Part shown: positions 1-50,283 of the stretch, piece after piece
Position numbering within the stretch: position 1 is the stretch's first letter
Layout: every line of letters begins with the position of its first letter
Origin: Actinomycetes bacterium
GTDB taxonomy: Bacteria; Actinomycetota; Acidimicrobiia; Acidimicrobiales; Acidimicrobiaceae
Reading direction: 5' to 3'
Assembly: GCA_021777475.1 (NCBI GenBank)
Contig: JAJYDM010000005.1
Coordinates: 1 to 50,283 of the forward strand
Length of the DNA: 50,283 nt
Translations under genes and position numbers: made by a program
Notes under the pieces: generated by a model
What the model was told of the DNA's origin: nothing
Seen by the model: the letters and a program-made list of their open reading frames with translations, nothing else
Database searches by the model: none

Positions 1-10
1 CTACGCCCAT

Positions 11-50
11 TGATGGTGAAGGGGCCTGGACCCCTTCACCATCATTTTTA
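11..50 (+). terminator. Rho-independent terminator of an upstream plus-strand gene
   Basis: A perfect 14-bp stem (11-24 paired with 31-44) with a 6-base loop is followed by TTTTTA on the plus strand. The T-tract side indicates it ends a transcript entering from left of the window. It also lies 15 bases past the stop of the converging minus-strand gene, so it may act for both, but there is no T run on that side. Confidence 0.8.
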
Positions 51-59
51 CAAGAGCGG

Positions 60-1439
60 CTAAAGCGCGGCCGCAAACGTGGTTAGAAGCTTGGCCTGAT
101 CTGAAGTCAGTGCCTTGCCAGCTTGCGCAGCTAACTCATTGTCGAAAGCTCTTAGATCGTTTACCACTACCCTCGCCTGTCCCCGCGCTCCAGCCGCTGC
201 CGCGGCGTCGAGCTTGGCGCAAAGGCTATTCGCGGCGCCCTGATTGGACGCGAATTCGCCTACGAGCGCACAAAGACTACTGTAGTCAACAGTAACCGTG
301 AAAGACGTCGAACCGGAACCAACGTTACCAGCTTTGTCCGTGGCGGTTGCCGAGAATACGTGGTTACCGAGACCAAACGACCAAGCCGGGCCGGAGACAT
401 TAGCGCAAGTGTCGGAGGCAACTCCGGATAGTGCATCAGTTGCGTCGCACGCAATTGCGACAGATTGCGCGACCGAATAAGTGCCTCCATTGTCCGAGTA
501 GGCGACAACAGGCGGTGTCTCATCAACATTCACTCTGTAGCTCGCTGTAGCTACGTTCCCAGCATTATCGCTACAGCTAGCCGTCAGCGTGATTCCAGCT
601 CCTTGACCTGAAGAAGTGCTGGTTTGGGTGCAGTCATTGAGATTGATTCCCGAACCGCTGTCCGTCCAGTTCCAATTGACGGTGACGTCGGTATTGTTCC
701 AGCCGTAGTTATTGGCAGCAGGAATCTGAGTGGGAGACGCCACAGGAGGGGTAGTGTCCCCCGGTCTGATCGCAAACTCGGAAACAATGTCACCGGGCGT
801 CCTATTGCTGCTTCCCTCAAAGCTTATTCCATTAATGTTCGCGGCATCTGCAGCTGTAAGACCTTGAAAGCTCGACAAAGGAACGAGGTTAGTCCCTGCC
901 GCCAAATTAGTGTTTTTTGAAAAAGTGTTCCCATTTCCGTCACGTAGCCGAATCGAGAGAAATGGATTTTGCACCTCAACCATGTTTACAACTATGTCAT
1001 CGCTCAAGTTCAGAGAGAGACTCAGTGGAACACCTTTACCCTGGTTGGGGCTAGGACTCCAAAAAGGCCCATAAGTCCCGATCTCAGTACCATAAGCGAA
1101 GACTTGTTCCGGCGCGTAGGTATTATTCCCGAACCACTCCGCTGTACCCTGGGCAGCATTGATTGCCATCTGCGCCGGGAAGGGCCCAAATACACAGCTG
1201 CCTCCATCGCGCATCTCCAACTCACGTGCGCCACCAGCTATCGATGGGCTTTGGTAGTATTCGAATGTTGAATTTCCACAGGCCGACCACGTTCCACTCC
1301 CAGACGTAAAGTTGTCGATGACGATATCGTGCGAGGTGGAGGTACTGGCATAGGCTGGTACAGCCCATAAGACGCTAAACCCCAAAACTACCGTGGTCAC
1401 CGCCATAAATGTGCGGCGTAAACATGACAATTCCCTCAT
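60..1439 (-). CDS. Secreted Ig-like repeat protein with C-terminal FIMAH-like domain
   Basis: 459 residues with an N-terminal signal peptide: basic start MRELSCLRR, a hydrophobic core at about residues 12-27, then a VPAYAS-type cleavage site. The middle holds two bacterial Ig-like/HYR-like repeats, recognisable by the recurring DxTPPV, CxDNAGN and TDKAGNVG patterns typical of extracellular adhesive or carbohydrate-associated proteins. The last 70 or so residues (alanine-rich, LCAKLDAAAAAG through LTSDQAKLLTTFAAAL) resemble a FIMAH domain. No catalytic domain is visible in the first 200 residues, which could be a carbohydrate-binding-like beta fold. Probably exported and cell-surface or extracellular; specific function unknown. 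A second ATG at residue 12 is a possible start. Confidence 0.75.
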   Translation of the reverse strand: MRELSCLRRTFMAVTTVVLGFSVLWAVPAYASTSTSHDIVIDNFTSGSGTWSACGNSTFEYYQSPSIAGGARELEMRDGGSCVFGPFPAQMAINAAQGTAEWFGNNTYAPEQVFAYGTEIGTYGPFWSPSPNQGKGVPLSLSLNLSDDIVVNMVEVQNPFLSIRLRDGNGNTFSKNTNLAAGTNLVPLSSFQGLTAADAANINGISFEGSSNRTPGDIVSEFAIRPGDTTPPVASPTQIPAANNYGWNNTDVTVNWNWTDSGSGINLNDCTQTSTSSGQGAGITLTASCSDNAGNVATASYRVNVDETPPVVAYSDNGGTYSVAQSVAIACDATDALSGVASDTCANVSGPAWSFGLGNHVFSATATDKAGNVGSGSTSFTVTVDYSSLCALVGEFASNQGAANSLCAKLDAAAAAGARGQARVVVNDLRAFDNELAAQAGKALTSDQAKLLTTFAAAL

Positions 1440-2086
1440 ATGAGCTATCTACCTTCCTTGAATGAACTAGGTTTGGCTCGCCATGCGCGTTGGAGTCGCT
1501 AAATTCATCACAGCACCAATGCGGTAACGTTCCTTTCCCACTTTTTTTTCCATTATTATCTTGGAGTCGTAGTAATGAAATGTTTGTTACTATTCGCCTC
1601 CATAATTTAAAGTTATTCTCACTGTGGCTATTGATAGTCGTACTCTGGGTGGCATAACGCATCACACTACGATGACGAATACACGCATGTGACCGACCAG
1701 TCCACCTTGAGATCCCGACAAACGACGCCCACTACGACCCAAAGACGCCGGCACCGGAAACCGGTATCGAGCACTCAGATAGTCCCTGACACAAAATTGA
1801 GCTCACGTCATGGCGGTGACCATGATTTTTTCCAATGACGTTTCTCGCGATTCAAAGTGTCGGCAGTGGATAGGTATCAAAAGCTGCAGTATGGCAGAGT
1901 TTCCACGCTGAGCCGACAACGTTGATCGAGACTCCTACGCAGTTTGGTTAGGCGTGTTAGCAGCCGCAGCTAAGTTCCATCACCGGCCAATGCAGCCATA
2001 TCTCAAAACTGCTGTTGGAGTTACACCTCAAAGTATGGCAGACTAAGCTCTTGAGTGGTTCAGTCATCGGCATTAAGTAGGAAAAG
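1440..2086. other. Long intergenic stretch, no gene recognised
   Basis: About 650 bases with no reading frame that resembles a known protein. Presumably contains the promoter of the minus-strand secreted protein on its left side and of the small membrane protein on its right. No repeat or RNA gene was recognised. Confidence 0.5.
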
Positions 2087-2251
2087 ATGATGGGAATAAG
2101 GACAGTCGTCGTGGTTTACCTGATCGCGCTCATTGCCATCGTGGTTGGCGCAGATGTGCTGTTTTTCAGGCACCACTTCTGGTTGCGGTTGGCGGGAAAC
2201 GTAGGTATCGTTCTTATATTCATTGCGTTCTACTTCAGGTACCTGAAGTAA
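2087..2251 (+). CDS. 54-residue membrane protein
   Basis: A short frame starting ATG-ATG (2087) and ending TAA at 2251. It encodes two hydrophobic segments (about residues 5-24 and 36-50) separated by a charged/aromatic stretch, VLFFRHHFWLRL. The pattern of a short hydrophobic helix, LFFR-HFW-R, then a second helix resembles small actinobacterial membrane proteins of unknown function. A purine-rich AGGAAAAG precedes the start. It stands alone between non-coding stretches. Function unknown; the clear two-helix topology makes a chance frame unlikely. Confidence 0.6.
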   Translation: MMGIRTVVVVYLIALIAIVVGADVLFFRHHFWLRLAGNVGIVLIFIAFYFRYLK

Positions 2252-2499
2252 ACTTGTATTTAGCTATGGAATGGCATCCGGGGCACCATCGGCACGATGG
2301 ACACTACGTCGTCGAAAGGCTGACCGCTCTCAACCACAAGTAACCCAACTGCCCGACTGATACTTTGCGTCACTCTGAATTAGAAATATGCCACAACGCC
2401 GTCCGAAGTAAGACCTTACGCACCACCAAATTTGGGCTACCGTGCTTGAGGGACGACCACGGCTGTGCCCTGGCTCAACTGTCCGGAGCTAAATTACCC

Positions 2500-3136
2500 A
2501 TGAGATGGCTTGTAGACCATCTCGTCACAAGCGTGGCAGCAAGTTCCAGCGCTCCGGCTTCCTCGAAAAAACGCGTTGTTTCAGGCACTAACTCTCGCTA
2601 GTTCTCGCAGCGTAATCGAACTGCTGCTACCCTGTTCAAATTTAGAACAACCTCATCATTTCCGCCGACGTTGAGAGCATGGCCGCGTGCACCGAAGCAT
2701 GCAGATCTCCCGCTAGGTCAGGCCGGCCACCACGTGAAACGATGGCCCCGATCTCGACCTGAGAAGCTGAGCCTGCCCATAAAGCCACCGTTGCCCCCGT
2801 GCTCACACCGAATTACCCGATCGTAGCTTCCGGGCGCTCACACTGGTGTCGCGGCCATTGAGCGGCAACCTTTTTGCGCCTGGCCAACACTTCAATAGCG
2901 AAAACATTGGCGCATTTAGATTCCTCACCAGGTGTAAGCAAGTCAAATAGAAGAGTCGTTATGCCATCCTGATTGATAATATCTGCCGCAAAGCGATTCC
3001 GGGGACTGAAGCGGCTGCTTCCACCTCCGTGCGTGAAAAGGACAGTAGCGTGAGCTTCCAGGGGCTCCGCAAGTACGCCCCGTCGCAACTCCTCCGCAAG
3101 AATTTCTATATCCAAAATCCGGATGACTTGGCGCAA
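2500..3136 (-). pseudogene. Decayed dienelactone-hydrolase-type alpha/beta hydrolase
   Basis: The first part (3136-2816) reads as the N-terminal half of the hydrolase often paired with or fused to phosphoribosyltransferases: LFTHGGGSSRFSPRNRFAAD, then LLFDLLTP. A TAA at 2813-2815 replaces the residue expected between IG and FG. Reading on in the same frame gives FGVSTGATVAL (the nucleophile-elbow region) and SRGGRPDLAGD. A frameshift near 2680 then moves to a frame encoding VGGNDEVVLNLNRVAAVRL and, after another stop, TTRFFEEAGALELAATLV, the expected C-terminus. At least two stops and one frameshift break the gene. The phosphoribosyltransferase immediately upstream on the same strand is intact. 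Ends are approximate. Confidence 0.85.
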
Positions 3137-3148
3137 GGTCAGATCACA

Positions 3149-3889
3149 TTAGCTGGCGTTCGGGGGCCTTGCTGACGGATCCTCTGCACTATCGTATTCC
3201 AGCTCATCCGATGTAAGGGTTGAAATATTTCGTTGGGCACCAGGCTGTAACAATTCAGCCACCCGCTTTCGAAGTAATTCGACGACCTCTTTGTCGCTTG
3301 TCTGAGTGAAGTTCACATAGGATTTGCCCACTGAATAGAATCGATTCGGCTGCTCCAAACACACCACTTCGTCGGCCGCGCGAGCAAGCCTATCTACCGA
3401 TTCGGAAGAACCAACTGGCACGGCAACGGTAATTTTGGATGCTCCTTGAGCACGCGCCACCCTGCAGGCGGCTGTTGCCGTGGCACCGGTAGCCAGTCCG
3501 TCATCCACTATCACAACGTGTAGCCCCTTCAGAGATATCTGCTGCCGGTCGCCGCGAAAGCGACGTACCTGCTGGTCGACCTCAGCTCGCTTGTCTTCCT
3601 CGGCGGCTAGCAGTTCCTTTTGAGTAACCCCCACAGCCTGCACGAGTCCATAGTCGACCACGAGAGCACCGTCCTCCCCAACGGCCCCCATGGCGAGTTC
3701 AGGCTGGCGTGGTACCCCAAGCTTCCTCACTACGATTACGTCGAGCGGCGCCTCAAGAGCCCGGGCCACTTCAAATGCCACCGGTACCCCTCCTCTTGGA
3801 AGCCCCACCACGACAACCCCTAAGTCACGAAGGTACAATAGAGCTTGACCGAGGCGCCTGCCCGCATCCCTTCGGTCGATGAAGCCCAC
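3149..3889 (-). CDS. Phosphoribosyltransferase-family protein
   Basis: 246 residues of the type I PRTase fold. The PRPP-binding loop VIVDDGLATGATA lies near residues 126-138, and the N-terminal GLPRGGVPVAFEVA segment is typical of the family. It is commonly found with, or fused to, a dienelactone-hydrolase domain; here that partner lies directly downstream but is broken. Substrate unknown; these stand-alone PRTases are not established nucleotide-salvage enzymes. The upstream hypothetical gene ends only 5 bases before this start, so the two are probably cotranscribed. Confidence 0.85.
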   Translation of the reverse strand: MGFIDRRDAGRRLGQALLYLRDLGVVVVGLPRGGVPVAFEVARALEAPLDVIVVRKLGVPRQPELAMGAVGEDGALVVDYGLVQAVGVTQKELLAAEEDKRAEVDQQVRRFRGDRQQISLKGLHVVIVDDGLATGATATAACRVARAQGASKITVAVPVGSSESVDRLARAADEVVCLEQPNRFYSVGKSYVNFTQTSDKEVVELLRKRVAELLQPGAQRNISTLTSDELEYDSAEDPSARPPNAS

Positions 3890-3894
3890 CTAAA

Positions 3895-4935
3895 TCAGAA
3901 CTCCATAGGGTGTATATCGGGTCCCTCTCCGTCATCCCAGAGGGATGTAAGCTCCTGAGGCGTCGCCAGGATTGACTGATCGATTCGTACTGCGGCGTCA
4001 AATTCATTTCTATGCACAGCGCGGTACCAGCGACTTGCAAGCTCAGTTTCGGCCTTGTCCTCATTTCCGATCCCTTGCTCGACCAGCGGCCGATACAACT
4101 CCTGCGCATTGCGGAGTGTCGGCACAATCGCGCGGTATATGCCGTCAAAATTGAAGCCCCTGTTATAACTCCACTCAAGCGCGGGTCGAACACGTTTGTG
4201 TTCCGGTGCACCTCCCCAATTTGAAACGGTTGTGACCAAAACATGACCGGTTGCCAAGATGACCACGCCGGAACCGCCCGGCAAGAACTCACGCACAAGA
4301 TGTCCGGCATTTGGCTCACCTATGTCGCGGGATGATGTCACTCGTGCAACACCGAAGTGAGAGTTGCGCTCCCTAACTACGATCCCGGTCCGGTCAAGCC
4401 GCTTTTCCAAATGTGTGGCTAGCGCTCGCAGAGTCTCGACCATGTGCCGGTCACACGGGTTCCATGGCGAATTATTGCTGCGATATATCATACGAAAGTA
4501 GTGTTCGGCGTTTAGGACCGGCCTGGCAGTCTTCTCCCCAAGGAAGTTCTCGTCCTTGGTCAACCACACGTTTCTGACGACAAGCTCACCAGCCCTGTCG
4601 TTTAGATCCATTTGATGAGCTACAACCTCCCCCTGGCAGGGCGTGACAAACTTCAACTCTGCGGAATGGTCCTGCGCCTCTGGAGCAGTATTGCCCGCGC
4701 ACATGCCCAGCAAATACCAGTTCACGGGGAACGCAGTGGGCCAGTCAGTCTCGACGCCAACCTCCACGAATCCTTGCTCAACGTCAGAAGGCTTAGTGAT
4801 CTGGACCCGTTCCTGATAGAACTCGTCGTTACCAAGGGTGGCCTCAACGACTAGAACAAAGCGCGTGCTACTTATGCAGTCGAGGAGGCCGTCATATTCC
4901 GATTCCGGGCCATCCAATCGCTCCAAGTCCTGCAT
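3895..4935 (-). CDS. Hypothetical protein
   Basis: About 346 residues using the ATG at 4935, which has a strong AAGGGAG site 6 bases upstream; an upstream ATG at 4989 would add 18 residues but lacks a site. No recognised family. The protein is soluble, acidic and rich in Trp and charged residues, with no signal peptide or transmembrane helix. Distinct stretches include NSPWNPCDRHMVETLRALA and a Gly-rich GGSGVVILATGHVLV segment. It sits 5 bases before the phosphoribosyltransferase gene, suggesting a two-gene unit. The length and absence of stops support a real gene. Confidence 0.6.
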   Translation of the reverse strand: MQDLERLDGPESEYDGLLDCISSTRFVLVVEATLGNDEFYQERVQITKPSDVEQGFVEVGVETDWPTAFPVNWYLLGMCAGNTAPEAQDHSAELKFVTPCQGEVVAHQMDLNDRAGELVVRNVWLTKDENFLGEKTARPVLNAEHYFRMIYRSNNSPWNPCDRHMVETLRALATHLEKRLDRTGIVVRERNSHFGVARVTSSRDIGEPNAGHLVREFLPGGSGVVILATGHVLVTTVSNWGGAPEHKRVRPALEWSYNRGFNFDGIYRAIVPTLRNAQELYRPLVEQGIGNEDKAETELASRWYRAVHRNEFDAAVRIDQSILATPQELTSLWDDGEGPDIHPMEF

Positions 4936-5896
4936 AGCGCTCCCTTTGGACAAGATCGAATAAGTCTTCCCCAGCTGGCTTCTGTCCAATGGACTCTCTG
5001 AAAATTGAGCCTAATCATTATCACGCAGAATATTCCCGATCCAAGTATTGTCGTGGATCCCTTGAAAACCACAAACGAAGTACTCAGTTTCGTAACAGCC
5101 CTCTGAAGTATCGAACACGACGAACCATTTTGCACCAAGGCAACCACTCTAAAGCAGAACCCGTTGCCAAACTCTCTTCAGAATTGCCGCCGAACGAACC
5201 TTCGCCAGTGCGGAAATGGATTTTCATCACATTGGAAAACCTCCTATTCACAGTCTCATACTGCAGGAAATACCTGGATCCTTATTCAAACCAGATTTCC
5301 GCTCACTGCGTCGAAGGAGGTCGGCTCTGCTGCTTTGCTGGATGAATCAAACATCATGTGTTGTAAGATCGCTTTCGACCGGGTCACAGCGTAGGGGTGA
5401 GTGATCAAAAACCGCGAGAACGAACACGGCCAAGAAGGAGACCATTCGACGATTTCGTCATGGCTCCAACTGGACTTCACCTTTCGCGTCACCAGTGCAG
5501 TCGGATCGCCTATGAATCCAGGTTTCCTTACCTCCAAACCTGGAGCTCCAACTGGTGTTAGGGGCACCTCTGTGCTCGAAGATAATCCATAAACCCCAAT
5601 GGCGCAGGCAGGTAAGCGCTCTGTATGCCCCACGCACTTAAGGTCGTTGTTCCAGCTCAATTATATCAACGATAGAAGTAAGAAGATGGATGCGCATGAC
5701 AACGGTTCCCCTCTGCTGACATACTTCCCATCATTCGAGTTGGCATTCGGCACGCGAACCTGCTTCTCTACACGCATTTAGCAGATCGGGCGTGATAGCT
5801 TGGGTTCAGACCAGCCAAGCACCTCAGGTAGGGTCTACAGCTCCGCAGATAAAGGGACTATTAAAACCACCAAGCGCTTTTTTAGGAGAACCCCAA
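4936..5896. other. Intergenic stretch without a recognised gene
   Basis: Nearly 1 kb between divergent genes. Several frames of 60-125 codons are open but none has family-like composition. A 9-bp inverted repeat with a 10-base loop lies at 5517-5544 (TCCAGGTTT/AAACCTGGA) without a T tract. Nothing else could be supported. Confidence 0.4.
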
Positions 5897-6544
5897 ATGG
5901 CACCGTCTGCACCACACCGAGCCGAGCGTGAAGCCCTCTGCAACTTAATGATTGCCCTCGGTCCAGATGCTCCAACCTTATGCCAAGGATGGAGCACCGG
6001 TGATCTGGCCGTCCATCTAGTGATTCGAGAGCGCAAATTGCTCGCCGCCACAGGAATAGTGTTTGGTGGACCCTTTGCTATGGTGTTACGCCGAGCCACT
6101 AACCGGATGAAATTGGAGCCGTACCCCAATTTGGTTGAAACGATACAATTTGGGCCACCACTTTGGCTTCGTCCATTTGATAGTGCCATGAACCTGATGG
6201 AGTTCTACGTCCACCATGAAGACATACGGCGAGGTAATGGTGACACCACACCACGTCCTGAGTCCGAGACTGCACAAATCGACGACGCTTTGTGGAAACT
6301 CCTTGGCCGCTCAGGCAGACTTTTAACCCGCAAGATGGGATCTGTCGGACTCACTCTGCGCCGATCGGACAGATCGCATCAAACCGAGGTTACCGCGCAC
6401 ACGGGATCACCTGTGGCAACCATGTCGGGCCGTCCAGGAGAACTGGTTCTCTATCTGATGGGCCGTAAATCCGCGGCGAATATCAAACTTGAAGGGCCGA
6501 TGGAAGCGATTGACGCGGTCACAAGCGTCTCATTCGGAATTTAA
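5897..6544 (+). CDS. TIGR03085-type metal-binding (DinB/maleylpyruvate-isomerase-like) protein
   Basis: 215 residues from the ATG at 5897, preceded by TAGGAGAA with good spacing; the longer open frame from 5792 is not used by this choice. The N-terminus (ERREAL-type helix, LGPDAPTLCQGWSTGDLAVHLVIRER) matches the actinobacterial TIGR03085 group of the DinB/mycothiol-dependent isomerase fold. Histidines at the expected metal positions are seen in AVHLVIRE and YVHHEDIRR. These proteins are cytosolic, and most have no proven reaction. Not obviously linked to a neighbour. Confidence 0.8.
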   Translation: MAPSAPHRAEREALCNLMIALGPDAPTLCQGWSTGDLAVHLVIRERKLLAATGIVFGGPFAMVLRRATNRMKLEPYPNLVETIQFGPPLWLRPFDSAMNLMEFYVHHEDIRRGNGDTTPRPESETAQIDDALWKLLGRSGRLLTRKMGSVGLTLRRSDRSHQTEVTAHTGSPVATMSGRPGELVLYLMGRKSAANIKLEGPMEAIDAVTSVSFGI

Positions 6545-7044
6545 TCCAACTGTCAGGCAATGGTAATCTTTGGGCTCCGATAAGGCTTCGCTGCCACGCC
6601 ACTATTTGAGCTATATACACCATTCGCCACTGATCACCAGGAAATTTTGGGCTAATCCTTGATATTGGCAACATGGGCATCTTCATCTGAAAGACTTGCA
6701 AAAGCGCCTTGGGACAAAACCCAACCTGGACCGCAACGCCTTAGCCATTGATCACTTTTGTCCGGTCATTGAAAATGTCTGAGGCGATATTTACAAACCA
6801 AAGTCCGAGGAAAAAGAGACACACTGTGGACGAAACAAGCCCAAAGGTGGCACAGACAATTTGCGCGCGGGTACCAGTTTTCCGGTTAACCGCCAAGTGT
6901 GACATCACCACAAGATCGATTGAAGCAACCAGGAACGCTTCAATGTGATTGACGTCAGCTTTTTCCTTTCGATTACGGTTTCAACAAGACACTTCCATCG
7001 AACTGCACCGCTTGAGCCGCTTTACGACAATCTTGAAATACTGC
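6545..7044. other. Intergenic stretch, no gene recognised
   Basis: 500 bases between two converging genes. A 66-codon open frame on the plus strand lacks a ribosome binding site and protein-like composition. No convincing terminator was found. Confidence 0.4.
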
Positions 7045-7452
7045 TCAGCCAGCAAAAGCCCTAAGAAATGCTCGCTGGTTCCAGTAGCCCTCAACACGGC
7101 TAATTAGACCATCGCCAGTAACTGTGAGAATGTCGATCCCGTCAGCCGCCGCATGCGCGCCAGACAAAGATTCCACGGTCATGTGCCATTGCACAGCTAT
7201 CGATCCACCCGTCGGGTGAATGGCAAGTGGAGTGATATCGAGGTGCCGGGACACCGAGCACAGCCCCTTGGAAAAGTATTTCGCTATCTCGGCCCGACCC
7301 TTGCGAACCGTGCTTCCAACCGGATCCTCCAACTCGCCGTCTTCCGTAAATACAGCCGCAATCATCTCCGCGTCCAATGCACTAAGTCCAGCGAAATACG
7401 CCTTTAGTGCTTGTAGAGTAACCTCATCACTTGTGTTGCTCTGCTCCGACAC
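7045..7452 (-). CDS. SnoaL/ketosteroid-isomerase-like (NTF2 fold) protein
   Basis: 135 residues from a GTG at 7452 preceded by AGGAGG with 6-base spacing; this decides the start over the ATG at 7488. The sequence follows the NTF2-like pattern: helix with LKAYFAGLSALDAEMIAAVF, then EDGELEDPVG, KGRAEIAKYF, and a beta sheet ending EGYWN. The family includes steroid isomerases, polyketide cyclases and ring hydroxylase small subunits. The exact substrate cannot be read from sequence. It lies alone, 450 bases from the PanB-like gene. Confidence 0.7.
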   Translation of the reverse strand: MSEQSNTSDEVTLQALKAYFAGLSALDAEMIAAVFTEDGELEDPVGSTVRKGRAEIAKYFSKGLCSVSRHLDITPLAIHPTGGSIAVQWHMTVESLSGAHAAADGIDILTVTGDGLISRVEGYWNQRAFLRAFAG

Positions 7453-7900
7453 TCCAAACCTCCTGAACTGCGGTAACGAAAATTGCACGGTCCGTTTCGG
7501 GCCGCCCGACTATTTTGACGACATTCTTGCATATTTTGACGCTGACCACCAACTCGGCCGGAAACCATCAGATACCATCAATTCCGAGATCTACAAGGGC
7601 CGCATAAGATTCAAAACCGAGCCACGAAATACCGTTCCCGGCGGTCGTAGAATGCCGAAGGAGTAGCCGTTATTTCGTCAATCCACCCGCGTCCTCAAAC
7701 ATGATGCCCAAGCTGACGGCAGTCTTTGCCAAGGCGATGCTCAACAAACCCGCAAAGATGAGATTCAGTTTTCATCCCACAATGTTTGCGGCCGCATCCG
7801 ATGATCGCCTCAGAAATTATCTCCATTTTGAACTTGGCGGAAAACTGCCAAAGTCGCCTGCGCGACAACAGGTGGAAGTGCCCATCATGAGCCATCATGT
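7453..7900. other. Intergenic stretch, no gene recognised
   Basis: About 450 bases downstream of the PanB-like gene and upstream of the SnoaL-like gene. No protein-like frame, T-tract terminator or repeat was found. Confidence 0.4.
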
Positions 7901-8725
7901 TCAGGCTGGAATTCCGCCCTTTATCTGTCGGCCCGCCCGCACATCCTCGGAATATGCGCTTATTGCATCCAAAGTCAGTTTGGCGACATTCACGTAGGCA
8001 TCCTCAGGTTCAGTATCAATGCCATTTGCACCATAGCCAATTGCGGCTGTGACCATGCGGATTCGACCGTCGAGCCACGGACCGCCACCAAAACCACCTA
8101 AAACCGGAATGGACACGGCCTTAGCAACCGCAGGACCAACAATGGGCCCAGAGTTGGTGAAGTTCAGCATGGACGCTCCAGCTGCTTCGAGAAGCCTCGC
8201 CTCCTCGATAAATGCCTCGGTCATTTTCGCAGGAATCTCCGATCCCTTAGAAGGAGTTGCACTGTAGGTGACCCCATATCGCAGAGCGGTCTGAGGCGTA
8301 ATCCCGAACTGTGCTATGACTGGGATCCCGGCACGGTCTATCGCTGTTATAGCCTCAGGAAAATCTGCAGCTCCGTCCAGCTTCACCATGTCAGCACCAG
8401 CCTCCTTAGCCAACCTGATGGCAGCCTTAACGGCACTCTTAGTTCCTTCCTGCAATGGTCCAAATGGGAAGTCACAGGTAAGCAAAGCCCTTTTCACACC
8501 GCGGCGAACAGCCTGGCATACGACGAGGAGCTGATCCATCGTAATTTCAAGCGGGTGTGATTGTCCCCAGAGATTCACTCCAACCGTATCTCCCACTGAA
8601 ACAAGATCTACACCCGCACGGTCAACAATTCGGGCAATCTGGTAATCCCACGCAACCACACCAACTATCTTCTGACCTTGCCGCTTCATCTCCTGAAGGC
8701 CGGGAACAGTCACTTTTGTATCCAT
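7901..8725 (-). CDS. Ketopantoate-hydroxymethyltransferase-like (PanB/PEP-mutase superfamily) enzyme, divergent
   Basis: 274 residues along the length of KPHMT. Comparing by eye with E. coli PanB, the metal-binding aspartates are kept (VGDTVG, D46; CDFPFG, D85), as is the lysine in VKLDG (K115), but the following Glu is Asp. The HLGLTPQ motif reads QFGITPQ, and the general-base Glu region (LEC in PanB) reads LNF (N188). The substitutions argue against ordinary pantothenate synthesis. PanB takes a one-carbon unit from methylene-THF; relatives are C-C lyases. It is the third gene of the Rieske-oxygenase operon (41 bases after the unknown gene), so a role on an aromatic-pathway intermediate is more likely. 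RBS GAAAGGA upstream. Confidence 0.75.
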   Translation of the reverse strand: MDTKVTVPGLQEMKRQGQKIVGVVAWDYQIARIVDRAGVDLVSVGDTVGVNLWGQSHPLEITMDQLLVVCQAVRRGVKRALLTCDFPFGPLQEGTKSAVKAAIRLAKEAGADMVKLDGAADFPEAITAIDRAGIPVIAQFGITPQTALRYGVTYSATPSKGSEIPAKMTEAFIEEARLLEAAGASMLNFTNSGPIVGPAVAKAVSIPVLGGFGGGPWLDGRIRMVTAAIGYGANGIDTEPEDAYVNVAKLTLDAISAYSEDVRAGRQIKGGIPA

Positions 8726-8766
8726 CGTCTTGTCCTTTCGAAATGGAGCAAAGTTCTGGCGAATAT

Positions 8767-9273
8767 TTAGGCCCGCAAGGCTATTAATAGGGCTTCCAAG
8801 TCGCTTCCGTCAGCCGGAACCAGAAGTACCTGCGCACAAGGTCGCAGGACCGAAACCGTCAGTTCGGTATTGTCACCATGGACCAAACCGGCAGTCATAA
8901 TCCCGCGCACAGCGCATGCGGCGCCAATAGTCGCAGCGGCCTCAGATCCGTAATCACTTGACGCGACCATGATTATGGAATCGACGTCCTCCAACTCGTC
9001 ATTTAGCAACGCAACGGCACCATCCAGGCTGCGAAACACCACTTCAACGGGACCACCATGCATTCCCTGGGTACTTATGGCGGTCTCAGCCACAAAGAAC
9101 TTCGCCTTGGTCCAAGGCGTTTCAGCGACCTTGCGCACCATGAGCTCGGCACCGGAGTCGAGCGCCACCACTCGGACGCCGCGGGAGGGTGCCAAAGGAT
9201 AGTCAAGGCGGAAACGCAACTCCGCTGCTGACGCAGCTTTGACGGAACTGCCTGGAAATATTGGGCCGGTCAT
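8767..9273 (-). CDS. Conserved-looking protein of unknown function in Rieske operon
   Basis: 168 residues, no family recognised. It has an alternating beta/alpha appearance with two Rossmann-like stretches: DSIIMVASSDYGSEAAATIG and VLRPCAQVLLVPADG, plus a leading RVVALDSGAELMV strand. No signal peptide or membrane segment. The ATG follows the stop of the upstream Rieske gene by a single base, so translation is probably coupled, and the PanB-like gene follows after 41 bases. The tight packing suggests a function in the same step or complex as its neighbours. Confidence 0.65.
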   Translation of the reverse strand: MTGPIFPGSSVKAASAAELRFRLDYPLAPSRGVRVVALDSGAELMVRKVAETPWTKAKFFVAETAISTQGMHGGPVEVVFRSLDGAVALLNDELEDVDSIIMVASSDYGSEAAATIGAACAVRGIMTAGLVHGDNTELTVSVLRPCAQVLLVPADGSDLEALLIALRA

Positions 9274-9274
9274 C

Positions 9275-10561
9275 TCAGACGGATGCCTGCCGCACTCCAG
9301 GGCGCGCTTTCAACTTTTCCGGCACCGACTCTATGAACGCCTGGTCTCTTGGAAGCACTACCGAGGCCGACCGTACCCTGTGGTGGGCCGGGTCAACGCC
9401 CTCAGGTATCTTCCCCTCCTCACGCAGCGCAATCGCTGCTTTTCGCAGCTTTGCGCGCGCTTTGATAATTCCTGCATCAGTAGTTGCCAGCCGCTCCTTG
9501 GTGCGGTCGACAATGGGCCCCATACTCTCTTGAAGTGATGCATCCTGAATCGCGATGCCACCCACTCCAGAAAAAGTCTCTCCGCGCTTCTGGGCATCAC
9601 GGTCCATCAGATAGTCGTTGCTCTTGTTTCTGACCGGTATGTAGGTTCCTGGTATGTTCTCGCTATGCACGCCAAATCCGTCCTTCATCGCCTGACGCTC
9701 GGCTGCGGTTAGATCCCTCACCGGCTGATAGTCGAATGTGTAGACCCAGCAGTTTTCGTCATCGATGGGTATCCAGAAGTGGCCGTGAAGCGGATGGTCT
9801 CCCCTCGGGGGAACCATTGTGAAGCTGGGCATCAACCATGGTGTGATGCGCCAATAGTAAGAGTCGTCGTCTGCGTTGCGGCGGGCACCTATGTACAGTC
9901 CTCCGTCAGTTTCCACCACCTCAAAGTGTGGCTTTAGATCCCCGAGATTGTACTTGTTCCCTTCAGCTCCCTTGAATAATGGGTCATTGTTCAATCCGCT
10001 CGAGTGAAGCCAGGAAACGTGACTGGAATCGATCCCTCCTTCCAGCGCCTGCAGCCAGTTTGACTCCTGCAAACGCTTGGAGGTGAAAGTCTGAGTAGAT
10101 GGAACCAGGGCAAACTCATATTCCGGAAATGGCGGAGTCTTATCCTGATCGCCCATGAACGTCCATAGGATGTCACCAATCTTGACGAGTGGATAGGACT
10201 TCAGCTTCACATTGCTGCAAAATCTGCTGTTTGACGACTCCGAGGGCACCTCGACGCACTGGCCGGTTACGTCGTATTTCCATCCGTGATAAGCACAACG
10301 AAGGCCGTTCTCTTCGTTTCTACCAAACCAAAGCGACACACCTCGGTGGGCACAAAACTCGTCGATCAATCCGTAGCGGCCTTCGGAATCCCGGAATCCC
10401 AACAGCCGCTCCGAGAGGATCTTGACGCGAACCGGAGGACAGTCATTCTCGGGAAGCTCCTCAGCAAGCAAGGCAGGAATCCAATACTGCCGAAACAAGT
10501 CGCCCATTGGTGTCTCTGGACCGGTCTGAGTCAGGAGCTCGTTGATTTCCTGTCGAAGCAT
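9275..10561 (-). CDS. Rieske non-heme iron oxygenase, phthalate-4,5-dioxygenase/O-demethylase (Pht3/LigXa) type
   Basis: 428 residues. The Rieske [2Fe-2S] ligands are C70, H72, C89 and H92 (CAHRG through CAYHGW). The mononuclear iron site is visible in D178-x2-H181-x4-H186 (GGIDSSHVSWLH). The start, NELLTQTGPETPMGDLFRQYW, is typical of the phthalate 4,5-dioxygenase/aromatic O-demethylase subgroup with separate reductase. No reductase gene is seen near it. It could hydroxylate phthalate-like acids or demethylate methoxy-aromatics; sequence alone does not settle this. First gene of an operon with the unknown and PanB-like genes. Confidence 0.85.
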   Translation of the reverse strand: MLRQEINELLTQTGPETPMGDLFRQYWIPALLAEELPENDCPPVRVKILSERLLGFRDSEGRYGLIDEFCAHRGVSLWFGRNEENGLRCAYHGWKYDVTGQCVEVPSESSNSRFCSNVKLKSYPLVKIGDILWTFMGDQDKTPPFPEYEFALVPSTQTFTSKRLQESNWLQALEGGIDSSHVSWLHSSGLNNDPLFKGAEGNKYNLGDLKPHFEVVETDGGLYIGARRNADDDSYYWRITPWLMPSFTMVPPRGDHPLHGHFWIPIDDENCWVYTFDYQPVRDLTAAERQAMKDGFGVHSENIPGTYIPVRNKSNDYLMDRDAQKRGETFSGVGGIAIQDASLQESMGPIVDRTKERLATTDAGIIKARAKLRKAAIALREEGKIPEGVDPAHHRVRSASVVLPRDQAFIESVPEKLKARPGVRQASV

Positions 10562-10966
10562 TCTTAATTCCTTTCGCGAGCCAATTGGTGAAAAGTCAAC
10601 TGTAAGTGAGCGTATTTTCGCTGAAGCTGAAACTACGAATTATTCTACCATTACCCCCAAATTCACAATGGTGATTCACCCAACGAATTTAAGCTGAGAT
10701 TCTGCCATGCAGACACACTCTCCAAACTGGTCCGCCCATATCTGAATGAAATGCTGCTGAAAACTCAATCACAGGGTCCGGCAATTCTGGTGCCAGAAAG
10801 TCAAGCATCTTTCACAACTGAAAACTGAAACACCCTAATGTAGTGAAAGAACGCCAAATCAGTAGCCGATCCGGAAAGACCAACTCTCTTCAACTTGCCC
10901 ACCCTATATCATGACACCTTTGCCGCACAATGGCTTTTTGGCAATCCAGCAAAATCCTTACAACAA
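10562..10966. other. Intergenic region with Rieske-operon promoter
   Basis: About 400 bases between the Rieske start and the end of the ligJ-like gene. It contains the shared element at 10652-10662 and, just beyond it on the minus strand, TAGAAT as a possible -10. A small inverted repeat TTCTGG-TG-CCAGAA lies at 10785-10798. No gene seen. Confidence 0.5.
10652..10662 (-). promoter_or_regulatory. Shared 11-bp element ATTTGGGGGTA upstream of Rieske operon
   Basis: Reads ATTTGGGGGTA on the minus strand, preceded by GTGAA; an identical 11-mer in the same orientation lies at 13924-13934 upstream of the alcohol-dehydrogenase/ligK/ligJ operon. Both sit about 75-100 bases before the first start codon. 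Candidate activator site. Confidence 0.45.
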
Positions 10967-11992
10967 CTATCGGCCCTTGGCCTTTAGCTGCGCATCCAGG
11001 CGGGGATAAACTCGGCGAACGTTTAGTTCAAATACGCGGCGCGTGTCTCCATCAGACAGGTTCAGGGCGTCTACGTACCTCTTCGTATCATCCCAAAACT
11101 GGCCCGTCTCCGGATCCTTCACATTTGGAACCGCACCAAGCATTTCCGAGGCAAATAGGATGTTGCCAAGATCGATCACCCTGGTCAACAAATCAATTCC
11201 CGCCTGGTGGTAAACGCAGGTGTCGAAAAACACGTTACCCATGACGTGCTCAATGACCGGTGGCCGCTTCAGTCTCTCCGCGAGACCGAGGTACCGGCCC
11301 CAATGATAGGGTACTGCACCTCCGCCATGGGGAATTACAAAGCGCAAGTCTGGAAATCTCGAAAACAGGTCACCCTCGATGAACTGCATGAACGCAGTCG
11401 TGTCGGCATTGAGATAGTGTGCGCCCAGCGCATGGAAATTCTCGTTACATGAACCGGACACGTGAATCATTGCAGGAACGTCAAGCTCCACCATCGCCTC
11501 ATAAAGAGGAAACCAGTACTCATCTGTCAACGGTTTGGATGTCCAAAAACCTCCCGATGGGTCGGGATTGAGGTTACAGCCCACGAATCCAAGCTCCTCG
11601 ACACATCGGCGCAACTCTGCAATGGAACTCTTGAGATCTCCGCCCGGCGTCTGCGGCAGTTGACAAACCGCAGCGAAATAATCCGGAAAGAGCATGACCA
11701 CTCTGTGAATAAGGTCGTTATTTGCACGCGCCCAAGCCTGCGCCGTGGCTGGATCGGTCACGTGATGAGCCATCGCTGATGCTTTGGGAGAAAATATCAT
11801 CATGTCACTCCCCCGCTCGCGCAAGACTCTCAACTGATTGTCCTCGATACTTCTTCGTATAGCCTCATCGCTGATTACTGCCGGAGAGGGCTCGGGCAGT
11901 GTCGGATCGGCAAGCCGTGCGAGTTGGGCATCACGAAAACTCTGATGCTCGTCAGGCGTCGTCGTATAATGGCCATGGCAATCTATGATCAT
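10967..11992 (-). CDS. ligJ: 4-Oxalomesaconate hydratase-like amidohydrolase (LigJ type)
   Basis: About 341 residues of the amidohydrolase-2 family. The N-terminus MIIDCHGHYTT with the HxH metal pair is characteristic of LigJ/GalB-like hydratases; further metal-site regions are seen in MIHVSGS and VIPHGGGAVPYHWGR. LigJ hydrates 4-oxalomesaconate to 4-carboxy-4-hydroxy-2-oxoadipate in protocatechuate 4,5-cleavage and gallate catabolism. An alternative ATG 9 bases upstream (12001) is only 2 bases from AGGAG, so the internal ATG at 11992 is preferred. It lies directly after ligK, whose enzyme uses its product. Decarboxylases of the same superfamily (ACMSD-like) are the main alternative. Confidence 0.82.
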   Translation of the reverse strand: MIIDCHGHYTTTPDEHQSFRDAQLARLADPTLPEPSPAVISDEAIRRSIEDNQLRVLRERGSDMMIFSPKASAMAHHVTDPATAQAWARANNDLIHRVVMLFPDYFAAVCQLPQTPGGDLKSSIAELRRCVEELGFVGCNLNPDPSGGFWTSKPLTDEYWFPLYEAMVELDVPAMIHVSGSCNENFHALGAHYLNADTTAFMQFIEGDLFSRFPDLRFVIPHGGGAVPYHWGRYLGLAERLKRPPVIEHVMGNVFFDTCVYHQAGIDLLTRVIDLGNILFASEMLGAVPNVKDPETGQFWDDTKRYVDALNLSDGDTRRVFELNVRRVYPRLDAQLKAKGR

Positions 11993-12018
11993 TTGGTACA
12001 TATCTCCTAGTGCTTATC

Positions 12019-12035
12019 GAGCCCAATCAGGGCTC
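12019..12035 (-). other. Small hairpin between ligK and ligJ
   Basis: GAGCCC and GGGCTC form a 6-bp stem with a 5-base loop overlapping the ligK stop codon. No T tract follows. It may adjust downstream expression or protect the mRNA end. Confidence 0.3.
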
Positions 12036-12723
12036 ATTCGGCGGCCAGCTCATCGATGTAGATCAGACCTTCTTTGATCAGGCGCTCACGCATATTGTGA
12101 AAGTCAAGACCCAGCTCACCCGCCTGGTAACGCGCACGCGAAACCGCCTCTTTTTTTTCTCGGGCAATGGAGGCTTCAAGTACAGTTGCCGCCTTGAGCC
12201 GCGGAACTACAACTACCCCGTCGTCATCTGCGACGATTACATCCCCAGGTTGGACCAGTTGCCCGGCACACACTACGGGAACATTAACTGAACCAAGCGT
12301 CTCTTTCACCGTTCCTGTAGCGGATACACACTTCGACCAGACAGGAAACCCCATTTTTTCAAGCTCGGCCACGTCGCGGCAACCCGCATCGATAATGAGC
12401 CCGCGTACACCACGCGCATGCGCCGAAGAAGCGAGAAGTTCACCAAAATATCCAGCATCAGATGGTGAAGTTGGCGCAACAACTAAGATGTCGCCTTGCT
12501 GGCACCACTCAAGTGCCACATGGATCATCCAGTTATCGCAAGGAGCCACACTCACAGTTATCGCGCTTCCGGAAATTCGTGTTCCCTTGAAAATCGGATC
12601 GATGTATGAGTAGAGCAGACCAGTTCGATCTTGGGCCTCATGTATCGTAGCTACCCCGATACTTCCCAGTAGATCCACCACCTTTGGATCTGCTCGGCGT
12701 ATGTTCTTGACAACTACCGGCAT
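12034..12723 (-). CDS. ligK: 4-Carboxy-4-hydroxy-2-oxoadipate aldolase (RraA family, LigK type)
   Basis: 229 residues of the class II HMG/CHA aldolase group of the RraA fold. Diagnostic stretches are [39 protein letters not shown] and [14 protein letters not shown], the last holding the Arg-Asp pair used for pyruvate and metal binding. [11 protein letters not shown] and [12 protein letters not shown] are also typical. The reaction splits 4-carboxy-4-hydroxy-2-oxoadipate to pyruvate and oxaloacetate. It lies 6 bases after the alcohol dehydrogenase stop and just before ligJ, forming a coherent lower-pathway operon. Confidence 0.88.
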
Positions 12724-12729
12724 CGACCC

Positions 12730-13848
12730 CTACTCCTCTCTGCCCAACCAAGGCATCAACGATACGTGGATAACATCCGGCTCGCCACCACCAACCGCCT
12801 TTATGGCTCGGTCCACCTCTGCGAGCCCAAAGCGGTGGGTCGTCAAAAGATCAAGTGGAAAACGCTTCGAGGCAAGCTGTGCAAGCGCAAGCTCGCACGC
12901 CAAATAGCTGTGGCCACGCGCACTCTTAATCGTTATCGCCTTTTCGGTGAGCTTCTTTAGTGGAAAATCAGGAAAGGCCGCAATCTCGCCCTGAACCAGA
13001 AGGGTTCCTTCTCTTCGCTTCAGAGCATCGATTCCCAACAGCATCGGGGTGACACCCGCTCCAGAAGTGCAGTCAAGGACAACATCCACACCCTGTCCGC
13101 GGGTAATCTCTGTAACGCGCTCAAGCGCGTCCTCGGCCTGCACGTCTATCACATAGTCGGCCCCCAGGATCTTCGCCAGATCCAGCCGGGCCTTATCTCT
13201 GGTGGTCCCGGTTACGATCACCAGCGCAGCACCCGCCTGCTTGCACGCGACCGCCTGCGAAAGCCCTTGTTGACCCGGACCTTGTATCAAAACCGTCGAA
13301 TTGTAGCCAACTTTTGCATCCAAGAGCGCCCACTGAATGCCGTTCGACATGGGAGTAACGATTCCTGCCAACTCAGCCGAAACGCCGTCAGGAACCTTGT
13401 GAATTACAGCATTCCATGGAAGATACATGTACTCAGCAAAACCGCCCCAAAGATTGAACCGGTTCTCCGCCGAGGTATACCCATATCGGCGAGCGTCAGG
13501 ATTCGTCCGCCAGTCCGTGCCCTCGCAGTGGCGGTACTCGCCGATGTGGCACCACTGGCAATTAAAGCAGCCGACGTAGTGCTCGACAAAGATGCGGTCG
13601 CCATTTTTGACACCTTTGCGGTCCATGAATTCCTGGCTAGCATTGGTGACAATTCCAATGTTCTCGTGACCCATAATAACTGGCCCTTCGATGGCAGGTT
13701 TGGAATATAGCTTCACATCCGTACCACAAATACCAGCAACTTCAACCTTCATAAGAGCACTACCCTCAGGAATTTCAGGCATAGGAAATTCCCGCAGTTC
13801 GGTCTTGCCTGGACCGGTTCTGACCGCCGCCAAAACGTTATTCTTCAT
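12730..13848 (-). CDS. Zinc-dependent medium-chain alcohol dehydrogenase
   Basis: 372 residues. Catalytic zinc region GICGTDVKLYS and GHENIGIV; structural zinc cysteines in CFNCQWCHIGEYRHC; cofactor-binding IQGPGQQGLSQAV near residue 190. Likely oxidises an alcohol or diol with NAD(P). It is the first gene of the operon with ligK and ligJ, so it may act on a ring diol, a benzyl alcohol or a pathway intermediate. In phthalate pathways the dihydrodiol dehydrogenase is usually of another family, so that role is uncertain. Confidence 0.85.
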   Translation of the reverse strand: MKNNVLAAVRTGPGKTELREFPMPEIPEGSALMKVEVAGICGTDVKLYSKPAIEGPVIMGHENIGIVTNASQEFMDRKGVKNGDRIFVEHYVGCFNCQWCHIGEYRHCEGTDWRTNPDARRYGYTSAENRFNLWGGFAEYMYLPWNAVIHKVPDGVSAELAGIVTPMSNGIQWALLDAKVGYNSTVLIQGPGQQGLSQAVACKQAGAALVIVTGTTRDKARLDLAKILGADYVIDVQAEDALERVTEITRGQGVDVVLDCTSGAGVTPMLLGIDALKRREGTLLVQGEIAAFPDFPLKKLTEKAITIKSARGHSYLACELALAQLASKRFPLDLLTTHRFGLAEVDRAIKAVGGGEPDVIHVSLMPWLGREE

Positions 13849-13923
13849 CGCCTATCCTTGCTGTGTGTGTGATGACGCCTTATACTTTCGTTGAATTGAC
13901 AGCCTAGTGAGCCTTAAGATGCC

Positions 13924-13934
13924 TACCCCCAAAT
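13924..13934 (-). promoter_or_regulatory. Shared 11-bp element ATTTGGGGGTA in divergent promoter region
   Basis: Identical 11-mer and orientation to 10652-10662, again preceded by GTGAA within a few bases. It lies in the 220-base region between the divergent alcohol dehydrogenase and decarboxylase-like genes, 76 bases before the former. Probably a common regulator site for both aromatic operons. Confidence 0.45.
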
Positions 13935-14070
13935 AGCTTCACCATACTGGCAATATCGATCATTCACATTGCTAAAATCCGTCTTATCACAACTGGAATA
14001 AGCCTCTCATCACATCAGAAATATTCCTCAGGTCACTTAAATAAACTTGATCAACGAAGGGCAGAAAGTC

Positions 14071-15018
14071 ATGGAAAAGGTGCGCCTTAGCGCAGTTAGT
14101 CGGACCCAGGGAAACAATGAGTCCCTGAAAAACGGGGCAGTCACCCCAGATCGTTTCGAATTAGACTTTGAAGAGGTACCGATCCTGGTTCACGCCTTTA
14201 GACGCATGGTTCGCGGACTTGAATGGGACGTGTGCGAAATGGCAATCACTACGTACATTTGCGCAAAGGCTCATGGTAAAGCCTTCACTGCCATCCCTGT
14301 GTTTCTTGTTCGAGGATTCCATCACAACGCGATTCTCTACAACATCAAGTCGGGAATCCACTCTCCCAAAGATATAGAAGGCCGCAGGGTCGGAGTAAAC
14401 CGCGGATACACCGTTACCACTGGGGTCTGGGCACGGGGAATTCTCGAGGAGGAGTTCGGTGTCAACCTCGACAAAGTGACATGGGTCCTTTCGGGCGACG
14501 AGCACGTGGCCGAATATGTGCCTCCTGCGAATGTGGTCTCCATGGAGCAGGGAAAAACCCTTGAAGAAATGCTGATTTCAGGCGAGATTGACGCAGTGAT
14601 CGGTGTCGAGGTGGACCACCCTGACGTAGCGCCATTAATTCCCGATCCCGACGCGACCGCGTACGACGCTCTGCGCACTCGCGGGCTCTACCCAATCAAC
14701 CACACCGTGGTTGTCAAAGATGAACTACTTGAAAAGTACCCTGGCCTTGCGGCCGACCTCTTCGGCGCCTTCGCCCGCGCAAAACAACTCTACGTCGAAA
14801 AATTGCGGACTGGAGGAATCGAACAACCAAATGCCGCCGATCGAATGTACGCAAAGGTCATGGAGATCACTGGAGCTGATCCCCTGCCGTACGGAATCGA
14901 GCCAAACCGCGCAACTATTGAAAACCTACTTGACCACGCCATTCACCAATCAATAATCACCAAACGTCCATCAATCGAGAGCCTGTTCGCCAAATCAACC
15001 GCAAATTTATTGGCATGA
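14071..15018 (+). CDS. 4,5-Dihydroxyphthalate decarboxylase-like protein (periplasmic-binding fold)
   Basis: 315 residues from the ATG at 14071 (GAAGGG 9 bases upstream; the open frame extends to a TTG at 14047). It matches the Pht5/OphC type, which adopts a solute-binding-protein fold but is cytosolic: EVPILVHAFRRMVRGLEWDVCEMA, then FLVRGFHHNAILYN and GRRVGVNRGYTVTTGVW. No signal peptide. Known members decarboxylate 4,5-dihydroxyphthalate to protocatechuate; others of the family are uncharacterised. Its stop overlaps the start of the isomerase-like gene (ATGA), so the two are coupled. Confidence 0.8.
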   Translation: MEKVRLSAVSRTQGNNESLKNGAVTPDRFELDFEEVPILVHAFRRMVRGLEWDVCEMAITTYICAKAHGKAFTAIPVFLVRGFHHNAILYNIKSGIHSPKDIEGRRVGVNRGYTVTTGVWARGILEEEFGVNLDKVTWVLSGDEHVAEYVPPANVVSMEQGKTLEEMLISGEIDAVIGVEVDHPDVAPLIPDPDATAYDALRTRGLYPINHTVVVKDELLEKYPGLAADLFGAFARAKQLYVEKLRTGGIEQPNAADRMYAKVMEITGADPLPYGIEPNRATIENLLDHAIHQSIITKRPSIESLFAKSTANLLA

Positions 15019-15524
15019 CTATGGAAGCGGCACAACTGGAGCACCGACCTCGCACAATCGCGATTGCCGCCGATCACAATGGCGTGGAAATGAAGTTGTA
15101 CTTGATTGGGGAGCTCACCGAGCTTGGATATGAGGTTGATAATCGAGGGACCAATGGGTCCGAGATAATAGACTATCCTTTCCTGTGCGCCGACGTGGGT
15201 AGTCAGGTTTTGAGCGGACATGCGGACCGCGGGATCATAATCGGCGGCAGCGGCATGGGAGAGCACATAGCGTGCAACAAACTCCGTGGGATCCGGGCCG
15301 GACTATGTCGTACGATATTCGACGTCGAAATCTCCCGGGGAAACAACAACTCAAATATTTTGATACTCGGTGCCAAAATCATCGATAACGAACTCGCCGC
15401 GGAACTGACTAAGGCATGGCTAACAGTGCCATTTAAAGGCGGAGTTCACCAACAGCGCATCGATCAAATTGCCAAAATGGAAGACGGCACAGGGCTTGGC
15501 CCACTCCCAGAAGGCACTACCTAA
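15015..15524 (+). CDS. RpiB/LacAB-family isomerase (mycobacterial type)
   Basis: 169 residues. It follows RpiB: IAIAADHNGVEMK at the start, then a GGSGMGEH loop where E. coli RpiB has a catalytic Cys. Mycobacterial RpiB has the same GGSG-x-GE loop and uses the Glu (E83 here) as base. The usual product is ribose-5-phosphate isomerisation, but the gene is translationally coupled to an aromatic decarboxylase-like gene, so an aldose-ketose-like or keto-enol isomerisation of a pathway intermediate (for example oxalomesaconate tautomers) is possible. Its 3' end overlaps the convergent hydrolase gene by 8 bases. Confidence 0.8.
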   Translation: MTMEAAQLEHRPRTIAIAADHNGVEMKLYLIGELTELGYEVDNRGTNGSEIIDYPFLCADVGSQVLSGHADRGIIIGGSGMGEHIACNKLRGIRAGLCRTIFDVEISRGNNNSNILILGAKIIDNELAAELTKAWLTVPFKGGVHQQRIDQIAKMEDGTGLGPLPEGTT

Positions 15525-16377
15525 CATCTTGGAGTGAACCTAAAAACTCAAGTATCCGTGGAGGCGCGGTTGCCTCGGTTTGCTCACTCACAGGCACATC
15601 CCAGTATTGCGACTGGGGCAAACATTCTTGAAGATAGCGTGCCGCCGATGTGGCATGCGAAGAATCCTGTCCAGGCACAACAAGTGCGGGAATATCCAGC
15701 AGCATCAGATCCTCAGGCTCAGGACCGGGAACAGTATCGCGGTTGAAGAGGGATCTAACAATTCCTCCGACGATGTTCAAGTACCGTTCCGGCTTCAACT
15801 GGACATATGCGTTTGCAAACGAAGGGTCATTTCTGATTACTGTAACCCAAGGTCCAACCCGAGGATCTTGAGAGAAGCTCTTATCGTGACAGTGGGCAAG
15901 TTCCACCACGCTTTCCAAACCATTTTCTGCGACGTAGGCCATGTGCCGATTGAGGCGTGCGTGTTGTGCTATCCGGTATTTTGGTCCTCCCGCTGGGGAA
16001 AACAGCACCATACTCAAGACCATTTCCGGATTAGATACGGCCAATGCCACAACCGAGGAACAGCCAACACATCCACCCATAAGGTGCGCCTGAGAAAAGC
16101 CCAGATGGTCGAGCAAACCCTTTCCCTGAGCAGCATAGAGTTCCCACCCGATGCGCTCGACCCGTCCACCGGAAAACCCGGATTCCCTGCGGTCAAAGAT
16201 GATACAGGTATAGCTGGAACTCAAGTGCTCAAGTAAATTCAGCCGGCGATAAATCGAGAAGGCTCGCCAGTTATCCAAAGCGGAGTCAAATCCGCCTGGA
16301 GAGAACATCAGTATTGGCGGTCCAGAACCAACGATATCGTACCGCGTTTTGATTCCTCCAATATTGACAATCTCCAT
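15517..16377 (-). CDS. Alpha/beta hydrolase with cysteine nucleophile
   Basis: 286 residues. The nucleophile elbow reads MGGCVGCS, so Cys103 replaces the usual Ser. The oxyanion region is FSPGG near residue 26. The acid and histidine candidates are in VVPGQDSSH, where Asp and His are close together. Cysteine nucleophiles are known in dienelactone hydrolases, suggesting lactone or activated-carbonyl chemistry. It converges on the decarboxylase/isomerase pair, next to LigJ/LigK, so hydrolysis of a ring-cleavage lactone such as a pyrone is a reasonable guess, not shown. Confidence 0.8.
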   Translation of the reverse strand: MEIVNIGGIKTRYDIVGSGPPILMFSPGGFDSALDNWRAFSIYRRLNLLEHLSSSYTCIIFDRRESGFSGGRVERIGWELYAAQGKGLLDHLGFSQAHLMGGCVGCSSVVALAVSNPEMVLSMVLFSPAGGPKYRIAQHARLNRHMAYVAENGLESVVELAHCHDKSFSQDPRVGPWVTVIRNDPSFANAYVQLKPERYLNIVGGIVRSLFNRDTVPGPEPEDLMLLDIPALVVPGQDSSHATSAARYLQECLPQSQYWDVPVSEQTEATAPPRILEFLGSLQDVR

Positions 16378-18295
16378 AAAAGCCCTCCATTAGGCAGCAC
16401 TTCTAAGGCCCGAAATGACGGGTCGAAAGTCCTCGCAGACACACGACAGCCTCACCCCGGCGTCCACTTTCGGCCAAATGAAGCACTTGCACTTATTGCC
16501 GGGACCGTCTATCGAATACCGATCGTAGCTGCTCGAGCTAAAGAGCAAGCACTCCTTCGAAATCAGACCCTTCAATCGCACGAGGAAGTTGCGGTAGCAT
16601 CGCCATGGATCGACGGGCCAGTAGGTCAAGGAGTTATCACCTCCACCGGAGAGAAGCAAAGTGACGGGTCCCCAGGGTTTGAGAGCAAACGCATCCACTG
16701 CACCGTCGACGAACTCGTTGAACCGCCGACGGCATCCTCACCCGCGATAACCCCACTCAAGTCCGCCAGCAATTCCGCTTGACGGGGCCTCGAATCTGAG
16801 AGAAGCCTCCCGAACCCCTTGTTGGAATTGCCTATTCCCAACAGAGAAAGACTGAGCCACCCCTTTACAGCCATCACCCATATTACGGGTACGCAGAGGT
16901 CCTCCTCGATGTGGCCAGACGGGGGCTAAACCAGCTCGCCGTTTTGCTTTACACCGATCCTGGGATTGGTAATTGAAGATCGTGACGGAGTCGCCTAATT
17001 CCCGCGGACAGGTTACTACCTGCATTTTGAAAAAACCACCTCCAACTTCCACCCACTTGGCATGCAAAATAAAAAGGCTAAGGATGAGGTTATAAACGCC
17101 ATTGCCACGACGTTTCTGCTCCTCATTGGATTTCAAGAGCGACTGTGAATGTGGTTTCCATCCATCGTTCTCAACGGCAAGATCGAATTCACCTACCGGA
17201 ACAGCTCCATCAACAGACCAGATGTCTTAATTGTCTCGCCAAACGCCGTTATCATTGCCCTCAGATCCAACGATTTCGATATCTCCTCGTTGAGTGAAGA
17301 CGACGAAGTGCGTGTAGCCGTGGGTGTTTGAGTAACTGTACATAACGTAGTCCCTTGACGACTGCTCCTCGAGAACTGCCGAGATCTGATTGCAAATTAT
17401 AAAAACGCACGACTAACTCAGCACCACAACTGACGGAGGAAGCTCGCGGAAGTTCACGACTCAATCTGGAGCACATGAAGAAATCAGGCAGAACAGGCCA
17501 AAAACGTGTCCCCTCTATCAACCGCCCGGCCTGCATCAGATGTCCGGCAATTGTCAAGAACTACGATCAGGTTCGCAAAGTTGGCGTGGCTACCCTGTGG
17601 GCACTGCGGATCTGGAACGTCGATCTCTCCTACCGCCATGCTGGAGTACAACTTGTAACGGCTGCACAGATCGGTATTTACCTGGCGGCGGTCCCTGCAC
17701 AAAAGGGAACATGAAGACTGGTTATTGATTTCCAACACGATAGTGATCTCATGCTTGGCTCCTGCGCTCTAAAGGTGGCCCCGAAATATAACCTGCCTAT
17801 CCCTGTGGTAATGGATGACAACTGAGCCCTTGAGTGCGACAAAGGACACTAGCGACAGGCCGCCCTACAACAAAGAACCTCTCTCGACAGGTCAAACCAT
17901 GGAACGCAGATCGACGACCAACGCCAGACTTTGCTGCGCACGTTCGATAATTCGACTCGTGGACTAAAGTCCTAACCTCAGATCCTGTTCAGGCGAGCGA
18001 CACGATACAACACGCGGCTGAACATGTCTCGACCAACGGGACGGCCGGCCCTGGTCAGCGTGGCCTGCCAATCCAAACGGATCGCTCAGAAGCCGTATCG
18101 CCCAAAGTCCGGAGTAAGACGATCTCGTTTCATCCAGATGTCGAAGATTCGGGGAGAATATCCAAATGCCCGGCAGATCCCAACGTCACGCGATAGTTTA
18201 AGATTCTCCGGCACCTCCCTATTTGAAATCTTGTCTCTCAAAATCGAATAACATCTGCCAACGGTGGTGGGAACAGCCATTCCTTGCGCACTTGC
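16378..18295. other. 1.9-kb stretch without a convincing gene, possibly decayed
   Basis: No frame over about 130 codons and none matching a family. A plus-strand frame at about 16480-16780 reads in a protein-like way (ALALIAGTVYRIPIVAARA, then EEVAVASPWIDG) and another at 17149-17331 (FTYRNSSINRPDVLIVSPNA), each soon ending in stops, which suggests remnants of genes. No transposase or terminal repeat was recognised. Confidence 0.45.
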
Positions 18296-19141
18296 TCATT
18301 CCTGACGGCCACCTTGATCTAAATTATGATCAGTATTGGCCCTTGTCGGCAGGTGGTCGCGTTCAGCGACTTCAGGATAAATCGTCACCAATAACAGGCC
18401 GAAGCCTATGGCTCCGACAGCCTGTCCAATGAACAAGAAGTGCACTGCATTAAGGAGTGACAGAAGTCCGATCGATGAACCAATTGATTCTACAAGCAAA
18501 AAAGGAATAGTCTTGAAATTCCCATGCCGGACTACCAGCCAAATTGAAACTGCGTATTCATACACGTACATAGCCACTCCAAGGAAATCGTGTATCTCGG
18601 AATAGGTCCGGTTGATGTGACGGACAAAGGTGCTTAGAAGGACAAGAAGTTCGAATGCGCACAAAACAATTAGAAGTCCAGCCCTGGGGCGAAGACCTTG
18701 ATCGGCTTCTATCTGCCTCGCCGCGCCCATCAACAAAAATCCCATGCAGAGCGTGAAGCTCAGAATGTAAGGTACTAAGGTGTTCGCGTGGTCCCCGAAG
18801 TCACTGGCGCCACCACTGCTAGTAAGCACACTTGGCATCAACAAAAGGCAGACCAACAGCAGGCCAACCAGCGAAACCTGACTTAGCCAGAGGTACTTTT
18901 TCAAACCGGTCATATCCGAGTATATGACTTTGCCTGGCAAGCCTGGAAATGACCTCGACAACCCGCAAACAACTCCGCGCTCCATGAATTTCATTCGATC
19001 CAAATCAAATGACCGGCGGGTCAAAGCTTGAAATTGCCTGCCGTCACTACTCGCTACGTCCTTGAGGAGATCTTCTAAAATCGACCCCAGATCCGGATAC
19101 CGAGTGATCCAATCATTGCCCATTCTTACCAGTGCGCCCAA
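18296..19141 (-). CDS. Integral membrane protein of unknown function
   Basis: 281 residues with six or so hydrophobic helices starting near residue 82 (LWLSQVSLVGLLLVCLLLMP, then TLVPYILSFTLCMGFLLMG, AGLLIVLCAFELLVLLS, a YVYEYAVSIWLVV segment and two more) and a polar C-terminal tail. The N-terminal 76 residues are soluble; the start could be the ATG at 19141, 19123 or, without this region, 18913, and no ribosome binding site is decisive. Divergent from acpS with only 33 bases between them, so the promoters overlap. No family recognised. Confidence 0.6.
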   Translation of the reverse strand: MGALVRMGNDWITRYPDLGSILEDLLKDVASSDGRQFQALTRRSFDLDRMKFMERGVVCGLSRSFPGLPGKVIYSDMTGLKKYLWLSQVSLVGLLLVCLLLMPSVLTSSGGASDFGDHANTLVPYILSFTLCMGFLLMGAARQIEADQGLRPRAGLLIVLCAFELLVLLSTFVRHINRTYSEIHDFLGVAMYVYEYAVSIWLVVRHGNFKTIPFLLVESIGSSIGLLSLLNAVHFLFIGQAVGAIGFGLLLVTIYPEVAERDHLPTRANTDHNLDQGGRQE

Positions 19142-19174
19142 CCTGCGCCAGGACCAGTTGATAGGGTACTAGGT

Positions 19175-19489
19175 GTGATCGGTGTGGATTTGGTCAACAT
19201 TTCAGAATTCGAACAGCAGATCCATCTTGGTGGCAAGGCATTTCTTAAAAAGGCCTTTGCCACTTCAGAACTCCAGGATCAAAGGGTGCACCACCTGGCA
19301 GGATTGTGGGCTGCCAAAGAAGCGGTGATAAAAGCTGCCGGAGCCGCGCCACAAAAAATGACTGAGATCATCATCGTCTTTGACAGCTCAGGCAGACCTC
19401 ACGGAAAGTTTGGCCCGGAAGAATTCGAAATCTCGATCGCGCACCACGGAGGATATGCGATTTCAGTCGCATGTATTGTAAAGGAATGA
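19175..19489 (+). CDS. acpS: Holo-ACP synthase (4'-phosphopantetheinyl transferase)
   Basis: 104 residues with a GTG start. The AcpS signature is clear: IGVDLV at the start (D5 binds Mg), then LAGLWAAKEAVIKAAG (E49), and an IAHHGGYAISVA end. It transfers phosphopantetheine from CoA to a serine of an acyl carrier protein. The next gene starts inside its stop codon (ATGA) and itself contains an ACP domain, so the enzyme likely matures that domain. This may be a second, dedicated AcpS. Confidence 0.9.
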   Translation: MIGVDLVNISEFEQQIHLGGKAFLKKAFATSELQDQRVHHLAGLWAAKEAVIKAAGAAPQKMTEIIIVFDSSGRPHGKFGPEEFEISIAHHGGYAISVACIVKE

Positions 19490-21954
19490 ACTGCGGCGAC
19501 TTCGCTGATTACGTCGCAAACCTTGGCACCTTCAAGAGTCGCCTCGCGCTCAGCATCAGGCCTTTCATCAAAACCGAGAGACTCACCTACAAAGAGTTGC
19601 AGGAGCGGGTATACCAAACAGCCCATTTCCTTGCATCAAAGGGCGTCGGATCCGGCGACAGGATTATGATCATCGCAACCAACTCTCCAGAGTGGATGGA
19701 ACTATTTCTCGGTACTCAGCTGATCGGCGCAATCTTGGTCACTGTTGATGCTGCAAGTTCCTTGGCGACAGTACTCCGTTTCATCGAAGAAACACAACCA
19801 AAGTTGGTCTTCCGGAGTCGCCATTTGCACCCGGATCTCGGCCACCAGGTCACTACGTACGCAGTTGACGGACTTCGCGCGTTAATTGATCAATACCCTC
19901 GAACTGCACCTGATATCGCGATAAATGGAGAAAGTCCAGGCCTCATTGTCTTCACTTCAGGTACAACGGCTGATCCAAAAGGGGTTGTACTAACTCAGAA
20001 TAACCTACTTGCCAATATTTCAGGAATACGGCGCACCATCGACATAAGCGCAGACTGGCGGCTACTGTCAGTGCTACCACTTTCACATATGTACGAACTG
20101 ACTGGCAGCCTGGCGGTGCTCTCCGACGGTGCCAGCATCTATTATCTTTCGCGCGTTACACCTCTCGCAATCGCCACTGCCTTGCGCGAATACCGAATCA
20201 CGACCCTGCTTGCGATTCCACAGTTACTAGTGTTGCTCCTTGAGCGCATCGAGCACACTGTCGCCGAGGAGCACAAGGCATGGCTTTTCAACGCAGCATC
20301 TAAAATTGCCGGCTTCATGCCTTTTCCAATGCGACGCTTGCTATATGGCGGTGTCCACTCCCGTTTGGGCGGTCACTTGACCCTGATAGTCACAGGTGGT
20401 GCGCCGATACCAATAGAGGTTGCCTCAGCTTGGGAAAACATGGGGGTGAGGATTGTCCAAGGATACGGCCTTACCGAAACCTCGCCCATTCTCACGGTAA
20501 ATGGTCTAAAAAAACGCATGTTGAACTCCCCAGGACGCCCGCTTTTCAACGTTCAACTTAGAATCGCTGACAATGGAGAGATTCAAGCAAAGGGACCCAG
20601 CGTATTTGGAGGCTATTGGCACAATCCAGAGGCAACCGAAGCGGCATTCACCGCCGATGGCTGGTTTAAAACTGGTGACGTGGGCCGACTAAAGGATGGT
20701 TGGCTCTACATTCAGGGGCGCCTGAAGTTCGCAATCGTGTTGAGCAGCGGCCTTAAGGTGTTCCCGGAGGATGTGGAACTTGTCGCGTCGAAGAATTCTG
20801 TTCTTGATGCGGTCTGTGTGGTTGGCGAACCACAGGCCGATGGCGAATCAGTTCTGGCTGTGGTCACATCGAACAAATCTGATGAGGAGGTCGACAAAGC
20901 CATCGCCGAAGTGAACGCGCATCTTGAGTCATTCCAACACATCGCCAAATGGCGGCGTTGGCCAAACGGCGACTTTCCACGCACCCGCCTCCTTAAAGTT
21001 GATCGCAGAAGGGTCCAGGAGTGGGCCAACTCATCCGTTTCCGAAGTAAAGACTAAGACATCGTCAATAGTTGGGAAAAGGGATCCTCTATTGGATGTCA
21101 TACGCTTGAGCCTCGGCAAACCAAATGCTGAAATTGGAGAAGCTGACCGGCTTTCAGACATAGGTCTCGACTCATTGAGAAGGCTCACCCTGATCGCGTT
21201 GACTGAGGAGTACCTCGGCATCTCGGTTGCGGAACAGAACGTGACACCAACGACCACGATATCCGACCTACGCAAGCTGCTGTGCGAGGGCAGCCGCACC
21301 GAAGTCTCCAGGCCCCTCCCAACCTGGCCGTTCAAGCCGTGGGTTCGACTAGTTGGCAATGGACTGCGTGAGACCATCATTCGCGCGCTTCTCAGAATTT
21401 GGGTGAAGATGGACGTTGAAGGACAAGACAACCTGCAAGATCTTGAACTCCCGGCGATATTCATATTTAATCACACAGACGATTTTGACGGCCCAGTCAT
21501 CTATCAGGCAATACCACATCCGATACGCAAAAAACTCGCAGTTGCTGCCGCCGACGATGTCCTGCACAAGCACAGAATCCTTGCGCTGGTGATCCGGTTA
21601 TTCTATGCGGGTTTCAATCTTTCGCGATCTGAGCCATACATGCCCAGCCTGGAGTACATCAGCCAGATCATGGATGACGGATGGAGCGTTGTCCTCTCGC
21701 CGGAAGGCTCTATAAGCACCAACGGCGAACTGCAACCGTTCAAATCAGGAGTGGGCTTGTTGGCGGTTGAATTGGGCGTCCCGGTGGTGCCCATCAAGAC
21801 GATCGGCTTGTGTGGCACGCTGCCACTACATGCAAAGTGGCCCAAGAGTCATAGTCACGTGAAAGTGCGCGTCGGCCAGCCGATAAAGTTTGGAAACGAC
21901 GGGAGCTATGACGAGGTTACGGAAAAGCTGCATCAAAGAATGCTGATGCTCTAG
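19486..21954 (+). CDS. Fused acyl-ACP synthetase / acyl carrier / glycerolphosphate-type acyltransferase
   Basis: 822 residues from the ATG overlapping the acpS stop. Residues 30-520 form an AMP-binding acyl ligase (VFTSGTTADPKG at 156-166, GYGLTETSP, WFKTGDVG). Residues about 530-610 form an ACP with the phosphopantetheine serine in GLDSLRRL (S563). The last 190 residues are a PlsC-type acyltransferase: the HX4D motif NHTDDFD (H663, D668) and SPEGSIS. The order implies loading of a free fatty acid on the in-cis ACP and transfer to a lysophospholipid, as in the Aas type but with its own carrier. Cytosolic face of membrane likely. Confidence 0.9.
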   Translation: MNCGDFADYVANLGTFKSRLALSIRPFIKTERLTYKELQERVYQTAHFLASKGVGSGDRIMIIATNSPEWMELFLGTQLIGAILVTVDAASSLATVLRFIEETQPKLVFRSRHLHPDLGHQVTTYAVDGLRALIDQYPRTAPDIAINGESPGLIVFTSGTTADPKGVVLTQNNLLANISGIRRTIDISADWRLLSVLPLSHMYELTGSLAVLSDGASIYYLSRVTPLAIATALREYRITTLLAIPQLLVLLLERIEHTVAEEHKAWLFNAASKIAGFMPFPMRRLLYGGVHSRLGGHLTLIVTGGAPIPIEVASAWENMGVRIVQGYGLTETSPILTVNGLKKRMLNSPGRPLFNVQLRIADNGEIQAKGPSVFGGYWHNPEATEAAFTADGWFKTGDVGRLKDGWLYIQGRLKFAIVLSSGLKVFPEDVELVASKNSVLDAVCVVGEPQADGESVLAVVTSNKSDEEVDKAIAEVNAHLESFQHIAKWRRWPNGDFPRTRLLKVDRRRVQEWANSSVSEVKTKTSSIVGKRDPLLDVIRLSLGKPNAEIGEADRLSDIGLDSLRRLTLIALTEEYLGISVAEQNVTPTTTISDLRKLLCEGSRTEVSRPLPTWPFKPWVRLVGNGLRETIIRALLRIWVKMDVEGQDNLQDLELPAIFIFNHTDDFDGPVIYQAIPHPIRKKLAVAAADDVLHKHRILALVIRLFYAGFNLSRSEPYMPSLEYISQIMDDGWSVVLSPEGSISTNGELQPFKSGVGLLAVELGVPVVPIKTIGLCGTLPLHAKWPKSHSHVKVRVGQPIKFGNDGSYDEVTEKLHQRMLML

Positions 21955-21973
21955 CAGAATAAGAACGAACACC

Positions 21974-22978
21974 ATGAAACTGCGTAACCTGATGGCATTG
22001 CTTGGAGTAATCGGCCTGGTCATCGTGGTATGGCTCAATCGGGGGCAATTTGTAGGTGTCTGGCGAATCCTTAAGACTCTGCGCTGGTACATTCTTGCCT
22101 TTGTGATCCTTATTCAGCTGGCGAGTTACTGGGTCAACGGCTTGTACTATCGGTCCATATTGAGAATTTTTGGCTATGAAATGAGCATTCGCCGACTTTT
22201 TGAAGGGGCGCTGGCAACTAATTTCGTCAATTACGTGTTACCTTCCGCGGGCATAGCAGGCGCCGGCTACCTTTCCCAGGTCCTCGCTCCAGATGTGCCA
22301 CGCGGTGAAAGTGTGCTCACCCAGCTGACGCGATATGCACTAAGCGGACTGGCCGTTCTCATTATGATGCCTGTAGGACTGCTTCTTGTGCTCTTCACAA
22401 GTAACTCGGCTCACCAGATTGTCAGAATCACACTTCTGTCGGCCTTGGCCATTACAGTGTTTGCCGTATTCATGGTGGCCGTGGTCCAGCAGGAATCGGC
22501 GGTATATCGAAGCGTTGACCGAGTTGTTGTCGTTCTCAAACGAGCTTTTCCCAAAATCAAGCCAGATGCAATTAGGCACTTTGTCGACGACTTCTATCTT
22601 GGATGGCATCGCATAATTTCACACAAAAGGCACATGCTGGCACCGTTCGAATGGTCGATAATCTACATAGTCATTGAGATGGGGACCTTCTACCTTACTT
22701 TTCTAGCTTTTGGAAAGTTGATCAACCCAGGTATTTCCATAATGGCCTACCTATTTGCGAACATTGCAAGCATCTTTGGCGGCGTGTTCTTTAGCACCGG
22801 CACATTCGAAGTTGGAATGGCAGGCACCCTGGTAGTGTTGGGATTGCCATTCCCTCTTGCCGTTTCGGTCACCTCGGTTTATCGCGTTCTGAATCTGCTA
22901 ATTGGTCTGCCACCTGGTTTCTACTTCTATAGGCGGTATCTTCCTCCAAAACCTTCAGGGTTAGAGAATGCGGCATAA
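21974..22978 (+). CDS. Lysylphosphatidylglycerol synthase TM-region/flippase-like membrane protein
   Basis: 334 residues with about eight transmembrane helices, starting LLGVIGLVIVVWLN. The FVNYVLPSAGIAGAGYL segment and the C-terminal FFSTGTFEVGMAGTLVVLGLP match the UPF0104/LPG_synthase_TM family of lipid-handling proteins. It follows the acyltransferase fusion after 19 bases and probably belongs to the same operon, giving an activation-transfer-translocation lipid module. No synthase domain is attached, so a flippase-like or unknown lipid role is inferred. Confidence 0.82.
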   Translation: MKLRNLMALLGVIGLVIVVWLNRGQFVGVWRILKTLRWYILAFVILIQLASYWVNGLYYRSILRIFGYEMSIRRLFEGALATNFVNYVLPSAGIAGAGYLSQVLAPDVPRGESVLTQLTRYALSGLAVLIMMPVGLLLVLFTSNSAHQIVRITLLSALAITVFAVFMVAVVQQESAVYRSVDRVVVVLKRAFPKIKPDAIRHFVDDFYLGWHRIISHKRHMLAPFEWSIIYIVIEMGTFYLTFLAFGKLINPGISIMAYLFANIASIFGGVFFSTGTFEVGMAGTLVVLGLPFPLAVSVTSVYRVLNLLIGLPPGFYFYRRYLPPKPSGLENAA

Positions 22979-23477
22979 ATGTTATGGATGCTCCAGAAAG
23001 TTCAGCAGGGTTGATCCTTATGTGCGACAAATATGGCAAATTAGGGTGAGAAAAGAAAATCGCCAACAGCAAAACCACTCCACATGAGGCCGCAAAAGTG
23101 CCACTCCAAAAGGATACGCCGATACCATGAGCATCCGCCAACGCCTTTACCCTGGCCAGAAGTCAAAGTGTCCGAAATTAGGAAATGCACTGTCTACCAG
23201 CCGTCAGCATATTCTGGAGGTGCTTTACTATGTGAAAATTGCGCTCACGCAAATATCGACGCAGTGGGAACACTATTTCTAGGTTAACCGCGGACCCAAT
23301 GCACAGAGGAGCACGGCGTGCTTTCGAGCGCACCGGAGGCCCCATGGTGCGCCAAACCCCAAGAAGACAAAGTCGCGGGAACCGATGCCGGGAGCCGGGA
23401 ATCCTCCTCGGTTCAGGACAACAGAACTTCAACAACTTCCAAAAGATTGCGCATTTTGATCAGGAGAGTGCAGGCAT
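22979..23477. other. Intergenic stretch, no gene recognised
   Basis: About 500 bases after the lipid operon and before the cupin gene. Small open frames on both strands lack protein-like composition. GGAGAG lies shortly before the cupin ATG. No clear terminator was found for the lipid operon. Confidence 0.4.
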
Positions 23478-23972
23478 ATGAAAGAAAGACAACCCGGCTA
23501 TTCCTCCATTCGAAGGATCGTAACTGGACATGACGATTCAGGTAAGGCGGTGATCATCTCCGACGGCGAGGCCACTAATTATCGACAGTTGGGAGCCCGT
23601 CGTTCAACGCTTCTATGGGCCACCAAGGAAACGCCCGCCGACTTTCTCGATACTGAAGACGCCGGCCAGTGGAGACTTGGCACTTCGCCACCCCCCGGGG
23701 GAACGCGCTTTTGCATAATCGAGAGCGCACCCGGAGCCACATATCCGGCGCTTCATCGGACTGACAGCATCGATTATGTCATCTGTCTGAAAGGGGAGAT
23801 CGTCATGGACCTTGACGACTCAACAGTAGTGATGAAAGCTGGTGATGTCCTGATTCAGCTTGGAACCAACCACGGTTGGCGCAACGCCACAAATGAACCT
23901 GCCTCAGTTGCATTCGTGCTCATTGACGGCAAGCCCAAGCTCAGTCCACACCTACCAGCTCCGCGCGTATAG
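23478..23972 (+). CDS. Cupin-domain protein
   Basis: 164 residues. The second half is a single cupin barrel: G-x5-HRTDSIDYVICLKGEI (motif 1 with His and Asp-Tyr in place of the usual His-x-H/E) and GDVLIQLGTNHGWRN (motif 2 with His). A metal site is likely but partly altered. Such small cupins occur with aromatic-acid clusters but no specific reaction follows. RBS GGAGAGTGCAGGCAT upstream. No operon partner; it faces away from the lipid operon. Confidence 0.75.
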   Translation: MKERQPGYSSIRRIVTGHDDSGKAVIISDGEATNYRQLGARRSTLLWATKETPADFLDTEDAGQWRLGTSPPPGGTRFCIIESAPGATYPALHRTDSIDYVICLKGEIVMDLDDSTVVMKAGDVLIQLGTNHGWRNATNEPASVAFVLIDGKPKLSPHLPAPRV

Positions 23973-24122
23973 AAGGACTTCGATCTCGGAAGTCTGGCTT
24001 CAGAGCAACACCAACAACACCTTTTCCCGACAACACTTGATAAAGACCTGTGCGTTCACGTTGCACCATAGCGCCTGATGGAAGCCCCAGAGCCCTCGAT
24101 TGGCAGCACACCCTCCTGCAAA

Positions 24123-25145
24123 TCAGGCATCCAAAGTTATAAGAACCTTGCCGACTGCAAAACCCTCGACTGCGGCATGGGCTTCGGCCGTCTGTTCAAG
24201 GGCAAAACGATGAAGGGGCAGGCCCGCTTCAGCACCTACCCGCAATGTTCCATCTAAGAGTGCAGCCTGAACATCGGCTACGGCCTGGTACTTCGCAGCG
24301 GTCGGAACGGTGTAGACCATCACGAACTGGTATCGGATATTCTCACCCATCGAAGGCCGGATCGGTATAGCCAGCGAATCGGCGTCGCTGGCGTAAATTG
24401 CGACAACGGAATTCAGACCGAGGATTGCCTGATTCAAAGTCGCATTCGCCCGAGGTGCCACCTCAACAACAATATCCACGCCCTTACCTGCAATAGATCT
24501 GATTACTTTGGCAGGATTTTCCTTTCTGTAATTCACAACATGGTGCGCTCCGGCCGCAGCGGCAAGCTCCTCTTTTTCGCTGGAACTGACAGTGGTGATC
24601 ACTTCCGCTCCCGCCCATGTCGCCAACTCGATGGCGGCATGTCCTACCGCACCCGCCCCTCCGGCTACCAGAACAGTGAGACCTTTCAAACAGCCTGGCC
24701 GTAGCCCTCCTTTGGTCTGCTCATGCACCGTCAAACACCTATGAGCTGTGAGCGCTGGAATCCCAAGGCTGGCGCCAAGTTCCCAACTCGCCGAATCCGG
24801 CAGCGGAACAGCCTGAGCCTGGGGCAATGCAATCACTTCCTGTGCCGTGCCACCGGCGCGGCGATAAGCCGCTTCCCAAATCCACACCCTTTGACCAATC
24901 CGCGCCGGGTCAACACCGTCACCCACCGCAATGATTGTTCCCGAACCATCTTGATTGGGAACCACCTCGTCGAACTGCAATGGCTCGCCCGCTTTTGCTC
25001 CCCTGCGGGATTTCCAGTCTGTGGGATTGACACCTGACACGGCTATTTTGATCAGAACTTCCCCGGCCAATGGAGTCGGCTCGGGCCGCTCCACCAGTTG
25101 CAGCACATCTGTTTCACCGCTTTGTCGATAGATGATGGCACGCAT
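24123..25145 (-). CDS. NADPH:quinone reductase-like MDR oxidoreductase (zeta-crystallin type)
   Basis: 340 residues of the zinc-free MDR group. The MRAIIYRQSGETDVLQLVE start, VSGVNPTDWKSR, and AGGAGAVGHAAIELA cofactor loop (near residue 180) are typical. No catalytic zinc cysteine. Probably reduces quinones or enones with NADPH. It stands alone, 230 bases from other coding sequence on the left and 670 on the right, so the substrate is unknown. Confidence 0.87.
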   Translation of the reverse strand: MRAIIYRQSGETDVLQLVERPEPTPLAGEVLIKIAVSGVNPTDWKSRRGAKAGEPLQFDEVVPNQDGSGTIIAVGDGVDPARIGQRVWIWEAAYRRAGGTAQEVIALPQAQAVPLPDSASWELGASLGIPALTAHRCLTVHEQTKGGLRPGCLKGLTVLVAGGAGAVGHAAIELATWAGAEVITTVSSSEKEELAAAAGAHHVVNYRKENPAKVIRSIAGKGVDIVVEVAPRANATLNQAILGLNSVVAIYASDADSLAIPIRPSMGENIRYQFVMVYTVPTAAKYQAVADVQAALLDGTLRVGAEAGLPLHRFALEQTAEAHAAVEGFAVGKVLITLDA

Positions 25146-25818
25146 GATTATTCCTACCCATTTGCTGGTGAATTATGACTCAAATCAACCTAAATCTAAC
25201 TCCGAAAGCCCAGCCAACGCAAGGAGGACGTCCCCCATAAGGCTATCTATTTGCCCTGTATGGAACCAAGGTTGTGTGCAGACATCTCCGACACGCCAAT
25301 TCCAGCGCGTCACCGATTGTGAAAGCAACCATCTTCCACTCAACTCCCTACCGCGCTGTCAGCGCACTTCTTGACGCGCCTGGACACTGACAAATCAGAA
25401 TTCCACCTAATTTCACACCAAAATTGGAAGGAAGATTTGTTCAATCCGTATACCCTGGGTGGTATGTGTACAGCCATTACGTGTAGAAGATGCAATCGTC
25501 CAACCTGGGTTGGGTGCGGCGCCCATGTTGAGCAAGTTCTGGGCCATGTGCCAAAGGCCGAGCGCTGTCAGTGCGACGGTGCAAGCCCGCAAAGCAAACC
25601 GAAGCGATGGTTTTCCCGCTAGACAGCGGTGAAAACGCCCTATTTGATTGAGCCCAACATCCAACGAATAACAACAAGACCATACTGATTGTGGTAGTGC
25701 TAATACCCGATATTAGCAGTTGCGTCTAAGTCGATAAATAGCCCCGGCCACCACACAGGCCTGTCCCTTTGGAACTACTTGTGCCGTGGCCTCAGGCTAT
25801 TCTACAAAAATGTGGTTT
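25146..25818. other. Intergenic stretch, no gene recognised
   Basis: About 670 bases. Two overlapping minus-strand frames near 25413-25683 contain a short hydrophobic run (FALRACTVALTALGLWHMAQ) but start poorly and match no family recognised; they may be remnants. No repeat or terminator recognised. Confidence 0.4.
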
Positions 25819-27279
25819 CTAAAATGGAAACTGCTTATGCCCCATTTGCATGGTTACCCAACGTGTGGTCGTAAACGCCTCAACCCCGGCTTGGCCACCG
25901 AACCTGCCATAGCCTGAGTCGCCAACGCCTCCAAATGGTGCTTGCGCTTCGTCATCTACAGACTGGTCATTCACGTGCACTATTCCGGTTCTAAGCTCCT
26001 TTGCAATTTCGAACCCACGGCCAATATTTTCCGTGAGGATTCCCGCGGTCAGCCCATAGCGAGTGCTATTTGCTAGTTCAATGGCCTCTTTTTCGTTACC
26101 TACCACGTCAACGGTGCACACAGGCCCGAAGATCTCTTCCGTTGCTATTCTCTGATCGGAAGCGACCCCGGCCAGCACGGTTGGAGCATAAACCGCCCCC
26201 TGTGCCTTGCCACCTCCGGCAACCAGTTTGGACCCCGAGGACACCGCCTCTTCCACTAAAGTCGCCACCCTCTCGGCTGCTTGGCTGCTGATCAAAGGTC
26301 CAACCACAGTGTGAGGATCCTTCGGATCCCCATATGTCAGTGAATTCGCCTTTTCCCCGAGCCTTCTGAGAAACTCCCCAGCAACATCTTTGTGAACGAT
26401 TATTCGATCGGCGCACATGCAGATCTGACCGGAGTTCATATAAGTGGCGAACGCCACAGCACTTACTGCGTAGTCGAGGTCCGCATCGTCAAGTACAATT
26501 AGGGAGTTCTTGCCACCCAGCTCGAGTACCGCTGGCTTGAGATTCTGTGCAGCCAATACACCGATGATCCGGCCGATCTTGGTTGATCCGGTGAACGAGA
26601 CCTTGGCGACCCTCGGATCAGAAATCAGCACTTCGGCTATCTCTCCGGCATCCGATGGTGCGTTGGTCACCACGTTGCAGACACCAGCCGGAAGGCCCGC
26701 CTCTCCAAAGATATCGGCCAGCAAAAGCCCAGATGAGAGGGGGGCCTGCTCGCTAGGTTTCATTACCACCGTATTTCCCATCGCAATTGCAATGGCGATT
26801 GAGCGAATCCCCAAGATGAAAGGCGCATTCCATGGCGCGAAGGCAGCCACTACCCCAGAAGGCTGGCGAAGTGATAATGACAGCGTCCTCGGCGTGTCAG
26901 TTGCAAGAACCTGACCTAGAGGTCCAGTTGTAGCCGCAGCAGCCTCCCGAAGGATCGAAACGGCAAAACCTGCATTAAACATGCCCCATCCGAAGGTGCC
27001 GCCTGTCTCGCTGGTAAGAGTGGACACCAACGACTCAGCCTTGGACTCCATGAGATCCGCGGCCTTAAGAAATATGCGTCGACGCTCAGAGGGAGCCGAA
27101 ACAGACCAAGAGGGAAACGCCTTGCTCGCCTCATCAACAGCGTTGGTCACGTCAGCAGGCGACGAAGCGGCTACGGTCGCCATTGTGCCGCCGGTGAAGG
27201 GATTTACGTCGTCGACGGTGCGTCCCCCCTGTGCTGAAACTTCTTCTCCTCCAATCAGAAGGCCTCTTGTTATCGTCAC
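25819..27279 (-). CDS. Aldehyde dehydrogenase, vanillin/benzaldehyde-dehydrogenase-like
   Basis: 486 residues of the ALDH superfamily. The catalytic cysteine is in NSGQICMC, the glutamate in LELGGKNS, the cofactor loop in FTGSTKIGR, and the conserved asparagine in FAPWNAP. The C-terminus GYGRFGGQAGVEAFTTTRWVTMQ resembles vanillin and benzaldehyde dehydrogenases. The likely reaction is oxidation of an aromatic aldehyde to the acid with NAD. It is the last gene of the Liv importer operon (12 bases after livM), which suggests the transported compound or its product is an aromatic aldehyde/acid. Confidence 0.85.
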   Translation of the reverse strand: MTITRGLLIGGEEVSAQGGRTVDDVNPFTGGTMATVAASSPADVTNAVDEASKAFPSWSVSAPSERRRIFLKAADLMESKAESLVSTLTSETGGTFGWGMFNAGFAVSILREAAAATTGPLGQVLATDTPRTLSLSLRQPSGVVAAFAPWNAPFILGIRSIAIAIAMGNTVVMKPSEQAPLSSGLLLADIFGEAGLPAGVCNVVTNAPSDAGEIAEVLISDPRVAKVSFTGSTKIGRIIGVLAAQNLKPAVLELGGKNSLIVLDDADLDYAVSAVAFATYMNSGQICMCADRIIVHKDVAGEFLRRLGEKANSLTYGDPKDPHTVVGPLISSQAAERVATLVEEAVSSGSKLVAGGGKAQGAVYAPTVLAGVASDQRIATEEIFGPVCTVDVVGNEKEAIELANSTRYGLTAGILTENIGRGFEIAKELRTGIVHVNDQSVDDEAQAPFGGVGDSGYGRFGGQAGVEAFTTTRWVTMQMGHKQFPF

Positions 27280-27291
27280 TTCACATCCTCC

Positions 27292-28323
27292 TTAATACTC
27301 TGTTTTAGCTAGCACGGAACTTTTCTTCTCTGACGGCTTGCGAAGAAAATAGCCCACGGGAAATAGCTTTGTGCTGCTGCGGTTTGCCCAAATACCCCAG
27401 ATTCCACCGCGCGCCCAGATCGCGATGATCATTGCCACAGCGCCGACAATCACGAGATACCAAGCGTTAAATCGCGCTAGCGACTGCTGCAGTACGATGA
27501 ACACAACAGCCCCGATGATCGGACCCTCGATACTGCCAATACCTCCAATGAGCACCGCAAAAATCATGTAGGCCGTCCACTGGATGTTGAAAACATTTGC
27601 CGCTTGTACATTGAGCTGGCTGATTGCTATCAAAGCGCCGGCACCGGCACAACCGGAGGCGGAGATCAGGTAGACGACACGCTTTGCCCGCGTCACCTTG
27701 ACGCCGACGCTTCGCGCACCTATCTCGTTATCTCTTACAGCAGTAAGGGCAAGCCCAAGACGACTGCGCAACAACAGGTATACACCGACGAGAGACGCAA
27801 GGACCACTGCGAGGCTCGCCCAGTAGGTGAGTGCGCCCAGGAGAACAGAGTTCATCAAATGCAGACCTGGCAACGAAGCTCCGGTTCCACCACCCAGCGA
27901 CGGAACCCCGGTTATGACAATTCCCGCAATAACCGCTACCACCCATGTGGCAATTGCGAAATAGCCTCCGGTGAGGCGAAAGAGGAACCAGGAAACTGGA
28001 ACCGCGAATACCGCCCCCATGACCATCGCAACGGGAATCGCCAGGAATGGCTCAACACCGTGCTGAGCCATGAGAAGAACCGTATATGCACCGACACCAA
28101 TAAAGGCCTGCTGCCCGACTGAAACCAGTCCCCCATATCCTGCCAAGACGTTCCACATATTTGCAAGAGTCAAAAGAATAAACAGATTGATTAAGATATT
28201 GGTAAACCCCTGCGCCACCAGATAAGGCAGAGCGGCCAATACCACAACTGCGACACTTCCAACGACGCCTAAGTAGTATCCAGAATATTGAGACCGACTT
28301 ACCGTGCCAAGATTTCTACTCAT
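27292..28323 (-). CDS. livM: Branched-chain-type ABC transporter permease LivM
   Basis: 343 residues from the ATG at 28323, which overlaps the livH stop (ATGA); the longer open frame from 28476 would overlap livH heavily. The many hydrophobic helices and the NMWNVLAGYGGLVSVGQQAFIGVGAYT stretch are LivM signatures, as is the EAA-like ALTAVRDNEIGARSVGV loop that contacts the ATPase. It forms the inner membrane channel with LivH. Confidence 0.9.
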   Translation of the reverse strand: MSRNLGTVSRSQYSGYYLGVVGSVAVVVLAALPYLVAQGFTNILINLFILLTLANMWNVLAGYGGLVSVGQQAFIGVGAYTVLLMAQHGVEPFLAIPVAMVMGAVFAVPVSWFLFRLTGGYFAIATWVVAVIAGIVITGVPSLGGGTGASLPGLHLMNSVLLGALTYWASLAVVLASLVGVYLLLRSRLGLALTAVRDNEIGARSVGVKVTRAKRVVYLISASGCAGAGALIAISQLNVQAANVFNIQWTAYMIFAVLIGGIGSIEGPIIGAVVFIVLQQSLARFNAWYLVIVGAVAMIIAIWARGGIWGIWANRSSTKLFPVGYFLRKPSEKKSSVLAKTEY

Positions 28324-29189
28324 GCCAGCGCCTTCTTCGGGAAGAATCCCTGCGGCCGAATTGCCAGAATCGCCAGAAAGACCAGATGGGGCGCGAGTGC
28401 ACCAAAGTTGGCACTCGCGACAAGTCCGATAGTGGCCGCCACCCCTAGCACTATGCCGCCCGCCAGGGTACCCCAAAGCGATCCAAGTCCACCGATGACC
28501 ACGGCCTCAAAGCCGTAGATCAGATAGGTTGGACCGGCAGACGGAGTGATCTGCGAATACATTGATAATGCGAGTCCTGCAAGCGCCACAGTACCGAACG
28601 CTACTCCTGCGGCGATTCCAAACACATGTTTGTAATCCGCTCCAATGAGTTGAGCCGCCTCACGGTCATCCGCAACCGCACGTATGATCCGTCCGGTCTT
28701 TGTCCGCGAAAGTCCGAGCTGAATTAGCACAATTGTCGCAATTGCTACAAAGAGAATCACCACTGAGAGGTAAGAGATCGATAATTGGCTAGTGATCCTG
28801 AAAGCACCCGATCCCAGTCGGCCAATTGAAAGTGAATGACTATTTGCGGAAAAACCTTCAAGTAAAAGATTTTCAATTATCACCGAGAGGCCAAAGGTGA
28901 CCAGCAATGTCGTCAGGGATCCAGATTTCAAACTTGGCTGGAAAAGCAGCCTTTGAACCAAATAGCCAATGACCACGAACACCGGCACAACGACTATAAA
29001 AATCCAAATTGCCGGAATGTGAAGAATTGGAATCAACACGACTGCCAAATAACCCCCAGCCACAGCAATATCCCCATGCGCAAGGTTTATAACTTCCATC
29101 ACACCAAAAAGCAGCGAGAGCCCCGCGGCAAACAAGACAAACAATCCACCTAAAAAAATGCCCTGGATTAGAGCGTTGATCCAGCTCAC
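28320..29189 (-). CDS. livH: Branched-chain-type ABC transporter permease LivH
   Basis: 289 residues with about eight helices. LSLLFGVMEVINLAHGDIAVAGGYLA at the start and the ATPase-coupling loop RTKTGRIIRAVADDREAAQLIGA are characteristic of LivH. It starts within the livF stop (29186-29189) and ends within the livM start, so the genes are translationally coupled. Confidence 0.9.
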   Translation of the reverse strand: MSWINALIQGIFLGGLFVLFAAGLSLLFGVMEVINLAHGDIAVAGGYLAVVLIPILHIPAIWIFIVVVPVFVVIGYLVQRLLFQPSLKSGSLTTLLVTFGLSVIIENLLLEGFSANSHSLSIGRLGSGAFRITSQLSISYLSVVILFVAIATIVLIQLGLSRTKTGRIIRAVADDREAAQLIGADYKHVFGIAAGVAFGTVALAGLALSMYSQITPSAGPTYLIYGFEAVVIGGLGSLWGTLAGGIVLGVAATIGLVASANFGALAPHLVFLAILAIRPQGFFPKKALA

Positions 29190-29935
29190 AAAGTCCCCAA
29201 TTCTAAATTCGGTTCTGCTATGCCAAAATATGCTGCTTCGATTTCCGCCGCACTGAAATCTCGCGGACCCCCAAAGAGTGTGGTCCTACCTTCCAGAAGA
29301 CAGTGAATGTGAGAAGCGATGGAGCGTGCCTGGGAAACGTCCTGCTCTACCAGAAGAATAGTCAGGCCCGACTCAAGGAGAGAGCTGAAGGAACTGTAAA
29401 TGCTCCGTACGACAATTGGAGCGAGGCCCAATGACAGCTCATCTATCAACAAGAGCTTGGGATTAGCTAGAAGCGCCCTTGAAATTGCAACCGCTTGTTG
29501 CTCACCACCCGACAACAGTGATGCTCGCTGAGTCCTACGCGAAGGCATCCATGGGAACATCTCGTAAATCCTTGACAATGTCCACGGCCCTTTCCTACCT
29601 CGATAGAAGCCGGTAAGGAGGTTTTCCTCAACACTCAAAGATGAGAAGAGGCGCCTGCCCTCAGGGACCAAGGCAATCCCTTTCTCCACTCTCAGATGAG
29701 CCGGCACCGAGGTGATGTCAATCCCTTCAAGAAGAATCCTTCCCCTTACTGGCTTGTGAAGGCCTGCCACGGTACGCATGAGGGTGGATTTCCCAGCACC
29801 ATTCGCGCCTATCACTGCAAAGATGCTCGACTCCTCGACCGTAAAACTCACCCCGTCAAGAGCGGTGAGCTGGCCATAATTTACAGTCAAATCTTCTACC
29901 TCAAGCAGAGGCCTGACTCTATCCCCGCTCATCAT
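29186..29935 (-). CDS. livF: ABC transporter ATP-binding protein LivF
   Basis: 249 residues. Walker A is GANGAGKST (near residue 43), the signature is LLSGGEQQAVAISRALL, Walker B is LLLIDELSLGLAP, and the His switch region carries VEQDV in place of the usual LVEQN. It energises uptake with LivG. The start overlaps the livG stop by 4 bases. Confidence 0.92.
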   Translation of the reverse strand: MMSGDRVRPLLEVEDLTVNYGQLTALDGVSFTVEESSIFAVIGANGAGKSTLMRTVAGLHKPVRGRILLEGIDITSVPAHLRVEKGIALVPEGRRLFSSLSVEENLLTGFYRGRKGPWTLSRIYEMFPWMPSRRTQRASLLSGGEQQAVAISRALLANPKLLLIDELSLGLAPIVVRSIYSSFSSLLESGLTILLVEQDVSQARSIASHIHCLLEGRTTLFGGPRDFSAAEIEAAYFGIAEPNLELGTL

Positions 29936-30741
29936 GGCGCCTGTCCACCTTCTAAATTATCGGATTTCCGATGAGATGTATAGTGCTCAAGATGGAGAGC
30001 GCCCTCTTCACCTGGCTCTGTACCGAGGAACAACTCCTTAACCTCAGACATTGCCAGGACCTGGGCTGGCTTACCATCACCAATAATCAATCCTCCGGCT
30101 ACGCAGATCAGCCGATCAACTGTCTCCACTAGAGCCCGGACCGCGTGTTCTATCCAAATCACGGCCATTCCGGACTTGCGTGCACTTAGAACAATTGTTA
30201 TCAACTCGTCCACTTCCGGATCGGTCAAACCTCCGGCCACCTCGTCCAACAATAAGATTCTGGGCTTTGTTGCAAGAGCCCTGGCAACCTCGAGCCGCTT
30301 CCTGTGTAACAATCCCAGCCGGCCAGCCAGTCGGTTAGCAACGTCATACAAACCCGTTTCATACAGGACAGAGGCAGCGAGATCGGCCGCCGCACGACCC
30401 TTCAAACCTGCACCTTGATGCGCGGCCACGAGTACGTTCTCAAAAACAGTCATTTGTTGAAAAGGTCGAGGTATCTGATGGGTCCTGCCGATTCCCATCC
30501 TGCACCTGTCAGCAGAATCACGCTTGTTGAGAAGTTCACCCGCTAAACGGATCTCCCCGGCGTCCTCGCGCAGTTCGCCACTTATAACGCCAAAGAGGCT
30601 CGTCTTTCCAGCACCATTCGGACCCACAATGCCGATGGCTTCTCCCTCAGCGACGCTGAAGGCAAGGCCTTCAGCGACGCTGACTTTGTTGAACCGCTTG
30701 ACAATTCCAACCAGTTCAAGTAACGGTGTGTTATCCATCAC
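29932..30741 (-). CDS. livG: ABC transporter ATP-binding protein LivG
   Basis: 269 residues. Walker A is GPNGAGKTS, followed by the LivG-specific IGRTHQIPRPFQQMTVFENV segment; the signature is less standard (LLHRKRLEVARALAT) as usual for LivG, and Walker B is LLLDEVAGGL. The C-terminal extension is typical. It overlaps both neighbours by 4 bases. Confidence 0.92.
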   Translation of the reverse strand: MMDNTPLLELVGIVKRFNKVSVAEGLAFSVAEGEAIGIVGPNGAGKTSLFGVISGELREDAGEIRLAGELLNKRDSADRCRMGIGRTHQIPRPFQQMTVFENVLVAAHQGAGLKGRAAADLAASVLYETGLYDVANRLAGRLGLLHRKRLEVARALATKPRILLLDEVAGGLTDPEVDELITIVLSARKSGMAVIWIEHAVRALVETVDRLICVAGGLIIGDGKPAQVLAMSEVKELFLGTEPGEEGALHLEHYTSHRKSDNLEGGQAP

Positions 30742-32072
30742 GCGTACGTAGGCTCCAACGTTCCATTTAGGGGAACATCCGGATTCAACGTGTTGTCAAC
30801 CACGTACTGAGTCCACGGATATTTGGTCCCCGGCTTCCACTGGACACCTACCGGCTCGATGATTGCTACGCCAGGAACCGGACCGCCGGCAAAGTTCAGA
30901 GGGCCACACATCGTCTGAATATTCATGGTTCGCAGCTGGCTGGCAAGCTCTTTTGCGTCATGTGGATCACTCGCATGAGCAAATGCCTGATAGGCAACCT
31001 CGAACAAAGTATATGTTGAGCCAAGCGCCTGAGTCCATTGGTTCCCAGAACTGGTCTGGTAGCCATCCCCGAGAGCCTTCGAAGTCAACCCATCCAGCGA
31101 TGACCTGTAGGGACTGTAGGGCGTCCACCAAGCATCGGTCGCAATGTTATTGACCAATGACCCGAGAGCGACCGTATCCGCAGGGAACAAAAGTACCTTA
31201 GCGACAGTAGCGAGCTTTGGCTTGTACCCCTGTTGGTTCGCCTGCTTCCAGAACGTATTAAAGTCTGGAGGTATTGGCGCGTTGGTGAAGAAGTCGGCAT
31301 TTCCGGCCTTGAACTGCGAGATCATCGATGTGTAATCGGTCTGGCCGTCCTGATATGCGCCACCGTCCACAAGACCGTAACCAGCTCCCTTGATGTACGG
31401 AGGCCAGCCCTGCCTGAACGCTGTACCATCCGCATCGTTCGGCCACATAGCGCCAACCACTTTGTTGGCATGGGTCTGACTTTGTATCCTGTTCCACATT
31501 GGAATAAAAGTCCCGGCAAACTCCTTTGTGCCAAAGAAGAACATCGTCGTATAGGTGAAAGTCGTACCGGGCTTTGCACCTCTGCCAAAGTACCAGGACT
31601 CCCACGGTACGACGGTCGCTACGCACGGAACACCCTGAGCCTCACAAACATCGGCTACCGGGTTTGCAGTCTCAGGTGCTGAGCTGGTAACGATCATGTC
31701 CACGTGATTCTGAAGAATCAGATTCTTTGCCACCTGCGAAGCCATGTTGGGATCAGATTGACTATCAGCTTCAATTATCTGGAAATGATAGGTCTTGCCA
31801 CCTTTTGTGATTCCCTTCTTGAACGGAGCCGATGCCCTGATGAGGCCAAGTATGTAGTTATCTGGGGTTGCGAAACCCGCCAAACTGCCAGTTTGCGGAC
31901 TTACATACCCAATCAGAATATCCTTGGTGTTTGCGCTTGTCCCGCTTCCCTTCAAGGCGGACGTCCCACATGCCGCCAAGATCCCACCGCCAGCAAGAAC
32001 CGCCGCCCCACCAACAATTCCCTTCAACAAGGTACGGCGCGACATTCCTTGTTCGATTTGTTCTTCTTCCAC
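30738..32072 (-). CDS. Liv-type substrate-binding lipoprotein, probable Tat substrate
   Basis: 444 residues. The N-terminus carries a twin-arginine motif SRRTLLKG, a hydrophobic core and a lipobox LAAC with C35 as lipidation site, so it is an exported membrane-anchored binding protein. The rest is the periplasmic-binding type 1 (LivJ/HbaE-like) fold: IGYVSPQTGSLAGFATP, VDMIVTSSAPETANP. It leads the operon and sets the substrate, which from the ALDH, vanA and O-demethylase neighbours is probably an aromatic acid or methoxy-aromatic; amino acids are the alternative. Confidence 0.85.
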   Translation of the reverse strand: MEEEQIEQGMSRRTLLKGIVGGAAVLAGGGILAACGTSALKGSGTSANTKDILIGYVSPQTGSLAGFATPDNYILGLIRASAPFKKGITKGGKTYHFQIIEADSQSDPNMASQVAKNLILQNHVDMIVTSSAPETANPVADVCEAQGVPCVATVVPWESWYFGRGAKPGTTFTYTTMFFFGTKEFAGTFIPMWNRIQSQTHANKVVGAMWPNDADGTAFRQGWPPYIKGAGYGLVDGGAYQDGQTDYTSMISQFKAGNADFFTNAPIPPDFNTFWKQANQQGYKPKLATVAKVLLFPADTVALGSLVNNIATDAWWTPYSPYRSSLDGLTSKALGDGYQTSSGNQWTQALGSTYTLFEVAYQAFAHASDPHDAKELASQLRTMNIQTMCGPLNFAGGPVPGVAIIEPVGVQWKPGTKYPWTQYVVDNTLNPDVPLNGTLEPTYA

Positions 32073-32280
32073 TTTATCCCCATCTCCTGTGGCTCTTGAT
32101 TGAGTACCCCCGACCTCAAGCCACGATCTTAAACTTCATTATTTCAGTTGCTATAAATCATTTCGATTCTCATGGCTCGCGGATATCAAGCACTCCGGAA
32201 CTTTCCATCGAATCCACTGCTCCACGTTACGCTTTACCCCAGTAAGACCCCCTAATCAACACTCCACGCTAAATTCATCC

Positions 32281-33241
32281 ACACGCCTGACATGAGTGAA
32301 AATGCCACTTCCAGGCTGCGCAAATCATCATTACCAAATATTCCCACCGCCCGTCGGCGACAACCTGTGGCCCTGAATATTTTCCAGAGTCGCCCTTGCA
32401 CATGTTCTGATAGGGGTCCACTTCGCAATGGGCCAGCACCCCTGGAACCACCTTCGAGATTGCCTGAACAAGGTCGCCTTCATTGGCACAGTCAACATGC
32501 ATCCCCGTCATTTGGCTCAATTTGGAACTTGACGCCTTCACCGACATTATCAAGAGCCCCGAAGTCGATAGTTGTTAAACCTGCAAACCTCTCTGTGGGT
32601 AAAGGCTTGCTGACTTTCGGGGTTCTATAACACTCTTCTCCCGCAGCGACCACTCCCTCAGGCCCGCTCCATCGAATCAGCAACTCCTCCGGCGCAATAT
32701 CGATCACATCCGCAAAGTCACGATGTCCATGTCCAGGCCGGGACATCAAGCGAACTTCCCCGATGCCAGTCTTGGACGCCTCCGCTACTTGCGCCATTGA
32801 CCCATAAGAACGCCCGCCGTATATCAGCTGAAACGCACTGCGGCTCCTCTCGGCCTTTTTGACCTTTGTGTAATTCAACGTGGGTGCGAGACCCCCCGCG
32901 AGAACAAGATCGCGTTCCCGCTGATCAGGTCCGAGAGAATCATTTTCGCACCAAGTTTCAGGCTCTCCGGCCCCCATTACCAGGGAATAGATCTCCTCAG
33001 AACCACCAACTCCTTCATTACCTGCCACAACGGCGATTCGACAGGTCGAACTGTCCTCACTGTCAGCAACTAGGTAATGCCGCCGAATCAATCCCGATAA
33101 AGGAGGAATGTCCGTGTGAGCGCTAAACATCCATTGCTCCGGCCTCTCGCCGTCAGGATCGACAAGCCGCAGAGTGACAGACTCTTCGACCTGTGCAACC
33201 AGGCTTTTCGCATTTTGATTGCAGGGAGTCAAGTTTTCCAC
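32281..33241 (-). pseudogene. vanB: Decayed vanillate O-demethylase reductase (vanB)
   Basis: Starting right after vanA (stop and start adjoin, GTG), a 249-codon frame follows VanB colinearly: AHTDIPPLSGLIRRHY, LVLAGGLAPTLNYTKV, FQLIYGGRSYGS and SGPEGVV. The signature residues are lost: the RxYS flavin motif reads RHYLV, the NAD motif GGIGxTP reads GGLAPTL, and CGPEG reads SGPEG. The frame stops at 32492, but another minus frame continues with DLVQAISKVVPGVLAHCEV and later MMICA, the ferredoxin domain, with the [2Fe-2S] cysteine spacing destroyed. So it is frameshifted in its last third and eroded throughout. It cannot be a working reductase. Confidence 0.85.
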
Positions 33242-34282
33242 TTAAGATACCCCGTTAAGACTTTCACGCATTTTCTTCAACACATTGCGTGCAACCAATC
33301 CGCCAGTATCAATCTTGATGCTCAGCTCTTGGACTTGACCACCCTCAGATGCAATAACCTTTTCGAGAACGTTCAAGGCGTCGACATCTTGTTTTACAAC
33401 AGCGTCCTGCATCTCTGTCAAAAATTCTGAGACCCAGTCATCGCTCAGTGAGAAATCGCGTGCGACTGCGTAAAAGTTCCAAGTTGAATTCTCCGTCTCG
33501 GGAGTGATCCCATAAAGGATCTTCATATGAATTGCGTCGGGATCGCTTCCGTCGGAATTGGGTAGAACGCCAGTCGGAGCAATACGCGAATGCAGGACAT
33601 AAAGACACGGCGGACGGTATTCAATGTCCTGCCAACGGTCTATCCTCCCGGAAATGCCTGAAGACTTGGAGTAGAAAGGCGGGCACTCGACACCCTGCAT
33701 GTGACGATTAACCCTGACAATCCCGGCTTCATCGTCGATAGTTGAGTCGATTGGTGTCTGGGCAACTTCAGGAGTGCCTATGGAGCCAGCGTGCAGATAA
33801 CTTTCGTGAGAGAGGTCCATCAGGTTATCCACAAGGAGACTGCTACGGCACTGAATTGAGACATGATTCCCAATCCAGCGCCAACCATCATCGTAAAGCC
33901 ATGGATGCTTCGGAACCGCGGAGGATGAAGCTGCGTCGGGATCACCAATCCAGACCCAGATCCAGGGCCCCTGTTCAATAACTGGGTAGCTCTTCACGCG
34001 AGCAGTGCTCGGAAATTTGGATTGCCCCGGGACCGACACACACATCCCAGTGCAGTCGTATGTGAAGCCGTGATATCCGCACTCGATCGTATCGCCCTTG
34101 ACAAGACCGAGCGAAAGCGGGTAGCGCCTGTGTACGCAACGGTCAGCGAGTGCTATCAACGACCCCGACCCGCCACGGAAAAAGACAATCGGATCACCAC
34201 AAATTGTTCGTGCCAAAGGACCTGAAGCGACCTCTGTTCCCCAGCCGGCCACATACCACGCATTTGTCACAAACGGATCCAT
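33242..34282 (-). CDS. vanA: Vanillate O-demethylase oxygenase subunit
   Basis: 346 residues from the ATG at 34282, which has AGGGGGG 6 bases upstream; an ATG two codons earlier is too close to it. The MDPFVTNAWYVAGWGTEV start is typical VanA. Rieske ligands are C49, H51, C68, H71; the mononuclear iron ligands are H159 and H164 with bridging D156 (NLMDLSHESYLHAGSIG). It uses O2 and electrons to release formaldehyde from vanillate-like methyl ethers. All motifs are intact although the reductase gene downstream is decayed, so it must use another electron donor or be on the way to loss. Confidence 0.88.
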   Translation of the reverse strand: MDPFVTNAWYVAGWGTEVASGPLARTICGDPIVFFRGGSGSLIALADRCVHRRYPLSLGLVKGDTIECGYHGFTYDCTGMCVSVPGQSKFPSTARVKSYPVIEQGPWIWVWIGDPDAASSSAVPKHPWLYDDGWRWIGNHVSIQCRSSLLVDNLMDLSHESYLHAGSIGTPEVAQTPIDSTIDDEAGIVRVNRHMQGVECPPFYSKSSGISGRIDRWQDIEYRPPCLYVLHSRIAPTGVLPNSDGSDPDAIHMKILYGITPETENSTWNFYAVARDFSLSDDWVSEFLTEMQDAVVKQDVDALNVLEKVIASEGGQVQELSIKIDTGGLVARNVLKKMRESLNGVS

Positions 34283-34348
34283 AATCATCCCCCCTCGGAT
34301 ACCTGATCCATGCCCCCTACATATGCGTCAGATTGTATCAGTTCATGC

Positions 34349-34376
34349 AGTGATACTTCGTATACGAATTATCACT
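34349..34376. promoter_or_regulatory. 28-bp near-perfect palindrome, operator between vanA and marR
   Basis: Outer arms AGTGATA and TATCACT flank the inner 12-bp palindrome TTCGTATACGAA; only one base pair breaks symmetry. It lies 67 bases upstream of vanA and 139 upstream of the MarR gene. TACAAT at 34332-34337 on the minus strand is a possible vanA -10, placing the palindrome over the -35. Probable binding site of the adjacent MarR regulator. Confidence 0.7.
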
Positions 34377-34514
34377 AAAAAACTAGCACCTGCCGCTCAA
34401 TTAATCAAGTCTCGACAACACCCCGCGCAATTGGATTTGTGGATGGGATAAGTTGTTCAATGAACCCAAATGAATTTGCAACGTTAGACTTTTGCACGTC
34501 CTTAGGAGACAGCA

Positions 34515-35027
34515 ATGCAAACATTTCAACTTTCAGCCTCACCTGGACACCTGATTAGACGTCTGCATCAGTTCAGCACATCGCTTTGGGCCAACATAGT
34601 CTCTAACCAAATAACGTCTCCTCAGTTCGGAATTCTGAACTTTCTGGCCGATCACGCCGGATGCGACCAGACAACGCTTGGATCTTCAGTCTTTCTTGAT
34701 CGGGCATCCACCACGGAAATCGTCGGGAGGATGACTAAGCGAGGTCTTATCTGCAGAGTCAAGGACCCCAAAGACATGCGCCGTTGGAAACTCACACTCA
34801 CCGACCTTGGCTACCGCACCTACGCCGAGCTGGCTCCACTCTCTCTTGTACATAACAACTGTCTCGTTGAAGCTCTAAGCAAGCCGAACCAACTACAGTT
34901 TCTTGGTTACCTCCAGGAGATCCTCAACGTAGACCCCGAACTCAGAGTTACCGAGCAGGTGCGCCAGGTTTCAAATTCGGACTCGCCTATTTCAGGTAGA
35001 GAAGTTCAGCAGGCTGCACTGGATTGA
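34515..35027 (+). CDS. MarR-family transcriptional regulator
   Basis: 170 residues; RBS AGGAG 6 bases before the ATG. The winged helix core runs about residues 35-110: QFGILNFLADHAGCDQTTL, RASTTEIVGRMTKRGLI with the recognition helix, then DPKDMRRWKLTLT (wing). No ligand-binding cysteines stand out. It is divergent from vanA across the palindrome at 34349-34376 and probably represses vanA and perhaps itself until an aromatic acid binds. The DsrE-like gene follows after 51 bases. Confidence 0.87.
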   Translation: MQTFQLSASPGHLIRRLHQFSTSLWANIVSNQITSPQFGILNFLADHAGCDQTTLGSSVFLDRASTTEIVGRMTKRGLICRVKDPKDMRRWKLTLTDLGYRTYAELAPLSLVHNNCLVEALSKPNQLQFLGYLQEILNVDPELRVTEQVRQVSNSDSPISGREVQQAALD

Positions 35028-35078
35028 ACTTTCAAGCCAAGCAACACTTTTCAGACGATTAGAAGGGAAAATAGAACG

Positions 35079-35411
35079 TTGACACAAGCAAAAGTGGCAT
35101 TTCTAATTATTTCAGACGACCCCGACAAGGTACTGCCTGGGCTCGTCATGGCGCGGAGACTCAAGGAGAACCGCGATGCGGACGTACGCGTCCTTTTCTT
35201 CGGGCTTGGCGTGAAGACCGCTGTGGGTGGACCGCTCGATGAGGCGGTTAAAGGACTGGCGGAAGCTGGAATTTCTCCTAAAGCCTGCTCCGCCCTGGTC
35301 GATCAATACGACCTCAGCAGTGATTATTCGGCGCGCCCAATCGAACTACTTGCAGCCGGCGCAGAAGTGGAGGCGTGGGCAGCGAACGGATATACGGTTC
35401 TCAGCTTCTAA
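35079..35411 (+). CDS. DsrE-family-like small protein
   Basis: 110 residues from a TTG start with GAAGGGAA upstream. The alternating KVAFLIISDDPDKVLPGLVMARRL pattern and RVLFFGLGV strand match the DsrE/DsrF fold, with a single cysteine (KACSALVDQYDL) at the family's usual sulfur-carrying position. The family handles persulfide relay or is of unknown role. It follows the MarR gene on the same strand, converging on the corrinoid operon. Confidence 0.6.
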   Translation: MTQAKVAFLIISDDPDKVLPGLVMARRLKENRDADVRVLFFGLGVKTAVGGPLDEAVKGLAEAGISPKACSALVDQYDLSSDYSARPIELLAAGAEVEAWAANGYTVLSF

Positions 35412-35468
35412 ACCATCCCCCATTCACGTGCTGGGCGTCTCGGCTTCATGAACCCATTGTAAGGTGTG

Positions 35469-35506
35469 ACGCCTGGTATTGATAAATTTCCATATCAACC
35501 TGGCGT
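35469..35506. terminator. Imperfect hairpin between convergent transcripts
   Basis: ACGCC...TTGATA pairs with TATCAA...GGCGT around an 8-base loop, with one mismatch and a small bulge. It lies between the DsrE-like gene and the end of the corrinoid operon. No T tract on either side, so its terminator role is weakly supported. Confidence 0.35.
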
Positions 35507-35586
35507 GCAAAATGGGACCTGAGGTGACTCGAGATTGTTGTTCATCGGGCCATTAAACCACCGAAGTGACTGACTCCAGGTACTCT

Positions 35587-37383
35587 TCAAAATCCGATGC
35601 GCTGAAAGAACGTCTTCTGGAACTCCGGCATGCTGGACAGTTCAAGAACGCGTGCCCTTTTTGCCAGGTTAATGGCTTCCTGACGTTCTGCGGATGAAAG
35701 AACGGCAAGACGGGCACCCACCCCGGCGGCATTTCCAACCTGACGGAACCTTTCCACAGGAAGGTCGGGCAAAAGGCCAATGGCAGATGCGCTTTCAAGA
35801 TCAACGTAGGCGCCGAAGGCCCCTGCAACGATGACACGGCCTATATCCTGCTCCGCAACCCCTCCAACATCTAGCAACATGTCGATACCCGCCCGAATCG
35901 CCGCCTTGGCCAGCTGAACCGCCCGAATATCGTCCTGGGTGAATACTAGGTCAGGCTCGGCCAATTTGACGGCGCGCCCAATGGGCAATTCAATTGTTGC
36001 CGGACCATCCGCCTTGATGCGTCCCCTCCGGTCGATGGCGCCTGAGCGGATCAGGGCAGCCACCGTGTCTATAACTCCTGAACCGCACAGTCCAACCGGT
36101 GCCGTGCCACCAATGGTTCTAAGAACGAAGCCCCCATGCCCATCCTCCCTTACACGCTCCACCGCTCCGTCCCCGGCACGCATGCCGCACGCAATGTGGC
36201 CGCCCTCAAGCGCCGGACCCGATGGAGTCGAGATCGATAGGATCTCGCTCCCTCCTCGCAAAAGAGAAATTTCTGTATTGGTTCCAATATCCAATATCAG
36301 TGAGACTCCTTCTCCATGGTGGTGACGGGTTGCAAGCAAAGCCGCAACGTGATCGCCTCCAACGTAGCCACCGATTCCTGGAAAAAGGTGCATGCTACAA
36401 CCTGGAGCCACACCCAAATCCAGCTGTCTTGCCGGCAAATCAAGCGCTCCGCTAACGGCCGCGACAAAGGGCGCAGATCCTAGTGCTCCAACAGGCAACC
36501 CCAAGAGCAAGTGGTGCATGGCAGTATTGCCGCAGATGACGATATCGGCAATACTGCCGATATCGGCCTTCACTGATCCGCAGAGCGCCTCTGCGAGCAT
36601 CGCCAATGTCTGACGGGCCGCCCTTACCAAATTCCGATGCCCTGTTTCCGAGCGGATGGCATAGGTCAACCTAGTTACGACATCGGCCCCGAACCCCGCC
36701 TGCAGATTCTCGATTCCACGACTCGCGAGAAGCCGCCCGGAAGACAGATCGACCAGATAACCTGCCACGTTGGTGGTTCCAAAATCTACGGCAAAACCAA
36801 GCGGCGACACTCCTGGTGCTGCAAAACCAACCAGGGTGGTGCCCCGAGACAATAACGCCGTTCCGATCCAGTTATTTCGTCGAAGTGCCAACGGCAGATG
36901 CGCCAAAACTTCGAGCCCAGTTGAACCCAGCTTCACGCCGGAAAGCTCGAGCGCCTCGGTCAATCGCTCAGCGTCGGCACGACGATCCTCAAGCGACGGC
37001 GGCTCCATTCTCACCTCCACCGCCTGTACCGACGGAGCAAGCTCGACCGGCACTTCGGCTCCTGCGACGTCTGTCCGCCCAGGTGTGGAGAGCGACCTTG
37101 CCGAAAGTCTAACCGTTATTGCCGACGTCGGGCGAATCTGACAGGCGCGCTGGTGGTCGGAATCCTCTCCGCCATCAAAGTTCCCCTCGAGCACATCAAC
37201 GTAACAGCTTCTGCAGGTCCCGCGACCTCCGCATGCCGCCACTAAACGAATCCCGGCTCGTCTGGCAGTTTCCAAAACCGTATCCCCAGGAATACCCTCA
37301 ATAGGTATCCCTGGGGGCTCAAATGTCACAACGTATCCTGCGTGACCGCGCTCGGAATGGGAACTAACGTGCGCCACTGCCAT
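35587..37383 (-). CDS. RACo-type reductive activator of corrinoid protein
   Basis: 598 residues from the ATG at 37383 (GGCGGAG upstream; an earlier ATG at 37413 is possible). N-terminal plant-type [2Fe-2S] ferredoxin with C51-x5-C57-x2-C60-x20-C81 (CGGRGTCRSC). The rest is the ASKHA/DUF4445 domain: AVDFGTTNVAGYLVD, ICGNTAMHHLLLGLPV, LILDIGTNTEISL, GLCGSGVIDTVAALI and VIVAGAFGAYVDLE. RACo proteins use ATP to reduce inactive Co(II) corrinoid to Co(I). Last gene of the operon; it serves the corrinoid protein encoded at its start. Confidence 0.92.
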   Translation of the reverse strand: MAVAHVSSHSERGHAGYVVTFEPPGIPIEGIPGDTVLETARRAGIRLVAACGGRGTCRSCYVDVLEGNFDGGEDSDHQRACQIRPTSAITVRLSARSLSTPGRTDVAGAEVPVELAPSVQAVEVRMEPPSLEDRRADAERLTEALELSGVKLGSTGLEVLAHLPLALRRNNWIGTALLSRGTTLVGFAAPGVSPLGFAVDFGTTNVAGYLVDLSSGRLLASRGIENLQAGFGADVVTRLTYAIRSETGHRNLVRAARQTLAMLAEALCGSVKADIGSIADIVICGNTAMHHLLLGLPVGALGSAPFVAAVSGALDLPARQLDLGVAPGCSMHLFPGIGGYVGGDHVAALLATRHHHGEGVSLILDIGTNTEISLLRGGSEILSISTPSGPALEGGHIACGMRAGDGAVERVREDGHGGFVLRTIGGTAPVGLCGSGVIDTVAALIRSGAIDRRGRIKADGPATIELPIGRAVKLAEPDLVFTQDDIRAVQLAKAAIRAGIDMLLDVGGVAEQDIGRVIVAGAFGAYVDLESASAIGLLPDLPVERFRQVGNAAGVGARLAVLSSAERQEAINLAKRARVLELSSMPEFQKTFFQRIGF

Positions 37384-38113
37384 TTTCTCCGCCTTCAAAC
37401 CCCCCGGCATCACGAATGGCCCTGTGGAAACAACGCGACCGGCTCCGACAACCTTGGCAGCGTCGGCCCTCGCGCCATTTCGGAATACCCACTCCCGTCG
37501 CGACCACGAAATTAAGCGAACGACCGGGTCTTACCATGCCAGCCTCCGTCACCGAGAATCCGGCCTCAACTCCGCCAGCGAGGCGTAGCACATCACTTTG
37601 GCAGTCGAGAGGAAATCCCGATTCACCAGGTGCAAATGGCTGACCGAGACAAAGACTCATGGAAGCCGCCTCGCCTTTCAACCTTCTTAAAACCTGCTCG
37701 CTCAGACTGAACAGCGCACGATTTGCGTATCCGTCCATCACCAATGCAAGCCGGTAGTGCTTGGAACGAAACAGTGCGGATATTCGTGTCTCAACTCCAA
37801 TTCCAATACCGCATAGGCCCACGACCAGGAACCGGGCCCCGGTCATGAATTCGTTGGCGGAAGCCAACGGCAGTCGTGTACCTTCTTTCAGCACAACGCC
37901 ATCACAATCGACAAATTTGACCGGCCAATACCTCCACATGGCAATTGGCTCAAGCAGCTGTTCATCTCTCAAGATCTCAATCGCATCCCCCGCTACTGCC
38001 AGCAGTGGCTTAGGAGTATTCTCTGGCCGTCGCTGCAACTCCTCCAAGAAGCGCGCTCCCGGAACCTCTAAGGTGCCCCTCGACCATGCCTTACCCTGCC
38101 CCATCGATATCAC
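37364..38113 (-). CDS. B12-dependent methionine-synthase activation-domain-like protein
   Basis: 249 residues starting GTG at 38113 inside the previous stop (GTGA), with an ATG at 38104 as alternative. By eye it follows the free-standing MetH-activation-like proteins: WRYWPVKFVDCDGVVL, ARFLVVGLCGIGIGVETRIS, LALVMDGYANRALFS, QPFAPGESGFPLDCQ, then GFSVTEAGMVRPGRSLNFVV and a C-terminal CxxC-x5-C (CQGCRSRSRC) motif. In MetH this domain binds AdoMet for reactivation; the free-standing proteins are common beside corrinoid methyltransferases but poorly characterised. Likely helps keep the corrinoid active. Confidence 0.75.
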   Translation of the reverse strand: MISMGQGKAWSRGTLEVPGARFLEELQRRPENTPKPLLAVAGDAIEILRDEQLLEPIAMWRYWPVKFVDCDGVVLKEGTRLPLASANEFMTGARFLVVGLCGIGIGVETRISALFRSKHYRLALVMDGYANRALFSLSEQVLRRLKGEAASMSLCLGQPFAPGESGFPLDCQSDVLRLAGGVEAGFSVTEAGMVRPGRSLNFVVATGVGIPKWREGRRCQGCRSRSRCFHRAIRDAGGFEGGENGSGAR

Positions 38114-39372
38114 CCACCTGGCCGATACGCATTCAAATTCTTTACTGTGATTTCATCGATCGTGTTGCCTCTCCCCGGCCTCAAGACGTTCCTACCCATT
38201 ATCACGGCCTCCACTCTTCTCAACGCCGTCAGGTCATCAAATGGAGAGGCCGCCAAAACCACTAATTCCGCTCGCGCTTGCTTAACTGGTCCAGCGGGTT
38301 CTTCACCCCAAAGCCTGCGTGGCACGGAAGTGGCAGACGCTAAAGCCGTCTGCATGCTCAGCCCAGCCTTTGAGAAAAACTCGACTTCGTCGATGAGGCT
38401 CGAGCCATGTGGAACCCCATGACTGCCTGCGTCAGAACCGCACACCAACGGCACTCCAAGCTCAGCCGCGAGGGCGACCTGCCGGGAATGCTGGTCAAGA
38501 ATCCTCCGTAGCATGCCTTGTGTATTAGGGTCCCAGCCGCACCATTTCGGCGAGCGCCATTGAAAGTCGACCGGGGAAAAAGTTGGAACCCACGCGACCT
38601 GCTGCTCCGCCATGGCGACGAGCATCTCTTCATTCATGAAAAACCCATGCTCAATACTGTCTATCCCAGCTTCGACCGCAATTGCGATTCCGTCAAGTCC
38701 GCTGCAATGTGCAAAAGTTTTCCGTCCCGCCGAATGGGCCGTTTCCACGATCTTGCGACAACTATCGACGTCGAACTGCGGAACCCCTTTCACCGCACCG
38801 GCCTCAAAATCAATGATGCCCGTCAGAATCACCTTGATATCGTCAGACTCTTCTGCCAATTCACCAATAACCTCCGACACCTGAGTCAAGTCGCCTACCT
38901 CACGGGCCATGAAGGCTCCATAACCCCGAGGTCCACGTACGCCTAAACCCGCTGAACGCACTCGCGGAAGGGGAAAGCCGGAAGAAGCGGCCTCTGCCCT
39001 AAGGATATGATTCACTCCAAAACGGTCCCCTGCATCGCGGACCAAGGTAACACCAGCCTCTGCCGACAGTTGAAGATTTCTTCGCCCAACCCCCACCATG
39101 TTGTCAACACTTGACTTTAAATAGGCGCTTCGGACTGCTGTATCGAGTTCCCCCCCATTGAGAAACAAATGCGCATGCCCTTCGACTAGCCCGGGCATCA
39201 AGAATGCGACATGCTCGATTTCCACACCTGGACATGAAAAAAAGGATGACTGATCGCCGTCAGCAACATCGCTAACAATATCCCCATCAATAACGACAGT
39301 GCGTGCCCCCTCCCCCCAGTACCGCTCACCATCGAACATCGAAGAGGTTACCAAAATCCTCCTTTGCATCAT
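38110..39372 (-). CDS. Amidohydrolase (imidazolonepropionase/prolidase-like) in corrinoid operon
   Basis: About 420 residues from the ATG at 39372, 4 bases after the MT2 stop; an open frame to 39417 overlaps MT2. Metal ligands: HxH in GLVEGHAHLFL, His in FAHCSGLD and IEHGFF, Asp in VCGSDAGSHG. These are metal-dependent C-N hydrolases. Nothing in O-demethylation requires one, but it is tightly embedded between MT2 and the activation protein. Possible roles are releasing a substrate amide or a folate-related hydrolysis; neither is supported by motifs. Confidence 0.82.
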   Translation of the reverse strand: MMQRRILVTSSMFDGERYWGEGARTVVIDGDIVSDVADGDQSSFFSCPGVEIEHVAFLMPGLVEGHAHLFLNGGELDTAVRSAYLKSSVDNMVGVGRRNLQLSAEAGVTLVRDAGDRFGVNHILRAEAASSGFPLPRVRSAGLGVRGPRGYGAFMAREVGDLTQVSEVIGELAEESDDIKVILTGIIDFEAGAVKGVPQFDVDSCRKIVETAHSAGRKTFAHCSGLDGIAIAVEAGIDSIEHGFFMNEEMLVAMAEQQVAWVPTFSPVDFQWRSPKWCGWDPNTQGMLRRILDQHSRQVALAAELGVPLVCGSDAGSHGVPHGSSLIDEVEFFSKAGLSMQTALASATSVPRRLWGEEPAGPVKQARAELVVLAASPFDDLTALRRVEAVIMGRNVLRPGRGNTIDEITVKNLNAYRPGG

Positions 39373-39376
39373 TTCC

Positions 39377-40261
39377 CTAGCCCCTGTATAGCTTGCGGAC
39401 GAGGCGCATGGCGTCAACTCCCCTAGCCGAAATTATCTGCTGGAACTGGGCAAGCACTGGACTGTCGGGCGCAAGAGGTTCGTACTGCTTCCAAGGAGTT
39501 CCCAACACGGTGTCGAAACCGTATGGCATCGCAAGGGTGATAAAAGCCCGTTCGATCTGGGACTTCAGGTCTGAACCATCTGCAGCCTTGGCTGGGAGCT
39601 GCTGAACAATGTTGCTAAGACCTCCACTTAAATGGACACCCCTCATGGAGGGATCGTCGCCGATCGACTTAATGCCATCGATAGCCATTTGAAGGAGGCC
39701 TTCGGTGTCCGAAGAAAGCGCACTGATCGAAACGTCCACAAAAATGTCATCGGCCAAAAGCCCATGCCTTGAAATCAGCTTCTCAGTCATTCGTTTAGCC
39801 ACCATCGCCACTTCAGCACTGAACTTATTCGCACGGCCAACTCCGCCTTCCAGCCGCTCCGAAGCCATCAAGATCACTTTGAATGGCCGGATAGAAAGCA
39901 ATTCAAGCATCTCCCAACGCGTTTCCGAAATGGAATTGACAATCGGCTTGCGTCCACAGGCCTTTTCTATGTCATATGTCTCAAGGCATACTGCCTGCAC
40001 ATCCACATTTGGGAAATCGAAACTTAGCGGAAGGTCCACAACATCCTGGATGGCCTGGATTACCTCCTTCATGAACGCTTTGTCGTAAAGCGCACGTGAA
40101 CCAATATTGACGTTTAGGTAATCAGCACCTGCTGCCGCTTGACGTCGGGCAAGCTCTTGGATACCACCCAAATCGTCCTTTTCGAACAGTTCTTTGGTGC
40201 TCTTGAAACCGGGGTTGATACGTTCCCCAATAATAGTTAGCCGTTGTCCGGTCATACCCAT
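39377..40261 (-). CDS. Methyltetrahydrofolate:corrinoid methyltransferase (MT2, AcsE/MtvA-like)
   Basis: 294 residues, pterin-binding TIM barrel. The start TIIGERINPGFKSTKEL, then GADYLNVNIGS, the PLSFDFPN strand, KPIVNSISE and GVHLSGGLSNIVQQLP are the pattern of the AcsE/MtrH/MtvA group. It transfers the methyl group from methyl-Co(III) corrinoid to THF (or the reverse). Dihydropteroate synthase has the same fold but lacks the GLSN ending. It lies 13 bases after the MetV-MetF gene and just before the amidohydrolase. Confidence 0.88.
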   Translation of the reverse strand: MGMTGQRLTIIGERINPGFKSTKELFEKDDLGGIQELARRQAAAGADYLNVNIGSRALYDKAFMKEVIQAIQDVVDLPLSFDFPNVDVQAVCLETYDIEKACGRKPIVNSISETRWEMLELLSIRPFKVILMASERLEGGVGRANKFSAEVAMVAKRMTEKLISRHGLLADDIFVDVSISALSSDTEGLLQMAIDGIKSIGDDPSMRGVHLSGGLSNIVQQLPAKAADGSDLKSQIERAFITLAMPYGFDTVLGTPWKQYEPLAPDSPVLAQFQQIISARGVDAMRLVRKLYRG

Positions 40262-40274
40262 CGCACTCTATCTC

Positions 40275-41723
40275 TCACAATCTCTTCTCAACACCTTCTG
40301 GCGTTCCGACACGAATGACGCTCTCGCCACTTCGTATCCCTGAAGCCCTGATGACCTCGGCGATCAGAGCCTCGTTCCGATGCGCCATGACATGAACTCC
40401 AGCAACGCCCTTCACTTCGTGTATCTGCTGAATCAGCTCGATGCAAAGCTGGCGGCCTTCACGTCGTTGATCGTTCGCCTTTTCCAGCCGCTCAACGACG
40501 TGATCCGGGATGTGAACACCAGGCACGGACGAACGCATCCAGCGCGCCGTTCGCGCCGAAGGGAGTATTCCAACACCAACCAGAATGAAGCATCTCTGAT
40601 CGAGACCAAGGTCACGAACCTGAACCATGAAACTTTCGAGTGCAGGCACGTCAAAGCAAAACTGAGTCTGGATGAACTGTGCTCCAGCATCGACTTTCTT
40701 GGCAAGGTGCGCTGCCCGAGTTCGTTGAGGTGGTGAAAACGGGTTTGCCGCCGCTCCAAGGAAAAGCCCTGGTCGACTCGAAAGAGCCCTTCCTGAAAGA
40801 AAACGGCCCTCATCGCGCATTTTGCGGGCTGCGTCAAGAAGAGACACGCTATCAAGATCACAAACAGCCACCGCACCGGGATGATCTCCCGAACCGATCG
40901 CGTCACCAGTCAGACACAACAGGTTCGATATTCCAAGGGCGGAAGCACCGAGAATGTCACCTTGTATCGCAATTCGATTACGGTCACGGCAAGTCAGTTG
41001 CATAACCGGCGTTAGACCCTGACTGACGAGCAATGCGGCGACACTCATGCTTGAAATGTGACAGTTTGCCCCGGAAGCATCGGTGATATTGATTGCATCC
41101 ACCACATCTGCCAGCACTGAAGCGTGCCTCAGTGCATCCGTTGGGTCGGCGGAATCAGGTGGGGAAAGCTCAGCCGTCACAGCGAACTGGCCCGATCGCA
41201 GCACCTCCTCAAAGCGATTCGGCCTTGCTGGAGCCACCGGTGCCAGTGCTGGTTCGCGATGTGCCATGATTGAGACCGGCCTGCCCGAGGCGGACATCGA
41301 ACGCAACCATGCCGATGTGTCACGCAGGCGAAAATCCAGCGCTGGCTGGATGTTGCTGATCGCTCCACCCTTTTTCATCCGTGCGCTGCCATCCCAGGCA
41401 TCGACCCACACACAGCGCATCTCTGGATCCACCTCACACCGACCGTCGCCCCTAACGCCGCCACACGGACCATTGCGCATCAGTTTTGGGCAGTTGGCAG
41501 GACAAGACATTCCGGTTGAGGACAGAATACATTGTCCGCACATCTGGCAGTCGAAAAGCAGCCCCTTGAGGTGACGCTCGCCAAAAACAAAAAACGGCGC
41601 CAGGCGATTCGAGAGTAACGACCTGTCGTGAAGGCGGCTCCGCGCCAAGAGGGAGGAGAGTCCTGCATAAATGCGTTCGAACATCCTCGCTCTTCGCACC
41701 GCCCAGTGCCGAGTCACCCGCAT
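40275..41723 (-). CDS. Fused MetV-type zinc/Fe-S domain and methylenetetrahydrofolate reductase
   Basis: 482 residues (an ATG at 41684 with GAGCGAGG upstream is a possible shorter start). Residues 55-110 hold eight cysteines at 59, 62, 65, 74, 78, 87, 96 and 104 (CQMCGQC, CPANCPK, NGPCGG, CEVDPEMRCVW), the MetV/MTHFR_C pattern of acetogens. Residues 165-480 are MetF: FAVTAELSPPDSADP, NITDASGANCH, LLCLTGDAIGSGDHPGAV and TQFCFDVPAL. It oxidises methyl-THF from MT2 to methylene-THF, or runs in reverse. In acetogens MetV and MetF are separate proteins, so the fusion is notable. Confidence 0.9.
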   Translation of the reverse strand: MRVTRHWAVRRARMFERIYAGLSSLLARSRLHDRSLLSNRLAPFFVFGERHLKGLLFDCQMCGQCILSSTGMSCPANCPKLMRNGPCGGVRGDGRCEVDPEMRCVWVDAWDGSARMKKGGAISNIQPALDFRLRDTSAWLRSMSASGRPVSIMAHREPALAPVAPARPNRFEEVLRSGQFAVTAELSPPDSADPTDALRHASVLADVVDAINITDASGANCHISSMSVAALLVSQGLTPVMQLTCRDRNRIAIQGDILGASALGISNLLCLTGDAIGSGDHPGAVAVCDLDSVSLLDAARKMRDEGRFLSGRALSSRPGLFLGAAANPFSPPQRTRAAHLAKKVDAGAQFIQTQFCFDVPALESFMVQVRDLGLDQRCFILVGVGILPSARTARWMRSSVPGVHIPDHVVERLEKANDQRREGRQLCIELIQQIHEVKGVAGVHVMAHRNEALIAEVIRASGIRSGESVIRVGTPEGVEKRL

Positions 41724-41846
41724 TGGCCATCATTCCGGTGCCACAGACCTGACGCCTGCAAGTCCGTCGTTATCTTAAACGGGACTCCCGTCGCTGCTGC
41801 GACAGATCGAATTCGCTCAGGGCGATCCATCCGACGACCGCTTTCT

Positions 41847-43121
41847 CTAAGCACTGAAGTCACGGACTGATTGAAACATTGCTCTGACATTCTCAAGACG
41901 GGCTTCATCGGGAATTCCAATACCCCCATCAAGAATGAAACCACCATCTCTGCCAACACCTTCGATTAGTTTCTTGCAATACTCACGCACATCTTGCGGA
42001 GTTCCCGTATTCAGCATCGAAGCCGGGACATTGCCACGCAAGCACACCACGTCACCCAGGACAGCCTTGGCGCGAAATAGGTCGGTGCGTTCGAACCAAT
42101 AAATGGCCTTACCAGCTGGAATATCGGCAATTGTCTCCAAGCGGGAAGTGCAATCACCTTCCCACAGCACCAGAGGAACCAGTCCTGCCTCGATCAAGCC
42201 TACGATAACCTTTCGAAGGTGAGGCCAGAAGAATGTCTTGAACTGATCTGGGGACATAAAGCCGTCAAGTCCCCAATGCATCGGTAAAAATACAATCTTG
42301 CACGGATTTTGACCAGCCATTTCAAGCAAGCCCTTAAGTATTATCGGAGTGGCGCGGTCCATTGCTGCCAAAAGCTTGTCCTTGCGGCGAAAGAGGTCCA
42401 ACATGATTCCCTTAGAACCGCGCATATTGTCGGCAAAGTAGTCATAGGGTGCGGGTCCAGTGGCCATCTGCCCCATTGGAAAACCAAGTCCAGCCATTTC
42501 GACTTGAAACTCCGAGGCACTGTCGAAAGCGACCTGAGCCTCGCGGCCAGCTTTCGCCAACTGCGCAAAACCAGCCGCCACCTCATCCGTGAAGAATCTC
42601 GTAAGATATACCAACCTCGTGTGCTGCATCGATGCCGGCTGGGGCAAACCGGCCATGGGGGCAAACGCTTCAGCCACCCTTGGTAGGTAGCGCGTGAGAT
42701 AGAACCAGCCGGGATCCTCGATGTAGTCGTCATACTCCTCGGGCTTCATATACTCACGATCGATGTACTGGTAGGAATAGTTCTCGCCTACGCCATGGCC
42801 AGGCCATCGGAGCTGCTGATACCCCATCAACTCCATTGTGGGACCAAGCAGTGTTGCCCTGTGCGGAGCGGCAACGGCATCAGGTTTGAGTTCAAGAACG
42901 ATCTTCTTTGTCACCTCGGATACCTTGGCGTAGTTGTACATTGCCTCCTTGAAGGTGATCCCGGCATAACTGGCATGCCAAAACATCGTGTAATAGATGA
43001 TCGGAACCCGGTCAGGCCTACGCAAAGCTATCGCATCGTCTATCCTTTTTTGCCGTTCGTCGAAATCCCGGGCCATGTCCTCAGCGTCTTTGGAAATTGT
43101 CGCCTCATCCATCTTGATCAC
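41847..43121 (-). CDS. UroD-family corrinoid methyltransferase (MT1), probable aryl-ether O-demethylase component
   Basis: 424 residues of the uroporphyrinogen-decarboxylase-like methyltransferase group, not haem UroD. Recognisable segments are RPDRVPIIYYT near the start, GQMATGPAPYDYFADNMRGSK, VFLPMHWGLDGFM, FWPHLRKVIVGL and the C-terminal LRGNVPASMLNTGTPQDVREYCK, which is the MtaA/CmuA/MtvB signature. The MtaA zinc motif HxC reads HWG, so its metal ligands differ from methyl-CoM enzymes. Starts GTG at 43121 (AAAGGAG just upstream) or ATG 43112. It demethylates the substrate onto the corrinoid protein encoded 65 bases upstream. Confidence 0.88.
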   Translation of the reverse strand: MIKMDEATISKDAEDMARDFDERQKRIDDAIALRRPDRVPIIYYTMFWHASYAGITFKEAMYNYAKVSEVTKKIVLELKPDAVAAPHRATLLGPTMELMGYQQLRWPGHGVGENYSYQYIDREYMKPEEYDDYIEDPGWFYLTRYLPRVAEAFAPMAGLPQPASMQHTRLVYLTRFFTDEVAAGFAQLAKAGREAQVAFDSASEFQVEMAGLGFPMGQMATGPAPYDYFADNMRGSKGIMLDLFRRKDKLLAAMDRATPIILKGLLEMAGQNPCKIVFLPMHWGLDGFMSPDQFKTFFWPHLRKVIVGLIEAGLVPLVLWEGDCTSRLETIADIPAGKAIYWFERTDLFRAKAVLGDVVCLRGNVPASMLNTGTPQDVREYCKKLIEGVGRDGGFILDGGIGIPDEARLENVRAMFQSVRDFSA

Positions 43122-43186
43122 ACACTCCTTTATAGGTCATATATAGGCACCCGTCTTGATGATCCTTCGGGAACAAAGGGCGCATT

Positions 43187-43822
43187 TCAGGCAGCCAACC
43201 ATTGACGGCAAAGCGAGACGGCATCCATAGCATTGAGGCCGAAGGCATCAGCATTTGTATATGAGCGCACTGCTTCATCCACCTGGCCCCCTCCGATCAT
43301 TATCTTAAGAGAATCACGTAATCCGGCATCGGACAGAGCGTCGATGGTCTCCTTCATTGAATCAAAGGCAAGTGTCAGAAAACCGCTCAGTGCGAGCACA
43401 GGTGGCTTGAGCTCGCGCACCTTGTCGACAAAGTCCTCTACGGGAACATCGATGCCCAGATCAATCACGTTGTATCCGTTTACCTCAAGCATGAAAACAA
43501 CGATGTTCTTTCCAATGTCGTGTAGATCGCCATGCACCGTACCAATGAGAACGGTTCCAGCAGTGTTTGCCGATGCCTGTGGTCCCCCAACGAGGAGAGG
43601 CTTTACTATTGCGCTAATCTGCTCAAGTAGATCTCCAGCCAACATAAGTTCAGGAAGGAAGTACTCTCCATCTTCGAAGCGCTTACCCACCAGATCCATG
43701 GCTTCCCGGCATGCGTCAAGCACCTGCTGGGGATCACCACCGCCTGACACGAACTCGCGCACGACTTGAAGTGCCAACTCCTCCTCCATATCGGCGATTG
43801 TGCGAACCAACTCCTCAAGCAT
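43187..43822 (-). CDS. Corrinoid (B12-binding) protein of methyltransferase system
   Basis: 211 residues, two domains as in MtaC/MtvC. Residues 1-85 are the four-helix cap (AMDLVGKRFEDGEYFLPELMLAGDLL). Residues 88-211 are the cobalamin Rossmann domain: DxHxxG as DLHDIG (H101 is the lower cobalt ligand), SGFLTLAF, and IGGGQVD. It shuttles the methyl group between MT1 and MT2. First gene of the seven-gene operon, with CAGGAGGGGGG upstream. Confidence 0.95.
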   Translation of the reverse strand: MLEELVRTIADMEEELALQVVREFVSGGGDPQQVLDACREAMDLVGKRFEDGEYFLPELMLAGDLLEQISAIVKPLLVGGPQASANTAGTVLIGTVHGDLHDIGKNIVVFMLEVNGYNVIDLGIDVPVEDFVDKVRELKPPVLALSGFLTLAFDSMKETIDALSDAGLRDSLKIMIGGGQVDEAVRSYTNADAFGLNAMDAVSLCRQWLAA

Positions 43823-44215
43823 GATTGAAATGCCCCCCTCCTGAGTAGATCTCTTTCATCCCGCTGCCCCAAAACAGAAGGATTTGCCCCAGATTACTGA
43901 CTTGACAGTATACTGTCAAATCTAGAGTGGGATGAATCTCAGGAATTTGAATACGACCATTTCAACCACCAACCGCCAACCTCCGCCAGCATGAATAACT
44001 GATTCCTTGCCCAATGAATATCAAATTGACGATGCACTTGAGCTGACCTGCACGAAACTGGAGGCCAAGTCCAGCCATGGATACTCAACTCCGTAAAACT
44101 CGGGTATAAACAGCATTCACACAATTTGAGAAGAGCTTTGTGCATTCATCAGAAAGTTAAACTTAGAATAGAATCGCCGTCCAAGGTGAACCCGCACGCG
44201 GAGGTGGAGGACGAA
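43823..44215. other. Promoter region of corrinoid operon
   Basis: About 390 bases between the corrinoid gene and the DUF6457 gene. It contains the palindrome at 43902-43919, whose TTGACA can serve as -35 (17-base spacing to TAATCT as weak -10). No gene seen in the rest. Confidence 0.5.
43902..43919. promoter_or_regulatory. 18-bp perfect palindrome TTGACAGTATACTGTCAA, operator of corrinoid operon
   Basis: Perfect symmetry; 80 bases before the corrinoid gene. The TTGACA on the minus strand (43914-43919) fits a -35 box, so a bound repressor would block the promoter. A partial copy (12 of 18 bases) lies over the -35 of the MarR gene at 44703. Probable MarR-type operator. Confidence 0.75.
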
Positions 44216-44437
44216 ATGGCTCAGACTGAAATTGAATGGATTACCTCGTTAGCTCACGCATTGGGCGTTGAGCCTCCAAATGAAGCGGAGCGTGAAGCCC
44301 TTCTGGGTATCGCCGCCACCGCTGCCCATGCTTCAGAACGAACTGCCGCACCAATCAGTTGTTGGCTCATTGCCCGTGCGGGCATGAACGCCACGGAGGG
44401 GAAGTTGCTGGCAGACAGTCTGGCGAAGAACGGCTAG
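44216..44437 (+). CDS. DUF6457-type small protein
   Basis: 73 residues from the ATG at 44216 preceded by GGAGGTGGAGG; an upstream open frame from 44126 is less likely. Helical with WITSLAHALGVEPPNEAEREALLGIAATAAHASERTAAPISCWLIA, the pattern of actinobacterial DUF6457 proteins, often encoded next to or fused with molybdopterin guanine dinucleotide enzymes. No such gene is near. Function unknown. Confidence 0.65.
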   Translation: MAQTEIEWITSLAHALGVEPPNEAEREALLGIAATAAHASERTAAPISCWLIARAGMNATEGKLLADSLAKNG

Positions 44438-44460
44438 ACGCATCACATCTAGCTCGGCCA

Positions 44461-44482
44461 GTCGTCCGGCACGCCGGACGAC
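44461..44482 (+). terminator. Hairpin after DUF6457 gene
   Basis: GTCGTCCGGC and GCCGGACGAC form a strong GC stem with a very short loop, 23 bases past the stop. The nearest T run (TTTTT at 44503) is 20 bases downstream, so it is not a classic intrinsic terminator but probably ends or protects the transcript. Confidence 0.45.
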
Positions 44483-44702
44483 TCAGCTCAGGCAGTCTAA
44501 CCTTTTTGCGGCTCCAACCAGAACAATTGTCCCCAAGATGACAGTTTCAACAACTGCCGTCTCACGACTAATGCAATCCACGCTGATTTGACCACTCTGC
44601 CAGTTAAGGATTGCTTTATCTCGCTCACATTTCGGTGGTCGCTTCATGGTAACCATTCGCCAAGAATTCAACACGGTCAGCAAAAACGACTTGTCCGAGC
44701 AT

Positions 44703-44731
44703 ATGACAGTACACTGCTGGATTGCTATAAT
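44703..44731 (+). promoter_or_regulatory. MarR promoter with overlapping operator copy
   Basis: -35 ATGACA (44703-44708), 17-base spacer, -10 TATAAT (44726-44731), 30 bases before the MarR start. The -35 lies in a degenerate copy of the 43902-43919 palindrome (left half intact, TGACAGTA), consistent with autoregulation by the same protein. Confidence 0.6.
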
Positions 44732-44760
44732 TTCGCTTGATTAACTAAAAAGGATATCTG

Positions 44761-45327
44761 GTGAACACGGACTCGGGTGAACAAGTTCAAGACAATGACG
44801 ATGAATTGGCGGTCTATGATATGCCGGGTCACCTTGTACGACGCCTTAACCAGATCGCAGTATCGATTTTCCTGGACGCCACACGGCAGTTTGGAATCAC
44901 TCCGGTACAATTCTCCGCCCTCACTGCAATCAGCAGCGTACCTGGAATCGATCAAAGACGCCTTTCGAGAGTGATCGCTTTCGACCGTTCCACAATCGGT
45001 GACGTTGTCCAAAGGTTGGAAAAGCGAGGTCTGATCTCGTCAGAAAAAAAAGAAGCTGACCGGCGAACGAACCATCTCGTTCTGACCTCAGAGGGTGCCA
45101 CAACTCTCTCGGCAATGCAGCACGCTGTATGGAAATCCAATGACGATCTGCTCAAACCCCTCTCTGAAGAAGAGCGAGCAACGTTCATGTTTCTTCTCAA
45201 GAAGCTTGTTAATCTTAACAATCAAATGAGCAGGGCTCCCCTGGTACCAGACAAGCAAGGACCGGCAATCCTGGTCCGAAAGCCGATCGGTACTAATTGG
45301 CACCGCGCTTCCCGAACAGCGCACTGA
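44761..45327 (+). CDS. MarR-family transcriptional regulator, likely controlling the corrinoid operon
   Basis: 188 residues with a GTG start (AAGGAT upstream). Winged helix core: HLVRRLNQIAVSIFLDATRQFGITPVQFSALTAI, then FDRSTIGDVVQRLEKRGLIS (recognition helix) and KKEADRRTNHLVLT (wing). It resembles the MarR beside vanA in layout (PGHL-RRL-Q start) and may be a paralogue. The half-palindrome over its own promoter and the full one at the corrinoid operon, 0.8 kb away, make it the best candidate regulator. Confidence 0.88.
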   Translation: MNTDSGEQVQDNDDELAVYDMPGHLVRRLNQIAVSIFLDATRQFGITPVQFSALTAISSVPGIDQRRLSRVIAFDRSTIGDVVQRLEKRGLISSEKKEADRRTNHLVLTSEGATTLSAMQHAVWKSNDDLLKPLSEEERATFMFLLKKLVNLNNQMSRAPLVPDKQGPAILVRKPIGTNWHRASRTAH

Positions 45328-45507
45328 CCTCTTACGCAATTAGAGTCATTGGTTCTGGCGTCAGGTTTGCCGAAGTTTCCGCAGAAATCACGGATTCATC
45401 ACCATAGGAATCCGCCTGAACTGCAGGATTGACAGAAATTCCGCCAAAGGTTTCACAGGGACCCTTCAGGTAGCACTTATTCGAACACCCATCCTAAGCC
45501 CATGGTC

Positions 45508-46341
45508 CTACTTGACGCTTCCACCAAGGCGAACGGTAATTTCCCAAGCGGCCTCAAGAAGTGGCTTGAGGAGGGTGTTCACCAACCTCTTTCGAGAATA
45601 CTCCGCACTTGATACGGCAACATTGATTGCGGCCACCACTCCCCCGCCACCTTGTCTGATTGGAGCAGCGATGGAACTAAGCCCGGGAATCGCAGTCTCC
45701 TGTTGAATCACGTATCCATCTTTACGGGCTGCTTCCAGCTGAGGCAACAGTTCGGCCATCGTGCGTACCGCGTTTGGACCCCATCTTCCACCAAAAGAGG
45801 TTTCCGAAATGCACCGCCGCAGTTCTGAATCGGTCAAATCCGCGAGAATGACCTTTCCAATTGAACTGAAAACAGCCGGAACAGTCGATCCAACCCGAAT
45901 TCCGGCAGCCAGTAGGCTGTCTCGCCTAGGAACTCTCGCAACAAAAAGGACCTGGTCGCTGTAGAGTACTCCGAGATTCACTGTCTCGCCAGTGGAAGTC
46001 GCCAAGTCGCGCATTGTAGACCTTGAATTCTGGACCAGGTCCAACCCCTGAACAGCGGCAAAACCAAGTGCCAGAACACTAGTACCTGGGCGTACCATAG
46101 ATTCAGGCGTACGCTCAAGGTACCCTTCCTCCTCAAGGGTAGCAACAAGGCGAAACACGGTAGGCATAGGTATCCCAGTTAGGTCAACTATGTCCTTGAC
46201 ACGAAGGGCTGGCCTCTCCGCGCTGAAGAGCGACAATAACCGAAGTCCCTTTGCAAGTGCTTCGACCCGATAGGAACGCGTCGTAGAAGATGACCCCTCG
46301 CCATCGTTGGAACGAGGCGATCTTGGTGCACGATTACTCAT
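45508..46341 (-). CDS. IclR-family transcriptional regulator
   Basis: 277 residues. Helix-turn-helix at about residues 40-85 (ALRVKDIVDLTGIPMPTVFRLVATLEEEGYLERT), then the GAF-like effector domain with TGETVNLGVLYSDQVLFVARV and AVFSSIGKVILAD, ending AAPIRQGGGGVVAAINVAV. The disordered N-terminus (SPRSNDGEGSSSTT) precedes the DNA-binding part. IclR proteins often control aromatic catabolism (PcaR, PobR types). It lies between the corrinoid region and the SDR/FAH operon; it could regulate the latter via the elements at 49911 and 50210. Confidence 0.9.
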   Translation of the reverse strand: MSNRAPRSPRSNDGEGSSSTTRSYRVEALAKGLRLLSLFSAERPALRVKDIVDLTGIPMPTVFRLVATLEEEGYLERTPESMVRPGTSVLALGFAAVQGLDLVQNSRSTMRDLATSTGETVNLGVLYSDQVLFVARVPRRDSLLAAGIRVGSTVPAVFSSIGKVILADLTDSELRRCISETSFGGRWGPNAVRTMAELLPQLEAARKDGYVIQQETAIPGLSSIAAPIRQGGGGVVAAINVAVSSAEYSRKRLVNTLLKPLLEAAWEITVRLGGSVK

Positions 46342-46801
46342 AGTCTGTCTTACTTGTTGTTAGCAGTTGACAAGGCCCTGCCGCGGGCAAACATAAGCCA
46401 AGCTCGCCACCACAACATCGATGCCTTGGCTGCGTATTCATCGAACTATCTACCTCCGACCTTCGCTAAATACTTTTTCCTCGTAATTTCTGGTGAATTA
46501 CCCATAACGAAACTCCGGCTCATTGCCACATCGCATTGACCCTGCACCTAACAGTCCAAACAATAATTGGTAATGCCTGCTCAAAAATATACCTTGCATT
46601 CAAAAGGTGAACCTCCTTCTTCTCTTTGGGGTCGCGACCATTGCGAAGCCTTGCTACCTTGCCGGCGATCTGATTGCCCGCGAATCTACACCTGCCCAGT
46701 TTGAATCCACAAACCTTCACGTGTGACCTACTCCCCGAATTCCACGAGACCCTGCTAAACGACATCAAACCCGGCTCAGAAATTTACACCGCTACTAAGA
46801 A
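46342..46801. other. Intergenic stretch, no gene recognised
   Basis: About 460 bases upstream of the IclR gene and downstream of the carboxymuconolactone-decarboxylase-like gene. No coding sequence, terminator or repeat recognised. Confidence 0.4.
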
Positions 46802-47353
46802 TCACACCCTAAAAACCCGCATTTGCAGTGCCAAGGTAGAGTAGTAGCCCACCAAAGTCGTGAGTTCGAAGATGGACTCTTGGCCCACCAAGGCTGAGTA
46901 TCTCTCAAATCCTTCGTCACTGAGGTCGGCATCGTTGATCAGACCTTTGGAAACCTCAAACGCAGCCTGTTCAATGACCGTTTGTCCAGCTGGAATTCCA
47001 CCTGCCCTGATTGTGTCGATCTCCTCAGAGGAAAGGCCGCAATCAAGCGCCAACGGCTCATGTGCCATACGCTCGAATTCGCAGTTCCATTTTGAAGCCA
47101 CCATAAGGATTGACCCCTCACGAACCCGGGGTGAGAGATTCGAACCATAGCGAATCGCCGCGCCAAGAGCCTGCAACGCGAAACCGAGATTCGGAGCAAG
47201 GAGCATCGCGTTGAAAGGTCCCTCCAGGGCCCCGTCATCCCCAACGAGCTGGAACAGCTGCCGTCCTTCTGCTCGCTTCCCCCCTGCAATCTGATCGTAC
47301 AAGAGCTGCTGCTGCGAAGATAATTGCTCAGGTGTAAATCGGTTCAAACGCAA
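46802..47353 (-). CDS. Carboxymuconolactone-decarboxylase-family protein
   Basis: 183 residues, helical. The SILMVASKWNCEFERMAHEPLALDCGLS stretch matches the CMD/AhpD-like fold of the group that lacks the CxxC peroxidase pair and has the NCEFE-x3-HEP motif instead. Such proteins often accompany catabolic dehydrogenases but few reactions are known; decarboxylation of a lactone is one. Last gene of the SDR/FAH operon, 26 bases after the hydrolase stop. Confidence 0.82.
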   Translation of the reverse strand: MRLNRFTPEQLSSQQQLLYDQIAGGKRAEGRQLFQLVGDDGALEGPFNAMLLAPNLGFALQALGAAIRYGSNLSPRVREGSILMVASKWNCEFERMAHEPLALDCGLSSEEIDTIRAGGIPAGQTVIEQAAFEVSKGLINDADLSDEGFERYSALVGQESIFELTTLVGYYSTLALQMRVFRV

Positions 47354-47379
47354 GTCAGTCTCCTCGACAACTTGGCCAA

Positions 47380-48228
47380 CTAGGGCGCAGTGAATCTGAC
47401 AACCATCTCACCCAGACCATTAATGCGACTAACAAGCATGTCACCGGGCCCCAAATATATCGGGGGCTTGCGGCGGTTTCCAATCCCTGCAGGCGTTCCT
47501 GTGAAGATGATATCACCCGGTCTCAACTCACAGACCGACGAAAGTCTCGCCACCAACTCAGGGACAGACCAAATCATATTTGACGTGCGGTCACTCTGCA
47601 TTAGTGCGCCATTGAGCTCACACTCCAACAACAGATCGTCTCGACCAGGGCAGTCTCTGACACTAGTTATCCAAGGGCCTACGGGTCCGAAACCTGAGAA
47701 AGACTTGCCCAGACTCCACTGGGGGGCCGACCCCGCTAGCTGCACATCACGAGCAGATAGATCTTGGCCTATCATTAGGCCGGCGATAAAGGACCAGGCG
47801 TTGACTTCATCGATGTTACGACCGGACCTTCCAATCACCACAACCAGCTCTATCTCCCAGTCGAGCCTTGGGCTCACAACCGATACCTGCGAAAAAGGCC
47901 CGGTAAGGCAGCTAGGAAATTTCGTAAACACCTGCGGAAGCCCAGTGGTGTCATAGCCGGCTTCCGCAGCATGGTCCTTATAATTCAGTCCAATCGCGAA
48001 CACTTGTCCAGGACGAGGTGTCGGCGGGCCCAGGAGCGACAAGTCCGGACGCCCAGAAATTTGTGGCTCCACGCCTTGGACCCAGTCTTCAAAACGGTCC
48101 CATTCCAGCAAAATCTCCTGCAGGTCGGATGGAAAACGGCCCGCGCTAAGCTGCCCTACGTCGGCATATCCATAGTTCCAAAGTAGTGTCGCCCGACCAG
48201 CAAGATTAGCCAGCTTAGGAATGTCCAT
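47380..48228 (-). CDS. Fumarylacetoacetate-hydrolase-family protein
   Basis: About 282 residues; the ATG at 48228 gives MDIPKLANLAG, while a TTG at 48249 would overlap the SDR by 11 bases. Typical FAH parts: PRPGQVFAIGLNYKDHAAEAG, the metal-site WEIELVVVIG, the IAGLMIGQDLSARD segment and IFTGTPAGIGN near the end. The family cleaves C-C bonds of 2,4-dioxo acids or decarboxylates. With two dehydrogenases it may form a sugar-acid or ring-cleavage product pathway; sequence does not choose. Confidence 0.85.
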   Translation of the reverse strand: MDIPKLANLAGRATLLWNYGYADVGQLSAGRFPSDLQEILLEWDRFEDWVQGVEPQISGRPDLSLLGPPTPRPGQVFAIGLNYKDHAAEAGYDTTGLPQVFTKFPSCLTGPFSQVSVVSPRLDWEIELVVVIGRSGRNIDEVNAWSFIAGLMIGQDLSARDVQLAGSAPQWSLGKSFSGFGPVGPWITSVRDCPGRDDLLLECELNGALMQSDRTSNMIWSVPELVARLSSVCELRPGDIIFTGTPAGIGNRRKPPIYLGPGDMLVSRINGLGEMVVRFTAP

Positions 48229-48238
48229 CTCCGCCAAA

Positions 48239-49054
48239 TCAGGCTCCAATCATGGAGTATCCGCCGTCGCACATGATGAAGTTACCAGTCATATGCGAAG
48301 CATCCTCGGTCGCCAGCCAAAGTGCGGCGGCCGCCAGTTCCTCGGGTGCCGGTATTCGTCCCATAGGTGTCTGCGACAGAACTCTTTCCCGTCGGCCATT
48401 GTTCCAGTCCTCGCGGGTCACGGTTGACTCTGTCTCCATGAATCCCGGACCGAAAGCGTTGACTCTGACTGTTGGCGCAAACGCCGCAGCATATGACTTG
48501 GTGATTCCAAGGATCCCGTACTTGCCCGCCGCATACTGAGGCGCACGGGGACTGCCTCTGACAACAACGGTTGATGCTATATTGACAATCGCCCCACGGC
48601 CGCGTGCCAACATCCGCTCCCCATTCTCGTGGACCATTAGCATCGTCCCTTTGATGTCCACGGCCAATACCCGGTCCACCACCTCTTCTTTGATATCGCG
48701 CCACGACATCTGGTCAGTGGCAATATCACCGACGTTGTTGACCAAGACGTCAAGTCCACCCGTGTAGTCCCAAACCTCATTGGTCATGGCCTTGATCTCT
48801 TCCCAGCTCTTCAGGTCGGCACGGACAATCTTGGATTGACCACCAAAGGCCTTTACAAACTCAGCGGTTCTCTTCGCTCCAGCCTCCGATGAGTTGTAGT
48901 GCACGATTACGTTGGCACCCTCGGCGGCAGCTCGCTGGGCAAGGGTGGCCCCAAATCCAGTACCTGCACCAGTCACCATCACCCATTTTCCAGCAAACCG
49001 GGGATACGCCGGTTGAGGAAAGCTCGCCGGTTCATTCTTATTTATTGACGACAT
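48239..49054 (-). CDS. SDR-family oxidoreductase (classical)
   Basis: 271 residues. Cofactor loop VTGAGTGFGATLA, the NNVGDI motif, active-site serine in NIASTVVVRGS and YxxxK in QYAAGKYG, ending MCDGGYSMIGA. It is a Rossmann NAD(P)-dependent dehydrogenase of unknown substrate, 57 bases after the other SDR gene and overlapping the start of the FAH gene region, so in one operon. RBS GAAAGGAGATTG before ATG. Confidence 0.9.
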   Translation of the reverse strand: MSSINKNEPASFPQPAYPRFAGKWVMVTGAGTGFGATLAQRAAAEGANVIVHYNSSEAGAKRTAEFVKAFGGQSKIVRADLKSWEEIKAMTNEVWDYTGGLDVLVNNVGDIATDQMSWRDIKEEVVDRVLAVDIKGTMLMVHENGERMLARGRGAIVNIASTVVVRGSPRAPQYAAGKYGILGITKSYAAAFAPTVRVNAFGPGFMETESTVTREDWNNGRRERVLSQTPMGRIPAPEELAAAALWLATEDASHMTGNFIMCDGGYSMIGA

Positions 49055-49111
49055 TCAATCTCCTTTCGAATTCGATTCCAACACTCTTTGATGTCAAACC
49101 AATCCGCAGCC

Positions 49112-49888
49112 TCAAACAAGGGTCCGTCCACCGTCTACGTAGAGCACGTGCCCCGTAACGAATGACGCCTGTTTTGACGCAAGGAACAGGACCGGGCCGC
49201 TCAACTCGTCAGGATTACCCAACCGTCCCGCAGGCACCATTTCCGATAGTGCCTCCCTGTGGCCATCCCTGTCGAGATAAGCCTTGGTAAGGTCGGTCTC
49301 GATGTAGCCAGGAGCAACGGCATTGACAGTAACTCCGTAAGGTGCCCACTCCCTTGCCATGACCCTCATCATTTGATTGATGGCGCCCTTAGTCGCAGCG
49401 TAGGGGGCGTGATTGGCGTGTGCCAGTAGACCTGAAACTGACGAGATGATCACGATTCGGCCGCTCCCCTGCCGGGTCATAATCCGTCCCGCGGCCTGTG
49501 AAAGCCAAAAAGCGCTATCCAAATTCACCCTCTGAATCTTGTGCCACTCTTCTGGCCCGAAATCGAGGACTGGTTTTCGAACATTTATGCCAACCGCATG
49601 CACCAATACGTCGACTGAACCAAAGGCATCCGCAACTTCCGAGACGACCGCCTCCGCACGATCTGGATCCGTTAGGTCGGCAACGACCCTTAGAACATCC
49701 TGGCTGAGTCCTTCGGAAAGAGCCGCCATGTGGCCCGGATCGTGATCCGCAATGGCGATTCGCGCCCCGATCGAATCAAAGGCCCTTGCGCACGCACCGC
49801 CCAATCCGCCGGCTCCCGCAATCAGCACCCTTGCTCCGCTTAATCCGAGCCAATCCGTGCCAGTTCCCGGCACAATCTCTTCGCTCAC
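49112..49888 (-). CDS. SDR-family oxidoreductase (FabG/gluconate-dehydrogenase-like)
   Basis: 258 residues with a GTG start (GGGGGAC upstream). Cofactor loop LIAGAGGLGGACA, VHAVGINV in place of NNAG, serine in IISSVSGLLAH, YxxxK in YAATKGAINQ, and VDGGRTLV at the end. The broader family oxidises a sugar or hydroxy acid. First gene of the minus-strand operon; its promoter region carries the 27-bp element at 49911-49937. Confidence 0.9.
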   Translation of the reverse strand: MSEEIVPGTGTDWLGLSGARVLIAGAGGLGGACARAFDSIGARIAIADHDPGHMAALSEGLSQDVLRVVADLTDPDRAEAVVSEVADAFGSVDVLVHAVGINVRKPVLDFGPEEWHKIQRVNLDSAFWLSQAAGRIMTRQGSGRIVIISSVSGLLAHANHAPYAATKGAINQMMRVMAREWAPYGVTVNAVAPGYIETDLTKAYLDRDGHREALSEMVPAGRLGNPDELSGPVLFLASKQASFVTGHVLYVDGGRTLV

Positions 49889-49910
49889 TTGTCCCCCATT
49901 ACAGGCCTCG

Positions 49911-49937
49911 GTTTTACTAAGTAAAAGTGACTTTCAT
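49911..49937. promoter_or_regulatory. 27-bp inverted element, left copy
   Basis: Contains the palindrome TTTTACTAAGTAAAA (49912-49926) followed by GTGACTTTCAT. The exact reverse complement lies at 50210-50236. It starts 23 bases upstream of the SDR start codon. TTGACA on the minus strand (49959-49964), with TAAAAA 16 bases on, is a possible promoter that the element would overlap. Confidence 0.75.
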
Positions 49938-50170
49938 TTTTACATGCCGAGTGTAACTTGTCAACAGGAGATGCGAATCACTCATTCTTTTCGCGACCAG
50001 GTTTCAAATCCATAGACAACAAAAATATACATTGCCATTCACCAGGACTTTTCACTCACTCAACTTCCTTGGTCCCAGATCTCATAGACTGACACATCTT
50101 CGCACAGCCTGACTGACACAGTAACAATTGCAGCGAGCAAACTCTTGAACACAATAATTTCTTCTACCGC

Positions 50171-50198
50171 TTGACATTAAATGAATTTGCATTATAGT
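50171..50198 (+). promoter_or_regulatory. Sigma-70-type promoter of rightward gene
   Basis: TTGACA (50171-50176), 16-base spacer and TATAGT (50193-50198). The predicted start site falls at the beginning of the 27-bp element, so that element probably acts as an operator. Confidence 0.65.
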
Positions 50199-50209
50199 TT
50201 ATGCACATT

Positions 50210-50236
50210 ATGAAAGTCACTTTTACTTAGTAAAAC
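50210..50236. promoter_or_regulatory. 27-bp inverted element, right copy
   Basis: Exact inverted copy of 49911-49937, ending 20 bases before the start of the rightward gene, almost the same offset as on the left side. The arms are separated by 272 bases. Confidence 0.75.
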
Positions 50237-50256
50237 TTGGTCTTTGGGGGTTATGC

Positions 50257-50283
50257 ATGAAACTTGTGACCTTTGACACAGGG
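50257..50283 (+). CDS. Start of a gene cut by the window end, possibly FAH family
   Basis: An ATG with GGGGG 6 bases upstream opens a frame MKLVTFDTG. This beginning is common in fumarylacetoacetate-hydrolase-family proteins, and it would fit the divergent SDR/FAH operon, but only nine codons are visible. Confidence 0.4.

Follow-up and report, generated by a model that had tools for sequence, protein, structure and literature searches.

Corrinoid demethylases of the UroD type with separate subunits have, to our knowledge, been described mainly from anaerobes. The MtvABC, Odm, Vdm and Mto systems with a RACo-type activator have in common with the operon analysed here a UroD-type methyltransferase (MT1), a separate corrinoid protein (CP), a tetrahydrofolate (THF)-type MT2 and the activator, and among solved structures the operon's CP is nearest to the CP of a putative O-demethylase. 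The operon, which lies in a stretch of 50,283 nucleotides from an actinobacterium (hereafter the window), differs from these systems in adding a reactivase, an amidohydrolase and a MetV-MetF fusion. It also differs in that the hosts of its clade have a heme-copper oxidase and no CdhC, and in that its MT1 falls in a clade of its own, in a tree that holds no MtvB, OdmB, VdmB or MtoB.

The chloromethane system CdmBCA of Acetobacterium is alike in its MT1/CP/MT2 architecture, CdmB being the nearest solved MT1, but the window's MT1 is 26.7% identical to CdmB, belongs to another clade and is changed at many polar positions; passages of PMC13222342 deem Cdm likely to be exclusive to anaerobes. The Cmu pathway of aerobic methylotrophs, as parts of PMC3621897 describe it, resembles this locus in being aerobic, in using corrinoid and THF, and in having a MetF-type reductase and a nearby HutI-type amidohydrolase. 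However, CmuA fuses the MT1 and CP domains, whereas the window's MT1 is separate and very distant. LigM and DesA of sphingomonads demethylate to THF without O2 inside an O2-requiring aromatic pathway (passages of PMC9296663), which would be a parallel if the substrate here were an ether, but they are one-component, aminomethyltransferase-like and corrinoid-free, and none of the seven operon proteins has a Pfam match to a GcvT domain. Finally, MtgBCD carries out corrinoid/THF demethylation of glycine betaine in marine roseobacters, which are not known as anaerobes, but its MT1 is from another family, pfam06253, according to parts of PMC12478193, which name no UroD-type MT1 such as the window's.

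Content and conservation of the operon

An earlier note on this DNA had read positions 35587-43822 as a seven-gene corrinoid/THF operon, and all seven minus-strand ORFs were found where it had placed them, together with the Pfam and NCBIfam domains and motifs (Table 1).

Table 1. Features of the operon and its flanks (positions in the window)
Feature	Position	Strand	Basis
VanA-type Rieske oxygenase	33242..34288	-	Rieske + VanA_C; syntenic in G005, G008
Palindrome between VanA-type gene and its MarR gene	34349-34376	.	26/28 bases conserved across three species
MarR-family regulator gene, divergent from VanA-type gene	34515..35027	+	Pfam MarR
RACo, 608 aa, reductive activator of the corrinoid protein; [2Fe-2S]-type domain	35587..37413	-	Pfam RACo domains + Fer2
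MetH-reactivation-fold protein (reactivase), 249 aa, C-terminal C-x2-C-x5-C	37364..38113	-	fold match 1j6r (predicted model)
HutI/prolidase-type amidohydrolase, 435 aa	38110..39417	-	Pfam Amidohydro_1
MT2, pterin-binding methyl-THF/corrinoid methyltransferase, 294 aa	39377..40261	-	Pterin_bind
MetV-MetF fusion, 482 aa	40275..41723	-	DUF5981 (MetV-like) 45-131 + MTHFR 171-461, single chain
MT1, UroD-fold methyltransferase, 424 aa	41847..43121	-	Pfam URO-D, residues 230-421
CP, corrinoid (B12-binding) protein, 211 aa	43187..43822	-	Pfam B12-binding + B12-binding_2
Operator-like palindrome upstream of CP, contains TTGACAGTATACTGTCAA	43899..43922	.	two 12-nt arms, gapless, 92% complementary
Possible degenerate second operator copy, before divergent MarR gene	44705..44718	.	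3 mismatches; kept in three species
MarR-family regulator gene, divergent from operon	44761..45327	+	Pfam MarR; syntenic in G005, G008

The DxHxxG motif of the CP reads DLHDIG (residue 99), and its best solved-structure match is 4jgi (E 1.4e-49; next 7xcn, 1e-39), the CP of a putative O-demethylase from D. hafniense according to a passage of PMC3727330. The CP of locus L124, considered as a bridge to D. hafniense, was no nearer to 4jgi than the window's CP. The predicted model of MT1 (pLDDT 94.7) matches 4ay7 with Z 27.1 over 309 residues (rmsd 2.9 Å). By sequence the nearest solved protein is CdmB (E 4.5e-42), and CdmB was not among the matches listed by a Foldseek search with MT1 against the PDB (to 2026-04-08). 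MT2 matched MeTr (2yci, E 9.9e-16) first and then 4o0q, 4o1e and 4o1f (E 1.3e-13); 4O1E and 4O1F, companions of 4o0q, were used to place folate in CdmA (passages of PMC13222342). The MetV-MetF fusion has eight cysteines within residues 59-104, and the solved kin of the amidohydrolase are LlADH (9l6p, E 1.2e-26) and an Xaa-Pro dipeptidase (2qs8, E 2e-26). RACo scores 233 bits for RACo_C_ter, matches the solved structure 3zyy (E 1.1e-78) and carries the cysteines C61-x5-C67-x2-C70, plus C91.

The product of the gene at 37364-38113 had no Pfam or NCBIfam match. Its predicted model nevertheless has the MetH reactivation fold, matching TM0269 (1j6r) with Z 18.3 over 192 residues (rmsd 3.0 Å) while the next, unrelated structures stayed below Z 6, so that its earlier description as similar to a B12-methionine-synthase activation protein was right. 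Its cysteines C219, C222 and C228 are unchanged across 28 aligned rows.

The operon thus contains a UroD-fold MT1, a separate DxHxxG CP, a pterin-binding MT2 and a RACo-type activator, and this gene content supports the reading that an actinobacterium here has all parts of a corrinoid system for passing methyl groups to THF. That such a set was complete had been proposed before, and it holds together with MetV-MetF and FolD, both of which would serve the THF steps, in a host that has a heme-copper oxidase and no detected CdhC. A search of the genome found no Fhs and nothing above cut-off for PurU, and so gives no support for complete oxidation of the methyl group.

Gene order is identical in genome G005 and the same in G008, where the operon is split across two contigs, the break falling within MT1. 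Between G000 and G005, dN/dS ranges from 0.04 to 0.21 across all seven genes (for G008, the MT1 copy on contig C7 was used, and dS was saturated in two pairs). Because synteny and purifying selection extend to the whole set, the operon is not a chance arrangement. Full-length MT1 occurs in three of nine genomes of the genus and in none of 51 from the family and order, and there are several MT1 paralogues per genome. None of the 47 pattern-matching stretches in a viral collection encodes a relative (tblastn), and a plasmid search returned a single distant MT1 match, from Sporomusa termitida (27%).

Within the palindrome upstream of CP, an 18-mer is conserved in all three species, and there is an exact 14-mer core at 43904-43917. 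The candidate copy before the divergent MarR gene is weak on its own, at least three hits in the window being obtained in 7 of 100 shuffles. At gathering score there were no Rfam matches within the window, and no cobalamin riboswitch was seen.

A widespread MT1 clade and its hosts

From a scan of named genomes, 79 loci were retained, mostly from metagenome-assembled genomes (MAGs). The window's MT1 belongs to one clade of 66 rows from Pseudomonadota, Acidobacteriota, 'Deltaproteobacteria' and the window's genus (SH-aLRT 100), with support of 100/100 in a careful subset tree; L028, which contains a stop, was left out of alignment A1. Genes at the loci were predicted with a codon-score caller, and parts of some loci remain without genes. 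At the 57 other clade loci, on contigs that are often short, we counted CP at 31, the reactivase at 25, RACo at 24, MT2 at 18, the amidohydrolase at 10 and MetV-MetF at 8. The operon is therefore no one-off: a core of CP, MT1, reactivase, RACo and MT2 recurs, at times with the amidohydrolase. Beyond what the earlier note described, the system belongs to a broader clade with aerobic hosts, and the reactivase and the amidohydrolase are recurring members of it. The reactivase was also considered as a marker of aerobic systems and rejected, being present outside the clade as well (L044, L046, L047, L048, L120 and L124).

The window's genome encodes a heme-copper oxidase (COX1, 535 bits), and CdhC was not found in it. 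A heme-copper oxidase is present in 28/28 clade genomes tested and in 8/17 just outside the clade. Acetyl-CoA synthase (CdhC) was found in 0/28 versus 13/17, in MAGs that may be incomplete and whose host assignments might include binning errors. With the same proviso about completeness, the absence of CdhC from the window's genome and the 28 clade genomes speaks against demethylation linked to the Wood-Ljungdahl pathway. That all tested clade hosts have the oxidase and lack CdhC points to the retention of a separate-subunit Co(I) system in aerobes. Record titles within the clade name groundwater and palsa as sample sources, and several other hosts are presumably marine, going by their isolate codes.

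Neighbouring genes and the substrate of MT1

A methoxy-aromatic substrate had been proposed from neighbouring genes, an argument that did not hold up well. The 'VanA' beside the operon is a VanA-type Rieske oxygenase; its best NCBIfam match reaches 105 bits against a cut-off of 600, and any substrate assigned to it is putative. This gene and the operon each have their own MarR gene and palindrome; co-regulation is thus not indicated, and the VanA-type gene is probably a separate unit. A VanA-type homologue (38%) also adjoins the operon at L077. The LigJ-like gene and LigK, the latter scoring above its cut-off, had been described as beside the operon, but lie at 10967-12723 and end about 23 kb from it. 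Given this distance and the separately regulated appearance of the VanA-type gene, the case from neighbours is weak. Around clade MT1s (57 loci; 276/277 genes within 5 kb, one over-long gene excluded) the neighbours are mixed, without a dominant aromatic family, and the top Pfam families reach 4/134 and 4/142. A PcaR/PcaU/PobR-like IclR gene at 45508 scores below its cut-off. LigB is present in the window's genome, in 24/26 clade genomes and in 4/17 outside the clade; as a sign of aromatic use it was rejected, because the 4/4 same-genus genomes tested that lack a full-length MT1 have it too.

CdmB falls, on a long branch, outside the MT1 clade (support 100/100), and this position together with the low identity places the window's MT1 outside the CdmB haloalkane lineage. 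CmuA reaches at most 24% identity to any row of the MT1 alignment; MT1 lies outside its lineage, and MT1 and CP are separate genes. No operon protein has a Pfam match to an MttB-type domain. The phylogenetic check suggested in the earlier note has in this way been answered in part, MT1 grouping with neither CdmB nor CmuA. W106, Q118, D231, H282, E321, R327 and Y341 are kept in 66/66 clade rows, and C324 and D398 in 65, where CdmB has H, H, S, W, Q, L, A, H and T, respectively; these differences argue against a CdmB-like haloalkane pocket. Outside the clade, too, most rows share these polar residues (for several of them, 30-40 of 43 rows), which are thus not clade markers.

At what we take to be the zinc-ligand positions of CmuA, MT1 has I401 for the third Cys (Cys in 5/66 clade rows), L319 or G322 for the His and, depending on the alignment, E321 or C324 for the first Cys. 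The zinc motif of Acetobacterium O-demethylases, as we understand it, has no clear counterpart in MT1. S-methyltransferases carry a His-Cys-Cys zinc set (passages of PMC10418091), and an MtaA/SCMT/Mlp identity was rejected because the His and third Cys positions have no His or Cys in either alignment. An aryl methyl ether is the most likely substrate, with a roughly even chance of being the right one; the aromatic genes in the surroundings (LigK, LigB, the IclR gene and the VanA-type homologue at L077) are counted in its favour.

A possible aerobic demethylase and its alternatives

We consider it somewhat probable that the operon encodes a three-component corrinoid demethylase of an aerobic lineage with activation and C1-oxidation modules. 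MT1 would hold a methylated small molecule, the Co(I) of CP would take the methyl group, and MT2 would transfer it to THF, after which MetV-MetF would convert methyl-THF to methylene-THF for FolD or biosynthesis. RACo-type activators are ATP-driven in known systems, and RACo here would re-reduce CP that has fallen to Co(II), probably assisted by the MetH-reactivation-fold protein. A MarR protein bound to the palindrome before CP probably keeps the operon repressed until a ligand binds. If an aryl methyl ether is the substrate, the methyl carbon would stay on THF.

The same machinery might instead act on a methyl halide, a methylated S or N compound or a conjugate opened by the amidohydrolase, which we regard as possible but doubtful. 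CdmB, the nearest solved MT1 sequence, is a chloromethane enzyme that does not accept methoxy-aromatics, and passages of PMC13222342 suspect several origins of haloalkane activity within the superfamily; the window's MT1, however, stands outside the CdmB lineage, and its incomplete zinc set argues against S-methyl substrates. On pCMU01 the annotated gene that directly follows cmuA encodes a HutI-type amidohydrolase, and hutI also figures among the genes given as close to cmu genes (parts of PMC3621897). The operon's amidohydrolase recurs at 10/57 clade loci, but the Cmu-linked and clade amidohydrolases are barely alike (L089, 23.6% over 229 aa, E 1e-5; window protein, E 0.03).

Corrinoid methyl transfers run both ways, so the operon could also methylate its substrate with methyl-THF carbon. 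Anaerobic oestrogen degradation starts with a methyl transfer (abstract of PMC7448270), but this direction appears improbable for an operon that includes MetV-MetF, whose CP and MT2 are akin to demethylase parts, and whose hosts have several MT1 paralogues, as a range of substrates needs. Least probable by far is a split cobalamin methionine synthase or a corrinoid housekeeping operon. MetH does contain CP, pterin-binding and reactivation modules, and split variants occur in marine bacteria (parts of PMC12478193), but the operon has no homocysteine-binding domain (Pfam) and has RACo and a UroD-type MT1 instead, and the patchy presence of full-length MT1 in the genus, family and order does not fit housekeeping.

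Returning to the demethylase reading, we see an about equal chance that it represents a novel aerobic branch of UroD-type corrinoid demethylases spanning four phyla. Such a branch would be built on a hub of CP, reactivase, RACo and MT2, often with the amidohydrolase and MetV-MetF, and served by additional substrate-specific MT1s encoded at other places in the genome. It would let O2-respiring bacteria remove methyl groups from ethers, or from other methyl compounds, with no need of an oxygenase and with Co(I) protected by two repair proteins. The operon offers a testable setting for the protection of Co(I) against oxygen, and also one for an amidohydrolase likewise found with the aerobic Cmu pathway. 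If its substrates are methoxy-aromatics, it would provide a route of aerobic lignin breakdown that spares O2 and formaldehyde and holds the methyl carbon on folate.

The operon and its conservation in the genus

The seven minus-strand genes described in the earlier note, encoding a corrinoid protein (CP), the UroD-fold methyltransferase MT1, a MetV-MetF fusion (MetVF), the THF methyltransferase MT2, an amidohydrolase, a reactivase and RACo, were confirmed in position and product by ORF calls and Pfam/NCBIfam searches, and the gene set is real. From the called starts, 65 bases separate CP from MT1, 123 MT1 from MetVF and 13 MetVF from MT2, and the last three junctions overlap; such short or negative gaps are patterned as in one operon. 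GC content is 55% in the operon and 53% in the window.

Coordinates of features in the window
Feature	Position	Strand	Remark
ORF, 249 aa	32492-33241		after VanA-type gene; no Pfam or NCBIfam match
VanA-type gene	33242-34288		Rieske oxygenase
Palindrome, 28 bases	34349-34376		separates VanA-type gene from its divergent MarR gene; three species share 26 of 28 bases
Seven-gene operon	35587-43822	minus	
Reactivase gene	37364-38113	minus	
Palindrome	43899-43922		between CP and divergent MarR gene
PcaR/PcaU/PobR-like regulator	45508		167 bits, below cut-off of 285

No Pfam or NCBIfam model matched the reactivase. Its AlphaFold2 model (mean pLDDT 83) matches the MetH activation domain that stands alone in Thermotoga (1j6r, 192 residues at rmsd 3.0 A, Z 18.3) as well as MetH reactivation domains; unrelated folds all score below Z 6. 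Its C-terminal extra carries a C-x2-C-x5-C motif that is invariant across 28 rows. MT1 is modelled (pLDDT 94.7) with the UroD/MtaA fold (4ay7, Z 27.1, 309 residues, rmsd 2.9 A), with HemE structures scoring almost equally.

The full set, both MarR genes and the VanA-type gene are syntenic in the same-genus genome G005 (MT1 97% identical) and in a second one, G008, where they are split over two contigs with the break inside MT1. G008 also carries another CP and MT1 pair (68% and 73%; L041:5185-7145) on a contig that stops right after MT1, perhaps for a second substrate. In the G000-G005 pair dN/dS ranges from 0.04 to 0.21 across all seven operon genes. Full-length MT1 was found in 3/9 genomes of the genus (several of them incomplete), 0/27 of the family and 0/24 of the order (60 genomes, own included), the remaining matches being short, C-terminal and 23-30% identical. 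Across the phylum, 29 of 396 genomes, own included, had matches at E 1e-20, the best others at 36-45%. The closest MT1s beyond the genus belong to other phyla (a 'Deltaproteobacteria' MAG at 67%, then Burkholderiaceae at 63% and Rhodobiaceae at 62%), which makes transfer from one phylum to another likely.

The MT1 clade and its hosts

Of the 553 stretches hit when a profile built from ten MT1s was run once against named genomes, 523 were relatives; the top 80 (79 loci) were retained. In a 109-row tree, the window's MT1 lies inside a 66-row clade (SH-aLRT 100). Its members are 54 from Pseudomonadota, 6 from Acidobacteriota, 3 from 'Deltaproteobacteria' (placed in Myxococcota by the taxonomy used) and 3 from the window's genus; in a careful 44-row tree the clade (24 rows) is supported 100/100. 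The grouping with chloromethane enzymes, which the earlier note had held would count against its reading, does not appear, since CmuA and CdmB both fall outside. Also outside are Bacillota, Chloroflexota, Nitrospirota, Thermodesulfobacteriota, other 'Deltaproteobacteria' and other actinobacterial families, as are three paralogues whose host genomes, of Acidobacteriota and Gammaproteobacteria, have clade members too.

Of 38 clade host assemblies, 28 were tested, picked beforehand for core genes at the locus or for membership of the genus; heme-copper oxidase was found in 28/28 and CdhC in 0/28, with the proviso that the clade's scan loci are all titled MAG and may include an occasional binning error. 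Among 17 hosts outside the clade (L095 and L107 left out), COX1 was above cut-off in 8, and 13 had CdhC. The window's own genome has COX1, and CdhC is absent from it as searched.

Of 57 other clade loci at least 31 carry CP, 25 the reactivase, 24 RACo, 18 MT2, 10 the amidohydrolase and 8 MetVF, all lower bounds as contig ends lie close by in many. The recurrent order is CP-MT1-reactivase-RACo-MT2-amidohydrolase, with MetVF on either side. MT2 identity to the window's is 45-60% at clade loci (G008, 86%) and 25-37% at others. The 38 assemblies hold 65 MT1 copies, and for 33 of these no RACo was called in the surrounding 7 kb, a class inflated by two loci with a cut-off RACo (L090, L098) and others near contig ends; for 25 of the 33, CP is likewise missing from the nearest 3 kb. 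Six MT1 copies occur in the assembly NZAK01. We read the pattern as one common core serving several substrate-specific MT1s.

At five loci (L068, L077, L079, L080, L081) a single core operon has two adjacent MT1 genes that belong to different clade branches. Cytochrome oxidase genes lie near the core in L084 and L093 (by eye), and the tally of neighbours includes COX1 two times. In a gammaproteobacterial MAG (L109:3636-7239), separate MetV- and MetF-like ORFs upstream of the core adjoin, by eye, MvhD (FlpD)- and HdrC-like proteins. A 'Deltaproteobacteria' MAG (L076:4159-16424) combines core genes with ring-hydroxylating dioxygenase-like and P450-like proteins (by eye), a second CP and two additional UroD-like genes. 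UbiD/UbiX decarboxylase-like proteins were seen, by eye only, next to MT1 copies at L059:1546-7382 and L062:3099-4508.

Regulation and the substrate

Within the palindrome beside CP, TTGACAGTATACTGTCAA is identical in three of three species, and the window holds a single exact match to the palindrome's 14-mer core. Another copy, three mismatches away and also conserved, precedes the MarR gene, although at least three such hits arose in 7 of 100 shuffles. The palindrome beside the VanA-type gene is unrelated and is likely the operator of that gene and its MarR partner. Given separate MarR genes and unrelated palindromes, the two units probably respond to different ligands, and the neighbouring VanA-type gene is accordingly a weaker argument.

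A methoxy-aromatic substrate is hypothetical, and we put the chances of an aryl ether at about even. In its favour, CP is closest, among solved structures, to that of a putative O-demethylase, and LigK (354 bits, cut-off 179), the PcaR/PcaU/PobR-like regulator and, elsewhere in the genome, LigB (98 bits) are present; the L077 operon also has a VanA-type homologue alongside. MT1 positions predicted to line the cleft are kept in the clade and altered in CdmB, though many are also kept by most non-clade rows. Against it, CdmB is the closest solved MT1 sequence, the neighbours of clade MT1s are mixed, and LigB is also carried by genomes of the genus that lack full-length MT1. MT1 does not have the complete His-Cys-Cys zinc set of S-methyltransferases, one position being alignment-dependent.

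The amidohydrolase is kin to HutI/prolidase-group amide hydrolases and carboxypeptidases. hutI is listed near cmu genes (PMC3621897), and in the pCMU01 record of M. extorquens CM4 a HutI-type amidohydrolase adjoins cmuA (L135:7080-8312). Its sequence likeness to the operon's amidohydrolase is slight. Such amidohydrolases are a repeated companion of aerobic corrinoid/THF systems.

Proposed methyl transfer and carbon fate

In corrinoid methyltransferases, MT1 holds a methyl group for attack by the Co(I) of CP, MT2 then passes it to THF and MetV-MetF oxidises it; in known systems RACo re-reduces Co(II) at the expense of ATP. By analogy, the operon would carry the methyl group from the MT1-held substrate through CP and MT2 to THF for oxidation by MetV-MetF, with RACo restoring Co(I), and the fold of the reactivase suggests a second repair route. 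Because the window's genome has FolD (178 bits), Fhs was not found in it and PurU had no match above cut-off, the methyl carbon may feed serine, glycine and purines rather than exit as formate.

Among the matches listed in a literature search of titles and abstract openings, with few subscription papers, no UroD-type corrinoid demethylase from an aerobe appeared besides Cmu. The general reading of the operon, that an aerobe demethylates a substrate with THF as methyl acceptor, is likely. What is new resides less in this single genome than in the aerobic clade, with its hub-like layout and accompanying genes.
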